Assembly (NCBI RefSeq): GCF_900116295.1
Contig: NZ_FPAF01000013.1
Location: 1 to 64,000 of the forward strand
Direction of reading: 5' to 3'
Length of the DNA: 64,000 nt
DNA from: Bacillus sp. 103mf
GTDB lineage: Bacteria > Bacillota > Bacilli > Bacillales > Bacillaceae_G
The stretch's first letter is position 1; each line of letters opens with the position of its first letter. Position numbers and translations under genes: made by a program. Positions 1 through 64,000 of this stretch are shown one piece after another. The notes beneath the pieces were generated by a model. That model did not search any database and had not been told where the DNA came from. It was given only the letters and a program-made list of their open reading frames with translations.

Positions 1-157
1 ATAAAGTGAAACTTTAATCAGTGGGGGTTTTCTTCATCCCCCACTGATTATTAGTTGAACCAATCGGGCTTTTACGGGCAGTTTATCTCCCACCTAACTT
101 CTTTGCTTTCGCCGAATTTTGAGGTGGGAGTATTACTGCCCGTTAATGCGGGATAAA
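1..157 (+). repeat. bcr1-type repeat, copy A
   Basis: This is a non-coding element bounded by ATAAA at both ends (1-5 and 153-157). That agrees with the TTTAT target duplication described for the B. cereus-group repeat bcr1. It contains inverted G/C-rich blocks (GTGGGGG with CCCCCAC near 20-47, and paired blocks around 88-135) able to fold into stem-loops. It resembles 41420-41577 in the opposite orientation over nearly its full length. It lies directly downstream of the Yip1-gene terminator. Confidence 0.8.
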
Positions 158-181
158 AAAACGGCTCTACATGAGCCGTTT
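155..181 (-). terminator. Terminator of the Yip1-domain gene
   Basis: A perfect 9-bp stem (AAACGGCTC with GAGCCGTTT, 5-nt loop) is followed on the minus strand by a run of Ts. It lies 20 bp after the stop codon at 201. The T tract merges into the end of bcr1 copy A. Confidence 0.85.
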
Positions 182-200
182 CGATAAACATAATCTTATA

Positions 201-887
201 TTACATTTTTGGGACTAAGCCACCAAGAAAGCCACCAATTGCGCCAAATGCCAATGATATGATAAAGAAAACTACAACAAGAATTGTCGCTTGTTTCTTG
301 CTTAATCCTGCTGTAATGTGCAGCCCTAATCCCGTTACAAATAATCCCCAAATCGCAAAAACTTCAAATGCCTTTGCAATGCCATGTACAACACCGCCAG
401 TAGAAGCAAATAGCATTCCTAATCCTGTATACATTTCTTGACCATTTCCGCCAAAAATCCATGCTAATACCATATTAATAATGCCACCAAGAACTGTAAT
501 AATACTAGAATAAACAATAATCGCTAATAACTTTTTATAAGACGTATCATTGCCCATAAACATCATAAGTACTTTATACAGAGCTGCACTAATAAAGAAT
601 GTGAACATAAAAATAATTGCTGCAAATACAAACCCACTACCTAATGTAAATGCCATAGGTACTTCTACGCCAAGCTCTTTATTTTTCGCGACAATTGCAG
701 GGTCCATAGAATATAAATATGTACCAATAGCTCCCATAATACCGCCTAATACAACCATTAAGAAAAACGCGCCCCACACCGGTGCATTACTTCTCATTTT
801 CTCAAACTGCAAGCTAGGTGAGGTAATCATTCCAAATAATGAGGGCTTCTCTCCGCTTACCTTCTGCGTGTTTACGTTCGCTTCCAT
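201..887 (-). CDS. Yip1-domain integral membrane protein (YknW-like)
   Basis: This 228-residue protein has about five hydrophobic segments (roughly residues 38-58, 82-105, 117-140, 160-185 and 200-225), as in the Yip1 family. B. subtilis YknW is a Yip1 protein that works with the YknXYZ exporter in protection against the SdpC toxin. Here the gene follows a YknX-Y-Z-like trio instead of preceding it, so a role in assembly of that exporter is inferred. A strong ribosome site (GGAGG) lies just before the ATG. The 215-bp gap to the permease is filled by repeats, so co-transcription is uncertain. Confidence 0.75.
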   Translation of the reverse strand: MEANVNTQKVSGEKPSLFGMITSPSLQFEKMRSNAPVWGAFFLMVVLGGIMGAIGTYLYSMDPAIVAKNKELGVEVPMAFTLGSGFVFAAIIFMFTFFISAALYKVLMMFMGNDTSYKKLLAIIVYSSIITVLGGIINMVLAWIFGGNGQEMYTGLGMLFASTGGVVHGIAKAFEVFAIWGLFVTGLGLHITAGLSKKQATILVVVFFIISLAFGAIGGFLGGLVPKM

Positions 888-903
888 ATGTAAAACCTCC
901 TTT

Positions 904-1106
904 ATTTTATACCCGTTCTAACGGGTGGTGAATCCCCACTTTTTCAAACAGGGATTCACCACCCACAAGAACTGGGTGTTATCCCGCTATTCGTGGACAG
1001 TAAAGGCTGGATAAGAGCAGGGAAGAAAACTGCCCATAAAAGCCCGATTGGGTGGGCTTTCTCTCAGCGGGGAATAAAGCCCCCACTGAGAGAAGTTTCA
1101 CTTTAT
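904..1106 (-). repeat. Composite bcr1-like repeat, copy B, inside the exporter locus
   Basis: Bases 978-1106 are a diverged bcr1 copy in the same orientation as copy D; the motif AAAGCCCGATTGG and the end TTTCACTTTAT are kept. Preceding it, 904-977 starts with another bcr1-like end (TTTATACCCGTTCTAACGGG) and holds a perfect 14-bp stem (GGGTGGTGAATCCC with GGGATTCACCACCC). The terminal TTTAT at 1102-1106 supplies the TAA stop of the permease. The arrangement looks like nested or chimeric insertions. Confidence 0.65.
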
Positions 1107-2302
1107 TCATAGCGCAATGCTTCGATTGGATCTAATTTTGCTGCTTTGTTCGCTGGAATTAGTCCGAAAATAATGCCGAGCGTCATCGAGAATAGGACGC
1201 CGCCAAGCACAACTTCCCATGAAACGAGCGGTGGCCATTTCGCAAAGGTAGAAACGATATATGCGCCTCCGTATCCAAGGCCAATTCCAATCAAGCCACC
1301 AAGAAGTGTTAACATCACGGCCTCTATTAAGAATTGAAGCAAGATTTTCCCGCGCGTTGCACCGAGCGCTTTACGAACACCAATTTCACGCGTACGTTCC
1401 GTAACAGATACAAGCATAATATTCATAACGCCGATGCCGCCAACGACAAGAGAAATACCCGCAATACCACCGATAATCATCGTCATAATACTCGTTACCT
1501 TTGAAATGCTTGCTTGCATTTTCTCAAGGTCGAGAACTTCATACTTCCCCGGAACATCATTTGGTTTTCGATCGTTTAAAACGCCAACAGCTTTTTTCCC
1601 TGCCGCTTCCATTTGATCAACATTTTTCACTTGCACCGAAATATTTTGAATTTCACTTTTCCCATATAGTGTTGGCCAAAGAGAAATTGGAATTAACATT
1701 TCCGATATCCCCATGCCCATAAATTCATTATCAGATTTATATACCCCGATAATTTGCAATGGCTGGCCTTTTAACTCGATAATTTTTCCAACAGGATTTT
1801 CTTTCGGATAAAAAGTATCCTTTGCTTTCGTACTAATTATCGCAACGTTATTACCACGCTCAACATCTGATTCATTTAAAGAGCGGCCTTCAACCAATTT
1901 GATTTTATTCACCGCAAAATATTCACTGTCAAGTCCAATAATATTAGTCATGTCCTTTTTATCATTAATATCGAGTGGTTCCATACCCGCATTTGTCGTA
2001 ACAACATGATTAATTTCTGGCAATTGTTTCAGTGCGAAAATATCTTCATCTGTTAATGCAGGACGTTCTCCTAGTCCCTGCGCAAATGGATCATCGATAT
2101 CCGTATGAAACTGAATTGGAATAACATTATTACCCATACCTGCAAATTGGGACTTCAGCATTGCTTCTCCGCCTTGTCCAATCGCAACGACAGTAATAAT
2201 AGAGCCAACACCGATAATAATTCCAAGCATTGTCAGTGCGGAGCGCAACTTATGAGCTAGAATAGAAGAAAGAGCAATTTTAATACTATCTAGTAAACTC
2301 AT
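1103..2302 (-). CDS. MacB/YknZ-type ABC exporter permease
   Basis: This protein of about 399 residues has the MacB layout. One membrane segment lies near residues 18-40. A large extracytoplasmic MacB_PCD domain follows to about 270, then a C-terminal FtsX domain with three membrane segments and the conserved stretch TERTREIGVRKALGA. The start at 2302 is preferred over an upstream in-frame ATG because it forms an ATGA overlap with the ATPase stop, implying translational coupling. With the adaptor and ATPase it should form a tripartite-like exporter of peptides or antimicrobials (YknXYZ or YvrPON type). Its stop codon sits inside the terminal bases of a bcr1 copy. Confidence 0.88.
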   Translation of the reverse strand: MSLLDSIKIALSSILAHKLRSALTMLGIIIGVGSIITVVAIGQGGEAMLKSQFAGMGNNVIPIQFHTDIDDPFAQGLGERPALTDEDIFALKQLPEINHVVTTNAGMEPLDINDKKDMTNIIGLDSEYFAVNKIKLVEGRSLNESDVERGNNVAIISTKAKDTFYPKENPVGKIIELKGQPLQIIGVYKSDNEFMGMGISEMLIPISLWPTLYGKSEIQNISVQVKNVDQMEAAGKKAVGVLNDRKPNDVPGKYEVLDLEKMQASISKVTSIMTMIIGGIAGISLVVGGIGVMNIMLVSVTERTREIGVRKALGATRGKILLQFLIEAVMLTLLGGLIGIGLGYGGAYIVSTFAKWPPLVSWEVVLGGVLFSMTLGIIFGLIPANKAAKLDPIEALRYE

Positions 2303-2979
2303 ACAGCACACCTTCTATCTTCTGTAATTTTCCCATCTCTGAGCACAATGCGACGAGATGAATACGCTGCTACTTCCTCCTCATGCGTAACCATTACAAT
2401 CGTTGTACCTTCTTTGTTCAGCTGGGTGAAAATATTCATAACTTGTTCACCTGATTTCGTATCAAGTGCACCTGTTGGTTCATCAGCCATAATAAAAGTT
2501 GGATTATTTGCAATCGCACGTGCAATTGCGACGCGCTGCTTTTGTCCACCTGATAATTCATTTGGTAAGTGATGTACGCGATCCGCGAGTCCTACCTTCC
2601 CTAATGCCTCTAATGCCCGCTCGCGGCGCTCTGCTTTCTTTATACCGCCGTAAACAAGCGGAAGCTCTACATTCTCCACCGCCGAAAGACGAGGCAGTAA
2701 GTTAAAATGCTGGAACACAAAACCGATGTATTCATTTCGAATGAGTGCCAATTTGGACTCATCTGCCGTTAAAATATTCACATCATTCAGCATATATTCA
2801 CCTTCTGTTGGCCGATCGAGACAACCAATAATATTCATAAGCGTTGATTTCCCCGATCCAGACGGTCCCATAATCGAAACAAACTCACCGTTATCAATCT
2901 TTAAACTAATACCGTGTAAAATGGGTACAGCTAAACTCCCTTGATAATACGTTTTATGAATATTGCTTAAGGTAATCAT
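2299..2979 (-). CDS. MacB/LolD-type ABC ATPase (YknY-like)
   Basis: This is a 226-residue ATP-binding subunit. Walker A GPSGSGKST is at residues 38-46. The signature LSGGQKQRVAIARA is near 141, Walker B and D-loop MADEPTGALD near 160, and H-loop MVTHEEE near 196. Its length and motif spacing match the MacB/LolD/YknY class, which drives mechanotransmission by the FtsX-like permease instead of a classical transport channel. It overlaps the adaptor gene upstream and the permease gene downstream by four bases each (ATGA), so the three genes are one tightly coupled operon. Confidence 0.93.
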   Translation of the reverse strand: MITLSNIHKTYYQGSLAVPILHGISLKIDNGEFVSIMGPSGSGKSTLMNIIGCLDRPTEGEYMLNDVNILTADESKLALIRNEYIGFVFQHFNLLPRLSAVENVELPLVYGGIKKAERRERALEALGKVGLADRVHHLPNELSGGQKQRVAIARAIANNPTFIMADEPTGALDTKSGEQVMNIFTQLNKEGTTIVMVTHEEEVAAYSSRRIVLRDGKITEDRRCAV

Positions 2980-4163
2980 TTTTTCTTCACTTCCATTCCG
3001 TCAAACACTTTATCGGAAGGATTTTCAACCACCTTTTTTCCTACTGTTACGCCTTCAAGTACTTCAACCCAATCTCCATCGCTTGAGCCTTTCTTCACAA
3101 TTTGCTTGCGAAGCTTTCCTTTATCCTCTACATACACAAATGATTCACCTTTTTCCTCTACAATGCTTTTATGAGGAACAGCAACCATTTTCCTATTCTC
3201 TAAGTTTACTTGAATAGATACATGATATCCTGGCGATAATCCATCTTGGGAATCTAGTGATGCTTTATATGTATAATAAGACATATTTTGTCCTGCTTCT
3301 CCGCCTGCTGGAGCTTGTATATTTGCCTCCGCACTTGTCGGATATTCACTTACCTCTGTAACTTTCCCAGTCCACTTCTTCTTCGGCGCTGCCTTTGCCG
3401 TCACTGTAATCGCTTGATCTTTTTGGATTTGTGATTTTTGTAGTTCAGTTAATGTACCTTGAATTTGGAATGGATCTTTAGAGGCGATTTGTAAAAATGC
3501 TTTCCCTTGCCCACCCATTACTGGCGTAGAACCTTGCGAAGCATCTTTATCAAACTTTTGCACAACACCGGAAAAATTACTGTAAACCGTAAGCTCACCT
3601 TGTTTTTTCTTTAATTCTTCTATATGAAGATTCACTTTTTCTTTTTCAAGGTCAGCTGTTTTTTGTTGCATTTCCAATTCATTTAATTGGGATTCTAACG
3701 GATCGATCATCTCTTTCGTCGCTCCGCTATCCTTCGCTTTTTTAATATCTTGTTTCAATGAATCTATTTTTTTCTTCCCTTGATCATAGCGCATAGAAGT
3801 CATTTTTTGTTCTATTTCTGCTTGCTTTACTTGCAAATTAATTTCTTCATTATCATAAGAGAACAACTTGTCCCCTTTGTTCACTTCTTGTCCTTCTTTT
3901 ACAGCAATATCTTTTACTTTTCCTTTAGTCGCATCCGCATAGAAACTCTCAATATTCCCTGGTTTCACTTGACCGGAAACAAGTTTTGTATTATTGAGCT
4001 GACGTTCTGTTACTTCCCTAAACTTCACATCTTCTGTGCTCCCTTTTTTCTTACTCTGCATCATAAAAATATTTGCAGCAGCAACGATAATAATAAGAGC
4101 AATAACTCCAATGATAATCCATTTTTTCTTTTTATTCGGAGTACGAACCGTATTTGGTAACAT
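2976..4163 (-). CDS. HlyD/YknX-type membrane-fusion adaptor of ABC exporter
   Basis: This 395-residue protein has a short basic N-terminus and one membrane anchor at about 14-33. Residues about 55-90 and 185-225 form the two halves of a lipoyl/barrel-sandwich domain. They are separated by an alpha-helical hairpin rich in K, E and Q (about 90-180), followed by beta-barrel and membrane-proximal domains. This is the periplasmic-adaptor fold used in Gram-positive bacteria as the extracellular part of YknXYZ exporters. It is the first gene of the operon, with ribosome site GGAGAG before the ATG and a good sigma-A promoter about 40 bp upstream. Confidence 0.88.
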   Translation of the reverse strand: MLPNTVRTPNKKKKWIIIGVIALIIIVAAANIFMMQSKKKGSTEDVKFREVTERQLNNTKLVSGQVKPGNIESFYADATKGKVKDIAVKEGQEVNKGDKLFSYDNEEINLQVKQAEIEQKMTSMRYDQGKKKIDSLKQDIKKAKDSGATKEMIDPLESQLNELEMQQKTADLEKEKVNLHIEELKKKQGELTVYSNFSGVVQKFDKDASQGSTPVMGGQGKAFLQIASKDPFQIQGTLTELQKSQIQKDQAITVTAKAAPKKKWTGKVTEVSEYPTSAEANIQAPAGGEAGQNMSYYTYKASLDSQDGLSPGYHVSIQVNLENRKMVAVPHKSIVEEKGESFVYVEDKGKLRKQIVKKGSSDGDWVEVLEGVTVGKKVVENPSDKVFDGMEVKKK

Positions 4164-4201
4164 TGTCTCTCTCCTTTTACTTAAATCGTTAATATAATTA
4201 A

Positions 4202-4230
4202 ATTATACAAACTTTTCCAAAATATCTCAA
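4202..4230 (-). promoter_or_regulatory. Sigma-A promoter of the exporter operon
   Basis: On the minus strand TTGAGA (4230-4225) and TATAAT (4207-4202) are separated by 17 bp. Transcription would start about 30 bp before the adaptor gene start at 4163. Confidence 0.65.
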
Positions 4231-4340
4231 CAAACATTCGACATTTACTACATTCATATTACATAGTTTGTATATTATAAATTGTATCAAACAATGGCAT
4301 GTTTTGAAATTTAATACTTTCTAATATGCATATATGCATA

Positions 4341-4372
4341 TTTTTCTTAAACAAACGTTTGATTAAGAAAAA
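4341..4372. promoter_or_regulatory. 32-bp near-perfect palindrome, possible operator
   Basis: Two 15-bp arms around a central CG differ at one position; the core is CAAACGTTTG. It lies about 110 bp upstream of the exporter promoter. A related sequence (shared core ACAAACGTTT and a following TTATCCA/CTATCCA) occurs at about 5157-5195, just before the pgtP terminator. A TetR-type or similar dyad-binding regulator is possible, but no such gene is nearby. The rest of 4231-4408 is AT-rich with no gene seen. Confidence 0.4.
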
Positions 4373-4408
4373 TGATTTATCCACTTTTAGAACCCCCGTT
4401 ATTCAAAA

Positions 4409-4595
4409 TAAAAAAAGGGCCTTAAACTACGCCCTTTTCTAATTATATGAACAAATCCATTTTGACTTTTCAACATATAAATTGCTGCTATGCAAAGCAA
4501 AACATAACCTGCACTGTTTTAACCTTTGCACGTGACAGAAACAGGCCCTGACCGCTTCTACGCATGGTCAGATGCTCTTGCCCGCCTAAAATACT
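4409..4595 (+). repeat. Dispersed terminator-containing repeat, copy 1
   Basis: This block resembles the reverse complement of about 10600-10830 over its whole length. From 5' to 3' it holds a terminator-like hairpin (AAAAGGGC with GCCCTTTT, 4413-4438), a conserved AAATCCATTTTGA region, a TGCTGC block, CCTGCACT, and a conserved hairpin module containing GGCCCTGACCGCTTCTACGC and GTCAGATGCTCT. It does not match bcr1. The 4413-4438 hairpin could also end the minus-strand transcript from the gene at 4628. Confidence 0.6.
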
Positions 4596-4627
4596 GATGT
4601 CGTTTTTTCAGTTTATATTTCATTCTC

Positions 4628-5020
4628 TTATTGCCACATAATCGCTTGTTTCGGTGCAATCACTATCTCATCTGGTATATTTTCATTCACAAACTCGAAC
4701 GCCCTGAGCTCGCCAGGTGTCATTGGTCGTTGATGCTCACTTCCAAAATCCTCACCGTACATTTGCAAAATCCAACCCGTTTCACTATTACATTCTACTC
4801 GAAATCGTTCCTTCGATTCTTCATCAGGAAAAGCAGATCCTGAAACATCTATAAATGTTTCGATACATAACGGTGACCATTCTTCTTTCTCTTCATCCAA
4901 CAAGTGAACTACAACCCCCATTTCTGTACTGCGCAGTCTAAATTCATACATATCCTCACCTGTTACAACAATTGCCGTACAACGATAAATTCTTTCCACT
5001 TCAGTAGTAAACATTTGCAT
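4628..5020 (-). CDS. Conserved-looking hypothetical protein, 130 aa
   Basis: I do not recognise this family. The protein is acidic, has no signal peptide or membrane segment, and contains two Cys and three Trp residues. Alternating hydrophobic residues in the first 60 positions suggest a small beta-rich domain. A ribosome-site-like AAGGTGAG precedes the ATG at 5020. It stands alone between the pgtP gene and a repeat element, with its own probable terminator at 4413-4438. Codon use looks like its neighbours, so I judge it a real gene. Confidence 0.6.
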   Translation of the reverse strand: MQMFTTEVERIYRCTAIVVTGEDMYEFRLRSTEMGVVVHLLDEEKEEWSPLCIETFIDVSGSAFPDEESKERFRVECNSETGWILQMYGEDFGSEHQRPMTPGELRAFEFVNENIPDEIVIAPKQAIMWQ

Positions 5021-5176
5021 ATCAACATCTCACCTTCCATATTATTAATTACCTAATTTTAACAATTGAAAGTTAAGATATTGTGAATGAATTGTAATTT
5101 TTCTATATTTCACAGAACAAAAACGACTTACATATGACCGAAAAAAGTAGTATTTCCTTTAAACAAACGTTTAATT

Positions 5177-5208
5177 AAAAAAGAGAATCTATCCATTGAT
5201 AGATTCTC
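5177..5208 (-). terminator. Terminator of the pgt operon
   Basis: An 11-bp perfect stem (GAGAATCTATC with GATAGATTCTC) with a 4-nt loop is followed on the minus strand by a T-rich run. It lies 14 bp beyond the antiporter stop codon. Confidence 0.9.
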
Positions 5209-5221
5209 CTCTCCTAAATCA

Positions 5222-6562
5222 TTAAGCAATTTGCTTCTTAGACTCTTTTCTCTCATGACCAAATTGAACGATGAATAAGAATACAGTAGATAAAATACCG
5301 CCTGCTAATAATAGAATGAAACAACCGTCCCAACCAGAGCGATCAACGATAATACCAATCGCTGCGTTTGCAACAAGGCTTCCTCCTAAATAACCGAACA
5401 GGCCACACATACCAACTGTTGTACCTACTGCGAATTTTGGTACTAATTCCATTGCACTTAAACCAATTAAAAATTGTGGTACGTAAATTAAGCAACCAAT
5501 AATCGAAACTGCAGCACTCACAACAAGTATATTCGATGCTTGCCAGTATACTACCGTTCCGATAACAACACCAACCATACTAAACACACATAGTGGCATA
5601 CGTTTTCCTTTGAATAACTTATCACTTAAAAAACCTACGATTAATGAACTTGGAATTGCCATAAATTCAAAAAATGAATATGCTGCATGCGCTTCTGTTT
5701 TTGTAAATCCTTTAACCGTTGTTAAATAAATCGGTACCCAGTTAATAACACCGAAACGAATTAAATATACAAATGCATTCGCAATACATAAATACCAAAT
5801 AAATTTGTTTTTCACTACATATTTCATCAAAATTTCTTTTGGTGACATTTTGTTGGCATTGTCTGCCTTCTCCAGATCTTCATAATCATTGCGATATTCA
5901 TCAATTGGTGGAAGACCGACAGATTCTGGTGTATCCTTCGCATTCACCCACATAAGAACGGAAATAACCATTGCAATGATTGCCGGGAAGATAAACACGC
6001 CGGTTTGCCAATGACTTTCACCGAAAATACCAACACCAATTCCAACAATCGGTGGTACAAGCATCGCACCAATATTATGTGAAATATTCCAAAGTCCTGT
6101 TTTTGTACCGCGCTCTTTCTTCGAGAACCACTTCGTCATTACGGTACTACAAGGCGGTGCCCCCATTCCTTGGAAAATATTATTGAACACTAATAATGTT
6201 AAAATCATTCCAAATGAAGATGCAAAACCGAAACAAATATTGATAATTGCTGATACGAATAAACCAATCGCAATAAAACGCTGCGCATACGCTTTATCTG
6301 ATAAATTTCCCATAAAGAACTTACTTAGTCCATACACAATCGCCGTAACGGAACCTAATAAACCATATTCCGTTGTAGTAAAACCATATTCTTTTATTAA
6401 ATACGTACTAGATAACGTAAAGTTACTGCGAACTAAATAATACGCTGCATACCCAACCGAAATTCCCAGTAACACACGAAGACGTAGTAGTTTGTATACT
6501 TTGTCAATCATATTCGCTGGCAAACGCTCGATTGCTGGTGCAGGCTTAAGCCAATTAAACAT
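5222..6562 (-). CDS. pgtP: Phosphoglycerate:phosphate antiporter (PgtP-like MFS transporter)
   Basis: This 446-residue MFS protein has 12 membrane segments and belongs to the organophosphate:phosphate antiporter family (GlpT, UhpT, PgtP). It keeps both substrate-binding arginines of the family, in GYAAYYLVRSNF (TM1) and YLIRFGVINW (TM7), and the ERGTKTGLWNISHN motif. The C-terminal half (FKGKRMPL, GCLIYVPQFL, LVPKFAVG) looks closer to PgtP than to GlpT or UhpT, from memory of those sequences. Import of 2- or 3-phosphoglycerate or PEP is therefore likely, though another phosphorylated C3 or C6 compound is possible. The start at 6562 has an AAGGAG site; longer in-frame starts run into the upstream gene. 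Confidence 0.82.
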   Translation of the reverse strand: MFNWLKPAPAIERLPANMIDKVYKLLRLRVLLGISVGYAAYYLVRSNFTLSSTYLIKEYGFTTTEYGLLGSVTAIVYGLSKFFMGNLSDKAYAQRFIAIGLFVSAIINICFGFASSFGMILTLLVFNNIFQGMGAPPCSTVMTKWFSKKERGTKTGLWNISHNIGAMLVPPIVGIGVGIFGESHWQTGVFIFPAIIAMVISVLMWVNAKDTPESVGLPPIDEYRNDYEDLEKADNANKMSPKEILMKYVVKNKFIWYLCIANAFVYLIRFGVINWVPIYLTTVKGFTKTEAHAAYSFFEFMAIPSSLIVGFLSDKLFKGKRMPLCVFSMVGVVIGTVVYWQASNILVVSAAVSIIGCLIYVPQFLIGLSAMELVPKFAVGTTVGMCGLFGYLGGSLVANAAIGIIVDRSGWDGCFILLLAGGILSTVFLFIVQFGHERKESKKQIA

Positions 6563-6581
6563 ATTATCTCTTCTCCTTTTT

Positions 6582-7616
6582 TCACTTTTGAGAGAGACGT
6601 TGTCTATTCCATAACTCGATGATTCCACTATCTGATACTGATTGATTCGTTCTTCCAACTGGCTGACCTTGCACTTCTTGCTGACGCTTTGCAAGCATCG
6701 TCGGTACGCCAAACGAAACCTTTTCTAAAATATGCCCCGCTTCTTCCGATAAACAATAATCAATAAATAAATCCGCTATAATGCCACTCGGTGCATGTTG
6801 TATTTTAGAAATCGCATTAACAGATAACCCTGTTTGCTTCGGTACCTTACTTACAATTGGAAAGCCTTGCTTTTGCAGCATACGCTGGTCTCCGATGAAA
6901 TTAATGCCGATAATCGATTCGCCGCTCGCAACATATTCCGCAGGCATATAACCATTAACCGTTACTTTTGCAACTTGTTTGGCAAGCCCTACCGCAAATT
7001 TGTTTGCTTCTTCTTCTCCAAACGTATCTATTAATGATTGAAATAACGTATACGCTGTTCCTGATACATTCGGATCAGGTATGACGATCTTCCCGGCATA
7101 AGCAGGATGTAATAAATCTATCCATTCTGTGGGATACGAAAGTCCAAGCGGTTCCATTTCCTGTTCCCATCGCTCCTTATTAATAGCAATTGCCAGCTGT
7201 TCTACTTCATAGCCATACCAATAACCATCCTGATCCTTTACGGCTTTTGAAATGTTATTAGCATGCTGACTTGTTACAGGAATCGAAATGTCCTTTCGCT
7301 TCATCATTTGATGAGCATCTAATGTGCCCCCAATAATAACATCTGCTTTTGGGTTATCAGCTTCCGCTTCTACTCTTCTTAACATTTCCTCTGTAGAAAG
7401 ACGAATAAATTCATACGTACATCCGCGCGCCCTGCAAAAAGACGATAACAATGCCTCGCCTACTTCTTCACGCGCTGCAACATAAGCAACGAGATGACGG
7501 TCCTTTAAAATTGGAAGACCGCTCTTATCATATTTAATAGTGGTAGTATCTCGAGAGCAACTAGACATCGCTCCTCCAATTACTAGCAAAAAGAAGAAAA
7601 AGGCTATCTTTTTCAT
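6582..7616 (-). CDS. PgtC/HptA-like substrate-binding lipoprotein
   Basis: This is a 344-residue family-1 solute-binding protein (AfuA/PgtC type). A signal peptide ends in a lipobox-like MSSC at about residues 17-20, so it should be a lipoprotein on the outer face of the membrane. There is no ABC permease nearby. As for Salmonella PgtC and staphylococcal HptA, it probably senses the external phosphorylated ligand and passes the signal to the adjacent histidine kinase. It overlaps the upstream 260-aa gene by four bases and ends 19 bp before pgtP. Confidence 0.75.
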   Translation of the reverse strand: MKKIAFFFFLLVIGGAMSSCSRDTTTIKYDKSGLPILKDRHLVAYVAAREEVGEALLSSFCRARGCTYEFIRLSTEEMLRRVEAEADNPKADVIIGGTLDAHQMMKRKDISIPVTSQHANNISKAVKDQDGYWYGYEVEQLAIAINKERWEQEMEPLGLSYPTEWIDLLHPAYAGKIVIPDPNVSGTAYTLFQSLIDTFGEEEANKFAVGLAKQVAKVTVNGYMPAEYVASGESIIGINFIGDQRMLQKQGFPIVSKVPKQTGLSVNAISKIQHAPSGIIADLFIDYCLSEEAGHILEKVSFGVPTMLAKRQQEVQGQPVGRTNQSVSDSGIIELWNRQRLSQK

Positions 7617-8395
7617 GAATGATTCTCCTTTACAAATAACGATGCTAGGGAGCCTTTCATATACATCACATTTCCATTATTATCGCCGAGATATTGGACA
7701 ACAAAATAATCTCTATATACAGAGATTGTAAGAATATCCTCACGGTTATTCTTTATTTGTTTACCATTTTGATAGGCGGTTATATAAGCGATGGGTTTTT
7801 TCTGTGCATACAGCAAATTTTGAATTTCTGCATAATCCGTAATTTGTTTCGCTTGCCGGATTCGCGTAAGTATTGGATCCAAATCGGCCGCACGCACATC
7901 ATCACCTTGCCGCACAACCACTTCCTTTGCATTCGCAAAGTAATCACTAATTCTCTCAGGCGTATAATACAAACTTAACAAATACGTTTGAAACGCAGAA
8001 ATCATTGGATCTGTACCAATCTTTCCGTACACATCTGCCTCATACTGAAACAAATTCCCTACTGCAAACGTACGCTTATATCCGTTCAAATACGTTATTT
8101 CTCCAGTAAATACTTTCTCTAAGGCATCTGCATGATTCTTTTCCATTCGAATCCGATCAAAAAATGAGATAATCGCATGCAACCGAACTTCATCTGTTAC
8201 AACTACTTCTCCCCACTTTTCATGCTTTACTCTTACTTCAGTAGGAACAGATTCATTTGCTCCTTTTAAAACTGCTTGCTTGTCATCTACGATTGTGACG
8301 CGGCCATATAACCGCTCTTCTATAAAATAAAACAAAAGAACAAAAAGCATCATACAACAGACAAACAAGAAAACTTGAAATGATAGCCTTTTCAT
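7613..8395 (-). CDS. Single-pass membrane protein of the pgt operon (DUF3919-like)
   Basis: This 260-residue protein has one N-terminal membrane anchor (about 5-25) and an extracytoplasmic domain of roughly 230 residues with no enzymatic motif that I can see. It resembles the uncharacterised Bacillus family I recall as DUF3919; that assignment is from memory and tentative. Its position between the kinase and the lipoprotein, with a 4-bp overlap to the latter, suggests an accessory in ligand sensing by the kinase. An auxiliary role in signal transfer is inference only. Confidence 0.6.
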   Translation of the reverse strand: MKRLSFQVFLFVCCMMLFVLLFYFIEERLYGRVTIVDDKQAVLKGANESVPTEVRVKHEKWGEVVVTDEVRLHAIISFFDRIRMEKNHADALEKVFTGEITYLNGYKRTFAVGNLFQYEADVYGKIGTDPMISAFQTYLLSLYYTPERISDYFANAKEVVVRQGDDVRAADLDPILTRIRQAKQITDYAEIQNLLYAQKKPIAYITAYQNGKQIKNNREDILTISVYRDYFVVQYLGDNNGNVMYMKGSLASLFVKENHS

Positions 8396-8461
8396 TTCTG
8401 CCTACCTCCAAGATAAAAAAACGTTGTTTCGAAAATACTGCATAAATGTTTCATAAATGTA

Positions 8462-9895
8462 TCATTTAATCGCTTTCAAATTTTTTATATCTTCCATATA
8501 CCTTGGCAACAGAAATGTCATATATATCATCGTTCCCATATTCTCACTGCTTTCGATACGCATACTCCCTCCTTGCTTATTCATAATCTCCTTACAAATC
8601 AACAAACCGTATCCATTCCCATAACTAGAAGGTAACACCTTCTCCTTAGAAGAACGATTCCATTCTGCAAGTACCTCTTCATCCATTCCAATTCCATCAT
8701 CATAAATTAACACCTTTACTTCATGTCCATTCACAACGGCACTAACTCTCATCTGCGAGGCATCACTATATTTAATCGTATTATCAAATACATTTAAGAA
8801 AATCTGCTTTGTCTTATCAAAATCAGCAACGACGTATGTAGAATATAATTCATTCACAACCTCGATCTCATACTGCCGCAAGCGCAGCTTTACAATTGAA
8901 ATAGCCTCTTTTGCAAGCTCCTTTATATCCACAATCGTTGGCGATACTTCAAACGTACTCGTTCCATACTTAGAAGATTGCAATAACTCCTCCACTAAAG
9001 ACAATAAACGTTGACTTTCTACCGAAACATAATGAAAGCTTTCCTTTATCTCTTGTTCTTGCTGTAACTTCGGAATTAAATCTACATAACCAAGAATGGC
9101 AGTAAGCGGTGTTTTTAACTCATGCGTAATACGGTCCAAGAAATCTTTTTGCTTCTCCTTCTCTTCCCGTAATTGCGACATATGTAGCTCAATTGCATCA
9201 GCCATCACATTAAAAGAAGCTGATAACTGAGCAATCTCCACATACTCTGTTAGCTCAATTTTATTTTTATAATCACCATTTGCGAGACGTTTTGCCATTT
9301 GCCTCAATTGATCAATTGGCTTATGCAGCGACTTCGCCAAACGAATCGCAAAGAAAATTCCGCCTGCCACTAAACAAATAGATGTCACTACAAATGTCCA
9401 GCTTACATTCATTAATACTTCCTTCTCATCACGTAGTTCATCCACAAACCGGATTGCCCCAATAACTTCATTCCCATAATAAACTGGACTTGAAAACAAT
9501 AACAACGGAGCTGGATCACTATTTTCAACAACATAAGCCTTCTTTCCCTGCAGTGAATGCTCAATATCGACATTCCGATAAAGCAGTGCCCCTTTTTGCG
9601 TATCTGCCACAACTTCTCCGTTCTTCCCAATCATCTGGACACGGACATCCATCCGCTTTGCTAAATAAGAAGCAATTAACAATGAATTTGGCCCTAGTGT
9701 CTCCACTTCCGCCTCCTTCTCTAAATAATTCATTGTGTATATTTGTGCTTCTACACTTAATTTCTCTAACGAATCTGCAGCATTACGATACATATTCTTT
9801 TCAAGTACAATATAAATTACCATGTAAAGAAGGAACAAAATGGGGATCAATAATCCCACTATACCAAATACCATATTTCGTTTTAATGACATCAA
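8462..9895 (-). CDS. Membrane sensor histidine kinase of the pgt operon
   Basis: This 477-residue kinase has two membrane segments (about 9-30 and 165-188) flanking an extracellular sensor domain of about 135 residues. A HAMP domain follows (about 188-240). The HisKA box is FLDRITHELKTPLTAILGYV, with the phospho-accepting His near 258. The HATPase domain has N (VFDNTIKYS), G1 (DDGIGMD) and G2 (GNGYGLLICKE) motifs. It sits seven bases after the response regulator gene. Salmonella PgtB and staphylococcal HptS fill the corresponding position in phosphoglycerate and hexose-phosphate systems, but this kinase is of the PhoR/EnvZ class. Confidence 0.9.
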   Translation of the reverse strand: MMSLKRNMVFGIVGLLIPILFLLYMVIYIVLEKNMYRNAADSLEKLSVEAQIYTMNYLEKEAEVETLGPNSLLIASYLAKRMDVRVQMIGKNGEVVADTQKGALLYRNVDIEHSLQGKKAYVVENSDPAPLLLFSSPVYYGNEVIGAIRFVDELRDEKEVLMNVSWTFVVTSICLVAGGIFFAIRLAKSLHKPIDQLRQMAKRLANGDYKNKIELTEYVEIAQLSASFNVMADAIELHMSQLREEKEKQKDFLDRITHELKTPLTAILGYVDLIPKLQQEQEIKESFHYVSVESQRLLSLVEELLQSSKYGTSTFEVSPTIVDIKELAKEAISIVKLRLRQYEIEVVNELYSTYVVADFDKTKQIFLNVFDNTIKYSDASQMRVSAVVNGHEVKVLIYDDGIGMDEEVLAEWNRSSKEKVLPSSYGNGYGLLICKEIMNKQGGSMRIESSENMGTMIYMTFLLPRYMEDIKNLKAIK

Positions 9896-9902
9896 ATCAC
9901 CT

Positions 9903-10574
9903 TTAACAATCTAACTTATAGCCAACGCCATAAATCGTTTTAATACTCTCTCCGCTACTTCCAAGCTTCTTCCGTAGACGCTGCACCATAATATCAACCG
10001 CTCTCGTATTTCCAATATATTCAAAACCCCATACTTTCTCTAACAGCTCATCTCTCATAAATACACGCTGAGGATTTGTCGCAAACAGCTGACATAAATT
10101 AAACTCTCGGTACGTTAAATGAATTTCTTGTCCATTCACATGTAGCTTGCGTTCCTTTGGACAAATCACAAACTCACCAACTTGAATAACATCATGATGA
10201 TAAATCGTTTCCTTCTTCTGTACACGCCGTGCCATATTTTTCACACGCAACAGCAGCTCTGCATAATGAAAAGGCTTCGTCACATAATCATCAGCACCGA
10301 GCTGCAAACCAAGCAACTTATCATTCATCTGACTCTTCGCCGTTAACATTAACACGGGAATATCACGATCCCTCTCCCGAAACAGCCGAAGAAGTTCATA
10401 ACCATCTATATCAGGAAGCATCACATCTAAAATCAACACATCAGGCTTCTCTTCCCACTTTTGCAGCGCCTCATTTCCATTTGCAGCTGTAAGTACTTCA
10501 TAGCCTTCCATCTCTAACTGCATCCGAATTAAATTACAAATGCTAGCTTCATCATCAACTACAAGTATTTTCAT
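9903..10574 (-). CDS. OmpR-family response regulator of the pgt operon
   Basis: This 223-residue regulator has a receiver domain (acidic pair DD7-8, phospho-acceptor D50 in LILDVMLPDIDG, conserved K in MLTAKSQ). Its C-terminal winged helix contains TYREFNLCQLF and RAVDIMVQRLRKKL. The start at 10574 has a strong AAAGGAGG site. A longer in-frame reading up to 10691 exists but reads into a dispersed repeat and is rejected. It is the first gene of the operon and presumably activates pgtP. Known Pgt and Hpt systems use NtrC-type or AraC-type regulators, so an OmpR-type one is a different combination. Confidence 0.92.
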   Translation of the reverse strand: MKILVVDDEASICNLIRMQLEMEGYEVLTAANGNEALQKWEEKPDVLILDVMLPDIDGYELLRLFRERDRDIPVLMLTAKSQMNDKLLGLQLGADDYVTKPFHYAELLLRVKNMARRVQKKETIYHHDVIQVGEFVICPKERKLHVNGQEIHLTYREFNLCQLFATNPQRVFMRDELLEKVWGFEYIGNTRAVDIMVQRLRKKLGSSGESIKTIYGVGYKLDC

Positions 10575-10599
10575 GGAGTTCCTCCTTTCGAAGCTATAT

Positions 10600-10830
10600 A
10601 AAAAACGATATAAAACCTTTTTCTTTTTAGAGTGGACGAGAGCATCTGACTGCGCGTAGAAGCGGTCAGGGCCTTTTCCTGCCACATGCATAGTTTAAAA
10701 CAAAGAGAGAAAGCGAGTGCAGGCTCCTTTCTTTCTCCCTTGCTGCAATCTATATCCCGAAAAATTAAAATGAAATGGATTCATATATACAAATTGAAAA
10801 ACCCTTTTCTTTCCACATACAGGGTTTAAA
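10600..10830 (-). repeat. Dispersed terminator-containing repeat, copy 2 (leader of the pgt operon)
   Basis: Read on the minus strand this repeats the order of copy 1 (4409-4595). It has a hairpin with a T tail (AAACCCT with AGGGTTT, 10827-10799), then AATCCATTT, TTGCTGCAA, TGCAGG, and the block GGCCCTGACCGCTTCTACGC followed by GTCAGATGCTCT. It lies immediately upstream of the response regulator, in sense orientation, so it would be in the operon leader or carry its promoter. The rest of 10575-10967 holds only the terminator at 10892. Confidence 0.6.
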
Positions 10831-10891
10831 GTATTTCAGATACTAGCAACTTATTTGTGATTTATATAGTATAGCAAACATCAGAAATGAA

Positions 10892-10937
10892 AATAGAGGA
10901 AATTATCGACTATATATTGACGACAATTCCCTCTATT
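10892..10937 (-). terminator. Terminator of the SGNH-family gene
   Basis: A long imperfect stem starts with AATAGAGG pairing with CCTCTATT and continues inward through AATTaTCG and CGaCAATT. A T-rich tail follows on the minus strand. It begins 30 bp after the stop codon at 10968. Confidence 0.75.
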
Positions 10938-10967
10938 ACATTCAATAATCATTCTGCTAAACTATCA

Positions 10968-11762
10968 TTATTTTGCAACAAAATAATTCGTCACATGCTG
11001 CGCCCAAAGCTCATAACCCTTTGCACTTGGGAAGCCAAACTCATCTTGTAAATATGGCAAGATATTCTTCGTCGTTGGATCCGGCCATACTTCCCAATGA
11101 TTAATATATGTATAACCGTTTTGCTCTGCAAACTGCTTCAATGCAGTAATAGCTTTCGGATAATTCTTTGCATTATACACTGGATTTGGCGGTTGGATCA
11201 TAATCGTAGCATCCTTCGCACTACTTTGAAGTGCTTGTACAAACTTTTGCGTATTCGCTACAGAATTGCTGTTACCCATTTTACTATTATCTGTCACAAA
11301 CGGCGGTTCAAATAAAATCACGTCCGGCTTTGCTTCTGCAATTTCTTTATCACGCTTCTTCGCAATTAAATCTTCTGTACTCTCATCCTTAAACTCTTTT
11401 ACAGTAACGTTCCAAAGCGATTCACCATACGCCTCTTTTAAATTAGCAGTCACCTTCGCTGGCCAAGCACCAGCCCCCGAAGCTTGGTCCCCAACAATAA
11501 CAAGATTCACAGCTTTCTTATCAGCTGCTGCTTTCTTTAACTTTTCCTTTACCGCATTAGGTAAATTCTTTGCATATGCTTCATTAAAAGAGCCTTTTGT
11601 TTCCGTTTTTTTCTTATCTGTCTGTGCACTTTGCTTTTGTGTACTTACTGCCGTTTGCTGCGTTGCATTGGCAACTTTCTTATTCCAATACAACTTACCA
11701 CTCACAACAGAAGTAACAAACAACACAAAAATAAAAAGCACAAGAAATGCTTTTTTATTCAT
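10968..11762 (-). CDS. SGNH/GDSL-fold extracytoplasmic protein lacking catalytic residues
   Basis: This 264-residue protein has an N-terminal membrane anchor or uncleaved signal (about 4-22), a K/Q/T-rich linker to about 80, and an SGNH-type domain. The expected GDS block reads GDQAS (91-95), so the nucleophilic Ser position is Gln. The last block reads FGFPSAKGYELWAQ where active enzymes carry DxxH, so the catalytic His appears lost too. It may be a binding pseudoenzyme, or it may use other residues. The start at 11762 is chosen for the GGGGTGA site; an ATG seven codons upstream overlaps that site. It lies beside the LCP ligases, suggesting a wall or polysaccharide context. Confidence 0.75.
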   Translation of the reverse strand: MNKKAFLVLFIFVLFVTSVVSGKLYWNKKVANATQQTAVSTQKQSAQTDKKKTETKGSFNEAYAKNLPNAVKEKLKKAAADKKAVNLVIVGDQASGAGAWPAKVTANLKEAYGESLWNVTVKEFKDESTEDLIAKKRDKEIAEAKPDVILFEPPFVTDNSKMGNSNSVANTQKFVQALQSSAKDATIMIQPPNPVYNAKNYPKAITALKQFAEQNGYTYINHWEVWPDPTTKNILPYLQDEFGFPSAKGYELWAQHVTNYFVAK

Positions 11763-11821
11763 TCGTTCACCCCATCTGTTCATCTAATACAACATATATA
11801 TTAGTATAAAAGCATACAAAA

Positions 11822-11854
11822 ATAAACCAACTGCTGTAAGGGTAGTTGGTTTAT
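11822..11854 (-). terminator. Terminator of the leftward LCP gene
   Basis: An 11-bp stem (ATAAACCAACT with AGTTGGTTTAT) is followed by TTTTT on the minus strand, 7 bp after the stop codon. Confidence 0.9.
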
Positions 11855-11860
11855 GGAAAA

Positions 11861-12778
11861 TTATTTCTTAGGCAACTCAAGATGTTCTCTTAACTTATTT
11901 GATAAATCTTTACGAGTTTGATCTGTTACAAAGTAGTACCAAATACCATCCTCAGCTTTGTGACCATCACCAGGAATTTGAATTTCTTCACTGTTTTTCA
12001 TACAATCTTTATAATTCTTTTGAATATCAAACATTTGATCTTGCGTTAAGCTTGTCTTTACATTCTTTTGAATCGCTTGTAATACATCACCGTAGTTTGC
12101 AAGTGAAGAAACATTTGCTCCTTTTTTAATTACAGCTTGAATTACTTGACGTTGACGCATTTGACGTCCGAAATCGCCGCGAGGATCTTCATAGCGCATA
12201 CGAGTATATAAAAGAGCCTTATCACCATTTAAATGTAAATCTCCCTTTGCATAATGAACCCCGTCAATTGTAAAGTCCATATCATTGTAAACATCTACAC
12301 CACCAACAGCATCTACAATATCCTTGAATCCAGCCATATTCACTTCAATATAATGGTCAACAGGAACATCAAGAAAGTTTTCCACTGTTTTCACAGCCAT
12401 ATCAATTCCGCCAAATGCATACGCATGATTAATTTTATCTTTCTTACCTTTGCCAATGATTTCTGTATAAGAATCACGTGGAATACTTACAATTTTCATC
12501 GAATTTGTCTTTGAATTTAACGTAAATAACATTAAAGAATCCGAACGGCCAACTTCACCTTTTTGTTGGTCACTACCCATTAATAAAATCGAAATAGGCT
12601 TTTGATCTACAACATCTACTTTTTGTTCTCGCTTATCTGACTTATCACGGTCTAATGGTTTATGAACCGCATCTAATGTATTTGATACATTAGAATAAAT
12701 ATGATACGCATAAGCCCCTCCAGCAACTACGAGAAGACCTATAATGCCCAGAATCCAGAATAAAATTTTCTTTTTCAT
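11861..12778 (-). CDS. LytR-CpsA-Psr family glycopolymer ligase
   Basis: This is a 305-residue membrane protein with one N-terminal anchor (about 5-25) and an extracellular LCP domain. Family motifs include the DxxR-like SIPRDSY near 100, NHAYAFGG near 118, and the arginine-rich RMRYEDPRGDFGRQMRQR near 195-212. LCP enzymes transfer polyprenyl-linked glycopolymers (teichoic acids, capsule) to peptidoglycan. A second LCP gene is transcribed divergently about 300 bp away, and the exopolysaccharide operon follows. Attachment of that polymer or of secondary wall polymer is the likely role. Confidence 0.9.
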   Translation of the reverse strand: MKKKILFWILGIIGLLVVAGGAYAYHIYSNVSNTLDAVHKPLDRDKSDKREQKVDVVDQKPISILLMGSDQQKGEVGRSDSLMLFTLNSKTNSMKIVSIPRDSYTEIIGKGKKDKINHAYAFGGIDMAVKTVENFLDVPVDHYIEVNMAGFKDIVDAVGGVDVYNDMDFTIDGVHYAKGDLHLNGDKALLYTRMRYEDPRGDFGRQMRQRQVIQAVIKKGANVSSLANYGDVLQAIQKNVKTSLTQDQMFDIQKNYKDCMKNSEEIQIPGDGHKAEDGIWYYFVTDQTRKDLSNKLREHLELPKK

Positions 12779-13094
12779 CTTTTATTCCTTCTTTCCTTTT
12801 AATTAATAGGGTATTAACAACATTTATCGCAAAACAAAGAACTTTACAGTTATTTTTCGAAATTATACGTAATAGAACTTTTTAGTAATATTCCTTATTG
12901 TCTGCCTAACAGATTTTATTATTCCACAAGAGTTTCCTTTCTTGCTGAATCTTCGATATTTATATTTATTACAAATTCAAAATACAAGAAAACGAGGTAG
13001 AAAAACGCACTCATTATATAGTAGAATTATTTCATGTGTATTCAACAAGTTTATTTATATATATCTAGATAACTAGAACACAGTGGAGGCTCCT
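12779..13094. other. Divergent promoter region between two LCP genes
   Basis: This 316-bp AT-rich spacer must hold promoters for both LCP genes. I see no clear sigma-A consensus pair, no repeat and no small gene in it. Confidence 0.4.
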
Positions 13095-14078
13095 ATGAAA
13101 AAAAGAAAGAAAATATGGAAAATTATTGGTTTCAGCTTGCTAGCAATACTCATTATTGCTGTAGGGGGAGGCGCTTATGCCTATAAGCAACTGCAGCCTG
13201 AGAATCATTTCAAAAAGGTTCCTGTGGTAAATGCCAACCCTAATAAAAAGACAGATTCAAGTCAGGACACAAAAGTACAAAACGGTGTCTTTAATATTTT
13301 ATTAATCGGTTCAGATGAGCGAAAGGGACAAAACGTCGGTCATTCCGATTCCATGATGATTGTTCATGTAGATTTGAATAAAAAAGAATATCACGCGATG
13401 AGTATTCCTCGTGATACACGCGTACATCTTGATGGCTACGGCTATACAAAATTGACAAGCGTACAATACATCAAGCAAGCGACAGATGGACAACAAAAGG
13501 GTATAGAAGCCGCAATACAAGCTATTACTGAATTAACTGGTGTAAATATTAACTACTACGTAGAAACAAACTATCAAGGATTGCAAGGAATGGTAGATGC
13601 AATTGGTGGCATTGAAATGAATGTACCGTTTGATGTAAAACTTACACATCCTTGGTACCCAGAAAATAAAAATAAAGTGATAAATGCCGGCACACATTCA
13701 GTGGATGGCAAAATGGTAACAGAAATTGTACATGAGCGCTATTCTCTTAAAAACGGGGAGTATGATCGTCAAAGATTACAGGAAGAAGCATTAGTAGGAA
13801 TCGCAAAGAAAACACTGCAGCCTTCAAACGTAACGAAACTGCCAGCATTTGTTAAACAGATTCCAAACTTCTTAATCGCATCCAATATGACGACAGCAGA
13901 TATGCTAAGTTTGGGAATGGCTGCAAAAGACTTTGATCCTACAAAACAATTAAAATATCATCAAATTAGCGGACAGTGGAAGTCCATGTATGATGATATT
14001 TTAAAGAATAATAACGATCAATTAATAATGGATAAGGAACAATTGAAGCAAGTTGTTTCACAGTACTTTATGAACTAA
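13095..14078 (+). CDS. LytR-CpsA-Psr family glycopolymer ligase (second)
   Basis: This 327-residue protein has a basic N-terminus, a membrane anchor (about 8-29), and an extracellular LCP domain with SIPRDTR near 120 and EYDRQRLQ near 230. The start at 13095 has a GGAGG site; a GTG 12 bp earlier overlaps that site and is rejected. It is one of only two rightward genes in the window. Like its divergent paralog it should attach a glycopolymer to the wall. Two ligases beside an exopolysaccharide operon may serve different polymers. Confidence 0.9.
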   Translation: MKKRKKIWKIIGFSLLAILIIAVGGGAYAYKQLQPENHFKKVPVVNANPNKKTDSSQDTKVQNGVFNILLIGSDERKGQNVGHSDSMMIVHVDLNKKEYHAMSIPRDTRVHLDGYGYTKLTSVQYIKQATDGQQKGIEAAIQAITELTGVNINYYVETNYQGLQGMVDAIGGIEMNVPFDVKLTHPWYPENKNKVINAGTHSVDGKMVTEIVHERYSLKNGEYDRQRLQEEALVGIAKKTLQPSNVTKLPAFVKQIPNFLIASNMTTADMLSLGMAAKDFDPTKQLKYHQISGQWKSMYDDILKNNNDQLIMDKEQLKQVVSQYFMN

Positions 14079-14105
14079 GCAATAAAAAAGAATACAAAAA
14101 AGGGC

Positions 14106-14163
14106 GTGGAGAAGGCTTTCTCCACAGCCTGAAAAACAGTGCTATAAGAATAGCACTGTTTTT
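14106..14163. terminator. Bidirectional terminator between LCP gene and polysaccharide operon
   Basis: There are two hairpins: GTGGAGAA with TTCTCCAC (14106-14125), and a 14-bp perfect stem AAAAACAGTGCTAT with ATAGCACTGTTTTT (14132-14163). The second has T runs in both directions and can end both convergent transcripts. Confidence 0.9.
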
Positions 14164-14178
14164 CATATCCCTCTGTAC

Positions 14179-15552
14179 TTACTTTATTGTATAACAAGAT
14201 TTTTCAATCTCTTCCCATTGCATATAAACTCGAACAATATCTTCTTCAATCAGTTCACTGCCTGATTGTACTTCAATAAATTCTAAATCTGTTACTGCTT
14301 TAATGGCATGCTTTTCACCAGGTTTAATTTCTAATACATCACCTGGGCGAACAACTTTAAATTTATCATTTAACACAAACACACCTTCACCTTTTACAAC
14401 TGTCCATACTTCACTACGATTATTATGATATTGATAGCTTAAATTTTTTCCAGCTGTAATGCCAATGCGTTTTGTTAACACTTCATTTCCATTTTCATAT
14501 TTTGTATAATCCAATACACGGTACCAGCCCCAACGGCGTTCTTCATACATTGGACGTTGATCCCAATCTCCCACTAACTCTTTCACTCGTGGACTTGCTT
14601 CCTTATCAGAAACTAAAATACCATCTGGACTTGCTGCTATAATAATATTGGAAAGCCCTAATACAGAGACAGGAATATCTAATTCATTAATAATATGATT
14701 GTTCTCACATTCTTCACTCATATTTCCTTTTCCAATCATACTTGTTCCCATTTCTTCAGTAAGTGTATTCCAGGTCCCAAGATCTTTCCAAGATCCATTA
14801 TAAGGAAGGGCAATAATATCTTTTGTTTTCTCAACTACTTCATAATCAAAACTTATTTTAGGCAAATCACTATATTGTTTTAATAATTGATCATATTGAA
14901 CTGGAAATCCTTTTTGATCTAATAACGAAATAATTTTGTCTAATTTAAATGCAAAAACACCACAATTCCAAAGTGCTTCCAATTCAATAAGTTTAATCGC
15001 CTCTTCTTGTTTTGGTTTTTCTTTAAAATGACTCACTTGAATATAATTCGAATGACTTTCCTTTACATTAGGAACGATATAGCCATACTTTTCAGAAGGA
15101 TATGTAGGAGTAACTCCCATTAAAGCCAAATCAGCTTCTGAAGATTGTAATGTTTTCTCTAAATCCAATAGTCTCTCGAAGAAATTATCCTCTACATATG
15201 GATCTACAGGCAACACCCCGATAATTTCATTTGTGTCCACATTTTGTTTTGAGTATAAGTAAGAAGCTGCTAAAGCAATAGCAGGAAACGTATCTCGACG
15301 TTCTGGTTCAATAATAATCGGTACATTTTGTCCTAATTGACTATTAATCATATCTACTTGAGATTTACTTGTTGCAATAACAGTATTTTTCTCCAATCTA
15401 AGTGCTGTTAATTGCCCCCAAACTCTCTGAACCATAGATTGTAGCTCATTATTATCTGCCTTAAGAACTTTTAAAAATTGTTTTGAACGTGAATCATTAG
15501 ATAACGGCCATAAACGTTTCCCTGATCCACCTGATAATAATATTAATTTCAT
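14179..15552 (-). CDS. manC: Mannose-1-phosphate guanylyltransferase / mannose-6-phosphate isomerase
   Basis: This 457-residue bifunctional enzyme has an N-terminal nucleotidyltransferase domain starting with LSGGSGKRLWPLS (residues 6-18) and FKEKPK near 176. A C-terminal cupin isomerase domain contains the conserved block YQYHNNRSEVWTVVKGEG (about 378-395). It makes GDP-mannose from mannose-1-phosphate and can interconvert fructose-6-P and mannose-6-P. It is the last gene of the polysaccharide operon, so the polymer probably contains mannose or a GDP-mannose-derived sugar. No GDP-mannose-modifying enzyme is seen nearby. Confidence 0.93.
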   Translation of the reverse strand: MKLILLSGGSGKRLWPLSNDSRSKQFLKVLKADNNELQSMVQRVWGQLTALRLEKNTVIATSKSQVDMINSQLGQNVPIIIEPERRDTFPAIALAASYLYSKQNVDTNEIIGVLPVDPYVEDNFFERLLDLEKTLQSSEADLALMGVTPTYPSEKYGYIVPNVKESHSNYIQVSHFKEKPKQEEAIKLIELEALWNCGVFAFKLDKIISLLDQKGFPVQYDQLLKQYSDLPKISFDYEVVEKTKDIIALPYNGSWKDLGTWNTLTEEMGTSMIGKGNMSEECENNHIINELDIPVSVLGLSNIIIAASPDGILVSDKEASPRVKELVGDWDQRPMYEERRWGWYRVLDYTKYENGNEVLTKRIGITAGKNLSYQYHNNRSEVWTVVKGEGVFVLNDKFKVVRPGDVLEIKPGEKHAIKAVTDLEFIEVQSGSELIEEDIVRVYMQWEEIEKSCYTIK

Positions 15553-15606
15553 ATAATACTTCTACCTCTTTTCATAAAAATTAAAAGAGTGAAGGATATG
15601 CTTCCT

Positions 15607-16731
15607 TCACTTAGAAAATCTTTCCTTATATCGTTCTTCTACCATATTTTTTAGCTCTTCTTTAAATCTCTCTGGAGAAAATCTAATAGAATTTTCTCTA
15701 CAATTAGAAGAACTAAACTGATCATAGTTTCGTTCAAATTCATCTACTGCTTTTACAATACTTTCTACAGTTTGTTCTTTAAAGAACAATCCCGTTGGTT
15801 TTTCATGACTTAAATCTAATACAGTTTCCATTGCTCCACCCTTACCATAAGCAATAACAGGTGTTCCGCATGCTTGAGCCTCTACCGGTGTAATACCAAA
15901 ATCTTCTTCCGCAGCAAATACAAAACCTTTTGCACGTTGCATATAATCTTTTAATACCTCAAAAGATTGATATCCTAAAAGTTCAACATTTCCTTTTGCC
16001 TTAGACTTTACCTTTTCAAAATCAGGTCCATCACCAATTACCACTAACTTTTTATCTGGCATAGATGCAAAAGCTTCTACAATTAAATCAATTTTTTTAT
16101 AAGGAACCATACGGGATGCAGTTACATAAAACTCTTCCTTTTGTTCATGTAGTGTAAATGCAGTAATATCAACAGGCGGATAAATAACCGTTGACTCTCT
16201 TCGGTATACTTTCCATATTCTGCGTCCAATAAATTTAGAGTTACCTACAAAATGATCAACACCATTGGCAGTACGGTAATCCCAATTTCTTATTTTATGA
16301 AGGATAGTCTTTGTAATGAATCCCTTAATTCCTTTTTCTAAATTTGCTTCTTTTAAATATTGATGTTGTAAATCCCATGCATAACGAATAGGTGAATGAA
16401 CATAAGAGATATGCAACTGATCTGGTCCGGTTAAAACCCCTTTTGCTACAGCATGGGAACTAGAAAGAATAACATCATATTTAGATAAATCTAACTGTTC
16501 AATTGCCAAAGGCATTAAAGGTAGATAGTTTCTATATTTCTTCTTCGAGAAAGGTAACTTTTGAATAAAAGTGGTTTTCACTTCTTTGTTCTTTATAAAT
16601 TCTCTATTATCTCCTAAGTGATCTACAACACTAAATAAATCCGCTTCTGGAAAAACTTCTAACATTTGCTCTACAACTTTTTCAGCTCCTGCATATGTCA
16701 CAAACCAATCATGTACTATTGCTATTTTCAT
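15607..16731 (-). CDS. Glycosyltransferase family 4 (WbaZ-like)
   Basis: This 374-residue GT-B enzyme has an N-terminal acceptor-binding domain starting KIAIVHDWFVTYAGAEKV. Its C-terminal donor-binding domain has GDGPDFEKV near 237 and EEDFGITPVEAQACGTPVIAY near 281-301 (the EX7E retaining motif). The N-terminus and the stretch YVHSPIRYAWDLQHQY resemble mannosyl- or fucosyltransferases of the WbaZ group. Mannosyl transfer from GDP-mannose would fit the adjacent manC, but the donor is inferred. It overlaps the upstream glycosyltransferase by four bases. Confidence 0.85.
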   Translation of the reverse strand: MKIAIVHDWFVTYAGAEKVVEQMLEVFPEADLFSVVDHLGDNREFIKNKEVKTTFIQKLPFSKKKYRNYLPLMPLAIEQLDLSKYDVILSSSHAVAKGVLTGPDQLHISYVHSPIRYAWDLQHQYLKEANLEKGIKGFITKTILHKIRNWDYRTANGVDHFVGNSKFIGRRIWKVYRRESTVIYPPVDITAFTLHEQKEEFYVTASRMVPYKKIDLIVEAFASMPDKKLVVIGDGPDFEKVKSKAKGNVELLGYQSFEVLKDYMQRAKGFVFAAEEDFGITPVEAQACGTPVIAYGKGGAMETVLDLSHEKPTGLFFKEQTVESIVKAVDEFERNYDQFSSSNCRENSIRFSPERFKEELKNMVEERYKERFSK

Positions 16732-17825
16732 TTAGATACACCACTAATCTTAAAATATATTTGTTTTGTACACTTTACCATTTGTTGCACGCTATATTTA
16801 TTAACAACCTTTTCCCTAGATCCATTTGACATGTTTATCCACTTTTCTTTCTCGTGCAGCTCAATAATCCCATCAACCGCTCCATTTACATCTTCTAAAT
16901 CGTATAAATATCCTTCTTTACCGTGATCCACAATATCTCTATTACCAACTACATTAGATAAGACAGCTGGCAATCCTAATGACATAGCTTCCAACACAGC
17001 TAATGGCATCCCTTCCCATTTAGCAGATGACAAATAAATATTATGATTTTTCATTTCTTTTATTACATACTGAGTTGGACCGAAAAATAAAATGTTATTA
17101 TTTATATTTTTTTTATTTACATACTCTTGCAGTTCCTTCATTTGAGAACCTTGTCCTATAAAAGTTAGCGTTGCATTCTCAAAACCGGTCTTTTTAATTA
17201 ACTCTTCCATTATTTCTATAGAATGCTTAGAATTTTTCTGATTATCAAATCTTGTAACAGATACAACCTTTAAAGTTTTATTTTCATTAATCACTCTATC
17301 TTCGGGAATTTCTACACCGTTCACAATAACATTCAGTTTATTACTTTGTACCAACTTTACCGTATTTACCTTATCTTGTTCCCCGTCTGATACGCAAATA
17401 AACTCATTCGTAAAGCGAGATAGAATTCGTTCAATTAATATATAAACTTTATTGATTACATTTTTATAATCCAAGTGTATACCATGAAAAGTATGCACTA
17501 TTTTTACTCTCTTAAGAGAAAGAACCTTTAATAAGCGACTGTAAATGCCAGCGCCTTTACCGTGCGAATGAATAATATCGATATTATTGTCCTTTATAAA
17601 TTTCAATATTTCTAAATGGGATTTTAAAACGAACTTTCTATGAGGAATTTTTATTAACTTCTCCTCACCTAATAATTGTTTATATTTATCCCAATATGGT
17701 TCTTCTTGTGGACAAGCGACATAGAATTCTATATCATTATCCATATTCTTCATTAAGCGATATACATGTTCAGGTCCCCCGCCATAATCTGCTCTAACTG
17801 TTATTAATAACACCTTTTTTTTCAC
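16728..17825 (-). CDS. Glycosyltransferase family 4
   Basis: This is a 365-residue GT-B enzyme. The N-terminal domain contains RADYGGGPEHVYRLM and HSHGKGAGIYSRLL. The donor domain contains VSVTRFDNQKN, TFIGQGSQ and WEGMPLAVLEAMSLGLPAVLS (EX7E motif). It belongs to the EpsF/RfaB-like group that elongates lipid-linked repeat units on the cytoplasmic face. The donor and acceptor cannot be named from sequence. It overlaps the next gene by four bases and follows the previous by ten. Confidence 0.85.
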   Translation of the reverse strand: MKKKVLLITVRADYGGGPEHVYRLMKNMDNDIEFYVACPQEEPYWDKYKQLLGEEKLIKIPHRKFVLKSHLEILKFIKDNNIDIIHSHGKGAGIYSRLLKVLSLKRVKIVHTFHGIHLDYKNVINKVYILIERILSRFTNEFICVSDGEQDKVNTVKLVQSNKLNVIVNGVEIPEDRVINENKTLKVVSVTRFDNQKNSKHSIEIMEELIKKTGFENATLTFIGQGSQMKELQEYVNKKNINNNILFFGPTQYVIKEMKNHNIYLSSAKWEGMPLAVLEAMSLGLPAVLSNVVGNRDIVDHGKEGYLYDLEDVNGAVDGIIELHEKEKWINMSNGSREKVVNKYSVQQMVKCTKQIYFKISGVSK

Positions 17826-17835
17826 AATTAATCAC

Positions 17836-18987
17836 CTATTCTAAGACTTCTTTTAGCAGATTATCCACTCTACTAGTCCAGCTATTTTTTTTAGCAAAAC
17901 TAATATATTTCTCTTTATCAGTATCTTTTACCGTTTCCCTGACTGCTTCTACAAATCCCTCTAGGTTTTCAGCTAATTTAGCTGGACTATTTATATATTC
18001 CAATTCTCTCCACTTTGTACTAACAACTGGAATTCCACAAACCATATATTCATACAACTTTAAAGGATTCACATAGTCCAATAAGTGTGCATAGTCTTTA
18101 ACATTAAATGGTATAATCCCTACATTAGCATGTTGAAGATAAGCTGGCAGTTGATCATAGCTTCTTCTACCTAAAATATGAACATTTTCATGATCATCAA
18201 TATGTTCTTTCGCTAATTGATCAGGTCCAATAACTACAAACGCAATATCTGGCATCATTTTCGCCATTTCATTAAATAAATGAAAATCAAACCATTCTTC
18301 TATAGCACCTACATAAACAACAATTGGTTTATCAATTAATTTATATTCAATCGGTTGTTCCTGCTTTTTTAAGAAATGATCTAGATTAACACCATTTGGA
18401 AAATATAATGTATCTTTAGGCCCTAAGCTATTTACATGCTCTTCTAATGTATGGGCCGTATATAAAACACGATCTACACTTTGAGATAACTTAGCTTCCG
18501 CATTCCCTAATGCGTTCGTATGATTAGAAAAACCAGAGTTTTTATCTGCCATTCTAAAAACCGATTTTTTACAATCAATAAAGTCTAACAAGTAATTTTG
18601 AAGACCATTATCGAAATAAAGTAAATCCACTTTTCTAAACCCTTTGGACTCTATTAATTTATTAATATTGGGGTAAGTAAGCTTATTCCAGTTATTATAT
18701 ATAAACTCACTGCTTAAGATTGGTTTATTATTAGGTGTTAATAATGCTCCCGGCACATACGACCAAACTTGTCCATCTCCATGCATCTCTCCACCCTTTT
18801 TATACACTTCATATCGATCATAAAACTCCTTAGTAGGTGAAAATACTCTATGAACCGGTGAAATAGGGGCCGAAACATACGCAATCTCCCAGCCCTTTTT
18901 CACTAATTCTTTAGCGATGTGATGTGTTCCTACTTGGAATGGAGAATTCCAATAGTTACTAGTTGCAAACAATGCTTTCTTTTTCAT
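17836..18987 (-). CDS. Glycosyltransferase, GT-B fold (TuaH/GumK-like)
   Basis: This 383-residue protein starts with KKALFATSNYWNSPFQVGTHHIAKEL, typical of a GumK/TuaH-like group of glycosyltransferases. The C-terminal half has VYVGAIEEWFDF and NPLKLYEYMVCGIPVVSTKW, the donor-binding region. GumK itself transfers glucuronic acid, which would suit an acidic polymer, but the donor here is not determined. Its start lies 29 bp inside the 3' end of the polymerase gene, so translation is likely coupled. Confidence 0.78.
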   Translation of the reverse strand: MKKKALFATSNYWNSPFQVGTHHIAKELVKKGWEIAYVSAPISPVHRVFSPTKEFYDRYEVYKKGGEMHGDGQVWSYVPGALLTPNNKPILSSEFIYNNWNKLTYPNINKLIESKGFRKVDLLYFDNGLQNYLLDFIDCKKSVFRMADKNSGFSNHTNALGNAEAKLSQSVDRVLYTAHTLEEHVNSLGPKDTLYFPNGVNLDHFLKKQEQPIEYKLIDKPIVVYVGAIEEWFDFHLFNEMAKMMPDIAFVVIGPDQLAKEHIDDHENVHILGRRSYDQLPAYLQHANVGIIPFNVKDYAHLLDYVNPLKLYEYMVCGIPVVSTKWRELEYINSPAKLAENLEGFVEAVRETVKDTDKEKYISFAKKNSWTSRVDNLLKEVLE

Positions 18988-20239
18988 TTAAATTTCTCCT
19001 TGGTAACTCTATATTATTAACTTTATTCTCGTTCGTTTGAATATTTAAACTAAGTAGAATCCCACCAAAGAATATTAACCAATATCCTAATGAGAAATCA
19101 AAAGGTCTTTGGTATATGGACATAAAATAAAATAATGCAAAAACCATCGCTGTTTTGTTTTTTTCTTTAAGGCATATATAAAGAAAGAATAGCAAGTGTA
19201 ATATTAATAGAAAATACCCATTAATAATTGTGAAAGTTTTCCACGACAAAGCATCTGATTTATAATTCAAAGCTTTATCAAAATACTTTTTCTCACCCAT
19301 CCCAAAAAGCTGTTCTCTTATACCACTATTTTTAAAATCATTATATACATAAGTAAAACCGTCATTGGTTCGATTATTCCCAGCTAAACCATTATCGGTA
19401 ATTTCAAATCGATAGAGAATCCTATTATATAAATACGAATCTTTAGGAGTAAGAGAGAAAATAAGAATATATGCAATAATAAATAAAAAGAAATATTTTT
19501 TACTTCTTAGTAGAAGATATAAGCCAATTAACATATAAAAGGCCATAGATAAAGATAAAATTCCCGCTATAAGAATTATCTTTTCGTACAATCTATTTAA
19601 TTTAAATCTTTTTGAAATCAAAATTAAAGCACTCACGGTTCCTACTACACCAGGTTCATTGAACATGGCACACATTCTATCAATACTTCCTCCATACGAA
19701 AAGAAATACTGCTCAGAAATGTTATGATACACTGCGTAATTCGCACTCCATAAATACTGACGATAATATGATTTACTCGTAGAATAAGCAACTAAATTAT
19801 CCCAATTCAAATCAATACCTATCAGCAATAACAGAGCAACAATTATTGCAGGAATATACGAAATAGCTATTATTTTAATGAAATTATCATATATCTTTAA
19901 CTTCATTTCATTGGTTAATAGTACAAAAGGAACTAGTACAGCACATAAAAATAAAAGACTATATAAAATTTTGTATACTTCTTCATATCTAAAGCTATAT
20001 AGTAATACTAAAAAAATTACACCAAATGCCAATTTTATATTTTTTTTAGAAATAATATTACATTTAATGGAAATTAAGGAAAAACAGGAAATATAAACAA
20101 CACCTACTACTTCTTTTAATTTATTTCCCCATACAAAAAAAGGCTCTAGTGTTAAAAAAGCTAAAAAAGCTGCTATGAGTATAAATATTTTGATGACCAA
20201 GCTGTTCGTAATAGCGTTATGATTTTGCAAATTAATCAT
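18959..20239 (-). CDS. O-antigen-polymerase-like membrane protein (Wzy)
   Basis: This is a 426-residue, very hydrophobic protein with about ten to twelve membrane segments. A larger loop at about residues 255-335 contains RFEITDNGLAGNNRTNDGF and GMGEKKYFD, a Wzy/WaaL-type feature (Gly- and Asn-rich exposed loop). No sequence motif defines the class strictly, so the call rests on topology and position between flippase and glycosyltransferases. It would polymerise the exported repeat units on the outer face. The gene is notably AT-rich, as usual for polymerase genes. Confidence 0.75.
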   Translation of the reverse strand: MINLQNHNAITNSLVIKIFILIAAFLAFLTLEPFFVWGNKLKEVVGVVYISCFSLISIKCNIISKKNIKLAFGVIFLVLLYSFRYEEVYKILYSLLFLCAVLVPFVLLTNEMKLKIYDNFIKIIAISYIPAIIVALLLLIGIDLNWDNLVAYSTSKSYYRQYLWSANYAVYHNISEQYFFSYGGSIDRMCAMFNEPGVVGTVSALILISKRFKLNRLYEKIILIAGILSLSMAFYMLIGLYLLLRSKKYFFLFIIAYILIFSLTPKDSYLYNRILYRFEITDNGLAGNNRTNDGFTYVYNDFKNSGIREQLFGMGEKKYFDKALNYKSDALSWKTFTIINGYFLLILHLLFFLYICLKEKNKTAMVFALFYFMSIYQRPFDFSLGYWLIFFGGILLSLNIQTNENKVNNIELPRRNLNEKESIVCN

Positions 20240-20564
20240 CCTAACTACAATTAAAATATTTAAATTGATACTGTATTAAAAAAATCCCCCTATAATTAGG
20301 ACGTTATTTTCAATAAAATATTGACCTATGGGTGCGATGAATAATGTTTCATTTATAAAAATTCCATAAATTAAAATATGCTATGAGTAACACTTCAAAA
20401 AAACAATTTGTAATAACAAATAAAAAACATTTTAGACACACAAAAATTAACAAGCATATAAAAATCATCCAAAAGAAGAATATCCTTTCTATTCAACAGC
20501 CTGTTAATTCTATAAATGTTCTACTTTTCTATCCATATCATTTCATTTCATCTCAAAACATATA
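20240..20564. other. AT-rich spacer inside the polysaccharide operon
   Basis: A 325-bp gap separates the heparinase-like gene from the wzy-like gene, both leftward. It is very AT-rich with no convincing gene on either strand. A 61-codon rightward reading at 20383 lacks a ribosome site and has low-complexity Lys/Asn/Ile content. I see no clear terminator. It may be a scar of gene loss or hold an internal promoter. Confidence 0.4.
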
Positions 20565-22784
20565 TTAAATTAAACTCATTATTCTTCCATAACCATTTGA
20601 ATAATAATTAAAATGAGCAATTCTTTGGTTAGATCCATAATCAGAGATAACTATTCTATCACTCATAATATCTATTACCCTATATACTTTCGTACCAAAA
20701 CCATTATGGCATCCCACAAATCTTATTGAACTTAACTCTAAACACTCACTTTTTGTATTTTCTTTTAACATAAACAACCCAGGTAATCCTTGATAATATT
20801 CATTTTGCTCTTTGTTATCAATTTGAATAGTAAAGTGAGCATTCGTAGATCTAAATACATTTCGTTTCTCTGGAATTGCTGTATATAGATATGTTCCAGG
20901 ATCTTTTATAATTTCTTCCCCATTAATTACTAATTCAAGGCTAAGCTGATCATTATGATCATGACTACCCTTTCCGTTACTTCCAAGAGGCCCACATTTA
21001 ATAGCTAAATACAAATTTTTTGAAGAGTAAATGTATACTCCAAAATTAGGGTAAGAAACTACTTTTAAATTTTCTACTAAATTTGAATTTGATAGATATA
21101 CATATTCAACAAATTGTGATTGTTTTCTTAATGACTGTATTCTTTTCTCATCTTCTTTATTTAATGATTTTATCAATGCATTATTAATCATTACTTGTTG
21201 ATTACTTTTATCCTTTTTATTAAAATTCCCTTTTAGTAGGCTTTTAATAATCTTATTCTCTATAGAAGGAACCTCTACATACCGATCAAAATCGTCTCTC
21301 TCAAAAAAAGCATTAATTCCAGCTACTAAATAACGGTGATCTAAGAAATTTTCATCCCAATAATTTTCATCGTCACGTGCACTATAATTTTGTAAATTTA
21401 AATATACTTCTTTTGCTTTTTTTACAGACAATAACTGATATATCGGTTGTATTTTGAAGAATCTCCCACTATCATTATCACCAAATTGTATAATTTCCTT
21501 ATTTGGTTTCGTTATAGCCACAGTAAATTCTGCGATTTTTTCTAATCTATCTATATACCAATCAGGGAAAATTTTTCTATCTGTTATTTTCCAAAAATAA
21601 CTTGCATTAAGGTTAAAACCTTTTTTCTTACAAATTACATTATGCTGCTCCACATTATAATTCTTTAGTATCTTCTTTTTATGTTCTGGTAATGCATATC
21701 CTAAGGTGGTAACATATAGTGCTAATTCTCCTGATAGTCGATGATATGCAGTGGAATGTTCAAAATTTGCACCTTCATCATAGAATTGTGCATGCATTTC
21801 TTGAATACTTTCTTGGAATGCGAAACATAACCATTCCTTCGTTTCCTCTGTAATAGGAAGATATGCGGCAATAAAAAATAGACCTACAATATTAGAATAG
21901 TAGTGGTTATTACGCACTTCACCATTACGTTCTAAGTGATTATAAATAAAATTCCCATGATCATATATAGAAAGACTAAATACTCTTTCGAACTCTTCGG
22001 TAAACGTTACCCCTTGCGCTCTGAATAAATCATATACTAACAACCAATTAGCGGCTCTAATTGCAACATCCATTGCACAAACCCAGTTCACTCCAAACTT
22101 AGGTGGATTCATGGATATAAAATCTAACACTTCATCTTGAAACTCAGCCACATATATTTCTGGCTCTTTGAAATCTTCTTTTCCTTGATTCGCTAACATA
22201 TATGCCCATACATATTGAACTAAATGTTGCATACGCGATAATTCCCACGGAACTTTAATGTCTGCACCTAAGTCCTGACCGTAACGAATTTGAGAATAGT
22301 GTAATTTTGAATCCCAGCAGTAACCCGATTTGAAGTCTAAACGCCAGTCAATTGGACTATAGTTGCTAGTTATCATATTTCTTATTTTTTTACTATATAG
22401 CTTATTTTCCTTATTAATGAGACATGAAATATCCTCATTGATATCTACTATAGGTGCTTTATATTTGAATTCTTCTATGCCATTACAAATCATATTATAT
22501 TTTATATTTATCCAACCAGATCCTAACAAATCAAAAGAATGGTTCAAATACAATGTTGATAACTCTTTAATTTGTAAAATTTCCATTTGGGAAAAATCAT
22601 GTACTATAGATTCTGATAATATACGCTCTATCTCGTATTTATTTAATGTTTGCGAGTATGTAGAAGTTCCACTATCTTTTAAAGCTTCCGTTCTTTTTAA
22701 TACTTTTTGCTTTATTTTTCTGGTAATTTTACCTACTATTTCTTTAGGAGTTAATTCCTTAACTTTTTTCACATAATAAGACAT
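20565..22784 (-). CDS. Heparinase II/III-family polysaccharide lyase
   Basis: This 739-residue protein begins with an alpha/alpha-toroid region (about 150-480) with NNHYYSNIVGLFFIAAYLP and FEHSTAYHRLSGELALYV. A beta-sandwich heparinase II/III domain follows (about 560-739) with the catalytic-type motif SHDHNDQLSLEL. No signal peptide is evident. Such lyases cleave uronic-acid-containing polysaccharides; inside a Wzx/Wzy operon one may trim the polymer, as AlgL does in alginate operons. The C-terminus ends soon after AHFNYYSNGYG and may be shorter than family members. Confidence 0.85.
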   Translation of the reverse strand: MSYYVKKVKELTPKEIVGKITRKIKQKVLKRTEALKDSGTSTYSQTLNKYEIERILSESIVHDFSQMEILQIKELSTLYLNHSFDLLGSGWINIKYNMICNGIEEFKYKAPIVDINEDISCLINKENKLYSKKIRNMITSNYSPIDWRLDFKSGYCWDSKLHYSQIRYGQDLGADIKVPWELSRMQHLVQYVWAYMLANQGKEDFKEPEIYVAEFQDEVLDFISMNPPKFGVNWVCAMDVAIRAANWLLVYDLFRAQGVTFTEEFERVFSLSIYDHGNFIYNHLERNGEVRNNHYYSNIVGLFFIAAYLPITEETKEWLCFAFQESIQEMHAQFYDEGANFEHSTAYHRLSGELALYVTTLGYALPEHKKKILKNYNVEQHNVICKKKGFNLNASYFWKITDRKIFPDWYIDRLEKIAEFTVAITKPNKEIIQFGDNDSGRFFKIQPIYQLLSVKKAKEVYLNLQNYSARDDENYWDENFLDHRYLVAGINAFFERDDFDRYVEVPSIENKIIKSLLKGNFNKKDKSNQQVMINNALIKSLNKEDEKRIQSLRKQSQFVEYVYLSNSNLVENLKVVSYPNFGVYIYSSKNLYLAIKCGPLGSNGKGSHDHNDQLSLELVINGEEIIKDPGTYLYTAIPEKRNVFRSTNAHFTIQIDNKEQNEYYQGLPGLFMLKENTKSECLELSSIRFVGCHNGFGTKVYRVIDIMSDRIVISDYGSNQRIAHFNYYSNGYGRIMSLI

Positions 22785-22850
22785 AAAAAGACTCTTCTCC
22801 TATTTGGATAATATATTTCTGTAACAATTCAAAGAAAGATTTTTGTGTCA

Positions 22851-24125
22851 TTATTGTTTTTTAAATTTATTAAACACACGAAATACGATTGCATATTGTA
22901 AACATAACATTATAAAACCGTTAAATATTTGCGCCCATGCAATTCCTATAACACCAAAATTTTGCGAAGTCACATAATTAACTATTAAAGCAATAGGTGC
23001 CGAAACAGCAGTTACATAAAAATTTTCTTTCATTCTACCTAATGCCAGTAGCGTGACACCCATAATCGCATACGATGAATACAATACATATTTAATCATT
23101 AATATACCAGTGTATGTGATTGTGCTTTTATATGCATCTCCATAAAAGAGAGGAACAAATACTAAGGAAACCATATATACTGCTAATCCTGCAAATATAC
23201 TTAAAAATATTGCCTTTTTCTGAACATTAAAGGCCATTTTCTTTAAATCTTTATAGTTATTACTTTTTTCTGTTAAGTAAGGTGTGTATATACTTTGCAG
23301 CGTGGCTGTAATTTGAGTAGCACCTAACAGAAATATCGTAGCAATCGAGTAATACCCCATCTCAACACGATCGGTTACAAAGTTATCCATAATAATAATA
23401 TCCGCATAGTTCCCTATATTGTTTACGAAATTAGCCAAGAAACTAAAAAAAGCAATTCCCCAAAATTGCTTAGGTATATCTATGCTCATGTCATTTAATC
23501 TCTTAGCAGGCTTTGCTTCTTTAAATAAAGGATATAATCCGATAGCTAACCCTAAAACAGTGGCGATAATAAAACCTTTTACACCAAATAACCAAGTACC
23601 AACGATTATAAATAACGCACTCTGTATTTTTATAATCGCTTGCATGCTTGCCATCTTATTAACCCTTTTTAAAGCTAGTAAATAATTCATTAATATATTC
23701 GTTAAAGCTAATATAGGTACACATAAAGTATATATGCTCCAATGAATCGAATATTGTTTAGAAATAAAAATTAAGAATACATTAAATAGTAAAATAGATA
23801 GAGTAGAAAACAACAAGCTATTTCGCACGGAATAAGCAAGAATTTTATCTTTCTGGCTATCGTCTCGCTTTTCTGCACCAAATTTTAATATGGCCGTATC
23901 TAAACCAAAAGTTCCGAGTATGACCGCTAGTGTTAAATACGTTTGTAAACTTCTGATTTGTGCCATACTTTCGGGAGTGATAAATTTAGCAACTAATATA
24001 ATACTTCCAAATCCTAAAAACTGAACCAAGAATTTAGTAAGTAATAAACTAAAAAAACCCTTCTTTCCTAGTTGAACCAAACTATTACGGACTTTATTGC
24101 CAAGGGCTATTAAACGATCATTCAT
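22851..24125 (-). CDS. Polysaccharide flippase (Wzx, MATE/MVF-like)
   Basis: This is a 424-residue membrane protein with about 12 hydrophobic segments of the polysaccharide-transport (PST/Wzx) family. It starts with a cytoplasmic stretch followed by FFSLLLTKFLVQFLGFGSIILVAKF, typical of Wzx N-termini. It would flip undecaprenyl-diphosphate-linked repeat units to the outer face. Its start is one base after the stop of the upstream glycosyltransferase, within one operon. Confidence 0.87.
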   Translation of the reverse strand: MNDRLIALGNKVRNSLVQLGKKGFFSLLLTKFLVQFLGFGSIILVAKFITPESMAQIRSLQTYLTLAVILGTFGLDTAILKFGAEKRDDSQKDKILAYSVRNSLLFSTLSILLFNVFLIFISKQYSIHWSIYTLCVPILALTNILMNYLLALKRVNKMASMQAIIKIQSALFIIVGTWLFGVKGFIIATVLGLAIGLYPLFKEAKPAKRLNDMSIDIPKQFWGIAFFSFLANFVNNIGNYADIIIMDNFVTDRVEMGYYSIATIFLLGATQITATLQSIYTPYLTEKSNNYKDLKKMAFNVQKKAIFLSIFAGLAVYMVSLVFVPLFYGDAYKSTITYTGILMIKYVLYSSYAIMGVTLLALGRMKENFYVTAVSAPIALIVNYVTSQNFGVIGIAWAQIFNGFIMLCLQYAIVFRVFNKFKKQ

Positions 24126-24126
24126 T

Positions 24127-25119
24127 TTATACTTTCTCCTTCAATGCCTCATTCATCTTACTTATACAATCATCTACTTTAGCTGCAAAATCATCTAAAT
24201 CTCTATTTTTAAATAATACCGTTCCTTCTGGTCTCTTACATACATCACTTGCAACTGCTGGGCAGCCTAAGTATATAGCCTCTTCTATGCTAATCCCATA
24301 TCCATCACTATATGTTGGACGTATCATTAAGTCTGCATGTTTAAAAAGTGGCCATAATTCTTTTTGTCCAGTAATAAAGTGAATATTATTTTCAAGTCCA
24401 CTTAACTTTATTGTTTCTTTCATTTCGTTAAAGTAATTCTCATCACCAATTTTTGCAATTGCAAAAACCAATCCAATATCTTCATACGTTTCTTTCAACT
24501 TAGCAACCATCTTAATACTTATATCTAAACCATATAAGTCAAATCCATCATGAAATGTAATTACAGAAGCATTCCCCACCATAAGAGGTCTTGCTTTTGT
24601 TATAAACTCTTTCGTTTCATATGAATAAGTATTCATAATTCTTTCTTCATCTTCCATTGGAGGAGGTACGAAAGGAGATTGTATCGTTATCTTCTTTGGT
24701 AATGGCAAATTGTTTTTCACATAGCCATCCTTCAAATGCTCCCCTACCATAATACATTCATCTATTTTTTTTACGAATAGGCTAGCAATCCATCTTTGAA
24801 TCTTCCCAAGATTGTCTAATCTTCTTATTGAATGATGATGTAAAATAATTTGAGCTTTAAAAGGCCTAAATATCAACATTAGCATTAAAGGGAATTTAAA
24901 ACCGTCTAAATGAAATGTATGATGAGAAGGCGATAAAAAGCTTGTAATAAATAAAAATTTTAATTTCTCATAAAAAGACAATCTTGAAAAATCTATTACT
25001 TCAACCTGAATCCCCATTGATTCTAACCTTTTTTTAGAACGGTAAATATAGACACTTACTCCCCCTAAAGGAGGGGGATAAGGCCCTATCAAAAAATATT
25101 TCTTTTGATTCATCTCCAA
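24127..25119 (-). CDS. Glycosyltransferase family 4
   Basis: This 330-residue GT-B enzyme has the N-terminal glycine motif GPYPPPLGGVSVYIYRSKKR and the donor-domain motif YSDGYGISIEEAIYLGCPAVAS near 275-296 (EX7E-like). It is somewhat shorter than typical GT4 enzymes. It overlaps the dehydrogenase gene by ten bases, so translation is likely coupled. The donor sugar cannot be read from the sequence; ManNAcA from the adjacent dehydrogenase is a reasonable guess. Confidence 0.83.
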   Translation of the reverse strand: MEMNQKKYFLIGPYPPPLGGVSVYIYRSKKRLESMGIQVEVIDFSRLSFYEKLKFLFITSFLSPSHHTFHLDGFKFPLMLMLIFRPFKAQIILHHHSIRRLDNLGKIQRWIASLFVKKIDECIMVGEHLKDGYVKNNLPLPKKITIQSPFVPPPMEDEERIMNTYSYETKEFITKARPLMVGNASVITFHDGFDLYGLDISIKMVAKLKETYEDIGLVFAIAKIGDENYFNEMKETIKLSGLENNIHFITGQKELWPLFKHADLMIRPTYSDGYGISIEEAIYLGCPAVASDVCKRPEGTVLFKNRDLDDFAAKVDDCISKMNEALKEKV

Positions 25120-26351
25120 ATTCCTCTTGTATCAATAACAACTTTTTCATTTAATGTTAAACGATCAATATCCTTAAATGAGTCATGGTCTACCAGTAAT
25201 ACAATAATATCCGCTTTAGATATAGTAGCTGCTGTAGAATCTAGTTCAATGCCTAACTCGCTTAGTTTATCAGGTAATTTTTGGATGTTCGGTTCAGAAA
25301 CTATAATTTCCCCCAATTGTTGCTTAGCTAAATACTCTACTATTTCAACTGCCGGACTCTCACGCAAATCATCAATATTAGCCTTAAATGCTAAACCTAA
25401 ACAAGCAATAACAGGATTTTTAAATTTATCTGCTTTTTCACGTATTTTATCTACTACGTAACCTGGTTTATAATCATTCACTATTCTCGCTGTATGAATA
25501 AGTTTTGCTTGCTCTGGTGCTGCATCTACAATAAACCAAGGATCAACTGCGATACAATGTCCCCCTACTCCTGGTCCTGGTTGTAGAATATTTACACGTG
25601 GATGTCGATTTGCTAAATTAATTAGTTCCCAAACATTAATATTTAGCTCATCACAAATCATAGATAACTCATTAGCAAACGCGATATTTACATCTCTGAA
25701 TGAGTTTTCTGTTAGTTTTGCCATTTCCGCTGTTCTAGCATTTGTTTCAAGTATTTTACCTTTTACAAACTTCTTATAGAAGTTTACCGTTTTCTTTGTA
25801 GACTCAGAATTAATACCACCGATAATACGATCGTTTTCTACTAACTCCCTTAAAATATGTCCTGGAAGTACTCTTTCAGGACAGTGTGATACGTAGAAAA
25901 CACCTTTATTTGAATTTAATTCTTCAGTTATAGTTAAGTCTTCACGTTCTTCTAAAATCCATTTTGTAACTTTTTCTGTCGTTCCCACTGGACTTGTAGA
26001 CTCTAAAATTACTAGGTCTCCTTGTTTTACATATGGTGCTATTGTTTTTGTCGCTTGCTCGACATATGTTAAATCTGGTTTATGATTATCTTTAAAAGGT
26101 GTCGGAACAGCTAGTATAAATACATCAGCTACTTCTGGTTCTATTCCAGCCTTTAGATTCCCACTTTGTACAGCGGCTTTTACCATAATATCTAAATCTG
26201 GTTCATAAATATGTACTTTTCCGCTATTAATCATTTCTACAGCATCTGTATTAACATCTATTCCATATACTTGAAACCCTTTGGTTGCTAATAAACTAGC
26301 TGTTGGTAATCCAATGTAACCCAATCCTACTACACAAACTTTTTCGTTCAT
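25110..26351 (-). CDS. UDP-N-acetyl-D-mannosamine dehydrogenase (WecC-type)
   Basis: This is a 413-residue nucleotide-sugar 6-dehydrogenase. The N-terminal Rossmann motif is GLGYIGLPTASLLA. The catalytic Cys block GPGVGGHCIAVDPWF (near 260) is of the WecC type, unlike the GFGGSCFPKD of UDP-glucose dehydrogenases. The C-terminal domain has LGLAFKANIDDLRESPA. It oxidises UDP-ManNAc to UDP-ManNAcA with NAD, giving an acidic sugar. The epimerase that makes UDP-ManNAc is not in the window. The start at 26351 has a 9-nt spacing to GGAAAGG; an in-frame ATG three codons upstream abuts that site. Confidence 0.88.
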   Translation of the reverse strand: MNEKVCVVGLGYIGLPTASLLATKGFQVYGIDVNTDAVEMINSGKVHIYEPDLDIMVKAAVQSGNLKAGIEPEVADVFILAVPTPFKDNHKPDLTYVEQATKTIAPYVKQGDLVILESTSPVGTTEKVTKWILEEREDLTITEELNSNKGVFYVSHCPERVLPGHILRELVENDRIIGGINSESTKKTVNFYKKFVKGKILETNARTAEMAKLTENSFRDVNIAFANELSMICDELNINVWELINLANRHPRVNILQPGPGVGGHCIAVDPWFIVDAAPEQAKLIHTARIVNDYKPGYVVDKIREKADKFKNPVIACLGLAFKANIDDLRESPAVEIVEYLAKQQLGEIIVSEPNIQKLPDKLSELGIELDSTAATISKADIIVLLVDHDSFKDIDRLTLNEKVVIDTRGIWR

Positions 26352-26388
26352 ATCTGACATCCTTTCCGTGTTAAACCAATAAAACTAA

Positions 26389-27069
26389 TTAATAAGCCCC
26401 TTTTCTTAATACCACATTTACTACTGTTAAAAATAGAATCTTTATATCAAAAAATAGAGAAGCATTATATACATAATGTAATTCTAAATCTACTCGTTCT
26501 GGATATCCTACATTACTCCTACCACTTACCTGCCAATAACCCGTTAACCCAGGACTTACAGATAAGAAATCTGCTGTCTTGGATCCGTATTCTTTAAGTT
26601 CTTCTTGCACTACTGGTCTTGGGCCAACTAAACTCATTTCCCCCTTAAGCACATTAATGAATTGTGGCAATTCATCGAGACTTGTTTTTCTTAAGAAGCG
26701 ACCGAGATTGGTAATACGTGGATCTTCTTCTGGCTCAAGTTTATAATTGTTGTCTATATATTTTTTATATAATACCTCATTCTGTCTTAATTTTTGTTCA
26801 GCATTTACAACCATCGAACGAAATTTATAAATATGAAATACCTTCCCGTTTTTTCCTATGCGAACTTGTTTAAAGAATACTGGTCCTTTATTATCTCCTC
26901 GCATGTATAGGATTGGAATAAGAATAAATACAGGGGAAAAAATAAGCAAACCTATAACTCCACCGACAATATCTATTATTCTTTTTAAGAATAAATACAC
27001 AATACTAGGTTTGCTTACTACAGTAGCACTTTGTTGTACAGACTCACTTAGCGCACCTTGATTTTCCAA
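26389..27069 (-). CDS. Initiating undecaprenyl-phosphate sugar-1-phosphate transferase
   Basis: This 226-residue enzyme of the bacterial sugar transferase family is the short form (PglC/EpsL-like) with one membrane re-entrant hydrophobic segment (about 27-55). Motifs include FKQVRIGKNGKVFHIYKFRSM, TSLDELPQFINVLKGEMSLVGPRP, and SPGLTGYWQVSGRS. It loads the first sugar phosphate onto undecaprenyl phosphate and so starts repeat-unit synthesis. The donor (UDP-Glc, UDP-Gal or an N-acetyl sugar) cannot be told. Confidence 0.92.
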   Translation of the reverse strand: MENQGALSESVQQSATVVSKPSIVYLFLKRIIDIVGGVIGLLIFSPVFILIPILYMRGDNKGPVFFKQVRIGKNGKVFHIYKFRSMVVNAEQKLRQNEVLYKKYIDNNYKLEPEEDPRITNLGRFLRKTSLDELPQFINVLKGEMSLVGPRPVVQEELKEYGSKTADFLSVSPGLTGYWQVSGRSNVGYPERVDLELHYVYNASLFFDIKILFLTVVNVVLRKGAY

Positions 27070-27084
27070 GTTTATCTACCTCCC

Positions 27085-27966
27085 TTATACATGCACATTC
27101 TCTTTCTGCACCAATTCATTCAAATACTTCATCAATTCTTCTTTTAGTTCATCATGCTGAAGTGCCATTTCAATTGTCGTTTTAATAAAGCCAAATTTCT
27201 CTCCAACATCATAGCGGGTTCCTTCAAAGTCGTAAGCAAACACTCTTTGAATTTCATTTAAGCGTTCAATGGCATCTGTTAATTGAATTTCTCCGCCCGC
27301 ACCTGTTTGCTGGTCTTCTAAGAACATAAAGATTTCTGGTGTTAAAATGTAACGACCCATAATCGCTAAGTTAGATGGCGCTGTTCCTTGTGCTGGCTTT
27401 TCTACAAATTGACGTACTTGGTAGCGGCGACCCTTTGGCATAATTGGATCGATAATACCGTAGCGATGTGTTTCGTTGTCTGGTACTGTTTGAACACCAA
27501 TGACAGAAGCACTTGTTGCTTCATACTCATTTATTAACTGACGTAAGCATGGTGTTTCCGCTTGCACAATGTCGTCGCCAAGTAATACTGCAAATGGTTC
27601 GTTTCCGATAAATTTACGAGCACACCATACTGCGTGTCCTAATCCTTTCGGTTCTTTTTGACGCATGTAATGAATATTAATCTTTGAAGATTCCTGTACT
27701 TTTCCTAAAATTTCATATTTACCTTTTGCTAATAAGTTTTCTTCCAGTTCAAAGGAATGATCGAAATGATCTTCAATTGCACGTTTTCCTTTTCCTGTTA
27801 CAATAATGATGTCTTCAATGCCAGATTCAATTGCTTCTTCAACGATATATTGAATTGTCGGTTTATCGACAATTGGTAACATTTCTTTCGGCATTGCTTT
27901 CGTTGCTGGTAAGAATCTTGTTCCCATTCCAGCTGCTGGAATAATTGCTTTTTTTACTTGTTTCAA
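27085..27966 (-). CDS. galU: UTP-glucose-1-phosphate uridylyltransferase
   Basis: This is a 293-residue enzyme with the nucleotidyltransferase signature [19 protein letters not shown] (11-29), the GalU block [13 protein letters not shown]-like region, VEKP near 160, and [10 protein letters not shown] near 252. It makes UDP-glucose for the polymer. It is the first biosynthetic gene after the regulatory module and lies just beyond a strong terminator, with its own GGGGGAC-type ribosome site. Regulation by read-through of that terminator is likely (see 28093-28196). Confidence 0.95.
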
Positions 27967-28023
27967 AATTAGTCCCCCTAATCACAATCTTTTTATATCC
28001 GCTTATAGTAATATCAAAACAAT

Positions 28024-28074
28024 AAAAACCCTAGCTACAGTGTCCTTATACACAACTCCATAGCTAGAGTTTTT
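28024..28074 (-). terminator. Intrinsic terminator inside the polysaccharide operon
   Basis: A 14-bp stem with one mismatch (TAAAAACCC/AGCTA arms at 28024-28037 and 28061-28074) ends in TTTTTATTGTTTT on the minus strand. It lies between the phosphatase gene and galU, so biosynthetic genes are expressed only if it is bypassed or a second promoter follows. Confidence 0.85.
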
Positions 28075-28092
28075 ATAAATCATATTGGGCAT

Positions 28093-28196
28093 CTAACCCA
28101 TCCTCACGCCATGCTCCCGACGACAAGCGTCTAAGGTAGGTTGAAATAAAATTTCTACCCACAGCACAACCGAGTGCCTCCGTTGATAATGGTTAG
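28093..28196 (-). ncRNA. Structured leader RNA, EAR (epsC)-like candidate
   Basis: About 104 nt on the minus strand are closed by an outer stem: CUAACCAU (28196-28189) with AUGGGUUAG (28101-28093), 8 bp with one bulged G. Inside are a GCAC/GUGC hairpin with UCGGUU loop (28177-28164), GGUAG pairing with CUACC (28159-28155 with 28139-28135), and GACG/CGUC (28131-28119). It lies after the CpsC-CpsD-CpsB genes and just upstream of a terminator. That is where EAR antitermination RNA sits in Bacillales eps/capsule operons. The identity as EAR is inferred from position, size and folding, not from a search. Confidence 0.5.
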
Positions 28197-28217
28197 GAGA
28201 CATCACCATTGTTTACT

Positions 28218-28985
28218 TTAAAAAATACCAAATAATTTTTTACGACGAATTTGTTGTGGATCTTCCTTATAGATACTTTTACCACTTATTAACAAATGAG
28301 GATTTTCTTTGAAATCGATAAGCGTATTTGTGCCAAATTCATTTTCAATTACATCATATCCGGCTTGTAAATAAAATGCTCTTGTCGTTGTGTTATGCGC
28401 ATCCGATGCTATCATATGTGTTAAGTTATGTTCAACGAGCTGCAGTGAGAATTTTTTAATTTTTTTACCGAAGTTTCCAAGTAAACTCCCTGCTGTTACT
28501 TGTGTTAACGCTCCTTTATTTACGAGGTTATATAACTTATCTGGCTGTTCGATTAACTCGGCATTACGTTCGGGGTGAACAATAATGGGAATCATACCCT
28601 TTACTCGTAATTCGTATAACATTTGTTCAGCATAACGTGGTACGTGATTGGATGGAAATTCAATTAATATATATTTATTCGTTTCATTTAATGTGAGAAT
28701 TTTACCAGCTTCATAATCTGCTAATAAATCCCCGTATAAACGAACTTCTTGACCTGGTAACACAGTTAGAGGAATATCATGTTCTTGGAGCGCTTCATTT
28801 AATTGTTTTACTTGGTAAAGAATCTCTGCGCGCTCATTAATATATTTGCCGTTTTGATGATGCGGAGTTGCAACAATTGTATGGATGCCTTCTGCCGCTG
28901 CTTTTTGTGCCATCGCTAGACTATCCGTTAACGTCCCGGCCCCGTCATCGATACTAGGCAAAATATGACAATGTAAATCGATCAT
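28218..28985 (-). CDS. PHP-family tyrosine-protein phosphatase (CpsB/YwqE type)
   Basis: This 255-residue metal-dependent phosphatase has PHP motifs DLHCH (3-7), TPHHQNG (near 40), HPERN (near 130), and SDAHN near 193. It dephosphorylates the tyrosine cluster of CpsD-type BY-kinases and so controls polymer synthesis and length. The start at 28985 is chosen because the ribosome site GGTGAGG precedes the ATG; a GTG three codons upstream overlaps that site. It is third in the CpsC-CpsD-CpsB module. Confidence 0.9.
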   Translation of the reverse strand: MIDLHCHILPSIDDGAGTLTDSLAMAQKAAAEGIHTIVATPHHQNGKYINERAEILYQVKQLNEALQEHDIPLTVLPGQEVRLYGDLLADYEAGKILTLNETNKYILIEFPSNHVPRYAEQMLYELRVKGMIPIIVHPERNAELIEQPDKLYNLVNKGALTQVTAGSLLGNFGKKIKKFSLQLVEHNLTHMIASDAHNTTTRAFYLQAGYDVIENEFGTNTLIDFKENPHLLISGKSIYKEDPQQIRRKKLFGIF

Positions 28986-29049
28986 TGTCCTCACCCTTTC
29001 TTCTTATATTTTTCAAGATGAAAGAGAAGTGCGCCGCGCGCACGTCCCT

Positions 29050-29754
29050 TTAGTTTGCACCGTAGTAATAATATAAGCTCTGTTCACGTTCACGATCGTT
29101 CAGAACAACACCTAGCAATTTACCTTTTGCAGATTCTAATAATGTTTTTGCTTTTAAGGCTGCTTCTTTTTCTGTTTGTTCACTACGTACAACAAGTACA
29201 GATGCATCACATTGGCTTGCCATAATTTGTGCGTCCGTTACCGGTAAGATTGGCGGCAAGTCGAAGATTACTAGATCATATAAGCTGAAAGTTTGACTAA
29301 GCAGTTCTTTCATCGCATTTGATCCAAGTAGTTCTGCAGGATTTGGCGGAATCGGACCAGATGGAAGAAAATCTAATTTATCTACTGCTGTTTTTTGAAT
29401 GCATTTTTCTAATTGTTCACCAGCTGTTAATACATTTGTTAAACCAAAAATGTTTTCAATTTGAAACATTTGGTGCGTTGCTGGTTTTCGTAAGTCTGCG
29501 TCGACAAGTAATACGCGCTTTCCTTGCTGGGCAAATACAACGGCAATATTTGATGTTGTCGTCGTTTTCCCTTCACTTGGATTCGCAGACGTCACCATTA
29601 AAGAATGAATTTTCATATCTACTGAGGCAAATTCAATATTTGTACGAATGTTGCGATATTGCTCAGAGATTGGTGATTTTGGCTGATGGTATGCAATTAA
29701 TTGACGACGTTGACGATGATTTTTCTTTTTCTTAAATAAACTTTTAAGAACCAA
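29050..29754 (-). CDS. CpsD/CapB-family bacterial tyrosine kinase
   Basis: This is a 234-residue BY-kinase. Walker A is SANPSEGKTTT (56-66), Walker A' VLLVDADLRKP near 85, and Walker B LVIFDLPPI near 175. A C-terminal tyrosine cluster (LYYYYGAN) is the autophosphorylation site. In this family the cytoplasmic kinase needs a separate membrane activator, here the CpsC-like protein encoded just upstream with an 11-bp overlap. It is dephosphorylated by the PHP phosphatase encoded downstream. Confidence 0.93.
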   Translation of the reverse strand: MVLKSLFKKKKNHRQRRQLIAYHQPKSPISEQYRNIRTNIEFASVDMKIHSLMVTSANPSEGKTTTTSNIAVVFAQQGKRVLLVDADLRKPATHQMFQIENIFGLTNVLTAGEQLEKCIQKTAVDKLDFLPSGPIPPNPAELLGSNAMKELLSQTFSLYDLVIFDLPPILPVTDAQIMASQCDASVLVVRSEQTEKEAALKAKTLLESAKGKLLGVVLNDREREQSLYYYYGAN

Positions 29755-30487
29755 TTGTTTGCCCCCTCACTTTCTTCGTTGACGCTGCATGTGATTTCTT
29801 CCCTACTTCTTCCTCATCCATACGTGCAACAATACCGAGAACTGGTAATCCTAGTAATTTCTCTACGTCTTCTTCTTTCTTTACAGTGTTGTCTAAATAT
29901 TCTAGTAAGAATGTTAGTCCAACAGATGCCATTAATCCTACGACAAGCGCAATTGCAATATTTATCATCGGACGCGGCTTGATCGGAGATTGATTTTCTG
30001 CCACTTCTGCTTTCGATAAAACAGTTACGTTATCTACCCTCATAATTTTAGCAACTTCAACTTTAAATATTTCCGCTGTTGTGTTTGCGATATCACGTGC
30101 TACTTTTGGATCTTTATCTTGTGTTGTTACTGTTACTACTTGTGAATCTTTCTCATTAGCAACTTCAATCTTTTCATTTAATTCTTGCGTTGTTATATGT
30201 AAACCTAGCTTTTCTTTCACTTGATCTAAAATAACAGGGCTTTTAATAATAACCTTATATGTATTGGTCAATTGAACATTCGTCTGAACTTCATTAAATT
30301 GAATCGCTGCTCCTTCTTGTTTCTTTTGGTTAACAAGAATTTGCGTTGAAGATTGATAGATTGGTGTCATAAAGAAAAAGCTCACAATCGCACTAATGAT
30401 TGCTGCTCCAAATGTAATAGAAAGGATCATCGCGAAGCGCTTTCGTAAAACTTGAAATAACTCTTTTAAACTAATCGTTTCTTCCAT
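29744..30487 (-). CDS. CpsC/YveK-type Wzz membrane activator of the tyrosine kinase
   Basis: This 247-residue protein has two membrane segments (about 17-37 and 173-193) flanking an extracytoplasmic Wzz domain. It has the proline-rich SPIKPRPM before TM2 and a cytoplasmic tail that activates the kinase. It is a polysaccharide co-polymerase controlling chain length. It is the first gene of the polysaccharide operon. Confidence 0.9.
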   Translation of the reverse strand: MEETISLKELFQVLRKRFAMILSITFGAAIISAIVSFFFMTPIYQSSTQILVNQKKQEGAAIQFNEVQTNVQLTNTYKVIIKSPVILDQVKEKLGLHITTQELNEKIEVANEKDSQVVTVTTQDKDPKVARDIANTTAEIFKVEVAKIMRVDNVTVLSKAEVAENQSPIKPRPMINIAIALVVGLMASVGLTFLLEYLDNTVKKEEDVEKLLGLPVLGIVARMDEEEVGKKSHAASTKKVRGQTIGS

Positions 30488-30540
30488 AAGCTCCCCCAGC
30501 TCTCATAAATTTACATAACAAAGAGTATAACATAAAAAAA

Positions 30541-30578
30541 ACATAAGATTTTTATAAAAACATAAGATTTTTATAAAA
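30541..30578. repeat. Two tandem 19-bp units in the operon leader
   Basis: The unit ACATAAGATTTTTATAAAA occurs twice head to tail, exactly, and a third begins at 30579. It lies in the 5' leader of the polysaccharide operon between promoter and first gene, where length changes could affect expression. Confidence 0.75.
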
Positions 30579-30644
30579 ACCTTTATGTCATTGTCTACTC
30601 ATGGTACTTGTATCCATTTTGCAATTTTAAACAAACCTAATTTA

Positions 30645-30673
30645 ATATTACAAAATCCGATTAAATCTGACAA
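30645..30673 (-). promoter_or_regulatory. Promoter of the polysaccharide operon
   Basis: TTGTCA (30673-30668) and TAATAT (30650-30645) are 17 bp apart on the minus strand, giving a leader of about 150 nt. A TGACAA block upstream (near 30694) forms an inverted repeat with the -35 element and could be an operator. The rest of the 30488-30888 spacer holds the tandem repeat and two hairpins. Confidence 0.55.
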
Positions 30674-30752
30674 TATCCTCTCGTGAATTTGTCAATAAAC
30701 GTCCAATAAAATATCGTATATTTTATATATCTAAAATATTTATATATACAAA

Positions 30753-30785
30753 AAACCTAGGAGTCAATGGATTTCACCTAGGTTT
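30753..30785 (-). terminator. Terminator downstream of the GNAT gene
   Basis: A 9-bp stem (AAACCTAGG with CCTAGGTTT) is followed by TTTTTT on the minus strand. A second, 13-bp stem (30802-30814 with 30821-30833) without a T run lies between it and the stop codon. Confidence 0.75.
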
Positions 30786-30888
30786 CTTATTTTTTAATTG
30801 GCTCTTAAAAATTACAATGTTAATTTTTAAGAGATACAAAGGGAATTCCAGTTCTGAATGGCTTTCCTTTGTCATCACATTGTCAATT

Positions 30889-31437
30889 TTATTTGCAAGT
30901 TATAGCGTTGTATTCTGTCTTTAAAAGTCCATAAACATCAACGTCTTCATATGTATCTAATAAAAGTCTATTCTGCCTCAAAGTTCCTTCTTTGCGTAAG
31001 CCAGACTTCTCTAACACCCTTATTGATGATTTGTTTCTGGAGATAGCAGATGCCCAAATTCTGTTTAAACCCAGTTCGATAAAACCAAAATTAATCATTC
31101 TGGTTACAGCTTCGGTTGCAAAACCTTTTCTCCAATAGTCCTGACCAATCCAATAGCCAAGCTCTCCTCTATTGTTAACCTTATCAATTCTTAAAGTAAT
31201 CGTACCTACAATTTCTCCTGATTCTTTAGAAATGATTCCTAAAGGATATTCGACTCCTTGCCTTATAAGTTCTGGTTGAATATCAATCCAATCTTGTGCG
31301 AACTTCAATTCATATGGGTGTGGAAGCCCAAGAATATCTGCTAACTCCTTGTCATTAGCCAATTCTTTGATCCTACATGCATCATTCTTGGTAAAGGGTT
31401 CTATACATAGACGCTCAGATTTTAATTTTATAGCCAT
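30889..31437 (-). CDS. GNAT-family N-acetyltransferase (RimJ/RimL type)
   Basis: This 182-residue enzyme of the Acetyltransf_3 type has GELGYWIGQDYWRKGFATEA near 90-109, the acetyl-CoA-binding motif A (Q/RxxGxG/A form). It also has LNRIWASAISRNKSSIRVLEKSGLRKEG near 125-152. It probably acetylates an N-terminal or side-chain amine of a protein or an antibiotic; the substrate cannot be told. It stands as a single-gene unit between the polysaccharide operon and the orphan tyrosine kinase. Confidence 0.85.
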   Translation of the reverse strand: MAIKLKSERLCIEPFTKNDACRIKELANDKELADILGLPHPYELKFAQDWIDIQPELIRQGVEYPLGIISKESGEIVGTITLRIDKVNNRGELGYWIGQDYWRKGFATEAVTRMINFGFIELGLNRIWASAISRNKSSIRVLEKSGLRKEGTLRQNRLLLDTYEDVDVYGLLKTEYNAITCK

Positions 31438-31549
31438 ATTTGCTCCCCCTTGTACTAAAATCGATTAGTTTCCCTTGTTTTCAATTTTATATCAAAACCG
31501 CAGAAAGGCTTCAAAAATCAACAATATCCTTTAACAGAGCCTTTTATTA

Positions 31550-32224
31550 CTAATATCCATATGTATGTTCGGATTGAGGTTTCGCATTAAGCACAACGCC
31601 GAGCAATGTTGTATTTGCATGGTGTAATACATTTTTCGCTCTTAGCGCTTGCTCTTTTTCAGTTTTTTCGCTGCGTAGTACAAGTATTGTACCTTCACAT
31701 TGATTTGCAATAATTTGAGCATCTGTAACGGCAAGAACAGGTGGTGTATCGAACAGAATGAGGTCATAATATTCCTTTGCTTCTTGTAATAATTCACCCA
31801 TCATCGTTGATCCTAATAATTCTGCTGGATTTGGCGGGATAGGTCCGCATGCTAACAAATGTACATTTTCTATATCTGTTTTTGCAATGCACTCCTGTAA
31901 CGTTCGTTGTTTCGATAATACACTCGTTAATCCAAAAACAGTATCAACTCGAAATAGTTGATGAAGAACGGGTTTTCGCAAGTCCGCGTCTATAAGTAAT
32001 ATTTTTTCTCCTTGCTGTGCAAAAGCGATAGCAAGGTTGGCAGCCGTCGTTGTTTTTCCTTCTCCTTGATTTGCCGATGTAACGACAAGAGAACGAATCT
32101 TTTGATCAATAGAAGCAAATTGTATATTTGTTCGGATATTACGATATTGTTCAGCAAGAACAGATTGCGGCTTTTCATATGCAATAAGTTTCCGCTTCGA
32201 TTGCAGACGTTTACGAAAAAACAT
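31550..32224 (-). CDS. CpsD-family tyrosine kinase (second, orphan copy)
   Basis: This 224-residue BY-kinase is closely similar to the operon copy at 29050-29754. It has LIAYEKPQSVLAEQYRNIRT near the start, Walker A SANQGEGKTTT, Walker A' LLIDADLRKP, Walker B LILFDTPPV, and a shorter tyrosine tail HTYGY. No CpsC-like activator or phosphatase is adjacent. The start at 32224 has GAGGAGG nine bases upstream; earlier in-frame ATGs overlap or precede that site. It may share the membrane activator of the main operon or act on other proteins. Confidence 0.88.
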   Translation of the reverse strand: MFFRKRLQSKRKLIAYEKPQSVLAEQYRNIRTNIQFASIDQKIRSLVVTSANQGEGKTTTAANLAIAFAQQGEKILLIDADLRKPVLHQLFRVDTVFGLTSVLSKQRTLQECIAKTDIENVHLLACGPIPPNPAELLGSTMMGELLQEAKEYYDLILFDTPPVLAVTDAQIIANQCEGTILVLRSEKTEKEQALRAKNVLHHANTTLLGVVLNAKPQSEHTYGY

Positions 32225-32242
32225 ATACGACATCCTCCTCAT

Positions 32243-32263
32243 ATAAAGTGAAACCTTCATCAG
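32243..32263 (+). repeat. bcr1 end remnant
   Basis: Twenty-one bases match the left end of bcr1 copies A and C (ATAAAGTGAAAC followed by TTCATCAG) with one change, after which the similarity stops. It lies just upstream of the orphan kinase start and may be the stump of a deleted copy. Confidence 0.55.
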
Positions 32264-32446
32264 CACATACTAGAAGTTCTTTCTATTCTCAAGGTGACAA
32301 TAGCGAAATATACATTTCCCTAGCATAAGAAATCGCAAGCTGCTCAACAATTTCTTCCTAAGAAAACACCGCACACCAAATCATACAATATTTTACTTAT
32401 ATTAACAATAATATTTTTGAATATAGTTTAAATTTAAAAAATTAAA
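32264..32446. other. AT-rich spacer between orphan kinase and fabZ
   Basis: This is the middle of the 359-bp gap 32225-32583; the kinase promoter must lie here or just before. I see no gene. The flanks are a bcr1 remnant and bcr1 copy C. Confidence 0.4.
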
Positions 32447-32556
32447 ATAAAGTGAAACTTTCATCAGTGGGGGTTTTCTTCATCCCCCACTTATCTTCTT
32501 TACTTCCCTCTCAATCTTGAGGTAGGGGTCTTACTGCCCATGAATAGCGGGATAAA
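32447..32556 (+). repeat. bcr1-type repeat, copy C (short form)
   Basis: ATAAA occurs at both ends (32447-32451 and 32552-32556). It has the same orientation as copy A but lacks about 45 internal bases. It directly abuts the fabZ terminator. Confidence 0.75.
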
Positions 32557-32559
32557 TAA

Positions 32560-32585
32560 AAAACCGTCATCGTTATGACGGTTTT
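32560..32585 (-). terminator. fabZ terminator
   Basis: An 11-bp perfect stem (AAAACCGTCAT with ATGACGGTTTT) overlaps the fabZ stop codon and runs into TTTATTTAT of bcr1 copy C on the minus strand. Confidence 0.88.
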
Positions 32586-33018
32586 ACTCTTTCTTATCTC
32601 CAAGCGCAAATGTAATTTCCGCTTCACATGCTACTTCACCATTTACAGTTGCAACTGCTTTTCCTTTGCCAATCGGACCGCGTACACGTGTCATTTCTAC
32701 TTCTAAGCGAAGCTGATCACCTGGGCGTACTTGTCTTTTAAAGCGGCAGTTATCAATGCCAGCAAAGAAGGCAAGACGGCCGCGATTTTCTTCTTTCTTT
32801 AAAACAGCAATTGCGCCAACTTGTGCTAATGCTTCTACAATGAGTACACCAGGCATTACTGCGTAGTCAGGGAAATGACCGTTAAAGTATTCTTCATTTG
32901 CAGATACGTTTTTAATACCGACCGCACGTTTTCCTTCTTCTACTTCAAGAACTTGATCAACAAGTAGAAATGGATAGCGATGCGGGATAATTTCTTTAAT
33001 TTGCTCTATGTTTAACAT
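32584..33018 (-). CDS. fabZ: 3-hydroxyacyl-ACP dehydratase FabZ
   Basis: This 144-residue hot-dog-fold enzyme has [13 protein letters not shown] near 12 and the catalytic stretch [20 protein letters not shown] near 47-66 (catalytic His and Glu). It dehydrates 3-hydroxyacyl-ACP in fatty-acid elongation. The ATG at 33018 is chosen because a GGAG site lies about nine bases upstream; a GTG one codon earlier is less likely. Confidence 0.95.
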
Positions 33019-33105
33019 CACATCTCGCTCCTTTTTTAGTTACTAGTCTTAGTACTAGGTTATATATATTATCCCATTTTGTTTATTATTTGTCATTACA
33101 AAAAA

Positions 33106-33129
33106 ACGAAGCAGACTTTTCTGCTTCGT
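33106..33129 (-). terminator. Orphan terminator in the mbl-fabZ gap
   Basis: A 10-bp stem (ACGAAGCAGA with TCTGCTTCGT) is followed by TTTTTTT on the minus strand. It has no annotated gene upstream, since mbl has its own terminator at 33436. It therefore points to a transcript starting near 33280. Confidence 0.8.
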
Positions 33130-33285
33130 ATCATTTCAAAAAAATGCATACACTCTTTCTTCTCACAACTTTTGGTATAACAAGCATAATTACAGTTCAC
33201 ACGGAGATAGAAAAAGCATATGCCCAAGTTAGGAGAAGTCAATATACCAAAGGCATATTCACCTCATTTGTCGTATTTGAATTCA
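33106..33285 (-). ncRNA. Candidate small RNA or tiny-ORF transcript between mbl and fabZ
   Basis: A TATAAT box (33290-33285) and a terminator (33129-33106) enclose about 170 nt on the minus strand. Inside, UUUGGUAUA (33251-33243) can pair perfectly with UAUACCAAA (33179-33171). A GAGGTG site precedes a five-codon reading frame starting at about 33256. The -35 box is weak. The rest of the 33019-33503 gap, between this and the mbl terminator, shows nothing clear. Confidence 0.4.
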
Positions 33286-33435
33286 TTATAGTATAATTAT
33301 TTACAATCTAAAAACGACAGAATTCTACATTTTTTTCAATTTAGGTCGCCTTTTCTCTTTTTTTCTTTATCTTTCTTTATTTTTCATAAAAGTAATATAT
33401 TTTTAAAAACAGATAAATAAATATATAAATTTCAA

Positions 33436-33466
33436 AAAAACGTTAGGATGTATACCTAACGTTTTT
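33436..33466. terminator. mbl terminator
   Basis: A 12-bp perfect stem (AAAAACGTTAGG with CCTAACGTTTTT) with T runs on both sides, 38 bp after the mbl stop codon. Confidence 0.9.
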
Positions 33467-33503
33467 CATTCTTTCAATTGGTTCCACTGATTAAATTACG
33501 TTC

Positions 33504-34505
33504 TTATCGCAAAGCGTGGCGTGGTAATTTGTCGATATTCTCAAGCATGATACCTGTTCCAACCGCTACGCAGTGCATTGGATTTTCCGCAATTAATACA
33601 GGTACTTTTAACTCTTCTGCAAGAAGCATGTCAATACCGTGTAATAATGCACCGCCGCCTGTTAAAATAACGCCGCGGTCAATAATATCAGCAGATAATT
33701 CAGGTGGTGTACGTTCTAATACACCTTTTGCAGCTTGTACAATAACAGCTGCGTTTTCTTTCAATGCTTCTGTGATTTCTTCAGAGCATACTGTAATTGT
33801 GCGAGGCAAGCCTGTTACCATGTCACGACCGCGAATTTCAAGTTCTTCACTACGTGCACCTGGGAACACTGTACCTACTTTAATCTTAATATCTTCTGAT
33901 GTACGTTCCCCAATTAATAGCTTATACTTACGTTTAATATAGCTTAAGATTTCCATATCAAACTTATCGCCCGCCATTTTAATGGAAGAGGAGGTAACGA
34001 TATCGCCCATAGAAAGTACTGCAATATCCGTTGTACCTCCGCCAATATCTACAACCATGTTTCCACTTGGTTGGAAGATTTCCATACCAGCACCAACAGC
34101 AGCTACTTTTGGTTCTTCTTCTAAGTATACTTTCTTACCACCAGATCTCTCAGCAGCTTCACGAATTGCTTTTTGTTCTACAGATGTAATGTTTGTTGGA
34201 CAGCAAATTAAAATGCGCGGTTTTGATAAAAAGCCTTTTACGTCAAGTTTGTTGATGAAATGTTTTAACATCGCTTCTGTAATTTCGAAGTCAGCAATTA
34301 CACCATCTTTAAGCGGACGAATCGCTACAATGTTTCCAGGTGTACGCCCTACCATACGTCTTGCTTCTTCACCTACCGCTAATACTTTTCCTGTATTGCG
34401 GTCAATTGCCACAACAGACGGTTCATTTAATACAATTCCTTTACCCTTTACATGAATTAATACATTGGCCGTGCCAAGGTCAATTCCGATATCTCTTGCA
34501 AACAT
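33504..34505 (-). CDS. mbl: MreB-like rod-shape protein Mbl
   Basis: This 333-residue actin homologue has phosphate-1 motif DIGIDLGTANVLIHVKGKG (5-23), phosphate-2 VVDIGGGTTDIAVLS near 157, and adenosine motif GVILTGGGALLHGID near 282. It equals the length of B. subtilis Mbl and lies directly after spoIIID as in that species, which separates it from mreB and mreBH. It forms membrane-associated filaments guiding lateral wall synthesis. Confidence 0.93.
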   Translation of the reverse strand: MFARDIGIDLGTANVLIHVKGKGIVLNEPSVVAIDRNTGKVLAVGEEARRMVGRTPGNIVAIRPLKDGVIADFEITEAMLKHFINKLDVKGFLSKPRILICCPTNITSVEQKAIREAAERSGGKKVYLEEEPKVAAVGAGMEIFQPSGNMVVDIGGGTTDIAVLSMGDIVTSSSIKMAGDKFDMEILSYIKRKYKLLIGERTSEDIKIKVGTVFPGARSEELEIRGRDMVTGLPRTITVCSEEITEALKENAAVIVQAAKGVLERTPPELSADIIDRGVILTGGGALLHGIDMLLAEELKVPVLIAENPMHCVAVGTGIMLENIDKLPRHALR

Positions 34506-34663
34506 CCCTATGTTTTCCTCCTCAATATCTAGATCAGGTTAACCCCGTATTCTTTTGCACCTAATTCCTAATTTTATCATATTCTTTTCTGAAACGTAAT
34601 ATTGAAGAATTGAATTATATTAAAAAAGTTCTCTTTTCTTAGGAATGTTTGCTAAGTGTCAGA

Positions 34664-34936
34664 TTATTGACGCACGATTTTTTCTGTATCCTCTTTTTGA
34701 TACTTTTGCTTCGTTGCTTCGCCGCCTCGAAGGTGACGAATTGACTTATGGTAATCAAGAATTTCCTTCACTTCATTTGCGAGCTCTGGATTAATTTCTG
34801 GTAAGCGTTCTGTTAAATCTTTATGCACAGTACTTTTTGACACACCAAACTCCTTCGCAATAACACGAACTGTTTTTCTTGTCTCCACGATATACTTACC
34901 AATCTTGATTGTTCTCTCTTTGATGTAATCGTGCAC
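34664..34936 (-). CDS. spoIIID: Sporulation transcription factor SpoIIID
   Basis: This 90-residue DNA-binding protein starts with a GTG at 34936, eight bases after a strong GGGAGG site. The sequence from VHDYIKERTIKIGKYIVE through the helix-turn-helix VRVIAKEFGVSKSTVHKDL to RHLRGGEATKQKY is nearly that of B. subtilis SpoIIID (93 aa). In the mother cell it switches gene expression from sigma-E to sigma-K. An in-frame ATG at 35062 would add 42 unrelated residues and is rejected. Confidence 0.96.
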   Translation of the reverse strand: MHDYIKERTIKIGKYIVETRKTVRVIAKEFGVSKSTVHKDLTERLPEINPELANEVKEILDYHKSIRHLRGGEATKQKYQKEDTEKIVRQ

Positions 34937-35103
34937 ACCACTCGCCTCCCTAAATTGGATGTGAGAAGGGTGAAATGAGACTCGCTGCATGTGACTAGGC
35001 TGTAAGTTCGAGTGCTGTTTGTAAGCGCTACACTTTCTGGGATTTATAATGAAATGATCCACGATTTCTCACCTCAAACACTCTCTTTGCTTTGGTTTAT
35101 ACC

Positions 35104-35132
35104 ATTGTATTGCCCGCACTGTATTTATATGC
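35104..35132 (-). promoter_or_regulatory. Possible sigma-E promoter of spoIIID
   Basis: On the minus strand GCATATA (35132-35126) and AATACAAT (35111-35104) are 14 bp apart, near the sigma-E pattern. The leader to the GTG start would be about 160 nt, longer than I would expect. The rest of 34937-35256 shows no gene. Confidence 0.4.
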
Positions 35133-35231
35133 TACAAGTTCTCCATTTTTGCGGACTACAGTGACAAAAATTACATTTTTTTTTGAGAAATCGGTGAAAA
35201 ATGAAAGTTTTCCTTTTTGTACACAGGCAAC

Positions 35232-35261
35232 AAAAAATGACGCCTTCTAAAAAGCGTCATT
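35232..35261 (-). terminator. Terminator of the 45-aa membrane protein gene
   Basis: An 8-bp stem (AATGACGC with GCGTCATT) overlaps the stop codon and is followed by TTTTTTG on the minus strand. Confidence 0.85.
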
Positions 35262-35394
35262 CCTCTTGATCAAATTCTTCTTCCAAAAGGCTTTGATGGG
35301 GGACTTCTCTCTTACTTGCAATTAAATAATATAAGGAAAATAAAACAAATAATAAAATAAGTGCAATTGACACAACAAATAATAACGACAACAC
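35257..35394 (-). CDS. Small single-pass membrane protein, 45 aa
   Basis: A GTG start at 35394 lies seven bases after an excellent AAAGGAGGGG site. The product opens with a continuous hydrophobic segment (about residues 2-25, FVVSIALILLFVLFSLYYLI) and ends in a charged tail KREVPHQSLLEEEFDQEE. Its own terminator overlaps the stop codon, which supports a real gene. It lies between spoIIQ and spoIIID; a sporulation role would be a guess. I do not recognise the family. Confidence 0.75.
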   Translation of the reverse strand: MLSLLFVVSIALILLFVLFSLYYLIASKREVPHQSLLEEEFDQEE

Positions 35395-35491
35395 AATCCC
35401 CTCCTTTTAGTAATATATATTCGAGAATTCTGTCCAATTTCCTTGCCGTTACAAGGTTTTTTAGAGATACATTTTATTTTTATATAAAAAT

Positions 35492-35528
35492 AAAACCATC
35501 AACTCTCGCATAAAGAGTTGATGGTTTT
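35492..35528 (-). terminator. spoIIQ terminator
   Basis: A 15-bp stem (AAAACCATCAACTCT with AGAGTTGATGGTTTT) is followed by a T-rich run on the minus strand, just after the spoIIQ stop codon. Confidence 0.92.
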
Positions 35529-35533
35529 GTATA

Positions 35534-36547
35534 TTACTCTGCTTGCTCAGGAGAAGATGTATTTTCGTTCTCTGTTGAGCTATTTGTTGATTTTTCTTCT
35601 TTTTTCTTGTCATCAGCTGAGCCGCTTGTTGATTTTTCTTCTTTTTGCTTATCTTCAGCTGAACCGTTTGTTGATTTCTCTTCTTTTTGTTTATCTTCAG
35701 CTGAACCGCTTGTTGATTTCTCTTCTTTTTGTTTATCTTCAGCTGAGCCGCTTGTTGATTTTTCTTCTTTTTGCTTATCTTCGGCTGAGCCGTTTGTTGA
35801 TTTCTCTTCTTTTTGCTTATCTTCAGCTGAGCCGCTTGTTGATTTCTCTTCTTTTTTCTTTTCTTGTTTTTCAACTTTAATATCCGCAACAGATTTGTCA
35901 AAGTAACGCTCTGGGTTTACAGCAACATTATCTTTACGAACTTCGAAATGAACATGATAACCTGCATCTTTATTCACTTCACTTAATCCTGCTTTCCCTA
36001 ACACTTCACCTTGATTAATTTTCGCGCCTTTTTCCACTTTTACATTTCCTAAGCTTTGGTAAAACGTTGTAATACCATTGCCGTTGTCAACTGCTACAAC
36101 ATAGCCAAGAAGTGGATCTTTTTCCGCTTTTGTAACTGTTCCGCTTAATGCTGCTGTTACATCAAATTCTTTACCATTTTTCGCTGCGATATCGATTCCT
36201 GTATTCGCAGAGTATGTGTTGTTATAAAAAACAAGTGCTTGTTCTTGCTCCGCAGCTGCTGCCTTATCTTCGTAAAACTTCTTCTTTACAACAACTTCTG
36301 TACCATTTGCAGTTGGCATCTTCACGACTTCTGAAGATTTGATTACTGGCATTGTTGGATTTTCACCTTGACTTTGCTGCGTTGCTTCATTTTTCTCAGG
36401 CATCTTTTTCGTATTCGTTGCCTGATACCATAATGCAACTGTTAAAATGACTGCTGCACACACAATGTATAGTGTCGGGAATACCCAACGCTTTTGAAAT
36501 AAATGTACTACTTTTCGAGAAGACTTCTTGTTTTCCCTCTCTCTCAT
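35534..36547 (-). CDS. spoIIQ: Forespore engulfment protein SpoIIQ with repeat-expanded tail
   Basis: This 337-residue protein has one membrane segment (about 25-43) and a LytM/M23 domain (about 105-218). The first metal-ligand motif reads NTGID instead of HxGxD, while HVHFE is kept, so peptidase activity is probably lost, as in B. subtilis SpoIIQ. It pairs with SpoIIIAH across the septum to form the forespore-mother cell channel. Residues about 232-325 are seven tandem 14-residue units of the type KQKEEKSTSGSAED, making the protein longer than the 283 residues of B. subtilis. Confidence 0.92.
   Translation of the reverse strand: MRERENKKSSRKVVHLFQKRWVFPTLYIVCAAVILTVALWYQATNTKKMPEKNEATQQSQGENPTMPVIKSSEVVKMPTANGTEVVVKKKFYEDKAAAAEQEQALVFYNNTYSANTGIDIAAKNGKEFDVTAALSGTVTKAEKDPLLGYVVAVDNGNGITTFYQSLGNVKVEKGAKINQGEVLGKAGLSEVNKDAGYHVHFEVRKDNVAVNPERYFDKSVADIKVEKQEKKKEEKSTSGSAEDKQKEEKSTNGSAEDKQKEEKSTSGSAEDKQKEEKSTSGSAEDKQKEEKSTNGSAEDKQKEEKSTSGSADDKKKEEKSTNSSTENENTSSPEQAE
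35575..35862 (-). repeat. 42-bp in-frame tandem repeats in spoIIQ
   Basis: Seven units of 42 bp encode a Lys/Glu/Ser-rich 14-residue motif. Units alternate between STSGSAED and STNGSAED; the outermost ones are degenerate. Because the unit length is divisible by three, other frames stay open and create spurious overlapping readings. Confidence 0.9.
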
Positions 36548-36568
36548 TCTATCATCACCTCAGCAATC

Positions 36569-36597
36569 ATTTTGAACAAGATTCACGCATCCTATAC
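36569..36597 (-). promoter_or_regulatory. Possible sigma-F promoter of spoIIQ
   Basis: GTATA (36597-36593) is followed after about 15 bp by TGTTCAAAAT (36578-36569) on the minus strand, close to the sigma-F pattern. It lies 22 bp before the spoIIQ start at 36547. Confidence 0.4.
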
Positions 36598-36680
36598 AAC
36601 CTACAACCAATTACTTTTCGACAAAGTTTGTAAAATTATGCATAAAAAACGAAAAATTTCCGAGGAAATGATGAAAAAAG

Positions 36681-36711
36681 AAAAAACTGAGCGTTTTCAG
36701 CTCAGTTTTTT
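36681..36711. terminator. Terminator of the ABC-2 exporter operon
   Basis: A 12-bp stem (AAAAAACTGAGC with GCTCAGTTTTTT) overlaps the permease stop codon; T runs occur on both sides. Confidence 0.88.
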
Positions 36712-37420
36712 AGTCTAGTTGTTTCTTTTTATAGACAAAGAGAAACAGAATAAACGTAATCAAAATCCAAACGGAGATATTTATTACATTTTCACTCAAT
36801 GCAGAAAAGCCTTTTCCCTCTAATGCACCTGTAATTGCATTAAAAATATGATTTGTCGGGATATGATAGAGAATTTTTTTTACAATTTCATTCTTCACAA
36901 AGAGATGCAATAAAGGCCCTGCAAAAAAAATCATCATAATTGGTGTGCCAAGCACAGAAACTTGCACTAGGTTTTTAGCTAAAAGACCAATCATTGTCCC
37001 TATTATAATAAATAGCAGTACTCCCAATAAAATAATGATCATTAATAAAAAGACATTTCCCTTTAACGTATCTAACAAAAATAAACTTATTATACTTAAA
37101 AAGAACGATAAAACCATAATTGGCAAAGACTTCCCTAAAATGACTTCTATAGGAGAAGCTGGTGATAGCATCATAACACGAAGAGTATGTTTTTCTTTTT
37201 CTTCTGCAATCAGAGTCGCTTGTGTAATTGTTGTCACCATACTCAATACCATAATAACTACAATTCCCGCTAGAAGCTCTTTCTCGCCCCTCATTTGTTG
37301 ATAAAATAACGCTAAACCAAGTGGTAAAATTGCCATTAATAATACTTGTGCATTCGTTTTTAAATCTTGCATCTCTTTCCGTAAAATCGCCGAAAACCTC
37401 TTCATAGAAAATGTCATCAT
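36710..37420 (-). CDS. ABC-2 type exporter permease
   Basis: This 236-residue membrane protein has six hydrophobic segments. The first loop contains LIAEEKEKHTLRVMMLSPASPIEVILGK, the conserved coupling region of ABC-2 permeases (NatB/YhaP-like). It overlaps the ATPase gene by four bases. Together they would export a peptide, lipid or drug; the substrate is unknown. Confidence 0.87.
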   Translation of the reverse strand: MMTFSMKRFSAILRKEMQDLKTNAQVLLMAILPLGLALFYQQMRGEKELLAGIVVIMVLSMVTTITQATLIAEEKEKHTLRVMMLSPASPIEVILGKSLPIMVLSFFLSIISLFLLDTLKGNVFLLMIIILLGVLLFIIIGTMIGLLAKNLVQVSVLGTPIMMIFFAGPLLHLFVKNEIVKKILYHIPTNHIFNAITGALEGKGFSALSENVINISVWILITFILFLFVYKKKQLD

Positions 37421-38259
37421 AATCCCCTCCCAGTTACTTCAATGAAAATATCCCCGAGCGTCGGTTCATAAGAATGAATCGATAGTAATTCACCTTTTTT
37501 CATCCATTCTGAAATACGTTTTGCTCCTAATTCATCTTTTTGCACTGTTTCTTTTTTCTTATCTTTTAACACAACTTCAATTTTATCTTTCGCGTATTGT
37601 AAACGGAGGTTTTCTGGCGTATCAAGCGCGACAATTTCCCCGCCGCATAAGAATGCGATGCGCTCGCAAAGTGTTTCTGCTTCATCCATATTGTGTGTTG
37701 TTAAGAAGATTGTTGTCCCTTCTTTATTTAAATCTCTTAAGATGTTATGAATGTTTTGAACATTTGCTGGGTCAAGCGCGGAAGTTGGTTCATCTAAGAA
37801 AAGGATATCCGGCTTATGAAGAATCGCCCTTGCTAGTGTCACACGCTGCTTCATTCCTTTTGACAGCTTTTTCACTTGTGTTTTTTTATCATCTAATAAG
37901 TTCACTTGTGCTAACACTTCATCGATTCGCTCTTTTGGACAATTGTACAAGTCACAAAATAATAGTAAGTTATCATAAATGCTAAGTCTTTCATATAAGC
38001 CGCTGTTATCTGTTAAAATGCCAATTCGTTTATAATCAATGCTTCCTGGTCCTGTAAGATCTTGCCCTAACACTTTTACCGTTCCTACACTATGAAGTAA
38101 CTGAGCGGTTAAGATTTTTACAGTTGTTGTTTTTCCAGACCCACTTGGCCCAAGAAACCCGAAGATTTCTCCTTGTTTCACTTCAATATTTACATTGCGA
38201 AGCGCTGTTTTACTATCGAAGGTTTTCATCACGTCTTTCATTTCAATTGCCAACGTCAT
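37417..38259 (-). CDS. ABC exporter ATP-binding protein
   Basis: This 280-residue ATPase has Walker A GPSGSGKTTT near 38, signature LSKGMKQRVTLARA near 132, and Walker B ILFLDEPTSALDP near 152. It is followed by the extra C-terminal domain typical of ABC-2 drug and peptide exporters. The ATG at 38259 follows AAAGGGG; a longer in-frame reading to 38283 overlaps that site. The upstream ABC-LytTR fusion gene is its likely regulator. Confidence 0.9.
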   Translation of the reverse strand: MTLAIEMKDVMKTFDSKTALRNVNIEVKQGEIFGFLGPSGSGKTTTVKILTAQLLHSVGTVKVLGQDLTGPGSIDYKRIGILTDNSGLYERLSIYDNLLLFCDLYNCPKERIDEVLAQVNLLDDKKTQVKKLSKGMKQRVTLARAILHKPDILFLDEPTSALDPANVQNIHNILRDLNKEGTTIFLTTHNMDEAETLCERIAFLCGGEIVALDTPENLRLQYAKDKIEVVLKDKKKETVQKDELGAKRISEWMKKGELLSIHSYEPTLGDIFIEVTGRGL

Positions 38260-38376
38260 TACGTCATCCCCTTTGCTTTTCATTTATAGATGAAACTCGC
38301 TTCAGCGAATTTCGTTTGTTCGTTTCGTTTTTCTTGACTCAATCATATGAAAAACAAAGGGGCCTTGCAGTAAAAT

Positions 38377-38403
38377 ACCGGTAAAAGGAGTATTTTTACC
38401 GGT
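38377..38403. promoter_or_regulatory. Palindrome and short direct repeats, possible LytTR operator
   Basis: ACCGGTAAAA (38377-38386) pairs with TTTTACCGGT (38394-38403) around a 7-bp centre. A further GTAAAA at 38370 gives GTAAAA twice, 11 bp apart, which is near the helical spacing of LytTR-type half sites. It lies about 120 bp upstream of the exporter ATPase gene and about 80 bp downstream of the LytTR fusion gene. Confidence 0.4.
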
Positions 38404-38481
38404 GAATGGAGCATAGTTTTAGCTCATTGAAACACCATAAGAGGCGAGTGAAATAATTATTGGGGTTAACGCAGCATACGT

Positions 38482-39489
38482 TTACAATCCAATTACATCT
38501 TTCAATTCATCCATTCTTCCTTTTGACAGCGGAATCGATGTTTTTCGTTCATCATCAAGAATTAAACTGTAGCTGTTTCGCGTCCATGTAATCACTTCTC
38601 GTACACGTTGTAAGTTCACGAGGTAAGAGCGGTGACACCTGAAGAATCCGAATCCTTTTAGACGCTCTTCTAATTCACTTAACGTAAGCGCGCAAATATA
38701 ATCTCCATCACGCACATGAATATGTGTAATCCCATTTTGTGTTTCAATAAATTGAATTTCCATTGGATCCAATAAAATAATTTTATCGTTTACTTTTGCT
38801 GGGATACGTTCTAATTTCATTTGCGGAATCATTTCGATTACCTTTTCGTCTTCCACTTCCCCCTGTTCCTCTTGCTCGATTTCCACTTTTTTCACACCAT
38901 CTTGATGTAACACATACACGTCCTCCGTTAAAGATAAAGCATCCGAAAGAAAGGCAGAAGTAATAAAAATCGCTTTTCCTGTCTCTTTTAATTTTGTAAT
39001 GACATTTCGAATAATGATTGTACTTTCAATATCTAAGTTTTGTTCCGGTTCTTCCAAAATAACAAGGTCTGGATTATGTATCATACTCCTTCCAATATGA
39101 AGGCGGCGTTTCTCAGAAAAGGTTAATTCCTTTATCTTTACCTCTTTTTTATCTAGAAGACCCACAAGCTGGACAACTTCATCTACCGATAATCCATTAC
39201 CATATAATCCTCGCAAAAAAGTAAAGTAATCTTTTACCGTTAAGCGTTCGTACGCCTCATCATCTAAAAAACAAAAGCCGATTCGAGAAAAAGAATGTTT
39301 CCCAAGCGGCTGTCCATCAAATAACACAGTCCCCGTCGATGCTTCTTCTTCTCCCATAATAATGCGGTGCAACGTTTTACCAATATGATTATTGCATTGC
39401 AGTACAACACACTGTCCATTCTCGATTTCTAACTGAATAGATGGCAAAACATTCGTCTTTGCCAATTGGTTCAGTTCTAATAACGCCAT
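38482..39489 (-). CDS. ABC-ATPase-like / LytTR fusion regulator
   Basis: This 335-residue protein joins an ABC-type nucleotide-binding domain (about 1-205) to a C-terminal LytTR DNA-binding domain (about 235-333, with GFGFFRCHRSYLVNLQRV). The ABC part is degenerate: the P-loop reads NNHIGKT, the signature reads LTFSEKRRLHIGRS, and the H-loop His is replaced in ITSAFL, while the Walker B-like VILEEPEQNLD is kept. An acidic linker (about 205-225) connects them. It probably senses the state of the adjacent exporter and controls its transcription. Confidence 0.85.
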   Translation of the reverse strand: MALLELNQLAKTNVLPSIQLEIENGQCVVLQCNNHIGKTLHRIIMGEEEASTGTVLFDGQPLGKHSFSRIGFCFLDDEAYERLTVKDYFTFLRGLYGNGLSVDEVVQLVGLLDKKEVKIKELTFSEKRRLHIGRSMIHNPDLVILEEPEQNLDIESTIIIRNVITKLKETGKAIFITSAFLSDALSLTEDVYVLHQDGVKKVEIEQEEQGEVEDEKVIEMIPQMKLERIPAKVNDKIILLDPMEIQFIETQNGITHIHVRDGDYICALTLSELEERLKGFGFFRCHRSYLVNLQRVREVITWTRNSYSLILDDERKTSIPLSKGRMDELKDVIGL

Positions 39490-39678
39490 CCTCTCACCCC
39501 TATGTTGGTTTTTTGTTCCATTATATCAGACGTTATATGGAAATCCGTGATAAAATTCCCAATATTATAAGATTACGATTCATACGTAATGCGAGGGGAA
39601 CAGATTTGCAAAACCACATCATCTATTCCTTTCACAGAAATAGGCTACCTCACATCGAGGTAGCCTGCTTTTACCTTT

Positions 39679-41288
39679 TTACTTCACCATATAACTCTTC
39701 AGCTGATCGCGAAGCGCTCGCTTCAAGAACTTCCCGACAGATGTTTTCGGGATTTCTTCTACAAATAAAATGTCGTCTGGCATCCACCATTTTGGAAATT
39801 GACTTTCTAATAAATCGTAGAGCTCTTCTTGATTGACCATTTCTCCTTCTTTTAAAACGACACATGCAACAGGACGCTCTTGCCATTTTTCATGTGGAAC
39901 AGCAACAACAGATGCTTCTAATACTTTTTCGTGTGTCATTAAAGCGTTTTCTAAATCGACGGAAGAAATCCATTCGCCGCCGCTTTTAATCAAATCTTTT
40001 GTGCGATCAGCAATTTTAATAAAGCCTTCCGGGTCCACTGTTACGATATCGCCTGTGTGCAGCCAGCCATCTTTCATCGCTTCTTCAGTGCGTTCATCAT
40101 TATAATAGCTGCCGGCAATCCATGGTCCGCGAAGGCAAAGCTCTCCCATTTCTTCACCGTCCCACTTAATCTCACCGTTTTGACCAATTACCTTCATTTC
40201 AAGGCCTGGGAATAAATAACCTTGGCGAGAACGAAGCTCATAATATTCTTCTTTCGGTAAATCACGTTGATACGATTTCGGACAGTTAATGACAACAGCC
40301 GGACTTGTTTCCGTCATTCCGTAGATTTGTCTGAACGCAATTTCATATTTTTCTTCATATGTGCGAATCATACCTTTTGGTGCTGCCGATCCGCCTGACC
40401 ATATCGTACGAATGCTGCTAATATCATACGGATACTTTTCAAGCTCTTGCAGTAAACCAATCCAAATGGTCGGGACGCCAGCAGTAATCGTTACTTTCTC
40501 ACGTTCAATTAACTCTGCTAAAATTTCCGAAGTAAAGTGCGGTCCTGGTAAGACAAGCTTTGTACCGAACCATGTACTTGCAAATGGAAGTCCCCACGCA
40601 TTTACATGGAACATCGGAACAACAGGCATACACGTATCTGCTTCTGATATGCCCCCTCCGTCTACAAGTCCAAGCGTATACTATGGAGTGCAATACTACG
40701 ATGCGTGTACACGACGCCTTTCGGTTTTCCTGTCGTCGCGGAAGTATAGCACATGCCAGCAGGTGCTTTCTCGTCTAAATCTGTTACAAATTGAAATGTT
40801 TCATCGCCTTCTTCGAGGAGTTTATCATAGTGATATGCTGGTGATAGTGTTGTATGAGGTAGTGCATCGTCATCCGTCATAATAATAAATGCTTTCACAT
40901 GAGGAATTTCGTTTCGAATACTTTCTAATATAGAAACCATATCTTCATCTACGAAAATAATTTTATCGTCGGCGTGGTTAATAATGTAGGAAATGTGTTC
41001 TGCAGAAAGGCGTAAATTAATTGTATGTAATACAGCTCCGATTCCTGGAATCGCAAAATATGCTTCTAAATGGCGGTGATGATTCCAGGCAATTGTTCCT
41101 ACTTTATCTCCTGTCTCAATTCCCATTTTCCTTAATACACCTGCAAGCTTTCTTGTCCGCTTTGCAATTTCTCCGTACGTTAATGTTTGAATGCGCGATG
41201 CCGTACGCGAGACAACTTCCTTTTTTGGAAAGTACTTCTCTGCCCGTTCCATCATTGCCGGAATGAGAAGCGGTACATCCATCATCAT
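39679..41288 (-). pseudogene. Long-chain acyl-CoA ligase (AMP-binding), frameshifted
   Basis: Two adjacent readings make one AMP-binding enzyme. 41288-40662 encodes the N-terminal part up to the P-loop-like YTSATTGKPKGVVYTHRS. 40629-39679 continues with VVPMFHVNAWGLPF, YGMTETSP, the GWLHTGDI motif and the catalytic Lys in KTSVGKFLKRAL. The frame changes between them: after HSI the expected ALGLVDGGG is restored if one base (a C on the plus strand) is added at about 40676. The gene would encode about 535 residues. It is either a recent pseudogene or a sequencing error. Its role would be fatty-acid activation. Confidence 0.88.
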
Positions 41289-41419
41289 CTTACATGCCCC
41301 CTGTTATCATTGTATATATTTAAAGATACAACTGTATTATAACATGACAAACATGTGCAAAAATCAACAATCTTTCTTACCTTTTCTACAAAGTCTGACA
41401 CAGAATTACAACAATTCTA
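41289..41419. other. Upstream region of the acyl-CoA ligase
   Basis: This part of the 397-bp gap holds the presumed ligase promoter; no clear consensus pair or gene is visible. The remainder is bcr1 copy D and the spoIID terminator. Confidence 0.4.
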
Positions 41420-41577
41420 TTTATCCCGCATTAACGGGCAGTAATACTCCCGCCTCAAAATTCAGCGAAAGCAAAGAAGTTAGGCGGGAGATAAACTGCC
41501 CGTAAAAGCCCGATTGGTGAGGGCTGATAATCAGTGGGGGATGAAGAAAACCCCCACTGATTAAAGTTTCACTTTAT
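41420..41577 (-). repeat. bcr1-type repeat, copy D (full length)
   Basis: A 158-bp element flanked by TTTAT (41420-41424 and 41573-41577). It is the reverse complement of copy A over almost its full length. The two copies differ by a small indel near 41506-41520 and scattered changes (for example GGCGGGAG for GGTGGGAG in both stem arms, which keeps pairing). Confidence 0.85.
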
Positions 41578-41656
41578 TTAAGGCAATGTATTCGTATCAG
41601 GGCTACCGTTCGACACACTGTAAAGATTGTTCGATAAAACGAAACATCCATATATG

Positions 41657-41686
41657 AAAAAGCATAGCGCCGCCGCACTATGCTTT
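41657..41686 (-). terminator. spoIID terminator
   Basis: A stem (AAAGCATAG with CTATGCTTT) overlaps the spoIID stop codon and ends in TTTTT on the minus strand. Confidence 0.8.
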
Positions 41687-42708
41687 CACTTCTTCGCCGT
41701 CAATTTCCCCTCATACTGATTCAGCGGTGAAATTGCCACACCTTTATAATAATGCGCAACAATATCTGTATATACCTTCCCTTCCTTCGCCATTCCGTTT
41801 GCACCGTACTGGCTCATTCCAACGCCGTGACCATATCCTTTCGTTGTGATAACAATTTGATTCCCTTGCTGCTTCCACGTAAAATCAGAGGAACGTAAGC
41901 CTAATTTGTCCCTCACATCTTTTCCTGTTAATGTCTTTCCTTGAAAGTCAACTTCCTTAACGCGCTTTCCTTCTGTGCGTTCTTTAATGTTGCCAATATT
42001 TCCATTTGCTAACACTTTTACGCCAAGGCGCTTTTGAAAGTCAGCAACAGTAAAAGTTTGTTCACTCGTAAATTTTGGTGCTTGTTGATCCCAAGGACTA
42101 TTTACACTTTTTAAATACGGATAGTCACTGCCCCAATAATCGGCGGCATTTTCTGTATAGCCATTGCTTGTCGAGAAAAATGACGCTGTAATCGGGCTGC
42201 CTTCATACGTTAAAACTTGTCCGGCTGTTTTTGATACCGCTTCTTCAATACGCTTCATTTTGCCTTCGTACTCTTTGCCCCACTGTTCTTTTAGCTCCGC
42301 TTTACTTTTGTACACTTGATTGTCTACCGTATCTGTTACGTCCGCTTTATTTTGAAGCCTTTGTTCACTTAACATACGCTTCACAACGAATGTACGTGCC
42401 GTTAATGCCTGTGCCTTTAATGCTTCCATTTCAAAGTTTGCCGGCATTTCTGCAGCAACAACGCCAGCAACATAGTCTTCAATTGAAACAGTTTCGGTCT
42501 TTTTTTGCTGACTGCGATACACAGATACTTGCACATCAGTTTTTGTAGGAGAGGGAGCTGGCATGTCTTGTGTGGACTTAGGAGCAGAAGGTGAATGATT
42601 CTTGCCTTCTTTAACTTTTCCAAACGGAAAAACAAGCGCGCTTGGTACAATAATCACTAACGCTACTAACAGCACTATGATGACGATAATGGGCTTTGTC
42701 GTTTTCAT
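41686..42708 (-). CDS. spoIID: Stage II sporulation protein D
   Basis: This 340-residue protein has an N-terminal membrane segment (about 6-28) and a SpoIID domain. It contains [20 protein letters not shown] near 78, QVYKSK near 125, and the conserved [13 protein letters not shown] near 295. SpoIID is a lytic transglycosylase acting with SpoIIM and SpoIIP in engulfment. It follows murA as in B. subtilis. The 200-bp gap upstream should hold its sigma-E promoter, which I could not place with confidence. Confidence 0.95.
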
Positions 42709-42867
42709 TATCTTCCTCCACTATGAAATTAGACTCATTTCATTCTTATGGAGTAAGACAAGCATTTAGAACACGTTCTTTTTCACCTGATTCTTATTTA
42801 AATTTTTAGAATTTTTAATGAAACAGGCATAAATATTATGTTTCTTGACTATAACAATAAGAGTACA

Positions 42868-42903
42868 TAAAAAATAGCTTCCATGCCTTTGCATAGAAGC
42901 TAT
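42868..42903 (-). terminator. murA terminator
   Basis: A 13-bp stem with one mismatch (ATAGCTTC/ATGC arms) is followed by TTTTTTATG on the minus strand, six bases after the murA stop codon. Confidence 0.9.
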
Positions 42904-42908
42904 CCTTA

Positions 42909-44213
42909 TTAAGCGTGAAGATCAGATACTTGTTGTTCTACTACTTCTTCCACTTGTTCAGTTACACGTTCAATATCTGCACCTAGTGCAGCTAACTTGC
43001 CATGGAAGTTTACATATCCGCGGTCAAGATGTTTTAATTCTGTTACGCGCGTATGACCTTCAGATACTAAACCGGCTAAGATTAACGCTGCTGCAGCACG
43101 TAAATCTGTTGCTGCTACTTCAGCGCCTTGCAGGTTACCTGGCCCATTCATAATTACAGAACGGCCTTCGATTTTAATATCTGCATTCATACGGCGGAAT
43201 TCTTCCACATGCATGAAACGGTTTTCGAATACTGTTTCTGTAATCATGCTTGTGCCGTTTGCTTTCAATAATAATGCCATCATTTGTGATTGCATATCTG
43301 TTGGGAATCCTGGGTGTGGCATCGTTTTAATATCAGCCGCTTTTAACTTCTCAGGGCCGATAACGCGTACACCTTCGTTTTCCTCAATAATTGTAACACC
43401 CATTTCTTCCATTTTTGCTGTAATAGAACGTAAATGTTCTGGTACAGCATTTTCAATTAACACGTTTCCGCCTGTAATTGCTGCTGCAACCATAAATGTT
43501 CCTGCTTCAACACGATCAGGAATAATCGAATGGTTTGCACCATATAATTTATCGACACCTTCAATACGAATTGTGCCAGTTCCAGCACCGCGTACTTTTG
43601 CTCCCATTGCATTTAAGAAGTTCGCTAAGTCTACGATTTCTGGTTCTTTTGCTGCGTTTTCAAGAACTGTTGTCCCTTCTGCTAATACAGCGGCAGACAT
43701 AATGTTTTCTGTTGCCCCTACACTTGGGAAATCTAAGTAAATTTTCGCACCAGTTAACTTACCGTCTACATATGCTTCAACAAATCCATTACCAACCTTT
43801 ACTTTTGCTCCCATTGCTTCAAAGCCTTTTAAATGTTGGTCAATTGGACGTGAACCGATTGCACATCCGCCAGGAAGTGCAATACGTGCACGACCATTAC
43901 GTGCTAAAAGCGGCCCCATTACAAGAACGGACGCGCGCATTTTACGTACATATTCAAACGGTGCTTCGATGTTTAATTCTTTTGATGCATCAATTGTTAC
44001 TTCATTGTTTGCAAAAGATACTTCTGCATTCAAATGACGTAATACCTCATTAATTGTGTATACATCTGATAATTCTGGTACTTCAGATAGTACATTCTTT
44101 CCATCACTCGCTAATAGGGCTGCAGCGATTATAGGTAATACAGCGTTTTTTGCGCCCTCTACGCGCACTGTGCCGTTTAACCGCTTTCCGCCACGGACGA
44201 TGATCTTTTCCAA
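42909..44213 (-). CDS. murA: UDP-N-acetylglucosamine 1-carboxyvinyltransferase
   Basis: This is a 434-residue EPSP-synthase-fold enzyme with [20 protein letters not shown] at the N-terminus. The active-site loop [15 protein letters not shown] contains the fosfomycin-target Cys (about residue 117). It catalyses the first committed step of peptidoglycan synthesis. The order ywmB-murA-spoIID identifies it as the MurAA copy of Bacillus. Confidence 0.96.
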
Positions 44214-44247
44214 GTTATTCCCCTCCGTGTCCTTTTTTCACATCTAT

Positions 44248-44961
44248 TCAATACTCAGAAGTTATGATCGGTGTGCCAACCACAATTGTATTCTTGTTGT
44301 TTGTAGAACGTATTGCTATTTGCACATTGATTTTCTCTTTATTTGTTGAAAGAGCGTCATTCCATTTTTTATTATATGCGGAGACTGACACAAATGCTCT
44401 TTCTTCTACTTTTTCAATCATTTTTACTGAAAGATCTTTCAAAACTTCATTTACTTTATCTTGCAAAACACCTTCAATCTTATCATTGAGCGCCCCTTGA
44501 ATACAAGTATAAATTTTTGGTTTTTTATCAAAAATTTGATTCATTTTATTAATATATTTAGGATTCCATTTTGCTCCGCTCACTTCATATATAATGAAAG
44601 TGTTTTCTTTAGTATTTTCCATTGTCCACGTAACTACCAGTCTTTCTTCATAAGAAGAAGATTTTTTTTGTGCAGTTGCTTTGTAGCCATCTTTAGATTG
44701 CTCAATTTCCCATTCTTCTACATTTGCACGTTCCTTCAGTTGCTTTAGTAACTCTTCAAACGTATGTATATTTGAAATTGTCTTCGTTTCCCTTGCTAAC
44801 CAAGACCAACGCTGAACATCAGCACCGTTCTTCTCTAAAACAGCTATCATGCTCTCCATTTTTTCCTGGTCGCTCACAGGTTTCATCTCTCTATATCCAG
44901 CTAAAAATACAACCACACTCACGATAATCAACATCATGGCTTGCATTTTTTTCACGTTCAT
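44248..44961 (-). CDS. ywmB: YwmB-family protein
   Basis: This 237-residue protein has an N-terminal membrane segment or signal (about 8-22) and a YwmB (TATA-binding-like fold) domain outside the membrane. Its function is unknown. It lies 34 bp upstream of murA, and the pairing is conserved in Bacillus, so it is probably co-transcribed with it. Identification rests on position and the overall pattern (VLEKNGADVQRWSWLA near the start). Confidence 0.85.
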   Translation of the reverse strand: MNVKKMQAMMLIIVSVVVFLAGYREMKPVSDQEKMESMIAVLEKNGADVQRWSWLARETKTISNIHTFEELLKQLKERANVEEWEIEQSKDGYKATAQKKSSSYEERLVVTWTMENTKENTFIIYEVSGAKWNPKYINKMNQIFDKKPKIYTCIQGALNDKIEGVLQDKVNEVLKDLSVKMIEKVEERAFVSVSAYNKKWNDALSTNKEKINVQIAIRSTNNKNTIVVGTPIITSEY

Positions 44962-45016
44962 CCCCTCCTAGTCCCCATTGTTGACGGAGAAGGATGGTTC
45001 TATACGTTGTACTTTT

Positions 45017-45253
45017 TTACTTTACAAGGTACGTTAAACTCTTTGAATAGCCTAAATAATCAAGGAGAAAATTACTTACAGATGCACCGATGGCAATCGT
45101 TACAAAAATAAGAAGCACCTTCATTTGCAGTACTTTTCCCGGCTTCATTAAGCGTTCTAGGTGAAGACCTTGCAGTGCCCACCACGTAATGGTAATAAAC
45201 AGTAAATGCGACACAATTGCAATGAGTGCTTGTTGCCCTAAAATTTGTGCCAT
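45017..45253 (-). CDS. DUF1146 membrane protein (YwzB-like)
   Basis: This is a 78-residue protein with two membrane segments (about 8-27 and 44-65) and the family-like WWALQGLHLERLMKPGK between them. Small DUF1146 proteins lie between the atp/nuo region and ywmB-murA in Bacillus. The function is unknown. Confidence 0.83.
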   Translation of the reverse strand: MAQILGQQALIAIVSHLLFITITWWALQGLHLERLMKPGKVLQMKVLLIFVTIAIGASVSNFLLDYLGYSKSLTYLVK

Positions 45254-45267
45254 AACAAATCGACCCC

Positions 45268-45290
45268 TTTTATCCTGCTCTAACGGGCAA
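45268..45290 (+). repeat. bcr1-like end fragment
   Basis: TTTATCCTGCTCTAACGGGC matches the TTTATCCCGC..TAACGGGC end of bcr1 copies A and D; the rest of the element is missing or unrecognisable. It lies 15 bp upstream of the DUF1146 start and partly in its leader. Confidence 0.5.
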
Positions 45291-45348
45291 CTCCCCGTAT
45301 GAACCAGACTGCTTACTACTTATGTAGTAAAAGAAAATTCACCAAAAT

Positions 45349-45378
45349 AAAAAGTGCAGAGTTTATGCTCTACACTTT
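45349..45378 (-). terminator. nuo operon terminator
   Basis: An 11-bp stem with one mismatch (AAAGTGcAGAG with CTCTaCACTTT) is followed by TTTTTATTTT on the minus strand, ten bases after the nuoN stop codon. Confidence 0.9.
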
Positions 45379-45387
45379 CAATTTGTA

Positions 45388-46914
45388 CTATTGTACCATA
45401 TTCCCAAGAAAGAAGAAATCTTTCATAAGCGGAAAATAATTATAAAAGAAATTGTAACCGCCGGCTGGTAATATCCCGAGCACAACTGTTGCAATTGCGC
45501 AAAGGCTTACAACGATTTTCAAGTTAACCGGAAGAACGATACGCTCGTCACTTTCTGCCCGGCGAAAAAACATTTGCTGCAAGATGCGAAAATAGTAGAT
45601 GAATGAGATAACCGTTGTTCCCATCATTATCGATGCTAGCACGTAATGAGCTGGCTGGGCGATAAAGGCCCCTAAAAAGATGTTAATTTTCCCGATAAAT
45701 CCAGCTGTCCCAGGAATACCAGCAAGTGACAAAATAAAAATTGTCATCATGATTGCAGCAAACGGTGATCGTTTATATAAACCAGCAAAAGCAGATATAT
45801 TTTCTTGCCCCGTTCGTAAAATTATTCCGTGGATAATTGCAAATGCTCCGATATTCATCAGTACATAAGCAAACATATAAAACCACATACTATCCAGAAG
45901 AAATGGCGACATCGCAACAAGCGGTACGAGTAAATAACCAGCATGTGCCACTCCTGAATACGCAAGCATTCGTTTTATACTATGCTGCTTTAAAGCAACG
46001 CTATTCCCAACAATCATCGTTACACTTGCAAGAACGGCAATATAGATGCTCATATTGCTAAATAGTGATGCCGCCCCATTTTGCACAGGAATAGCTGCGA
46101 AAATGACTAAAAAAATGCGAACAATCATTACAAATCCAGCAATTTTCGATACGGTTCCTAACAATGCCGTAACAGGCGTTACTGCTCCTTCATACACATC
46201 AGGTGCCCACATATGAAATGGGACAGTCGCAATTTTAAAAGACAAACCGATAAAAAGCAGGATAAACGCAAGTGACAACAACAGTTGTATATCGCCGCTC
46301 ACACCTTGCATAAATAAACGCTGCATATCCAAAATATTTGTTGAACCTGTCAGTCCGTACAGATAACTCATTCCAAACAACGTAATTGCCGTAGAAATAC
46401 CACCGTTTATTACATACTTCATTGCCGCTTCATTCGAAGCTTTATTCTTCTTACGAATACCGACTAAAATGTACGAAGACAATGACAATAATTCAAGACC
46501 GATAAACAGTGTAATAAGATCACTGCTAGATGCCATAAACATCGCACCAAGAAGTGCTGTTAAAAATAAGTAATAATACTCTCCCAGGTCTTCAATCGGC
46601 TGCTTATCATCATCTTCTACCGCAAGAAGTAATACAAGAATGCCGCCGAGCAATAAGAGCGTTTTAAATGCTTTTGAAAATCCGTCTAATACAAAAGATC
46701 CATCTAAAATCTCTCCAGCCGGTGCACCGTACAATGTAACAAGCGCCACAAGTGCGAGTATGACCACACCAATTGCCCCGTACGATAAATTCCGGCGCTC
46801 AAACGTTTGTTTTGCAAACAAATCAAGAAGTGATAGAAGAATAGCCCCGCCAAGCAGGATGAATTCCGGCGTCATTAGATGCCATGATAAGTCTAGTAAT
46901 GTTTTCATATCCAT
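45388..46914 (-). CDS. nuoN: NADH-quinone oxidoreductase subunit N
   Basis: This 508-residue proton-pumping subunit has about 14 membrane segments of the antiporter-like (Mrp) family. It contains the conserved discontinuous-helix Lys regions and VPFHMWAPDVYEGAVTPVTA near 232-251. It is the last gene of the complex I operon, starting three bases after nuoM. Confidence 0.95.
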   Translation of the reverse strand: MDMKTLLDLSWHLMTPEFILLGGAILLSLLDLFAKQTFERRNLSYGAIGVVILALVALVTLYGAPAGEILDGSFVLDGFSKAFKTLLLLGGILVLLLAVEDDDKQPIEDLGEYYYLFLTALLGAMFMASSSDLITLFIGLELLSLSSYILVGIRKKNKASNEAAMKYVINGGISTAITLFGMSYLYGLTGSTNILDMQRLFMQGVSGDIQLLLSLAFILLFIGLSFKIATVPFHMWAPDVYEGAVTPVTALLGTVSKIAGFVMIVRIFLVIFAAIPVQNGAASLFSNMSIYIAVLASVTMIVGNSVALKQHSIKRMLAYSGVAHAGYLLVPLVAMSPFLLDSMWFYMFAYVLMNIGAFAIIHGIILRTGQENISAFAGLYKRSPFAAIMMTIFILSLAGIPGTAGFIGKINIFLGAFIAQPAHYVLASIMMGTTVISFIYYFRILQQMFFRRAESDERIVLPVNLKIVVSLCAIATVVLGILPAGGYNFFYNYFPLMKDFFFLGNMVQ

Positions 46915-46917
46915 CTT

Positions 46918-48420
46918 CTACCTACCTCCTAACGATTGTAATGTGTCACGAAGCGGTTCACCTAGTACATCTGGCAGAATACCAATGATTAGAATACATG
47001 CCAGCAAGATCACCACCGGAATATATTCCCACCCGTGTATATCGTCCTTCGCTTCGCATTCACTTTTTCCAAATATAACTTGCATAGCTGCCCGGAGTAC
47101 ATACACTGCTGTTAAAATAATCCCGATTGCTCCGATTGCCGCTAATACCCGGTTCTCCTGAAACAAGCCAAGAAATGCGAGAAATTCACTCACAAAGCCG
47201 GACATTCCAGGAAGTCCGAGCGAAGCCATACTTCCCGCTAACAAGAATCCGCTAAGCACCGGCACTTGCTTCGCTAAGCCGCCAAGTTTTGTAATATCAG
47301 AAGTATGAAAGCGCTGCTCGATTATACCAAGCAGGAAAAACAACAGCGCCGCAATTAAACCGTGGGAAACGACTTGGAACAATGCCCCCTTCATTCCCGC
47401 CGTGTTCAGCGCAGCTAAACCGATTAATACGATTCCCATATGCGAAATACTTGAATATGCGAGCACCTTTCGGAAATCGGTTTGAACAAGTGCTAAGAGT
47501 GCCCCGTACAGCAAGTTGATAACTCCTAAAACTCCTAAGAACACCGCGAATTTTTCAAACTGCTCCGGGAAAAGTCCCATTCCAAAACGGACAATTCCGT
47601 ATGCTCCAATCTTTAAAAGAACACCTGCATGCAGCATGACTACCGCTGGGTGCGCCTCCACGTGGACATTCACCATCCAGCGGTGCAGCGGAAAGACTGG
47701 AAGTTTAATCATGAATGCAATCATAATGGCTAGAAATAAACCGAACTGCAAGGAGTTAGACAGTTCACCAACCGTTGTCATTTCTTTTCCTGCTAAAACG
47801 GTTTGTAGCTCTGCAATATTTGTTGTACCTGCTCTTGCAAATAAAATGGAAAAAGCAATAAGTAAAATCGCTGACCCGATGCCGTTATAAATTAAATAGC
47901 TATACGCCGCTTTTTCACTGCTAAATTTGCCCCATTTCCCAACAAGTAAAAACATAGCTGGCAGTGTAATTTCAAAGAACACGAAGAACAGCAGCAAGTT
48001 TTCCGCAGCGAAGACGCCAAGCATGCCGACTTCAAGCATAAGCAGCAACATGTAGAAACCCTTTACGTGCTTTGTAACGGAAAAGGCCGTAATAGCAGCC
48101 AATGTCACCAATAATGCTGTAAGAAACATCATAACGAGCGAGAAGCCATCAATGCCGAGTTCGTAATAAATTGTGAACAGTTCTTTCTCTATACTTGGAA
48201 AGTTTCCAAATTGAATCCACTTTACCTTTTCTGCAAACATCGTTAAACTTTTTCCCGATGCATATGTACTTACGATAAAGAGCGCGGCCCCAAGCGGAAG
48301 TAATGTTCCAAGCAAACCAACAAGCTTCGCTGCTCTTTCCTCTTTCTTCGGTACAAATGCCAGCAGGATGATACAAAGCAGCGGGGAGAAAATAAAGAAA
48401 GATAATAAAAAGGAACTCAT
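46918..48420 (-). CDS. nuoM: NADH-quinone oxidoreductase subunit M
   Basis: This 500-residue antiporter-like membrane subunit has LPVFPLHRWMVNVHVEAHPA near 237. The start at 48420 forms a TGA/ATG overlap with nuoL. A longer in-frame reading to 48471 only extends into nuoL and is rejected. It is one of three proton-channel subunits. Confidence 0.95.
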   Translation of the reverse strand: MSSFLLSFFIFSPLLCIILLAFVPKKEERAAKLVGLLGTLLPLGAALFIVSTYASGKSLTMFAEKVKWIQFGNFPSIEKELFTIYYELGIDGFSLVMMFLTALLVTLAAITAFSVTKHVKGFYMLLLMLEVGMLGVFAAENLLLFFVFFEITLPAMFLLVGKWGKFSSEKAAYSYLIYNGIGSAILLIAFSILFARAGTTNIAELQTVLAGKEMTTVGELSNSLQFGLFLAIMIAFMIKLPVFPLHRWMVNVHVEAHPAVVMLHAGVLLKIGAYGIVRFGMGLFPEQFEKFAVFLGVLGVINLLYGALLALVQTDFRKVLAYSSISHMGIVLIGLAALNTAGMKGALFQVVSHGLIAALLFFLLGIIEQRFHTSDITKLGGLAKQVPVLSGFLLAGSMASLGLPGMSGFVSEFLAFLGLFQENRVLAAIGAIGIILTAVYVLRAAMQVIFGKSECEAKDDIHGWEYIPVVILLACILIIGILPDVLGEPLRDTLQSLGGR

Positions 48421-50282
48421 TTTCCATACCCCCCTGTCAATAACAGAATCATTACGAGTGCAGCTAAGCAAACCGCTGTCACTGTGCCGTACATTTGCAC
48501 TTGCCCGTTTTGTAATTTCGAGCCAATCGTACTTACACCTTTTACGATGCCACTAATAAACTGCATGGTTCCTTCCACAATATACGTTTCAAAGAAATAT
48601 AGAACATATGCAATTCCTTTAACGAGCGGAAGCACCGTTTTGCTATACAATTCATCAATATAATATTTCTCCTGGAGCAAGCTATACATGGCAGTATTCT
48701 TCCCGCCAAGCCAATCATGTGAAATGGTACGTTTTCCATATATCAAATATGCTAAACCAATCCCAGCCACTGAAACGAGCGTTGCCACGATCATAATCCA
48801 GGCCGGGCCATGAACCTCTCTCACTTGAAACGCTGCGTCTTTTGTAAGCCAATCCCCAAGAAAAGTTCCGAACCAAGGTGTATTCACATAACCAGCCACA
48901 ATCGCTAGGACGCCAAGAACCATCATTGGCACTGTCATTATCTTTGGAGACTCATGCACATGTTTCTGCTCCCCGCGCGCCTCTCCCGTGAAGACAAGGA
49001 AGTACAAGCGGAACATATAGAAAGCAGTGAAGAAAGCTGCGATTACCGCAAGGACGAATAAACCGTAATTGCCGCGTTCCCACGTCACTGCTAAGATTTC
49101 ATCCTTACTAAAAAACCCAGAAAATAACGGAACGCCGCTAATCGCAAACGTACCAATTAAAAACAATGAGCCGGTCACTTTCATCTTCTTAAACAGACCG
49201 CCCATTTCCTCGATGTTTTGCGTATGCACCGCATGAATGACGCTGCCGGCAGCTAAGAATAATAATGCCTTGAAGAAAGCGTGCGTCGTTAAATGAAAAA
49301 CCCCCGCCACGTACCCAGCAGAACCGAGCGCAAGCATCATATAACCAAGCTGACTCACCGTGGAGTAGGCTAATACACGCTTAATGTCCGTTTGCACGAT
49401 ACCAATAGATGCTGCAAAGATTGCCGTAATACCGCCAACAACTGCAACAGTTTGCATCGCTGCTTCGCTCGCTGCGAAAAGCGGGAACATAGTAGCAACT
49501 AAATATACCCCAGCAGCAACCATCGTCGCTGCGTGGATTAGCGCCGATACTGGTGTTGGGCCTTCCATCGCATCTGGAAGCCACGTATGCAGCGGAAACT
49601 GACCTGATTTCCCAATTGCACCGACAAAGATTAAAATCGCCGTTAATGTAATCATCGTCCCCGAAATTTCTCCAGTTTGTACGGCCTGAAAGATTACCTC
49701 ATAATCAAAGCTACCAACTTGCCAGAATAATAGAATCATTCCAATAAACAAGCCGACGTCCCCGATACGCGTCATAATAAACGCCTTTTTTGCAGCTGCC
49801 TTTGCCTCTTCTTTAAAGAAATAAAACCCAATTAATAAAAAGGAGCCGAGTCCTACTAACTCCCAGAATATATAAAGCTGTAATAAGTTAGTAGAGATGA
49901 CAAGTCCAAGCATCGCAAATGTAAACAGCCCTAAGTATGCATAAAAAATATGGAGTCTTTCATCGCCATGCATATACCCTTTTGAATACATATGAACGAG
50001 CAAACTCACAAGTGTGACAATAAAGAGCATTAATGCATTTAATGCATTTACTTCAAAGCCAAAAGAAATATTCACATCCCCAATTTGGAGCCAAGTCCAT
50101 TGCTGCTTTACCGTTTCTGATGATAGCCGTTCTATTAATACAAGTACCGCACCCACAAATGAAAGCAAGGTGAGCAAGATGCCGAGCCAGCTGCTTCCTT
50201 CTTTTAACTTCTTGCCAAACATCACGAGTAAAACGAAAGACACAAGCGGGAAAAGCGGTATTAGCCATGCATAATCCATCAT
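48417..50282 (-). CDS. nuoL: NADH-quinone oxidoreductase subunit L
   Basis: This is a 621-residue antiporter-like subunit with about 16 membrane segments. It contains GKSGQFPLHTWLPDAMEGPTP near 230 and a C-terminal lateral helix region (about 530-590). It lies 29 bp after nuoK. Two adjacent ATGs (50282, 50279) are possible starts. Confidence 0.95.
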   Translation of the reverse strand: MMDYAWLIPLFPLVSFVLLVMFGKKLKEGSSWLGILLTLLSFVGAVLVLIERLSSETVKQQWTWLQIGDVNISFGFEVNALNALMLFIVTLVSLLVHMYSKGYMHGDERLHIFYAYLGLFTFAMLGLVISTNLLQLYIFWELVGLGSFLLIGFYFFKEEAKAAAKKAFIMTRIGDVGLFIGMILLFWQVGSFDYEVIFQAVQTGEISGTMITLTAILIFVGAIGKSGQFPLHTWLPDAMEGPTPVSALIHAATMVAAGVYLVATMFPLFAASEAAMQTVAVVGGITAIFAASIGIVQTDIKRVLAYSTVSQLGYMMLALGSAGYVAGVFHLTTHAFFKALLFLAAGSVIHAVHTQNIEEMGGLFKKMKVTGSLFLIGTFAISGVPLFSGFFSKDEILAVTWERGNYGLFVLAVIAAFFTAFYMFRLYFLVFTGEARGEQKHVHESPKIMTVPMMVLGVLAIVAGYVNTPWFGTFLGDWLTKDAAFQVREVHGPAWIMIVATLVSVAGIGLAYLIYGKRTISHDWLGGKNTAMYSLLQEKYYIDELYSKTVLPLVKGIAYVLYFFETYIVEGTMQFISGIVKGVSTIGSKLQNGQVQMYGTVTAVCLAALVMILLLTGGYGK

Positions 50283-50311
50283 GAATTCCTCCCCCCTTTT
50301 CGGTCATCATC

Positions 50312-50626
50312 TTAATGCTTTAACGAATCCATTTCATCTGTATTGACCGTTTCGCGGTTTCTATATAGAGCAATTAAAATTGCCAAACCCACCGCTGCTT
50401 CTGCTGCAGCGACGGACATTGTGAACAATGAAAAAATTTGTCCCTTTAAATTTGGAAACATCCCTAATTTACTAAAGGCAACTAAATTTAAGTTCGCCGC
50501 ATTTAACATAAGTTCAATACAAATTAATACAATTACTGTATTACGCTTCGTTAACGCTCCAAATAAGCCGATGCAAAACAGTATAATCGCAAGCGTCAAG
50601 TATGCAGAAGCTGGAATACTATTCAT
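50312..50626 (-). CDS. nuoK: NADH-quinone oxidoreductase subunit K
   Basis: This 104-residue subunit has three membrane segments and the conserved glutamates in [15 protein letters not shown] and [12 protein letters not shown]. The start at 50626 gives the usual NuoK length and overlaps nuoJ by eight bases; a longer in-frame reading to 50695 is inside nuoJ. Confidence 0.95.
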
Positions 50627-51143
50627 GCGAATCCTCCTTTTTCTCGTCCTTCTTCGCAAGTACAATTGCACCAACAAGAGCAACAAGTAATACAACAGAT
50701 GTTAACTCAAACGGAATTATATATTTCGAATACAACAATTCACCGATCTGACGTGTATTTTGTTCATGAAGTACGATACCATCTTGAACACGTCCATTCT
50801 CAAAGTCCACATTATTCACCGCAAAATACATCACCGCACCAAAGATTACAACAGCAAGAAAAACAATCAATTTACGAAAGCCGAAACGTGCTTCTTCTTC
50901 ATCATTATGTTTCGTTAACATAATGCCAAAAATCATAATGATCGTAATCGCACCGGAATAAATCAAAATTTGGGCAACCCCAACAAATTCTGCTGATAAC
51001 ATAAAATAAAGCCCAGCAATACTAAGAAAGGTAAACACTAGAGCGAGCATCATATGCATCACTTTCGTTAAGTTCAGCATAAGTACACCGCCCATAATCG
51101 CAAGCAGGGCTAATGCTAAAAACGCTACTAACTCGCCGCTCAT
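50619..51143 (-). CDS. nuoJ: NADH-quinone oxidoreductase subunit J
   Basis: This is a 174-residue membrane subunit with five membrane segments and the pi-bulge region [21 protein letters not shown] in TM3. It overlaps nuoI by four bases and nuoK by eight. Confidence 0.94.
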
Positions 51144-51559
51144 GCTTTATTCTCCTTTCTCACATGTTGATTATTTTCATCAAGCCACTGTAAGTTTTTA
51201 AATAAATCATCACGCGAATATTCGGCTAGCTCAAAGTTATTTGTCATCACAATCGCTTCTGTCGGGCAAACTTCCGTACAAAGATCGCAAAGAATACAAA
51301 TTTCAAAGTTAATATCATACGTATCAATGATTTTCCCTTTCTTCTCTGGATCTGGATGTTTTTTCCCTGTTAGTTGAATGCAGTCTGTTGGACAAATATT
51401 TGCGCATTGATTGCACACGATACATTTTTCTGGATAAAACTTTTGAATACCGCGAAAGCGATCTGGGAGTGGTAGTGGCTGATTTGGATAGTCGTACGTT
51501 ACTTTCTTCTTACTTAAATTGCTAAGTGTATACTTTAAACCTTTAAATAAACCCTTCAT
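51140..51559 (-). CDS. nuoI: NADH-quinone oxidoreductase subunit I (two 4Fe-4S clusters)
   Basis: This 139-residue ferredoxin-like subunit has CIVCNQCANICP (near 47) and CILCDLCTEVCP (near 86), which bind clusters N6a and N6b. It carries electrons towards N2 in NuoB. It lies 21 bp after nuoH. Confidence 0.95.
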   Translation of the reverse strand: MKGLFKGLKYTLSNLSKKKVTYDYPNQPLPLPDRFRGIQKFYPEKCIVCNQCANICPTDCIQLTGKKHPDPEKKGKIIDTYDINFEICILCDLCTEVCPTEAIVMTNNFELAEYSRDDLFKNLQWLDENNQHVRKENKA

Positions 51560-51580
51560 TGTACTCCTGCCCCCTTTAGA

Positions 51581-52582
51581 TTAGAAGAACAATTCTTTTA
51601 TCAATGCCGCTAAGAAAATATTCGCAAGTGCTACCGGCAGTAATACTTTCCAGCCAAACTCCATTAATTGATCGCCTCGTATACGCGGGAACGTCACGCG
51701 GAACCAAATTAATAGAAAGACAACTGCACTAAATTTGAGCGCAAACCAAACAGCTCCTGGAATAAACGCTAGGAACGGAATCGGCTGCCAACCTCCTAAA
51801 AATAGTACTGTCATAAGCGATGCCATTCCGAAGAAATACACATACTCAGAAAGCATAAAGAACGCCCAGCGAAATCCCGAATACTCCGTATGATATCCAG
51901 AGACGAGCTCCGATTCGGCTTCCGGTAAATCAAACGGCGTTCGGTTCAATTCCGCAACAGCTGCGATTAAAAAGACGATAAAACCAATTGGCTGCACGAA
52001 AATGTACCAAACCCCTTCTTGCGCCTCTACAATATCATTTAAATTTAAGCTGCCTGTTAGAAGGATGACCCCAATTACGCTCATCACAAGTGGAATTTCA
52101 TAGGAGATCATTTGTGCTGCGGCGCGCATTCCGCCGAGTAACGAATATTTATTATTAGATGCCCAGCCCCCGGTTACAACACCAATTGTTGTAATCCCTG
52201 AGACTGCAATGTAATACAGCAAGCCGACGCCGATATCGGCAAACTGCAACTTATCTGTAAACGGAATGACCGCTAGTACCATGAATGCCGGAGCAAACGC
52301 AATGACCGGTGCTAATATGAAGAGCGGTTTATCGGCTGCTTTTGGAATCGTATCTTCCTTTAGCAAAAGTTTTAATACGTCCGCTACTGTTTGCAGCAGT
52401 CCAAACCGACCGCCCACTTGGTTCGGTCCGATACGTCCCTGCATAAATCCCATTACTTTTCGTTCTGCTAAAATTCCATATGTAACAAAGCCAAGAACGA
52501 CAAACAACAACAACGTTGCCAATCCGAAAAAGATAAGAAAATTCGTCCAGCTTGCGGGTGACTCTAAGAGGTTTTGTATCAT
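51581..52582 (-). CDS. nuoH: NADH-quinone oxidoreductase subunit H
   Basis: This 333-residue subunit has eight membrane segments and forms part of the quinone chamber. Conserved regions include GRIGPNQVGGRFGLLQTVAD, ELNRTPFDLPEAESELVSGY and RGDQLMEFGWK. The ATG at 52582 overlaps the nuoD stop by one base (TGATG). Confidence 0.95.
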   Translation of the reverse strand: MIQNLLESPASWTNFLIFFGLATLLLFVVLGFVTYGILAERKVMGFMQGRIGPNQVGGRFGLLQTVADVLKLLLKEDTIPKAADKPLFILAPVIAFAPAFMVLAVIPFTDKLQFADIGVGLLYYIAVSGITTIGVVTGGWASNNKYSLLGGMRAAAQMISYEIPLVMSVIGVILLTGSLNLNDIVEAQEGVWYIFVQPIGFIVFLIAAVAELNRTPFDLPEAESELVSGYHTEYSGFRWAFFMLSEYVYFFGMASLMTVLFLGGWQPIPFLAFIPGAVWFALKFSAVVFLLIWFRVTFPRIRGDQLMEFGWKVLLPVALANIFLAALIKELFF

Positions 52583-53682
52583 CACCCATCAACCTCCCCA
52601 AGTACAATATCAATGCCGCCTAAAATTGTAATTAAGTTTGCGATATTCTCGCCTTTCAAGAGCTTCGGTAAAATTTGCAGATTATAAAAAGATGGGCGGC
52701 GGAACTTTAAGCGATACGGCTCTTTCTTTCCATCACTCGCAATGTAACAGCCAATCTCGCCGCGCGGTGACTCAATTCGCACGAATGCTTCACCTTTTGG
52801 TGGTTTAATAATCTTTGGCACCTTTGCTAAGATTGCTCCTTCTTTCGGAAACTGCTCTACCGCTTGTTCAATAATTTTCAGCGACTCTTCAATTTCCTCC
52901 ATTCGGCAAACATAACGATCCCAAGCATCCCCCACCTTACCGACAGGAATATCAAAATCAAAACGTTCATAAATAGAGTACGGCTCATCTTTCCGAAGAT
53001 CCCATTTCTCACCCGTGCAGCGCAAGTTTGCTCCGCTTAACGAATATTGCAGGGCGTCTTCTGCCGAGTAAATCCCGACTCCCTTTACGCGGTTTAAGAA
53101 AATTTCATTGCCGCTCACAAGGTCGTGATACCCCTCTAACTGCTCTCTCATATAAGGTACAAACTCGCGCACCTTTTCAATCCAGCCGTCCGGTGCATCC
53201 CATTTCACCCCGCCAACGCGCATATAATTAAACGTTAAACGCGCTCCGCATAATTCATTCAGTAGGTTAATAATCATCTCCCGTTCGCGAAATGCATATA
53301 GAAATGGACTGACCGCTCCAATATCAAGCAAATTGGTTCCCCACCAAACGAGGTGACTCGCCACGCGCCCAAGTTCCATTGCAAGTATGCGCAAATATTC
53401 AGCGCGCTCCGGGATTTCCAACCCCATCATCGTCTCCACTGCGTGGCAGATGACATAATTATTTGTCATGGCCGCTAAATAATCCATTCGGTCTGTGTAT
53501 GGAATAATTTGCGTATACTGCAAACTTTCCGCAATTTTCTCCGTGCCGCGGTGCAAATAGCCAATGACAGGTGTAGCTTCTTTAATGATTTCCCCATCAA
53601 TTTTAATAACGAGCCGAAATACACCGTGCGTACTCGGATGCTGCGGACCTACATTTAAAAGCATTTCTTCTGTACGAATCAT
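52582..53682 (-). CDS. nuoD: NADH-quinone oxidoreductase subunit D
   Basis: This is a 366-residue, 49-kDa-type subunit with NVGPQHPSTHGVFRL (10-24, quinone-site His), HRGTEKIAE and the C-terminal GGIDIVLGEVDG. It forms the quinone-reduction site with NuoB. It lies three bases after nuoC. Confidence 0.96.
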   Translation of the reverse strand: MIRTEEMLLNVGPQHPSTHGVFRLVIKIDGEIIKEATPVIGYLHRGTEKIAESLQYTQIIPYTDRMDYLAAMTNNYVICHAVETMMGLEIPERAEYLRILAMELGRVASHLVWWGTNLLDIGAVSPFLYAFREREMIINLLNELCGARLTFNYMRVGGVKWDAPDGWIEKVREFVPYMREQLEGYHDLVSGNEIFLNRVKGVGIYSAEDALQYSLSGANLRCTGEKWDLRKDEPYSIYERFDFDIPVGKVGDAWDRYVCRMEEIEESLKIIEQAVEQFPKEGAILAKVPKIIKPPKGEAFVRIESPRGEIGCYIASDGKKEPYRLKFRRPSFYNLQILPKLLKGENIANLITILGGIDIVLGEVDG

Positions 53683-53685
53683 GTT

Positions 53686-54897
53686 TTACACCCCCGCATC
53701 AAAAGGCTCATAATCTTTTCGCAGCGGATAGCCGATCCAATCGTCTGGCATCAAAATACGCTTTAAATTTGGATGCCCTTCAAACACAACGCCAAGCAAA
53801 TCAAACGCCTCGCGCTCCGGCCAATCTGCCCCGCTCCACAAAGGTACAATGGAAGACACTCTTGGCTCGTCCCGGTCAAGTTTTACTTTCACCGCTACAG
53901 ATTGCTTCTTGCCGTATGAAAATAAATGCACATACACTTCCATATGCGCCCCAAAATCTGTTGCATGCAACTCTGACATATAATTGAACGCACATTCAGG
54001 ATCTTTCTGTAACAACTCCATTACTCCATAGTAATGCTCTACTTTCACAACGAGCGTCGGAACATCTTTAGACAACCTATTAATATAGAAATCTTCTAGC
54101 ACACCTTCGCCAAGTTTTGCTGTAACTGCCTGAACATACGCATCTAAATACGGCTGATTTTGCGAAGGCTGTTCTACTTTCACTTCTTCCTCTTTCTTTC
54201 CTCCAGCAGCCCGGGCCTTTGCTGCCGCTGCAGCTTTTGCTTTTGCGACCGCAATTGCTTTTTCTTTCTCAGCATCTATGCTTCCACCTTCAGATGCTTT
54301 TTGCTTCGCTAACGCCGCTACCTTCGCTTTTGCTGCTGCCGCTGCTTTGGCCTTCGCTGCTGCGACCGCTTTCTCTTTCTCCACATCTTCCGGCTCGGCT
54401 GCTTTCTCCTTTTCTTTCTGCTTCGCTAACGCCGCCACCTTTGCTTTGGCCGCTGCTGCTGCCTTTGCCTTCGCTACTGCGATCGCTTTCTCTTTCTCCA
54501 CATCTTCCGGCTCGGCTGCTTTCTCCTTTTCTTTCTGCTTCGCTAACGCCGCCACCTTTGCTTTGGCCGCTGCTGCTGCCTTTGCCTTCGCTACTGCGAT
54601 CGCTTTCTCTTTCTCCACATCTTCCGGCCCGGCTGCTTTCTCCTTTTCTTTCTGCTTCGCTAACGCTGCCGCCTTTGCTTTGGCCGCTGCTGCTGCCTTT
54701 GCCTTCGCTTCCTCTGCTGCGAGTCGCTTTGCTTCCACTATATCTACTTCATCCTCATTTGATAGCGCTTTCTCTTTTTCTTCTATATGATGAACCTCAT
54801 TTTCCTGACGTGCTGCGAGTCGCTTTTTTGCCTCTTCCTTTGCACGTTTTGCTAATTCTTTTTTCATATCATCTATATTTTGATCTCGATTACTCAT
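53686..54897 (-). CDS. nuoC: NADH-quinone oxidoreductase subunit C with long Ala/Lys repeat extension
   Basis: This is a 403-residue protein. Only the last 155 residues or so (from about 248) are the normal 30-kDa subunit, with [46 protein letters not shown] and LRKDY. The N-terminal extension is made of Ala/Lys/Glu-rich helices with about four units of a 39-residue repeat. It has no membrane segment and should form a long charged helix on the cytoplasmic arm. It overlaps nuoB by four bases. Confidence 0.93.
54240..54700 (-). repeat. 117-bp in-frame tandem repeats in nuoC
   Basis: About four copies of a 117-bp unit code for [20 protein letters not shown] followed by [19 protein letters not shown]. 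The two central copies are almost identical at DNA level, which suggests recent duplication; the ends are more diverged. Confidence 0.9.
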
Positions 54898-55412
54898 TTA
54901 TTCGTCACCTGCTTTCCTGTCTTTGCTTCGTAACGAATTTTTTCTTTTAATTTATTAATACCGTAAATTAAAGCTGCTGGATTCGGCGGACAACCAGGAA
55001 TGTACACATCCACCGGTACGATTTGATCTACCCCTTTTACAACAGCATACGAATTTACATACGGTCCGCCCGCGGTTGCACAAGACCCCATTGCAATGAC
55101 CCACTTCGGTTCTGGCATTTGATCATATAAACGACGAACAATTGGGGCCATTTTCTTCGTTACCGTTCCAGATACAATCATGACATCCGATTGACGCGGG
55201 GATGTACGGAAAAACGAACCAAATCGATCTAAGTCATAATGCGAAGAACCGACTCCCATCATCTCAATTGCACAGCATGCCAATCCAAATGTCATCGGCC
55301 ACAATGAATTACTGCGTGCCCAACCTTTTACTTGCTCAAGCGTCGTAAAAAATATATTTCTTTCTAACTCAGCACGTTCCTGTGGATGAATATCTTCAAA
55401 ATTTATAGCCAT
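54894..55412 (-). CDS. nuoB: NADH-quinone oxidoreductase subunit B (cluster N2)
   Basis: This 172-residue subunit has [21 protein letters not shown] and VPGCPPNP, the ligands of cluster N2. The start at 55412 gives the usual length and overlaps nuoA by ten bases; a longer reading to 55433 lies inside nuoA. Confidence 0.96.
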
Positions 55413-55771
55413 TGTAACACCTTCTTTTTCCAAGCATATGCAAGACCAATGAGTAGCATAATAACAAAAATGAGCATTTCCACTAATGCAAATAACCCTA
55501 GTTTGTCATACGCTACCGCCCACGGATATAAAAACACAGTTTCCACATCAAAAATTACAAAAAGCAATGCAAAAATATAATAGCGGGCATGGAAGCGGAC
55601 GTTTGCATCATGAAACGGCTCAATTCCACTTTCATATGTTGTTTTCTTCGCTGCACTTGGTTTATGTGGACGTAGCAATTTCCCCAAGGTGAGTGCTACA
55701 ACCGGCAACAATATACCTAATAGCAAAAAAATGATGACAATCATATAACTATTTTCATATACATTTACCAT
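55403..55771 (-). CDS. nuoA: NADH-quinone oxidoreductase subunit A
   Basis: This is a 122-residue subunit with three membrane segments and the family signature [20 protein letters not shown] followed by [17 protein letters not shown]. It is the first gene of the operon, about 100 bp after the predicted promoter. Confidence 0.95.
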
Positions 55772-55877
55772 TGTGAAACCCTCTCCCCCTCATAAAAACA
55801 AGTTCACTCAGTACAAATTATGATTCATTTGCACCATTTATTATTTTTTAATTTTTCTAAATAATGCAATTATAGAT

Positions 55878-55907
55878 ATTATATCAAATTTCAAATTCTT
55901 ATGTCGA
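55878..55907 (-). promoter_or_regulatory. Predicted promoter of the nuo operon
   Basis: TCGACA (55907-55902) and TATAAT (55883-55878) are 18 bp apart on the minus strand. The leader would be about 100 nt. It lies only 50 bp from the duplicated MarR-gene promoter units, so shared regulation is possible. Confidence 0.55.
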
Positions 55908-55956
55908 TACATTGGAGAAAAGGAACAAAAACTTACAAAGGAAACTAGACATAATA

Positions 55957-56068
55957 TTGATATTTTATCAATTTAGTTATAAATCAAATTTATCTAAAAC
56001 CTTAAAACGGCGGTATGTAACCGACTATAGACCTTGACATCCTATCAGTTTAGTCATAAATTCAATGT
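55957..56068 (+). promoter_or_regulatory. Duplicated promoter/operator unit before the MarR gene
   Basis: Two copies of a unit of about 35 bp (from 55957 and 56034, offset 77 bp) share TTGAyATyyTATCArTTTAG followed by TyATAAATyCAA. Each holds a -35 (TTGATA, TTGACA) and, 17 bp on, a -10-like TAAATC or TAAATT. The AT-rich dyad in the spacer could be the MarR binding site. The rest of the 55772-56090 gap has no gene. Confidence 0.6.
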
Positions 56069-56090
56069 AAATAAGAAAAAATTAGGTGAC

Positions 56091-56537
56091 ATGATGAAAG
56101 AAAACATAAACAATTCTTCATTATCTAAACAAGAGGAACGTCTCGGTTTAATGTTATGGTTCCGTCTATCACGAATATACAACCAGAGTATTCGCCAATC
56201 GAATCAACATTTAAAAAAATGGAATCTGTCAGTAGCCCAGTTTGACGTCTTAGTTCAAGTCGGTTCTCATGAAAAATTATCTCAACAAGAATTAGCAAAT
56301 AAGCTTTTTGTTACGAAAGGAAATATTACACAACTGTTAAGCAAAATGGAAAGGTTAGGATTGATTAAACGAGAGCAGGAATGGAAAACAAAATACCTTT
56401 CCTTGACTGAGGAAGGAAAAAAGTTATTTCATGACGTGGTTCCGAATCAAGAACACTTTCAGGCATCACAATTTTCCAATTTGAATCATGAGGAAAAAAA
56501 ACAGTTTTTAGATTTACTTAGGAAAATTCAAGCATGA
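56091..56537 (+). CDS. MarR-family transcriptional regulator
   Basis: This is a 148-residue winged-helix regulator. The DNA-binding core includes LSVAQFDVLVQVGSHEKLSQ and LANKLFVTKGNITQLLSKME, and the wing is LIKREQEWKTKYLSLTEEG. The start at 56091 (or the ATG at 56094) follows AGGTGA; an in-frame ATG at 56034 overlaps the -35 box and is rejected. It is divergent from nuo and convergent with atp. The ligand is unknown; autoregulation through the duplicated upstream unit is likely. Confidence 0.9.
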   Translation: MMKENINNSSLSKQEERLGLMLWFRLSRIYNQSIRQSNQHLKKWNLSVAQFDVLVQVGSHEKLSQQELANKLFVTKGNITQLLSKMERLGLIKREQEWKTKYLSLTEEGKKLFHDVVPNQEHFQASQFSNLNHEEKKQFLDLLRKIQA

Positions 56538-56544
56538 ACATTAT

Positions 56545-56582
56545 AAAAAGCCGCAAAGGTTCATCCCTTTACGGCTTTTTTC
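56545..56582. terminator. Bidirectional terminator of marR-type gene and atp operon
   Basis: A stem of about 15 bp with one mismatch (AAAAAGCCG/AAAGG with CCTTT/CGGCTTTTT) has T runs on both sides. It lies between the regulator stop and the atpC stop. Confidence 0.92.
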
Positions 56583-56583
56583 T

Positions 56584-56997
<414 letters not shown>

Positions 56998-57005
56998 CTA
57001 AGGCC

Positions 57006-58421
<1,416 letters not shown>

Positions 58422-58502
58422 TTAAATTAACCGGCTTTTCTGCGAACAGTCGGTTTTATTTTTTATATTTTGCATCGAGACTATCGATTCCGCTTTTTTA
58501 TC

Positions 58503-58619
58503 AATCCAGCTCCAGTGGCTAGAATGGTCGGTGGCTTCGCTTCTTCCTGCGAGGCAAAGAACGCCTCTATGTCTGAAGCTCCATCCTCCTCCCATTCTGA
58601 GCGAGCCGCTTCCGCTTTT

Positions 58620-58620
<1 letters not shown>
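58503..58620 (-). repeat. atp spacer repeat, copy 1 (atpG-atpD)
   Basis: An approximately 118-bp element is closely similar to 59812-59931. It can fold into a long stem closed by AGTGGCT with AGCCGCT and AGAATGG with CCATTCT, with an inner GAGGC/GCCTC hairpin. Differences from the other copy are compensatory. The preceding 58401-58502 holds a short ACCGGC/GTCGGT hairpin. Confidence 0.75.
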
Positions 58621-59483
<863 letters not shown>

Positions 59484-59570
59484 TCACCACCTTTTTTCCG
59501 GAAGTTGGCATGATCAGAAAGACTTCCATTTTGTCGATCTTCCTAATCGTTATACTTGTTCATGATTGAA

Positions 59571-59601
59571 GGAAAAGAATAGGTGCACCTACTCTTTTCC
59601 T
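59571..59601. promoter_or_regulatory. Hairpin in the atpA-atpG spacer
   Basis: A near-perfect 30-bp palindrome (arms GGAAAAGA and TAGGTG) lies in the atpA-atpG spacer. It has no T run and is probably an mRNA-processing or stabilising structure. Confidence 0.5.
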
Positions 59602-59649
59602 CTTCATATCCGTTAGCACTCCTTGTAAGAGCGCCTATTTATATAGAAG

Positions 59650-59800
59650 TGGAGCGGCCTAACGAGCCGGCTCCGCTTTTTGTTTAATCTAGCTTTGCCT
59701 CCTAGCCCCTTCCGTCTAAGAACCTTCCCCACGAGAAGGTAAAAAGCACCTTCTGTGGGAAAGAACCTTAGCCGACGGGGCTAAACAGTCGGCTCCGCTT
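59650..59800 (-). repeat. Long hairpin repeat in the atpA-atpG spacer
   Basis: GGAGCGG/CCGGCTCC forms a first hairpin. A second, about 80-nt imperfect inverted repeat (AGCCCC...CTAAG...TTCCCCAC..AGAAGGT and its complement) follows around an AAAAAGC loop (59716-59785). Both sides carry the GGCTCCGCTTTTTGTT tail. It looks like another B. cereus-group intergenic repeat family; I cannot assign a bcr number. Confidence 0.6.
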
Positions 59801-59811
59801 TTTGTTATAAT

Positions 59812-59930
59812 CTAGCTCCAGCAGCTAGAAAGGTCGGTGGCTTCGCTTCTTCCTGCGAGGCAAAGAACGCCTCTACGTCAAAAGCTCCATCCTCCTCCCT
59901 TTCTGAACGAGCTGCTTCCGCTTTTTGTTA

Positions 59931-59931
<1 letters not shown>
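59812..59931 (-). repeat. atp spacer repeat, copy 2 (atpA-atpG)
   Basis: This is the partner of 58503-58620. The closing stem here is AGCAGCT with AGCTGCT and AGAAAGG with CCTTTCT, fully paired although the bases differ from copy 1. Together with the previous elements it fills the 453-bp gap 59478-59930, which has no gene. Confidence 0.75.
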
Positions 59932-61989
<2,058 letters not shown>

Positions 61990-61993
<4 letters not shown>

Positions 61994-62499
61994 CGCGCTT
62001 CTCCTACCTCTTTAATATAATCGCGAATTAATTGAACTTGGTCTTCTTCTTTCAGTTCTTTTTGCATAACTTTAGAAGCAATTTGGACAGATAAAGAAGC
62101 AACCTGTTCTTGAAGAGCAGTAATTGCTTGCTCTTTTTCGCGTTGAATTTCTTGTACAGCAGATTCTTTAATAGATACCGCTTCCTCTTTGGCAGCAGCA
62201 ATAATACTTTCTTTTTGATCTTCTGCTTGTTTTTTTGCTCTCTCGATTAATTCTTGCGCTTCAATACGTGATTGTTTTAACATTTCACGTTGTTCTTCTA
62301 CTAACTTTTTCGTCTCTGCATTGTTCTTTTCTGCAGCGTCGATTTCGCTAGAAATATGATCTTCACGTTCCTTCATAATTCCCATTAAAGGTCCAAATGC
62401 ATATTTACGAAGTAATGCTAATAGAATTAGGAAAACGACAATTGTATAAATTACTGTTCCGTATGGGACAGCAGCAGCTCCTAATAATAGAGTTGGCAC
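61990..62499 (-). CDS. atpF: ATP synthase b subunit
   Basis: This is a 169-residue protein with a GTG start preceded by AAGGGAGTGA. One membrane segment (about 13-32) is followed by a long charged coiled coil (about 40-165), forming the peripheral stalk. Confidence 0.95.
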
Positions 62500-62572
62500 A
62501 AGGATTCACTCCCTTCAAAAATCTAAATTAAACAAATGAAAAGACAAGTAATGTTTCATTCATAAAGCAATG

Positions 62573-62624
62573 GCGAAGAAGGTCTCAAAACGATCTTCGC
62601 CACTTATTGTAAGGGGAGCTATCC
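62573..62624 (-). promoter_or_regulatory. Intercistronic hairpins after atpE
   Basis: There are two stem-loops: GGCGAAGA with TCTTCGCC (62573-62601), and TAAGGG with CCCTTA at the end of atpE. They lie in the atpE-atpF spacer and could stabilise atpE mRNA, the most needed subunit. Termination is unlikely because there is no long T run. Confidence 0.5.
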
Positions 62625-62625
62625 C

Positions 62626-62892
<267 letters not shown>

Positions 62893-62901
62893 TTAAATAT
62901 A

Positions 62902-64000
<1,099 letters not shown>

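What the first reader, a model, noticed from the sequence alone, without database searches (positions are those of the whole stretch)
28024..28196. EAR/epsC-like antitermination RNA candidate followed by an intrinsic terminator inside the polysaccharide operon
Between the CpsB phosphatase and galU lies a 104-nt domain closed by an 8-bp stem, with at least three internal helices, immediately before a strong terminator (28074-28024). In B. subtilis the EAR RNA sits after the regulatory genes of the eps operon and lets polymerase read through later terminators. The order here (kinase module, structured RNA, terminator, biosynthetic genes) is what such a mechanism needs. It would explain how 14 kb of downstream genes are expressed.
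Basis: partly seen in the sequence, partly recalled or inferred. Interest (0 to 1): 0.75.

Follow-up and report, generated by a model that had tools for sequence, protein, structure and literature searches.

The report
EAR antitermination RNA with companion hairpin
The stretch is a known regulatory RNA, called EAR or epsC, that helps Bacillus and its relatives transcribe long sugar-polymer operons, and the hairpin beside it, which looked like an ordinary stop signal, belongs to a kind of hairpin that follows about two thirds of the EARs examined and often lacks the stop signal's U-tail.

Summary
Rfam epsC/EAR (RF01735) matches window 28208-28086 (-) end to end, 118.8 bits, cut-off 42. Helices and 5' pseudoknot covary in 33 EARs. 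An EAR at this B. cereus-group locus is already in print (PMC3909190, PMC4935679), so the core is known.

The 'intrinsic terminator' (28077-28021) is what changes. EARs are often followed closely (median 10 nt) by one long hairpin, about 23 bp, that the Rfam model leaves out; I call it P6. A strong stem follows 84 of 113 EARs, 33 of 67 and 21 of 25. Controls: 0 of 339 and 1 of 335 shuffles, 0 of 112 and 2 of 21 stretches upstream of EARs, 26 of 827 other intergenic stretches. G-U exceed A-C appositions 249 to 61, pointing to sense-strand RNA. Only 48 of 117 stems have a T-rich 3' end, so P6 is not simply a terminator, though the window's copy could be one.

Best reading: cis-acting processive antiterminator EAR plus companion hairpin P6, whose role is inferred. 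The founding 2010 paper was not readable here and may mention P6.

The parts
28086..28208 (-). EAR / epsC RNA (RF01735): pseudoknot strands 28208-28205 with 28193-28190; P1 28202-28196 with 28181-28175; P2 (multibranch closing helix) 28174-28163 with 28115-28103; P3 28160-28153 with 28145-28134; P4 28131-28128 with 28122-28119; P5 28100-28096 with 28090-28086
   Evidence: Rfam 118.8 bits, model 1-117 of 117; pairs mapped; covariation in 33 EARs
28021..28077 (-). P6: long hairpin 8 nt 3' of EAR (19-bp lower stem, 1x1 mismatch, short upper stem), 3' end T-rich (TTTTTATT then GTTTTG)
   Evidence: model R1 52.5 bits (the window is in the training set); stem statistics; energy; fold
28218..28994 (-). 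CpsB/CapC-type phosphatase gene, 5' neighbour
   Evidence: PF19567, E 1.7e-59
29050..29754 (-). tyrosine-kinase (BY-kinase type) ATPase gene
   Evidence: PF13614; BY-kinase label by position, recalled
29744..30487 (-). Wzz-type chain-length / kinase activator gene
   Evidence: PF02706
27085..27966 (-). galU-type nucleotidyltransferase gene, 3' neighbour
   Evidence: PF00483, E 3.1e-37
14179..27069 (-). downstream polysaccharide genes (sugar transferase, UDP-glucose dehydrogenase, glycosyltransferases, flippase-type, heparinase-like, ManC-like): the genes that EAR would serve
15588..15611 (-). terminator-like hairpin inside the operon before the ManC-like gene: possible distal target of EAR
   Evidence: consensus scan only

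Best explanation
It is an EAR (epsC) RNA, a cis-acting RNA that acts as a processive antiterminator. Once transcribed, it folds behind RNA polymerase and converts the elongation complex into a form that reads through the hairpin 8 nt downstream and later termination sites, so that the galU-to-manC genes are made with the upstream kinase and phosphatase genes. Shown here: membership in RF01735, covariation, position in the polysaccharide operon, and a companion hairpin P6 that follows many EARs far above chance. From the literature: antitermination by EAR in B. subtilis. Inferred: that this copy works the same way, and the role of P6. My preferred role for P6 is a hard double-stranded end: it would protect the 3' end of the polymerase-bound EAR when the long mRNA is processed, and in lineages with a U-rich tail, such as this one, it would also serve as a first terminator that only EAR-modified polymerase passes.
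For: Rfam hit over the full model. EAR covariation: 112 doubly changed cells against 45.9 in shuffles, 92.1% of cells paired, pseudoknot pair of columns 2-22 changed on both sides in 21 of 33. EAR antitermination in B. subtilis: review passage in PMC7858274 and Weinberg 2010 passage. Same locus type named in print. P6: strong stem after 84 of 113 EARs against 0 of 339 shuffles and 26 of 827 other intergenic stretches; 33 of 67 further EARs; 21 of 25. P6 alignment: 233 doubly changed cells against 68.2. G-U 249 against A-C 61. By short motifs in the next reading frames, P6 is present before galU-like (10 of 13), epsC/capD-like (59 of 74), ugd-like (2 of 2) and other or unassigned (13 of 24) genes. 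RT-PCR in B. cereus ATCC 14579 gave one unit BC5276-BC5267 (PMC6976573, passages), which spans this junction if BC5276 is cpsB.
Against: No transcription experiment was possible. 29 of 113 EARs, 34 of 67 and 4 of 25 have no strong stem, so P6 is not essential to every EAR. Model R1, trained mainly on one sequence class of P6, finds only 21 of 69 non-training loci and also hits three places that look like ordinary bidirectional terminators, so P6 resembles terminators. The same 160-nt stretches read on the antisense strand pass the hairpin-plus-T-tract scan in 28 of 113 at -12 kcal/mol (sense 43 of 113), so much of that signal is palindromic. The 44 rows were chosen because they fold. Two of 21 stretches upstream of EARs also had strong stems. 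In one search the extra outer pseudoknot pair that I added (columns 1-23) fails in 25 of 28, and 2 of 500 shuffles reach the number of pairs with change on both sides. The gene numbering used to read the RT-PCR result is inferred. PMC6976573 calls this region (eps1) irrelevant for biofilm in ATCC 14579, while noting a contrary report for ATCC 10987, so the operon's role is unsettled.
Confidence: 0.82

Rival explanations
1. P6 is simply an intrinsic terminator, the nearest target of EAR, and the U-tract has decayed or is weak in many lineages. EAR plus terminator then forms an on/off gate after the regulatory genes.
For: Hairpin plus T-tract at dG -12 or below in 43 of 113 EAR loci against 2 of 339 shuffles, 11 of 112 stretches upstream of EAR and 11 of 339 random stretches. 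The window copy has 7 T in an 8-nt stretch. In the second set 17 of 33 stems have a T-rich end (18, which read further downstream). R1 also hits places that look like true bidirectional terminators.
Against: Only 48 of 117 stems have 6 or more T in 8 at the 3' end, only 16 of 117 have 5 or more T in the 8 nt outside the stem, and the T bias is barely directional (p = 0.135 with the stem ends, 0.017 outside). Several P6 copies are followed almost at once by a Shine-Dalgarno and gene (read by eye).
Confidence: 0.33
2. P6 is a working part of the antitermination module: as it folds near the RNA exit channel it helps EAR seat on polymerase, as two stem-loops do in HK022 put RNA.
For: Tight spacing: 50 of 64 model-matched P6 copies start 3-13 nt after EAR. 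P6 is found before different kinds of next gene. put RNA consists of two stem-loops (PMC9378689 passage).
Against: P6 is missing after a large minority of EARs and starts 120-174 nt away in three of the 64. Its sequence varies widely.
Confidence: 0.25
3. The structure is unrelated to EAR, or galU is driven by its own promoter at 28020-27970, so no antitermination is needed.
For: A 9-of-12 promoter-like pair at 28017. The ATCC 14579 paper predicts promoters at the start of its transcription units.
Against: 161 of 300 shuffles reach 9 or more; the scan lists none there on the minus strand (14 weaker sites not shown). The Rfam hit is at E 4e-20.
Confidence: 0.04

Closest known systems
EAR / epsC RNA of Bacillus subtilis epsA-O (Rfam RF01735; Irnov and Winkler 2010, cited by other papers, not read)
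   Same: Full-length model match, same helices and pseudoknot, position inside a polysaccharide operon after the kinase genes
   Different: The next gene here is galU rather than epsC. The following hairpin has a T-rich 3' end here; in the B. subtilis-group loci listed (L046, L051, L067, L071, L073, L074) a hairpin is present but its 3' end is not T-rich, and R1 misses L010, L040 and L047.
EAR of the Bacillus cereus-group eps locus BC5267-BC5278 (PMC3909190, PMC4935679; passages read)
   Same: Very probably the same element: same locus type and gene order (inference; no B. cereus-group genome was reached here)
   Different: The passages read describe only the 120-bp EAR, not the hairpin after it.
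HK022 put RNA
   Same: RNA-only processive antitermination in cis
   Different: No sequence or structural kinship tested. put is about 70 nt with two stem-loops, in a phage (PMC9378689 passage).
Intrinsic terminator
   Same: Long stem; T-rich end in the window copy
   Different: The comparable hairpin is not T-rich at its 3' end in 69 of 117 EAR loci with a strong stem

Membership tests
Rfam RF01735 epsC / EAR | Covariance-model score at or above 42 bits | tested here: met
   118.8 bits, model 1-117 of 117
Rfam RF01735 epsC / EAR | Conserved helices and 5' pseudoknot supported by covariation | tested here: met
   33 EARs, 16 of 41 pairs with change on both sides (2 of 500 shuffles reach this), covariation score 0.270 against 0.148 (0 of 500 reach it)
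Rfam RF01735 epsC / EAR | Lies within an exopolysaccharide or capsule operon of Bacillales | tested here: met
   Neighbouring genes by Pfam; that the host is of Bacillales rests on similarity to such loci
EAR as processive antiterminator | Read-through of distal terminators depends on the RNA | not testable with these tools
   Needs transcription assays; the RT-PCR unit in PMC6976573 is only consistent with it
Intrinsic terminator (for P6) | Stable stem | tested here: met
   -25.9 kcal/mol
Intrinsic terminator (for P6) | U-tract directly after the stem | tested here: inconclusive
   Window copy T-rich; class as a whole 48 of 117 T-rich at the 3' end, 16 of 117 by the outside-stem measure
Metabolite riboswitch (early proposal for epsC, PMC2864571 passage) | Ligand-dependent refolding that overlaps the terminator | not tested
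   EAR and P6 fold as separate domains in the minimum-energy structure; no ligand test possible

The most novel reading that the evidence does not exclude
EAR is usually a two-part element. The 120-nt EAR is commonly followed, within about 5-25 nt, by an RNA hairpin of about 23 bp (P6) that is kept by compensatory change across Bacillaceae and Paenibacillus, is missing from the Rfam model, and serves EAR function (end protection, seating on polymerase, or a built-in gate) rather than acting only as a terminator.
Probability: 0.6. Interest if true: 0.62.

Novelty: new variant of a known kind. Interest (0 to 1): 0.47.

Why it matters
EAR is one of two RNA-only processive antitermination systems named in an introduction passage read here (PMC8955417), the other being HK022 put. 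A recurrent partner hairpin gives a concrete, removable piece to test, and it warns that hairpins after EARs should not be annotated as plain terminators. It also gives a likely reason why the B. cereus-group polysaccharide operon can be transcribed through an apparent stop signal.

Tried and rejected
Plain terminator for P6: kept only as a rival, because of the U-tract counts. DNA palindrome (operator site): rejected, G-U appositions outnumber A-C 249 to 61 under strand-symmetric scoring. Promoter before galU: no better than shuffles. EAR in phages or plasmids: no match in phages, 0 exact-pattern matches in viral contigs; the two plasmid matches cover query positions 330-399 and 336-399, that is around the start of galU, not the EAR. 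Pairing of EAR with the arms of P6 as an attenuator: no alternative seen in the fold, not tested further. The long P3 arm of some EARs as a new domain: 5 of 57 predicted pairs have a change on both sides (all five in the insert) and the insert of L149 hardly aligns, so it looks like a tolerated expansion. A strict regular expression for EAR missed 48 of 90 loci and was replaced by table coordinates. Searches for print on a hairpin after EAR (10 or fewer relevant papers listed in each, of which I read passages of nine papers in all) showed none; the founding 2010 paper is not held, so I cannot say P6 is undescribed. Close B. cereus-group relatives were not reached: the best match that crosses the EAR is L124 at 77% over 1,104 bases; others reach 79.5% but over galU only.

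Rows dropped before counts: of 123 pattern matches, 6 lacked the standard 3' end or were cut (L021, L030, L055, L063, L064, L066; one search shows L055 and L064 to be true EARs) and 4 were second copies (L119, L120, L130, L141), leaving 113. The 51 hairpin references were picked by eye from the folds; 44 went into alignment A3 (left out: L010 with wrong bounds, and L041, L051, L074, L096, L098, L104). Of 90 further EARs, 23 were duplicates, leaving 67; these 90 came from the top of a list ranked by EAR score, not from a random draw. In one search, 25 of the 28 loci were scored (L130, L140, L141 left out as copies; L139, with an EAR under the cut-off, was in neither). My notebook entry miscounts; the figures in this report (14 of 17 places beside an EAR) are recounted from the output.

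Full report
What is there. The window carries a polysaccharide operon on the minus strand: an orphan tyrosine-kinase-type gene and a GNAT gene, then Wzz, kinase, CpsB phosphatase, then galU, a sugar transferase, UDP-glucose dehydrogenase, glycosyltransferases, a flippase-type gene, a heparinase-like gene and a ManC-like gene. Between CpsB (ends 28218) and galU (starts 27966) the RNA folds at -66.5 kcal/mol, z = -4.68 against shuffles.

EAR. Scanning all 64,000 bases against Rfam gives one hit over a curated threshold: RF01735 epsC at 28208-28086 (-), 118.8 bits, E 4.2e-20, full model. The alignment shows P1 to P5 intact. No family reaches its threshold over the next hairpin; the best there is NsiR1 at 20.4 bits against 39. 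With the Rfam helices and the 5' pseudoknot, 92.1% of cells pair, 16 of 41 pairs have a change on both sides (2 of 500 shuffles reach 16), and 112 cells are doubly changed against 45.9 in shuffles. The distal part of P3 does not align well (33.9% paired), and the outermost pseudoknot pair that I added fails in 25 of 28. EAR is common: 255 of 397 genomes drawn from the order have a match at E 0.001 or better, about 76 of them two or more (read by eye from the listing).

Prior print. The B. thuringiensis SinR paper (PMC3909190, passage) says an EAR is predicted in BC5267-BC5278. A review (PMC4935679, passage) repeats it. Weinberg 2010 (PMC2864571, passages) describes the epsC motif in Bacillales.

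The hairpin after EAR. A terminator scan (hairpin of -8 kcal/mol or better plus T-tract) of the 160 nt after EAR found one in 52 of 113 loci, the window included. At -12 or better it was 43 of 113, against 2 of 339 dinucleotide shuffles, 11 of 112 stretches upstream of EAR and 11 of 339 random stretches, but also 28 of 113 when the same stretches are read on the antisense strand. Looking at the sequences it became clear that a long hairpin is there in many loci without a T-tract. A stem-only score (ungapped stem, at most two 1x1 mismatches, threshold 30) is met by 84 of 113 EAR loci, against 0 of 339 shuffles, 0 of 112 upstream stretches, 1 of 339 random stretches and 26 of 827 other intergenic 120-mers. 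The median stem starts 10 nt after EAR, with 23 bp over 56 nt. Over the same 113 loci, 88 such stems lie within 200 nt after EAR and 106 anywhere else in about 0.9 Mb.

Further sets. Of 25 EARs from the family of the Ectobacillus genome, 21 pass, 8 of them with a T-rich end. In all, 138 of 205. Prevalence therefore varies by lineage and is far from universal.

Structure. An alignment of 44 of these hairpins, chosen because they fold, has 90.1% of cells paired, 28 of 28 pairs with change on both sides, and 233 doubly changed cells against 68.2 in shuffles; RNAalifold predicts the same hairpin. A covariance model from it (R1) finds P6 beside EAR in 18 of 27 loci outside its training set, including one near-copy pair (L124, L140), with no hit elsewhere in them up to E 1; the misses are a decayed EAR (L139), L142 and the seven long-arm EARs. 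In the 113 loci it finds 64 beside EAR (43 of 44 training, 21 of 69 others) and one elsewhere, 364 nt after an EAR, again up to E 1. In 20 whole genomes, where only 150 candidates per genome were scored, 17 places reach E 0.01: 14 beside an EAR and three that look like ordinary bidirectional terminators. With scoring that treats both strands alike, stems hold 249 G-U against 61 A-C appositions (172:47 and 77:14), which is what a sense-strand RNA helix, not a DNA palindrome, would give.

Terminator or not. Of 117 stems (84 + 33), 48 have 6 or more T in some 8-nt stretch around the 3' end, and 16 have 5 or more T in the 8 nt beyond the stem. The T excess over the mirrored A count is not significant with the stem ends (p = 0.135) and weak outside (p = 0.017). 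The window copy is among the most T-rich (7 in 8), and so is L124, the best relative whose match crosses the EAR. So P6 in this lineage may well terminate, but termination is unlikely to be the only reason that the hairpin recurs in the class as a whole.

Mechanism. Literature supports EAR as an RNA that acts on the elongation complex in cis. In B. cereus ATCC 14579 RT-PCR gave a unit BC5276-BC5267 (PMC6976573, passages); if BC5276 is CpsB, transcription crosses EAR and P6 there, as expected. That paper reports predicted promoters at unit starts, and calls the region irrelevant for biofilm in that strain while noting a contrary report for ATCC 10987. No promoter stands out between P6 and galU. 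For P6 I prefer, at modest confidence, protection of the 3' end of polymerase-bound EAR after mRNA processing, with an added gate where a U-tract exists; the rivals are listed. None of this was tested experimentally.

Verdict. Observation confirmed with corrected borders; EAR interpretation supported and already known; the companion hairpin is the new part, new only as far as the listings and passages seen go, with the founding paper unread.

Noticed in passing
L143-L149 at about 1501-1720: Seven EARs carry about 105 extra nt in the loop of P3, making a 213-223 nt EAR that still passes the Rfam threshold; in L143, read through, it lies between a CpsB-type and a galU-type gene. Covariation inside the insert is slight.
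   Followed up: partly
L139:1501-1607: An EAR below threshold (39.4 bits): P1 and the 5' strand of P2 remain, the 3' half looks replaced (read by eye). Apparently a decayed EAR.
   Followed up: no
L037, L060, L105, L155, L159: In these Geobacillus-type loci (L155 and L159 unnamed) the EAR is followed not by P6 but by a promoter-like TTTATAATAGAAA or TTTATAAATAGAAA stretch and another gene (read by eye).
   Followed up: no
order-wide search: About 76 of 255 EAR-bearing genomes hold two or three EARs, so EAR is not restricted to one eps operon per genome.
   Followed up: no
P6 in L007, L025, L070, L100, L115 and L084, L087, L103, L109, L111, L114: P6 comes in a few sequence classes (for example TATCTAATGA... 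and CAGTTAATAAAAG..., with variants), each shared by different genera, as if exchanged or sequence-constrained.
   Followed up: no
window 18959-20239 (-): 426-aa protein in the operon with no Pfam match at E 0.001; position suggests a polymerase or ligase of the O-antigen type.
   Followed up: no
window 32560-32585: Bidirectional terminator-like hairpin at the end of the FabA/FabZ-like gene, before the polysaccharide region.
   Followed up: no
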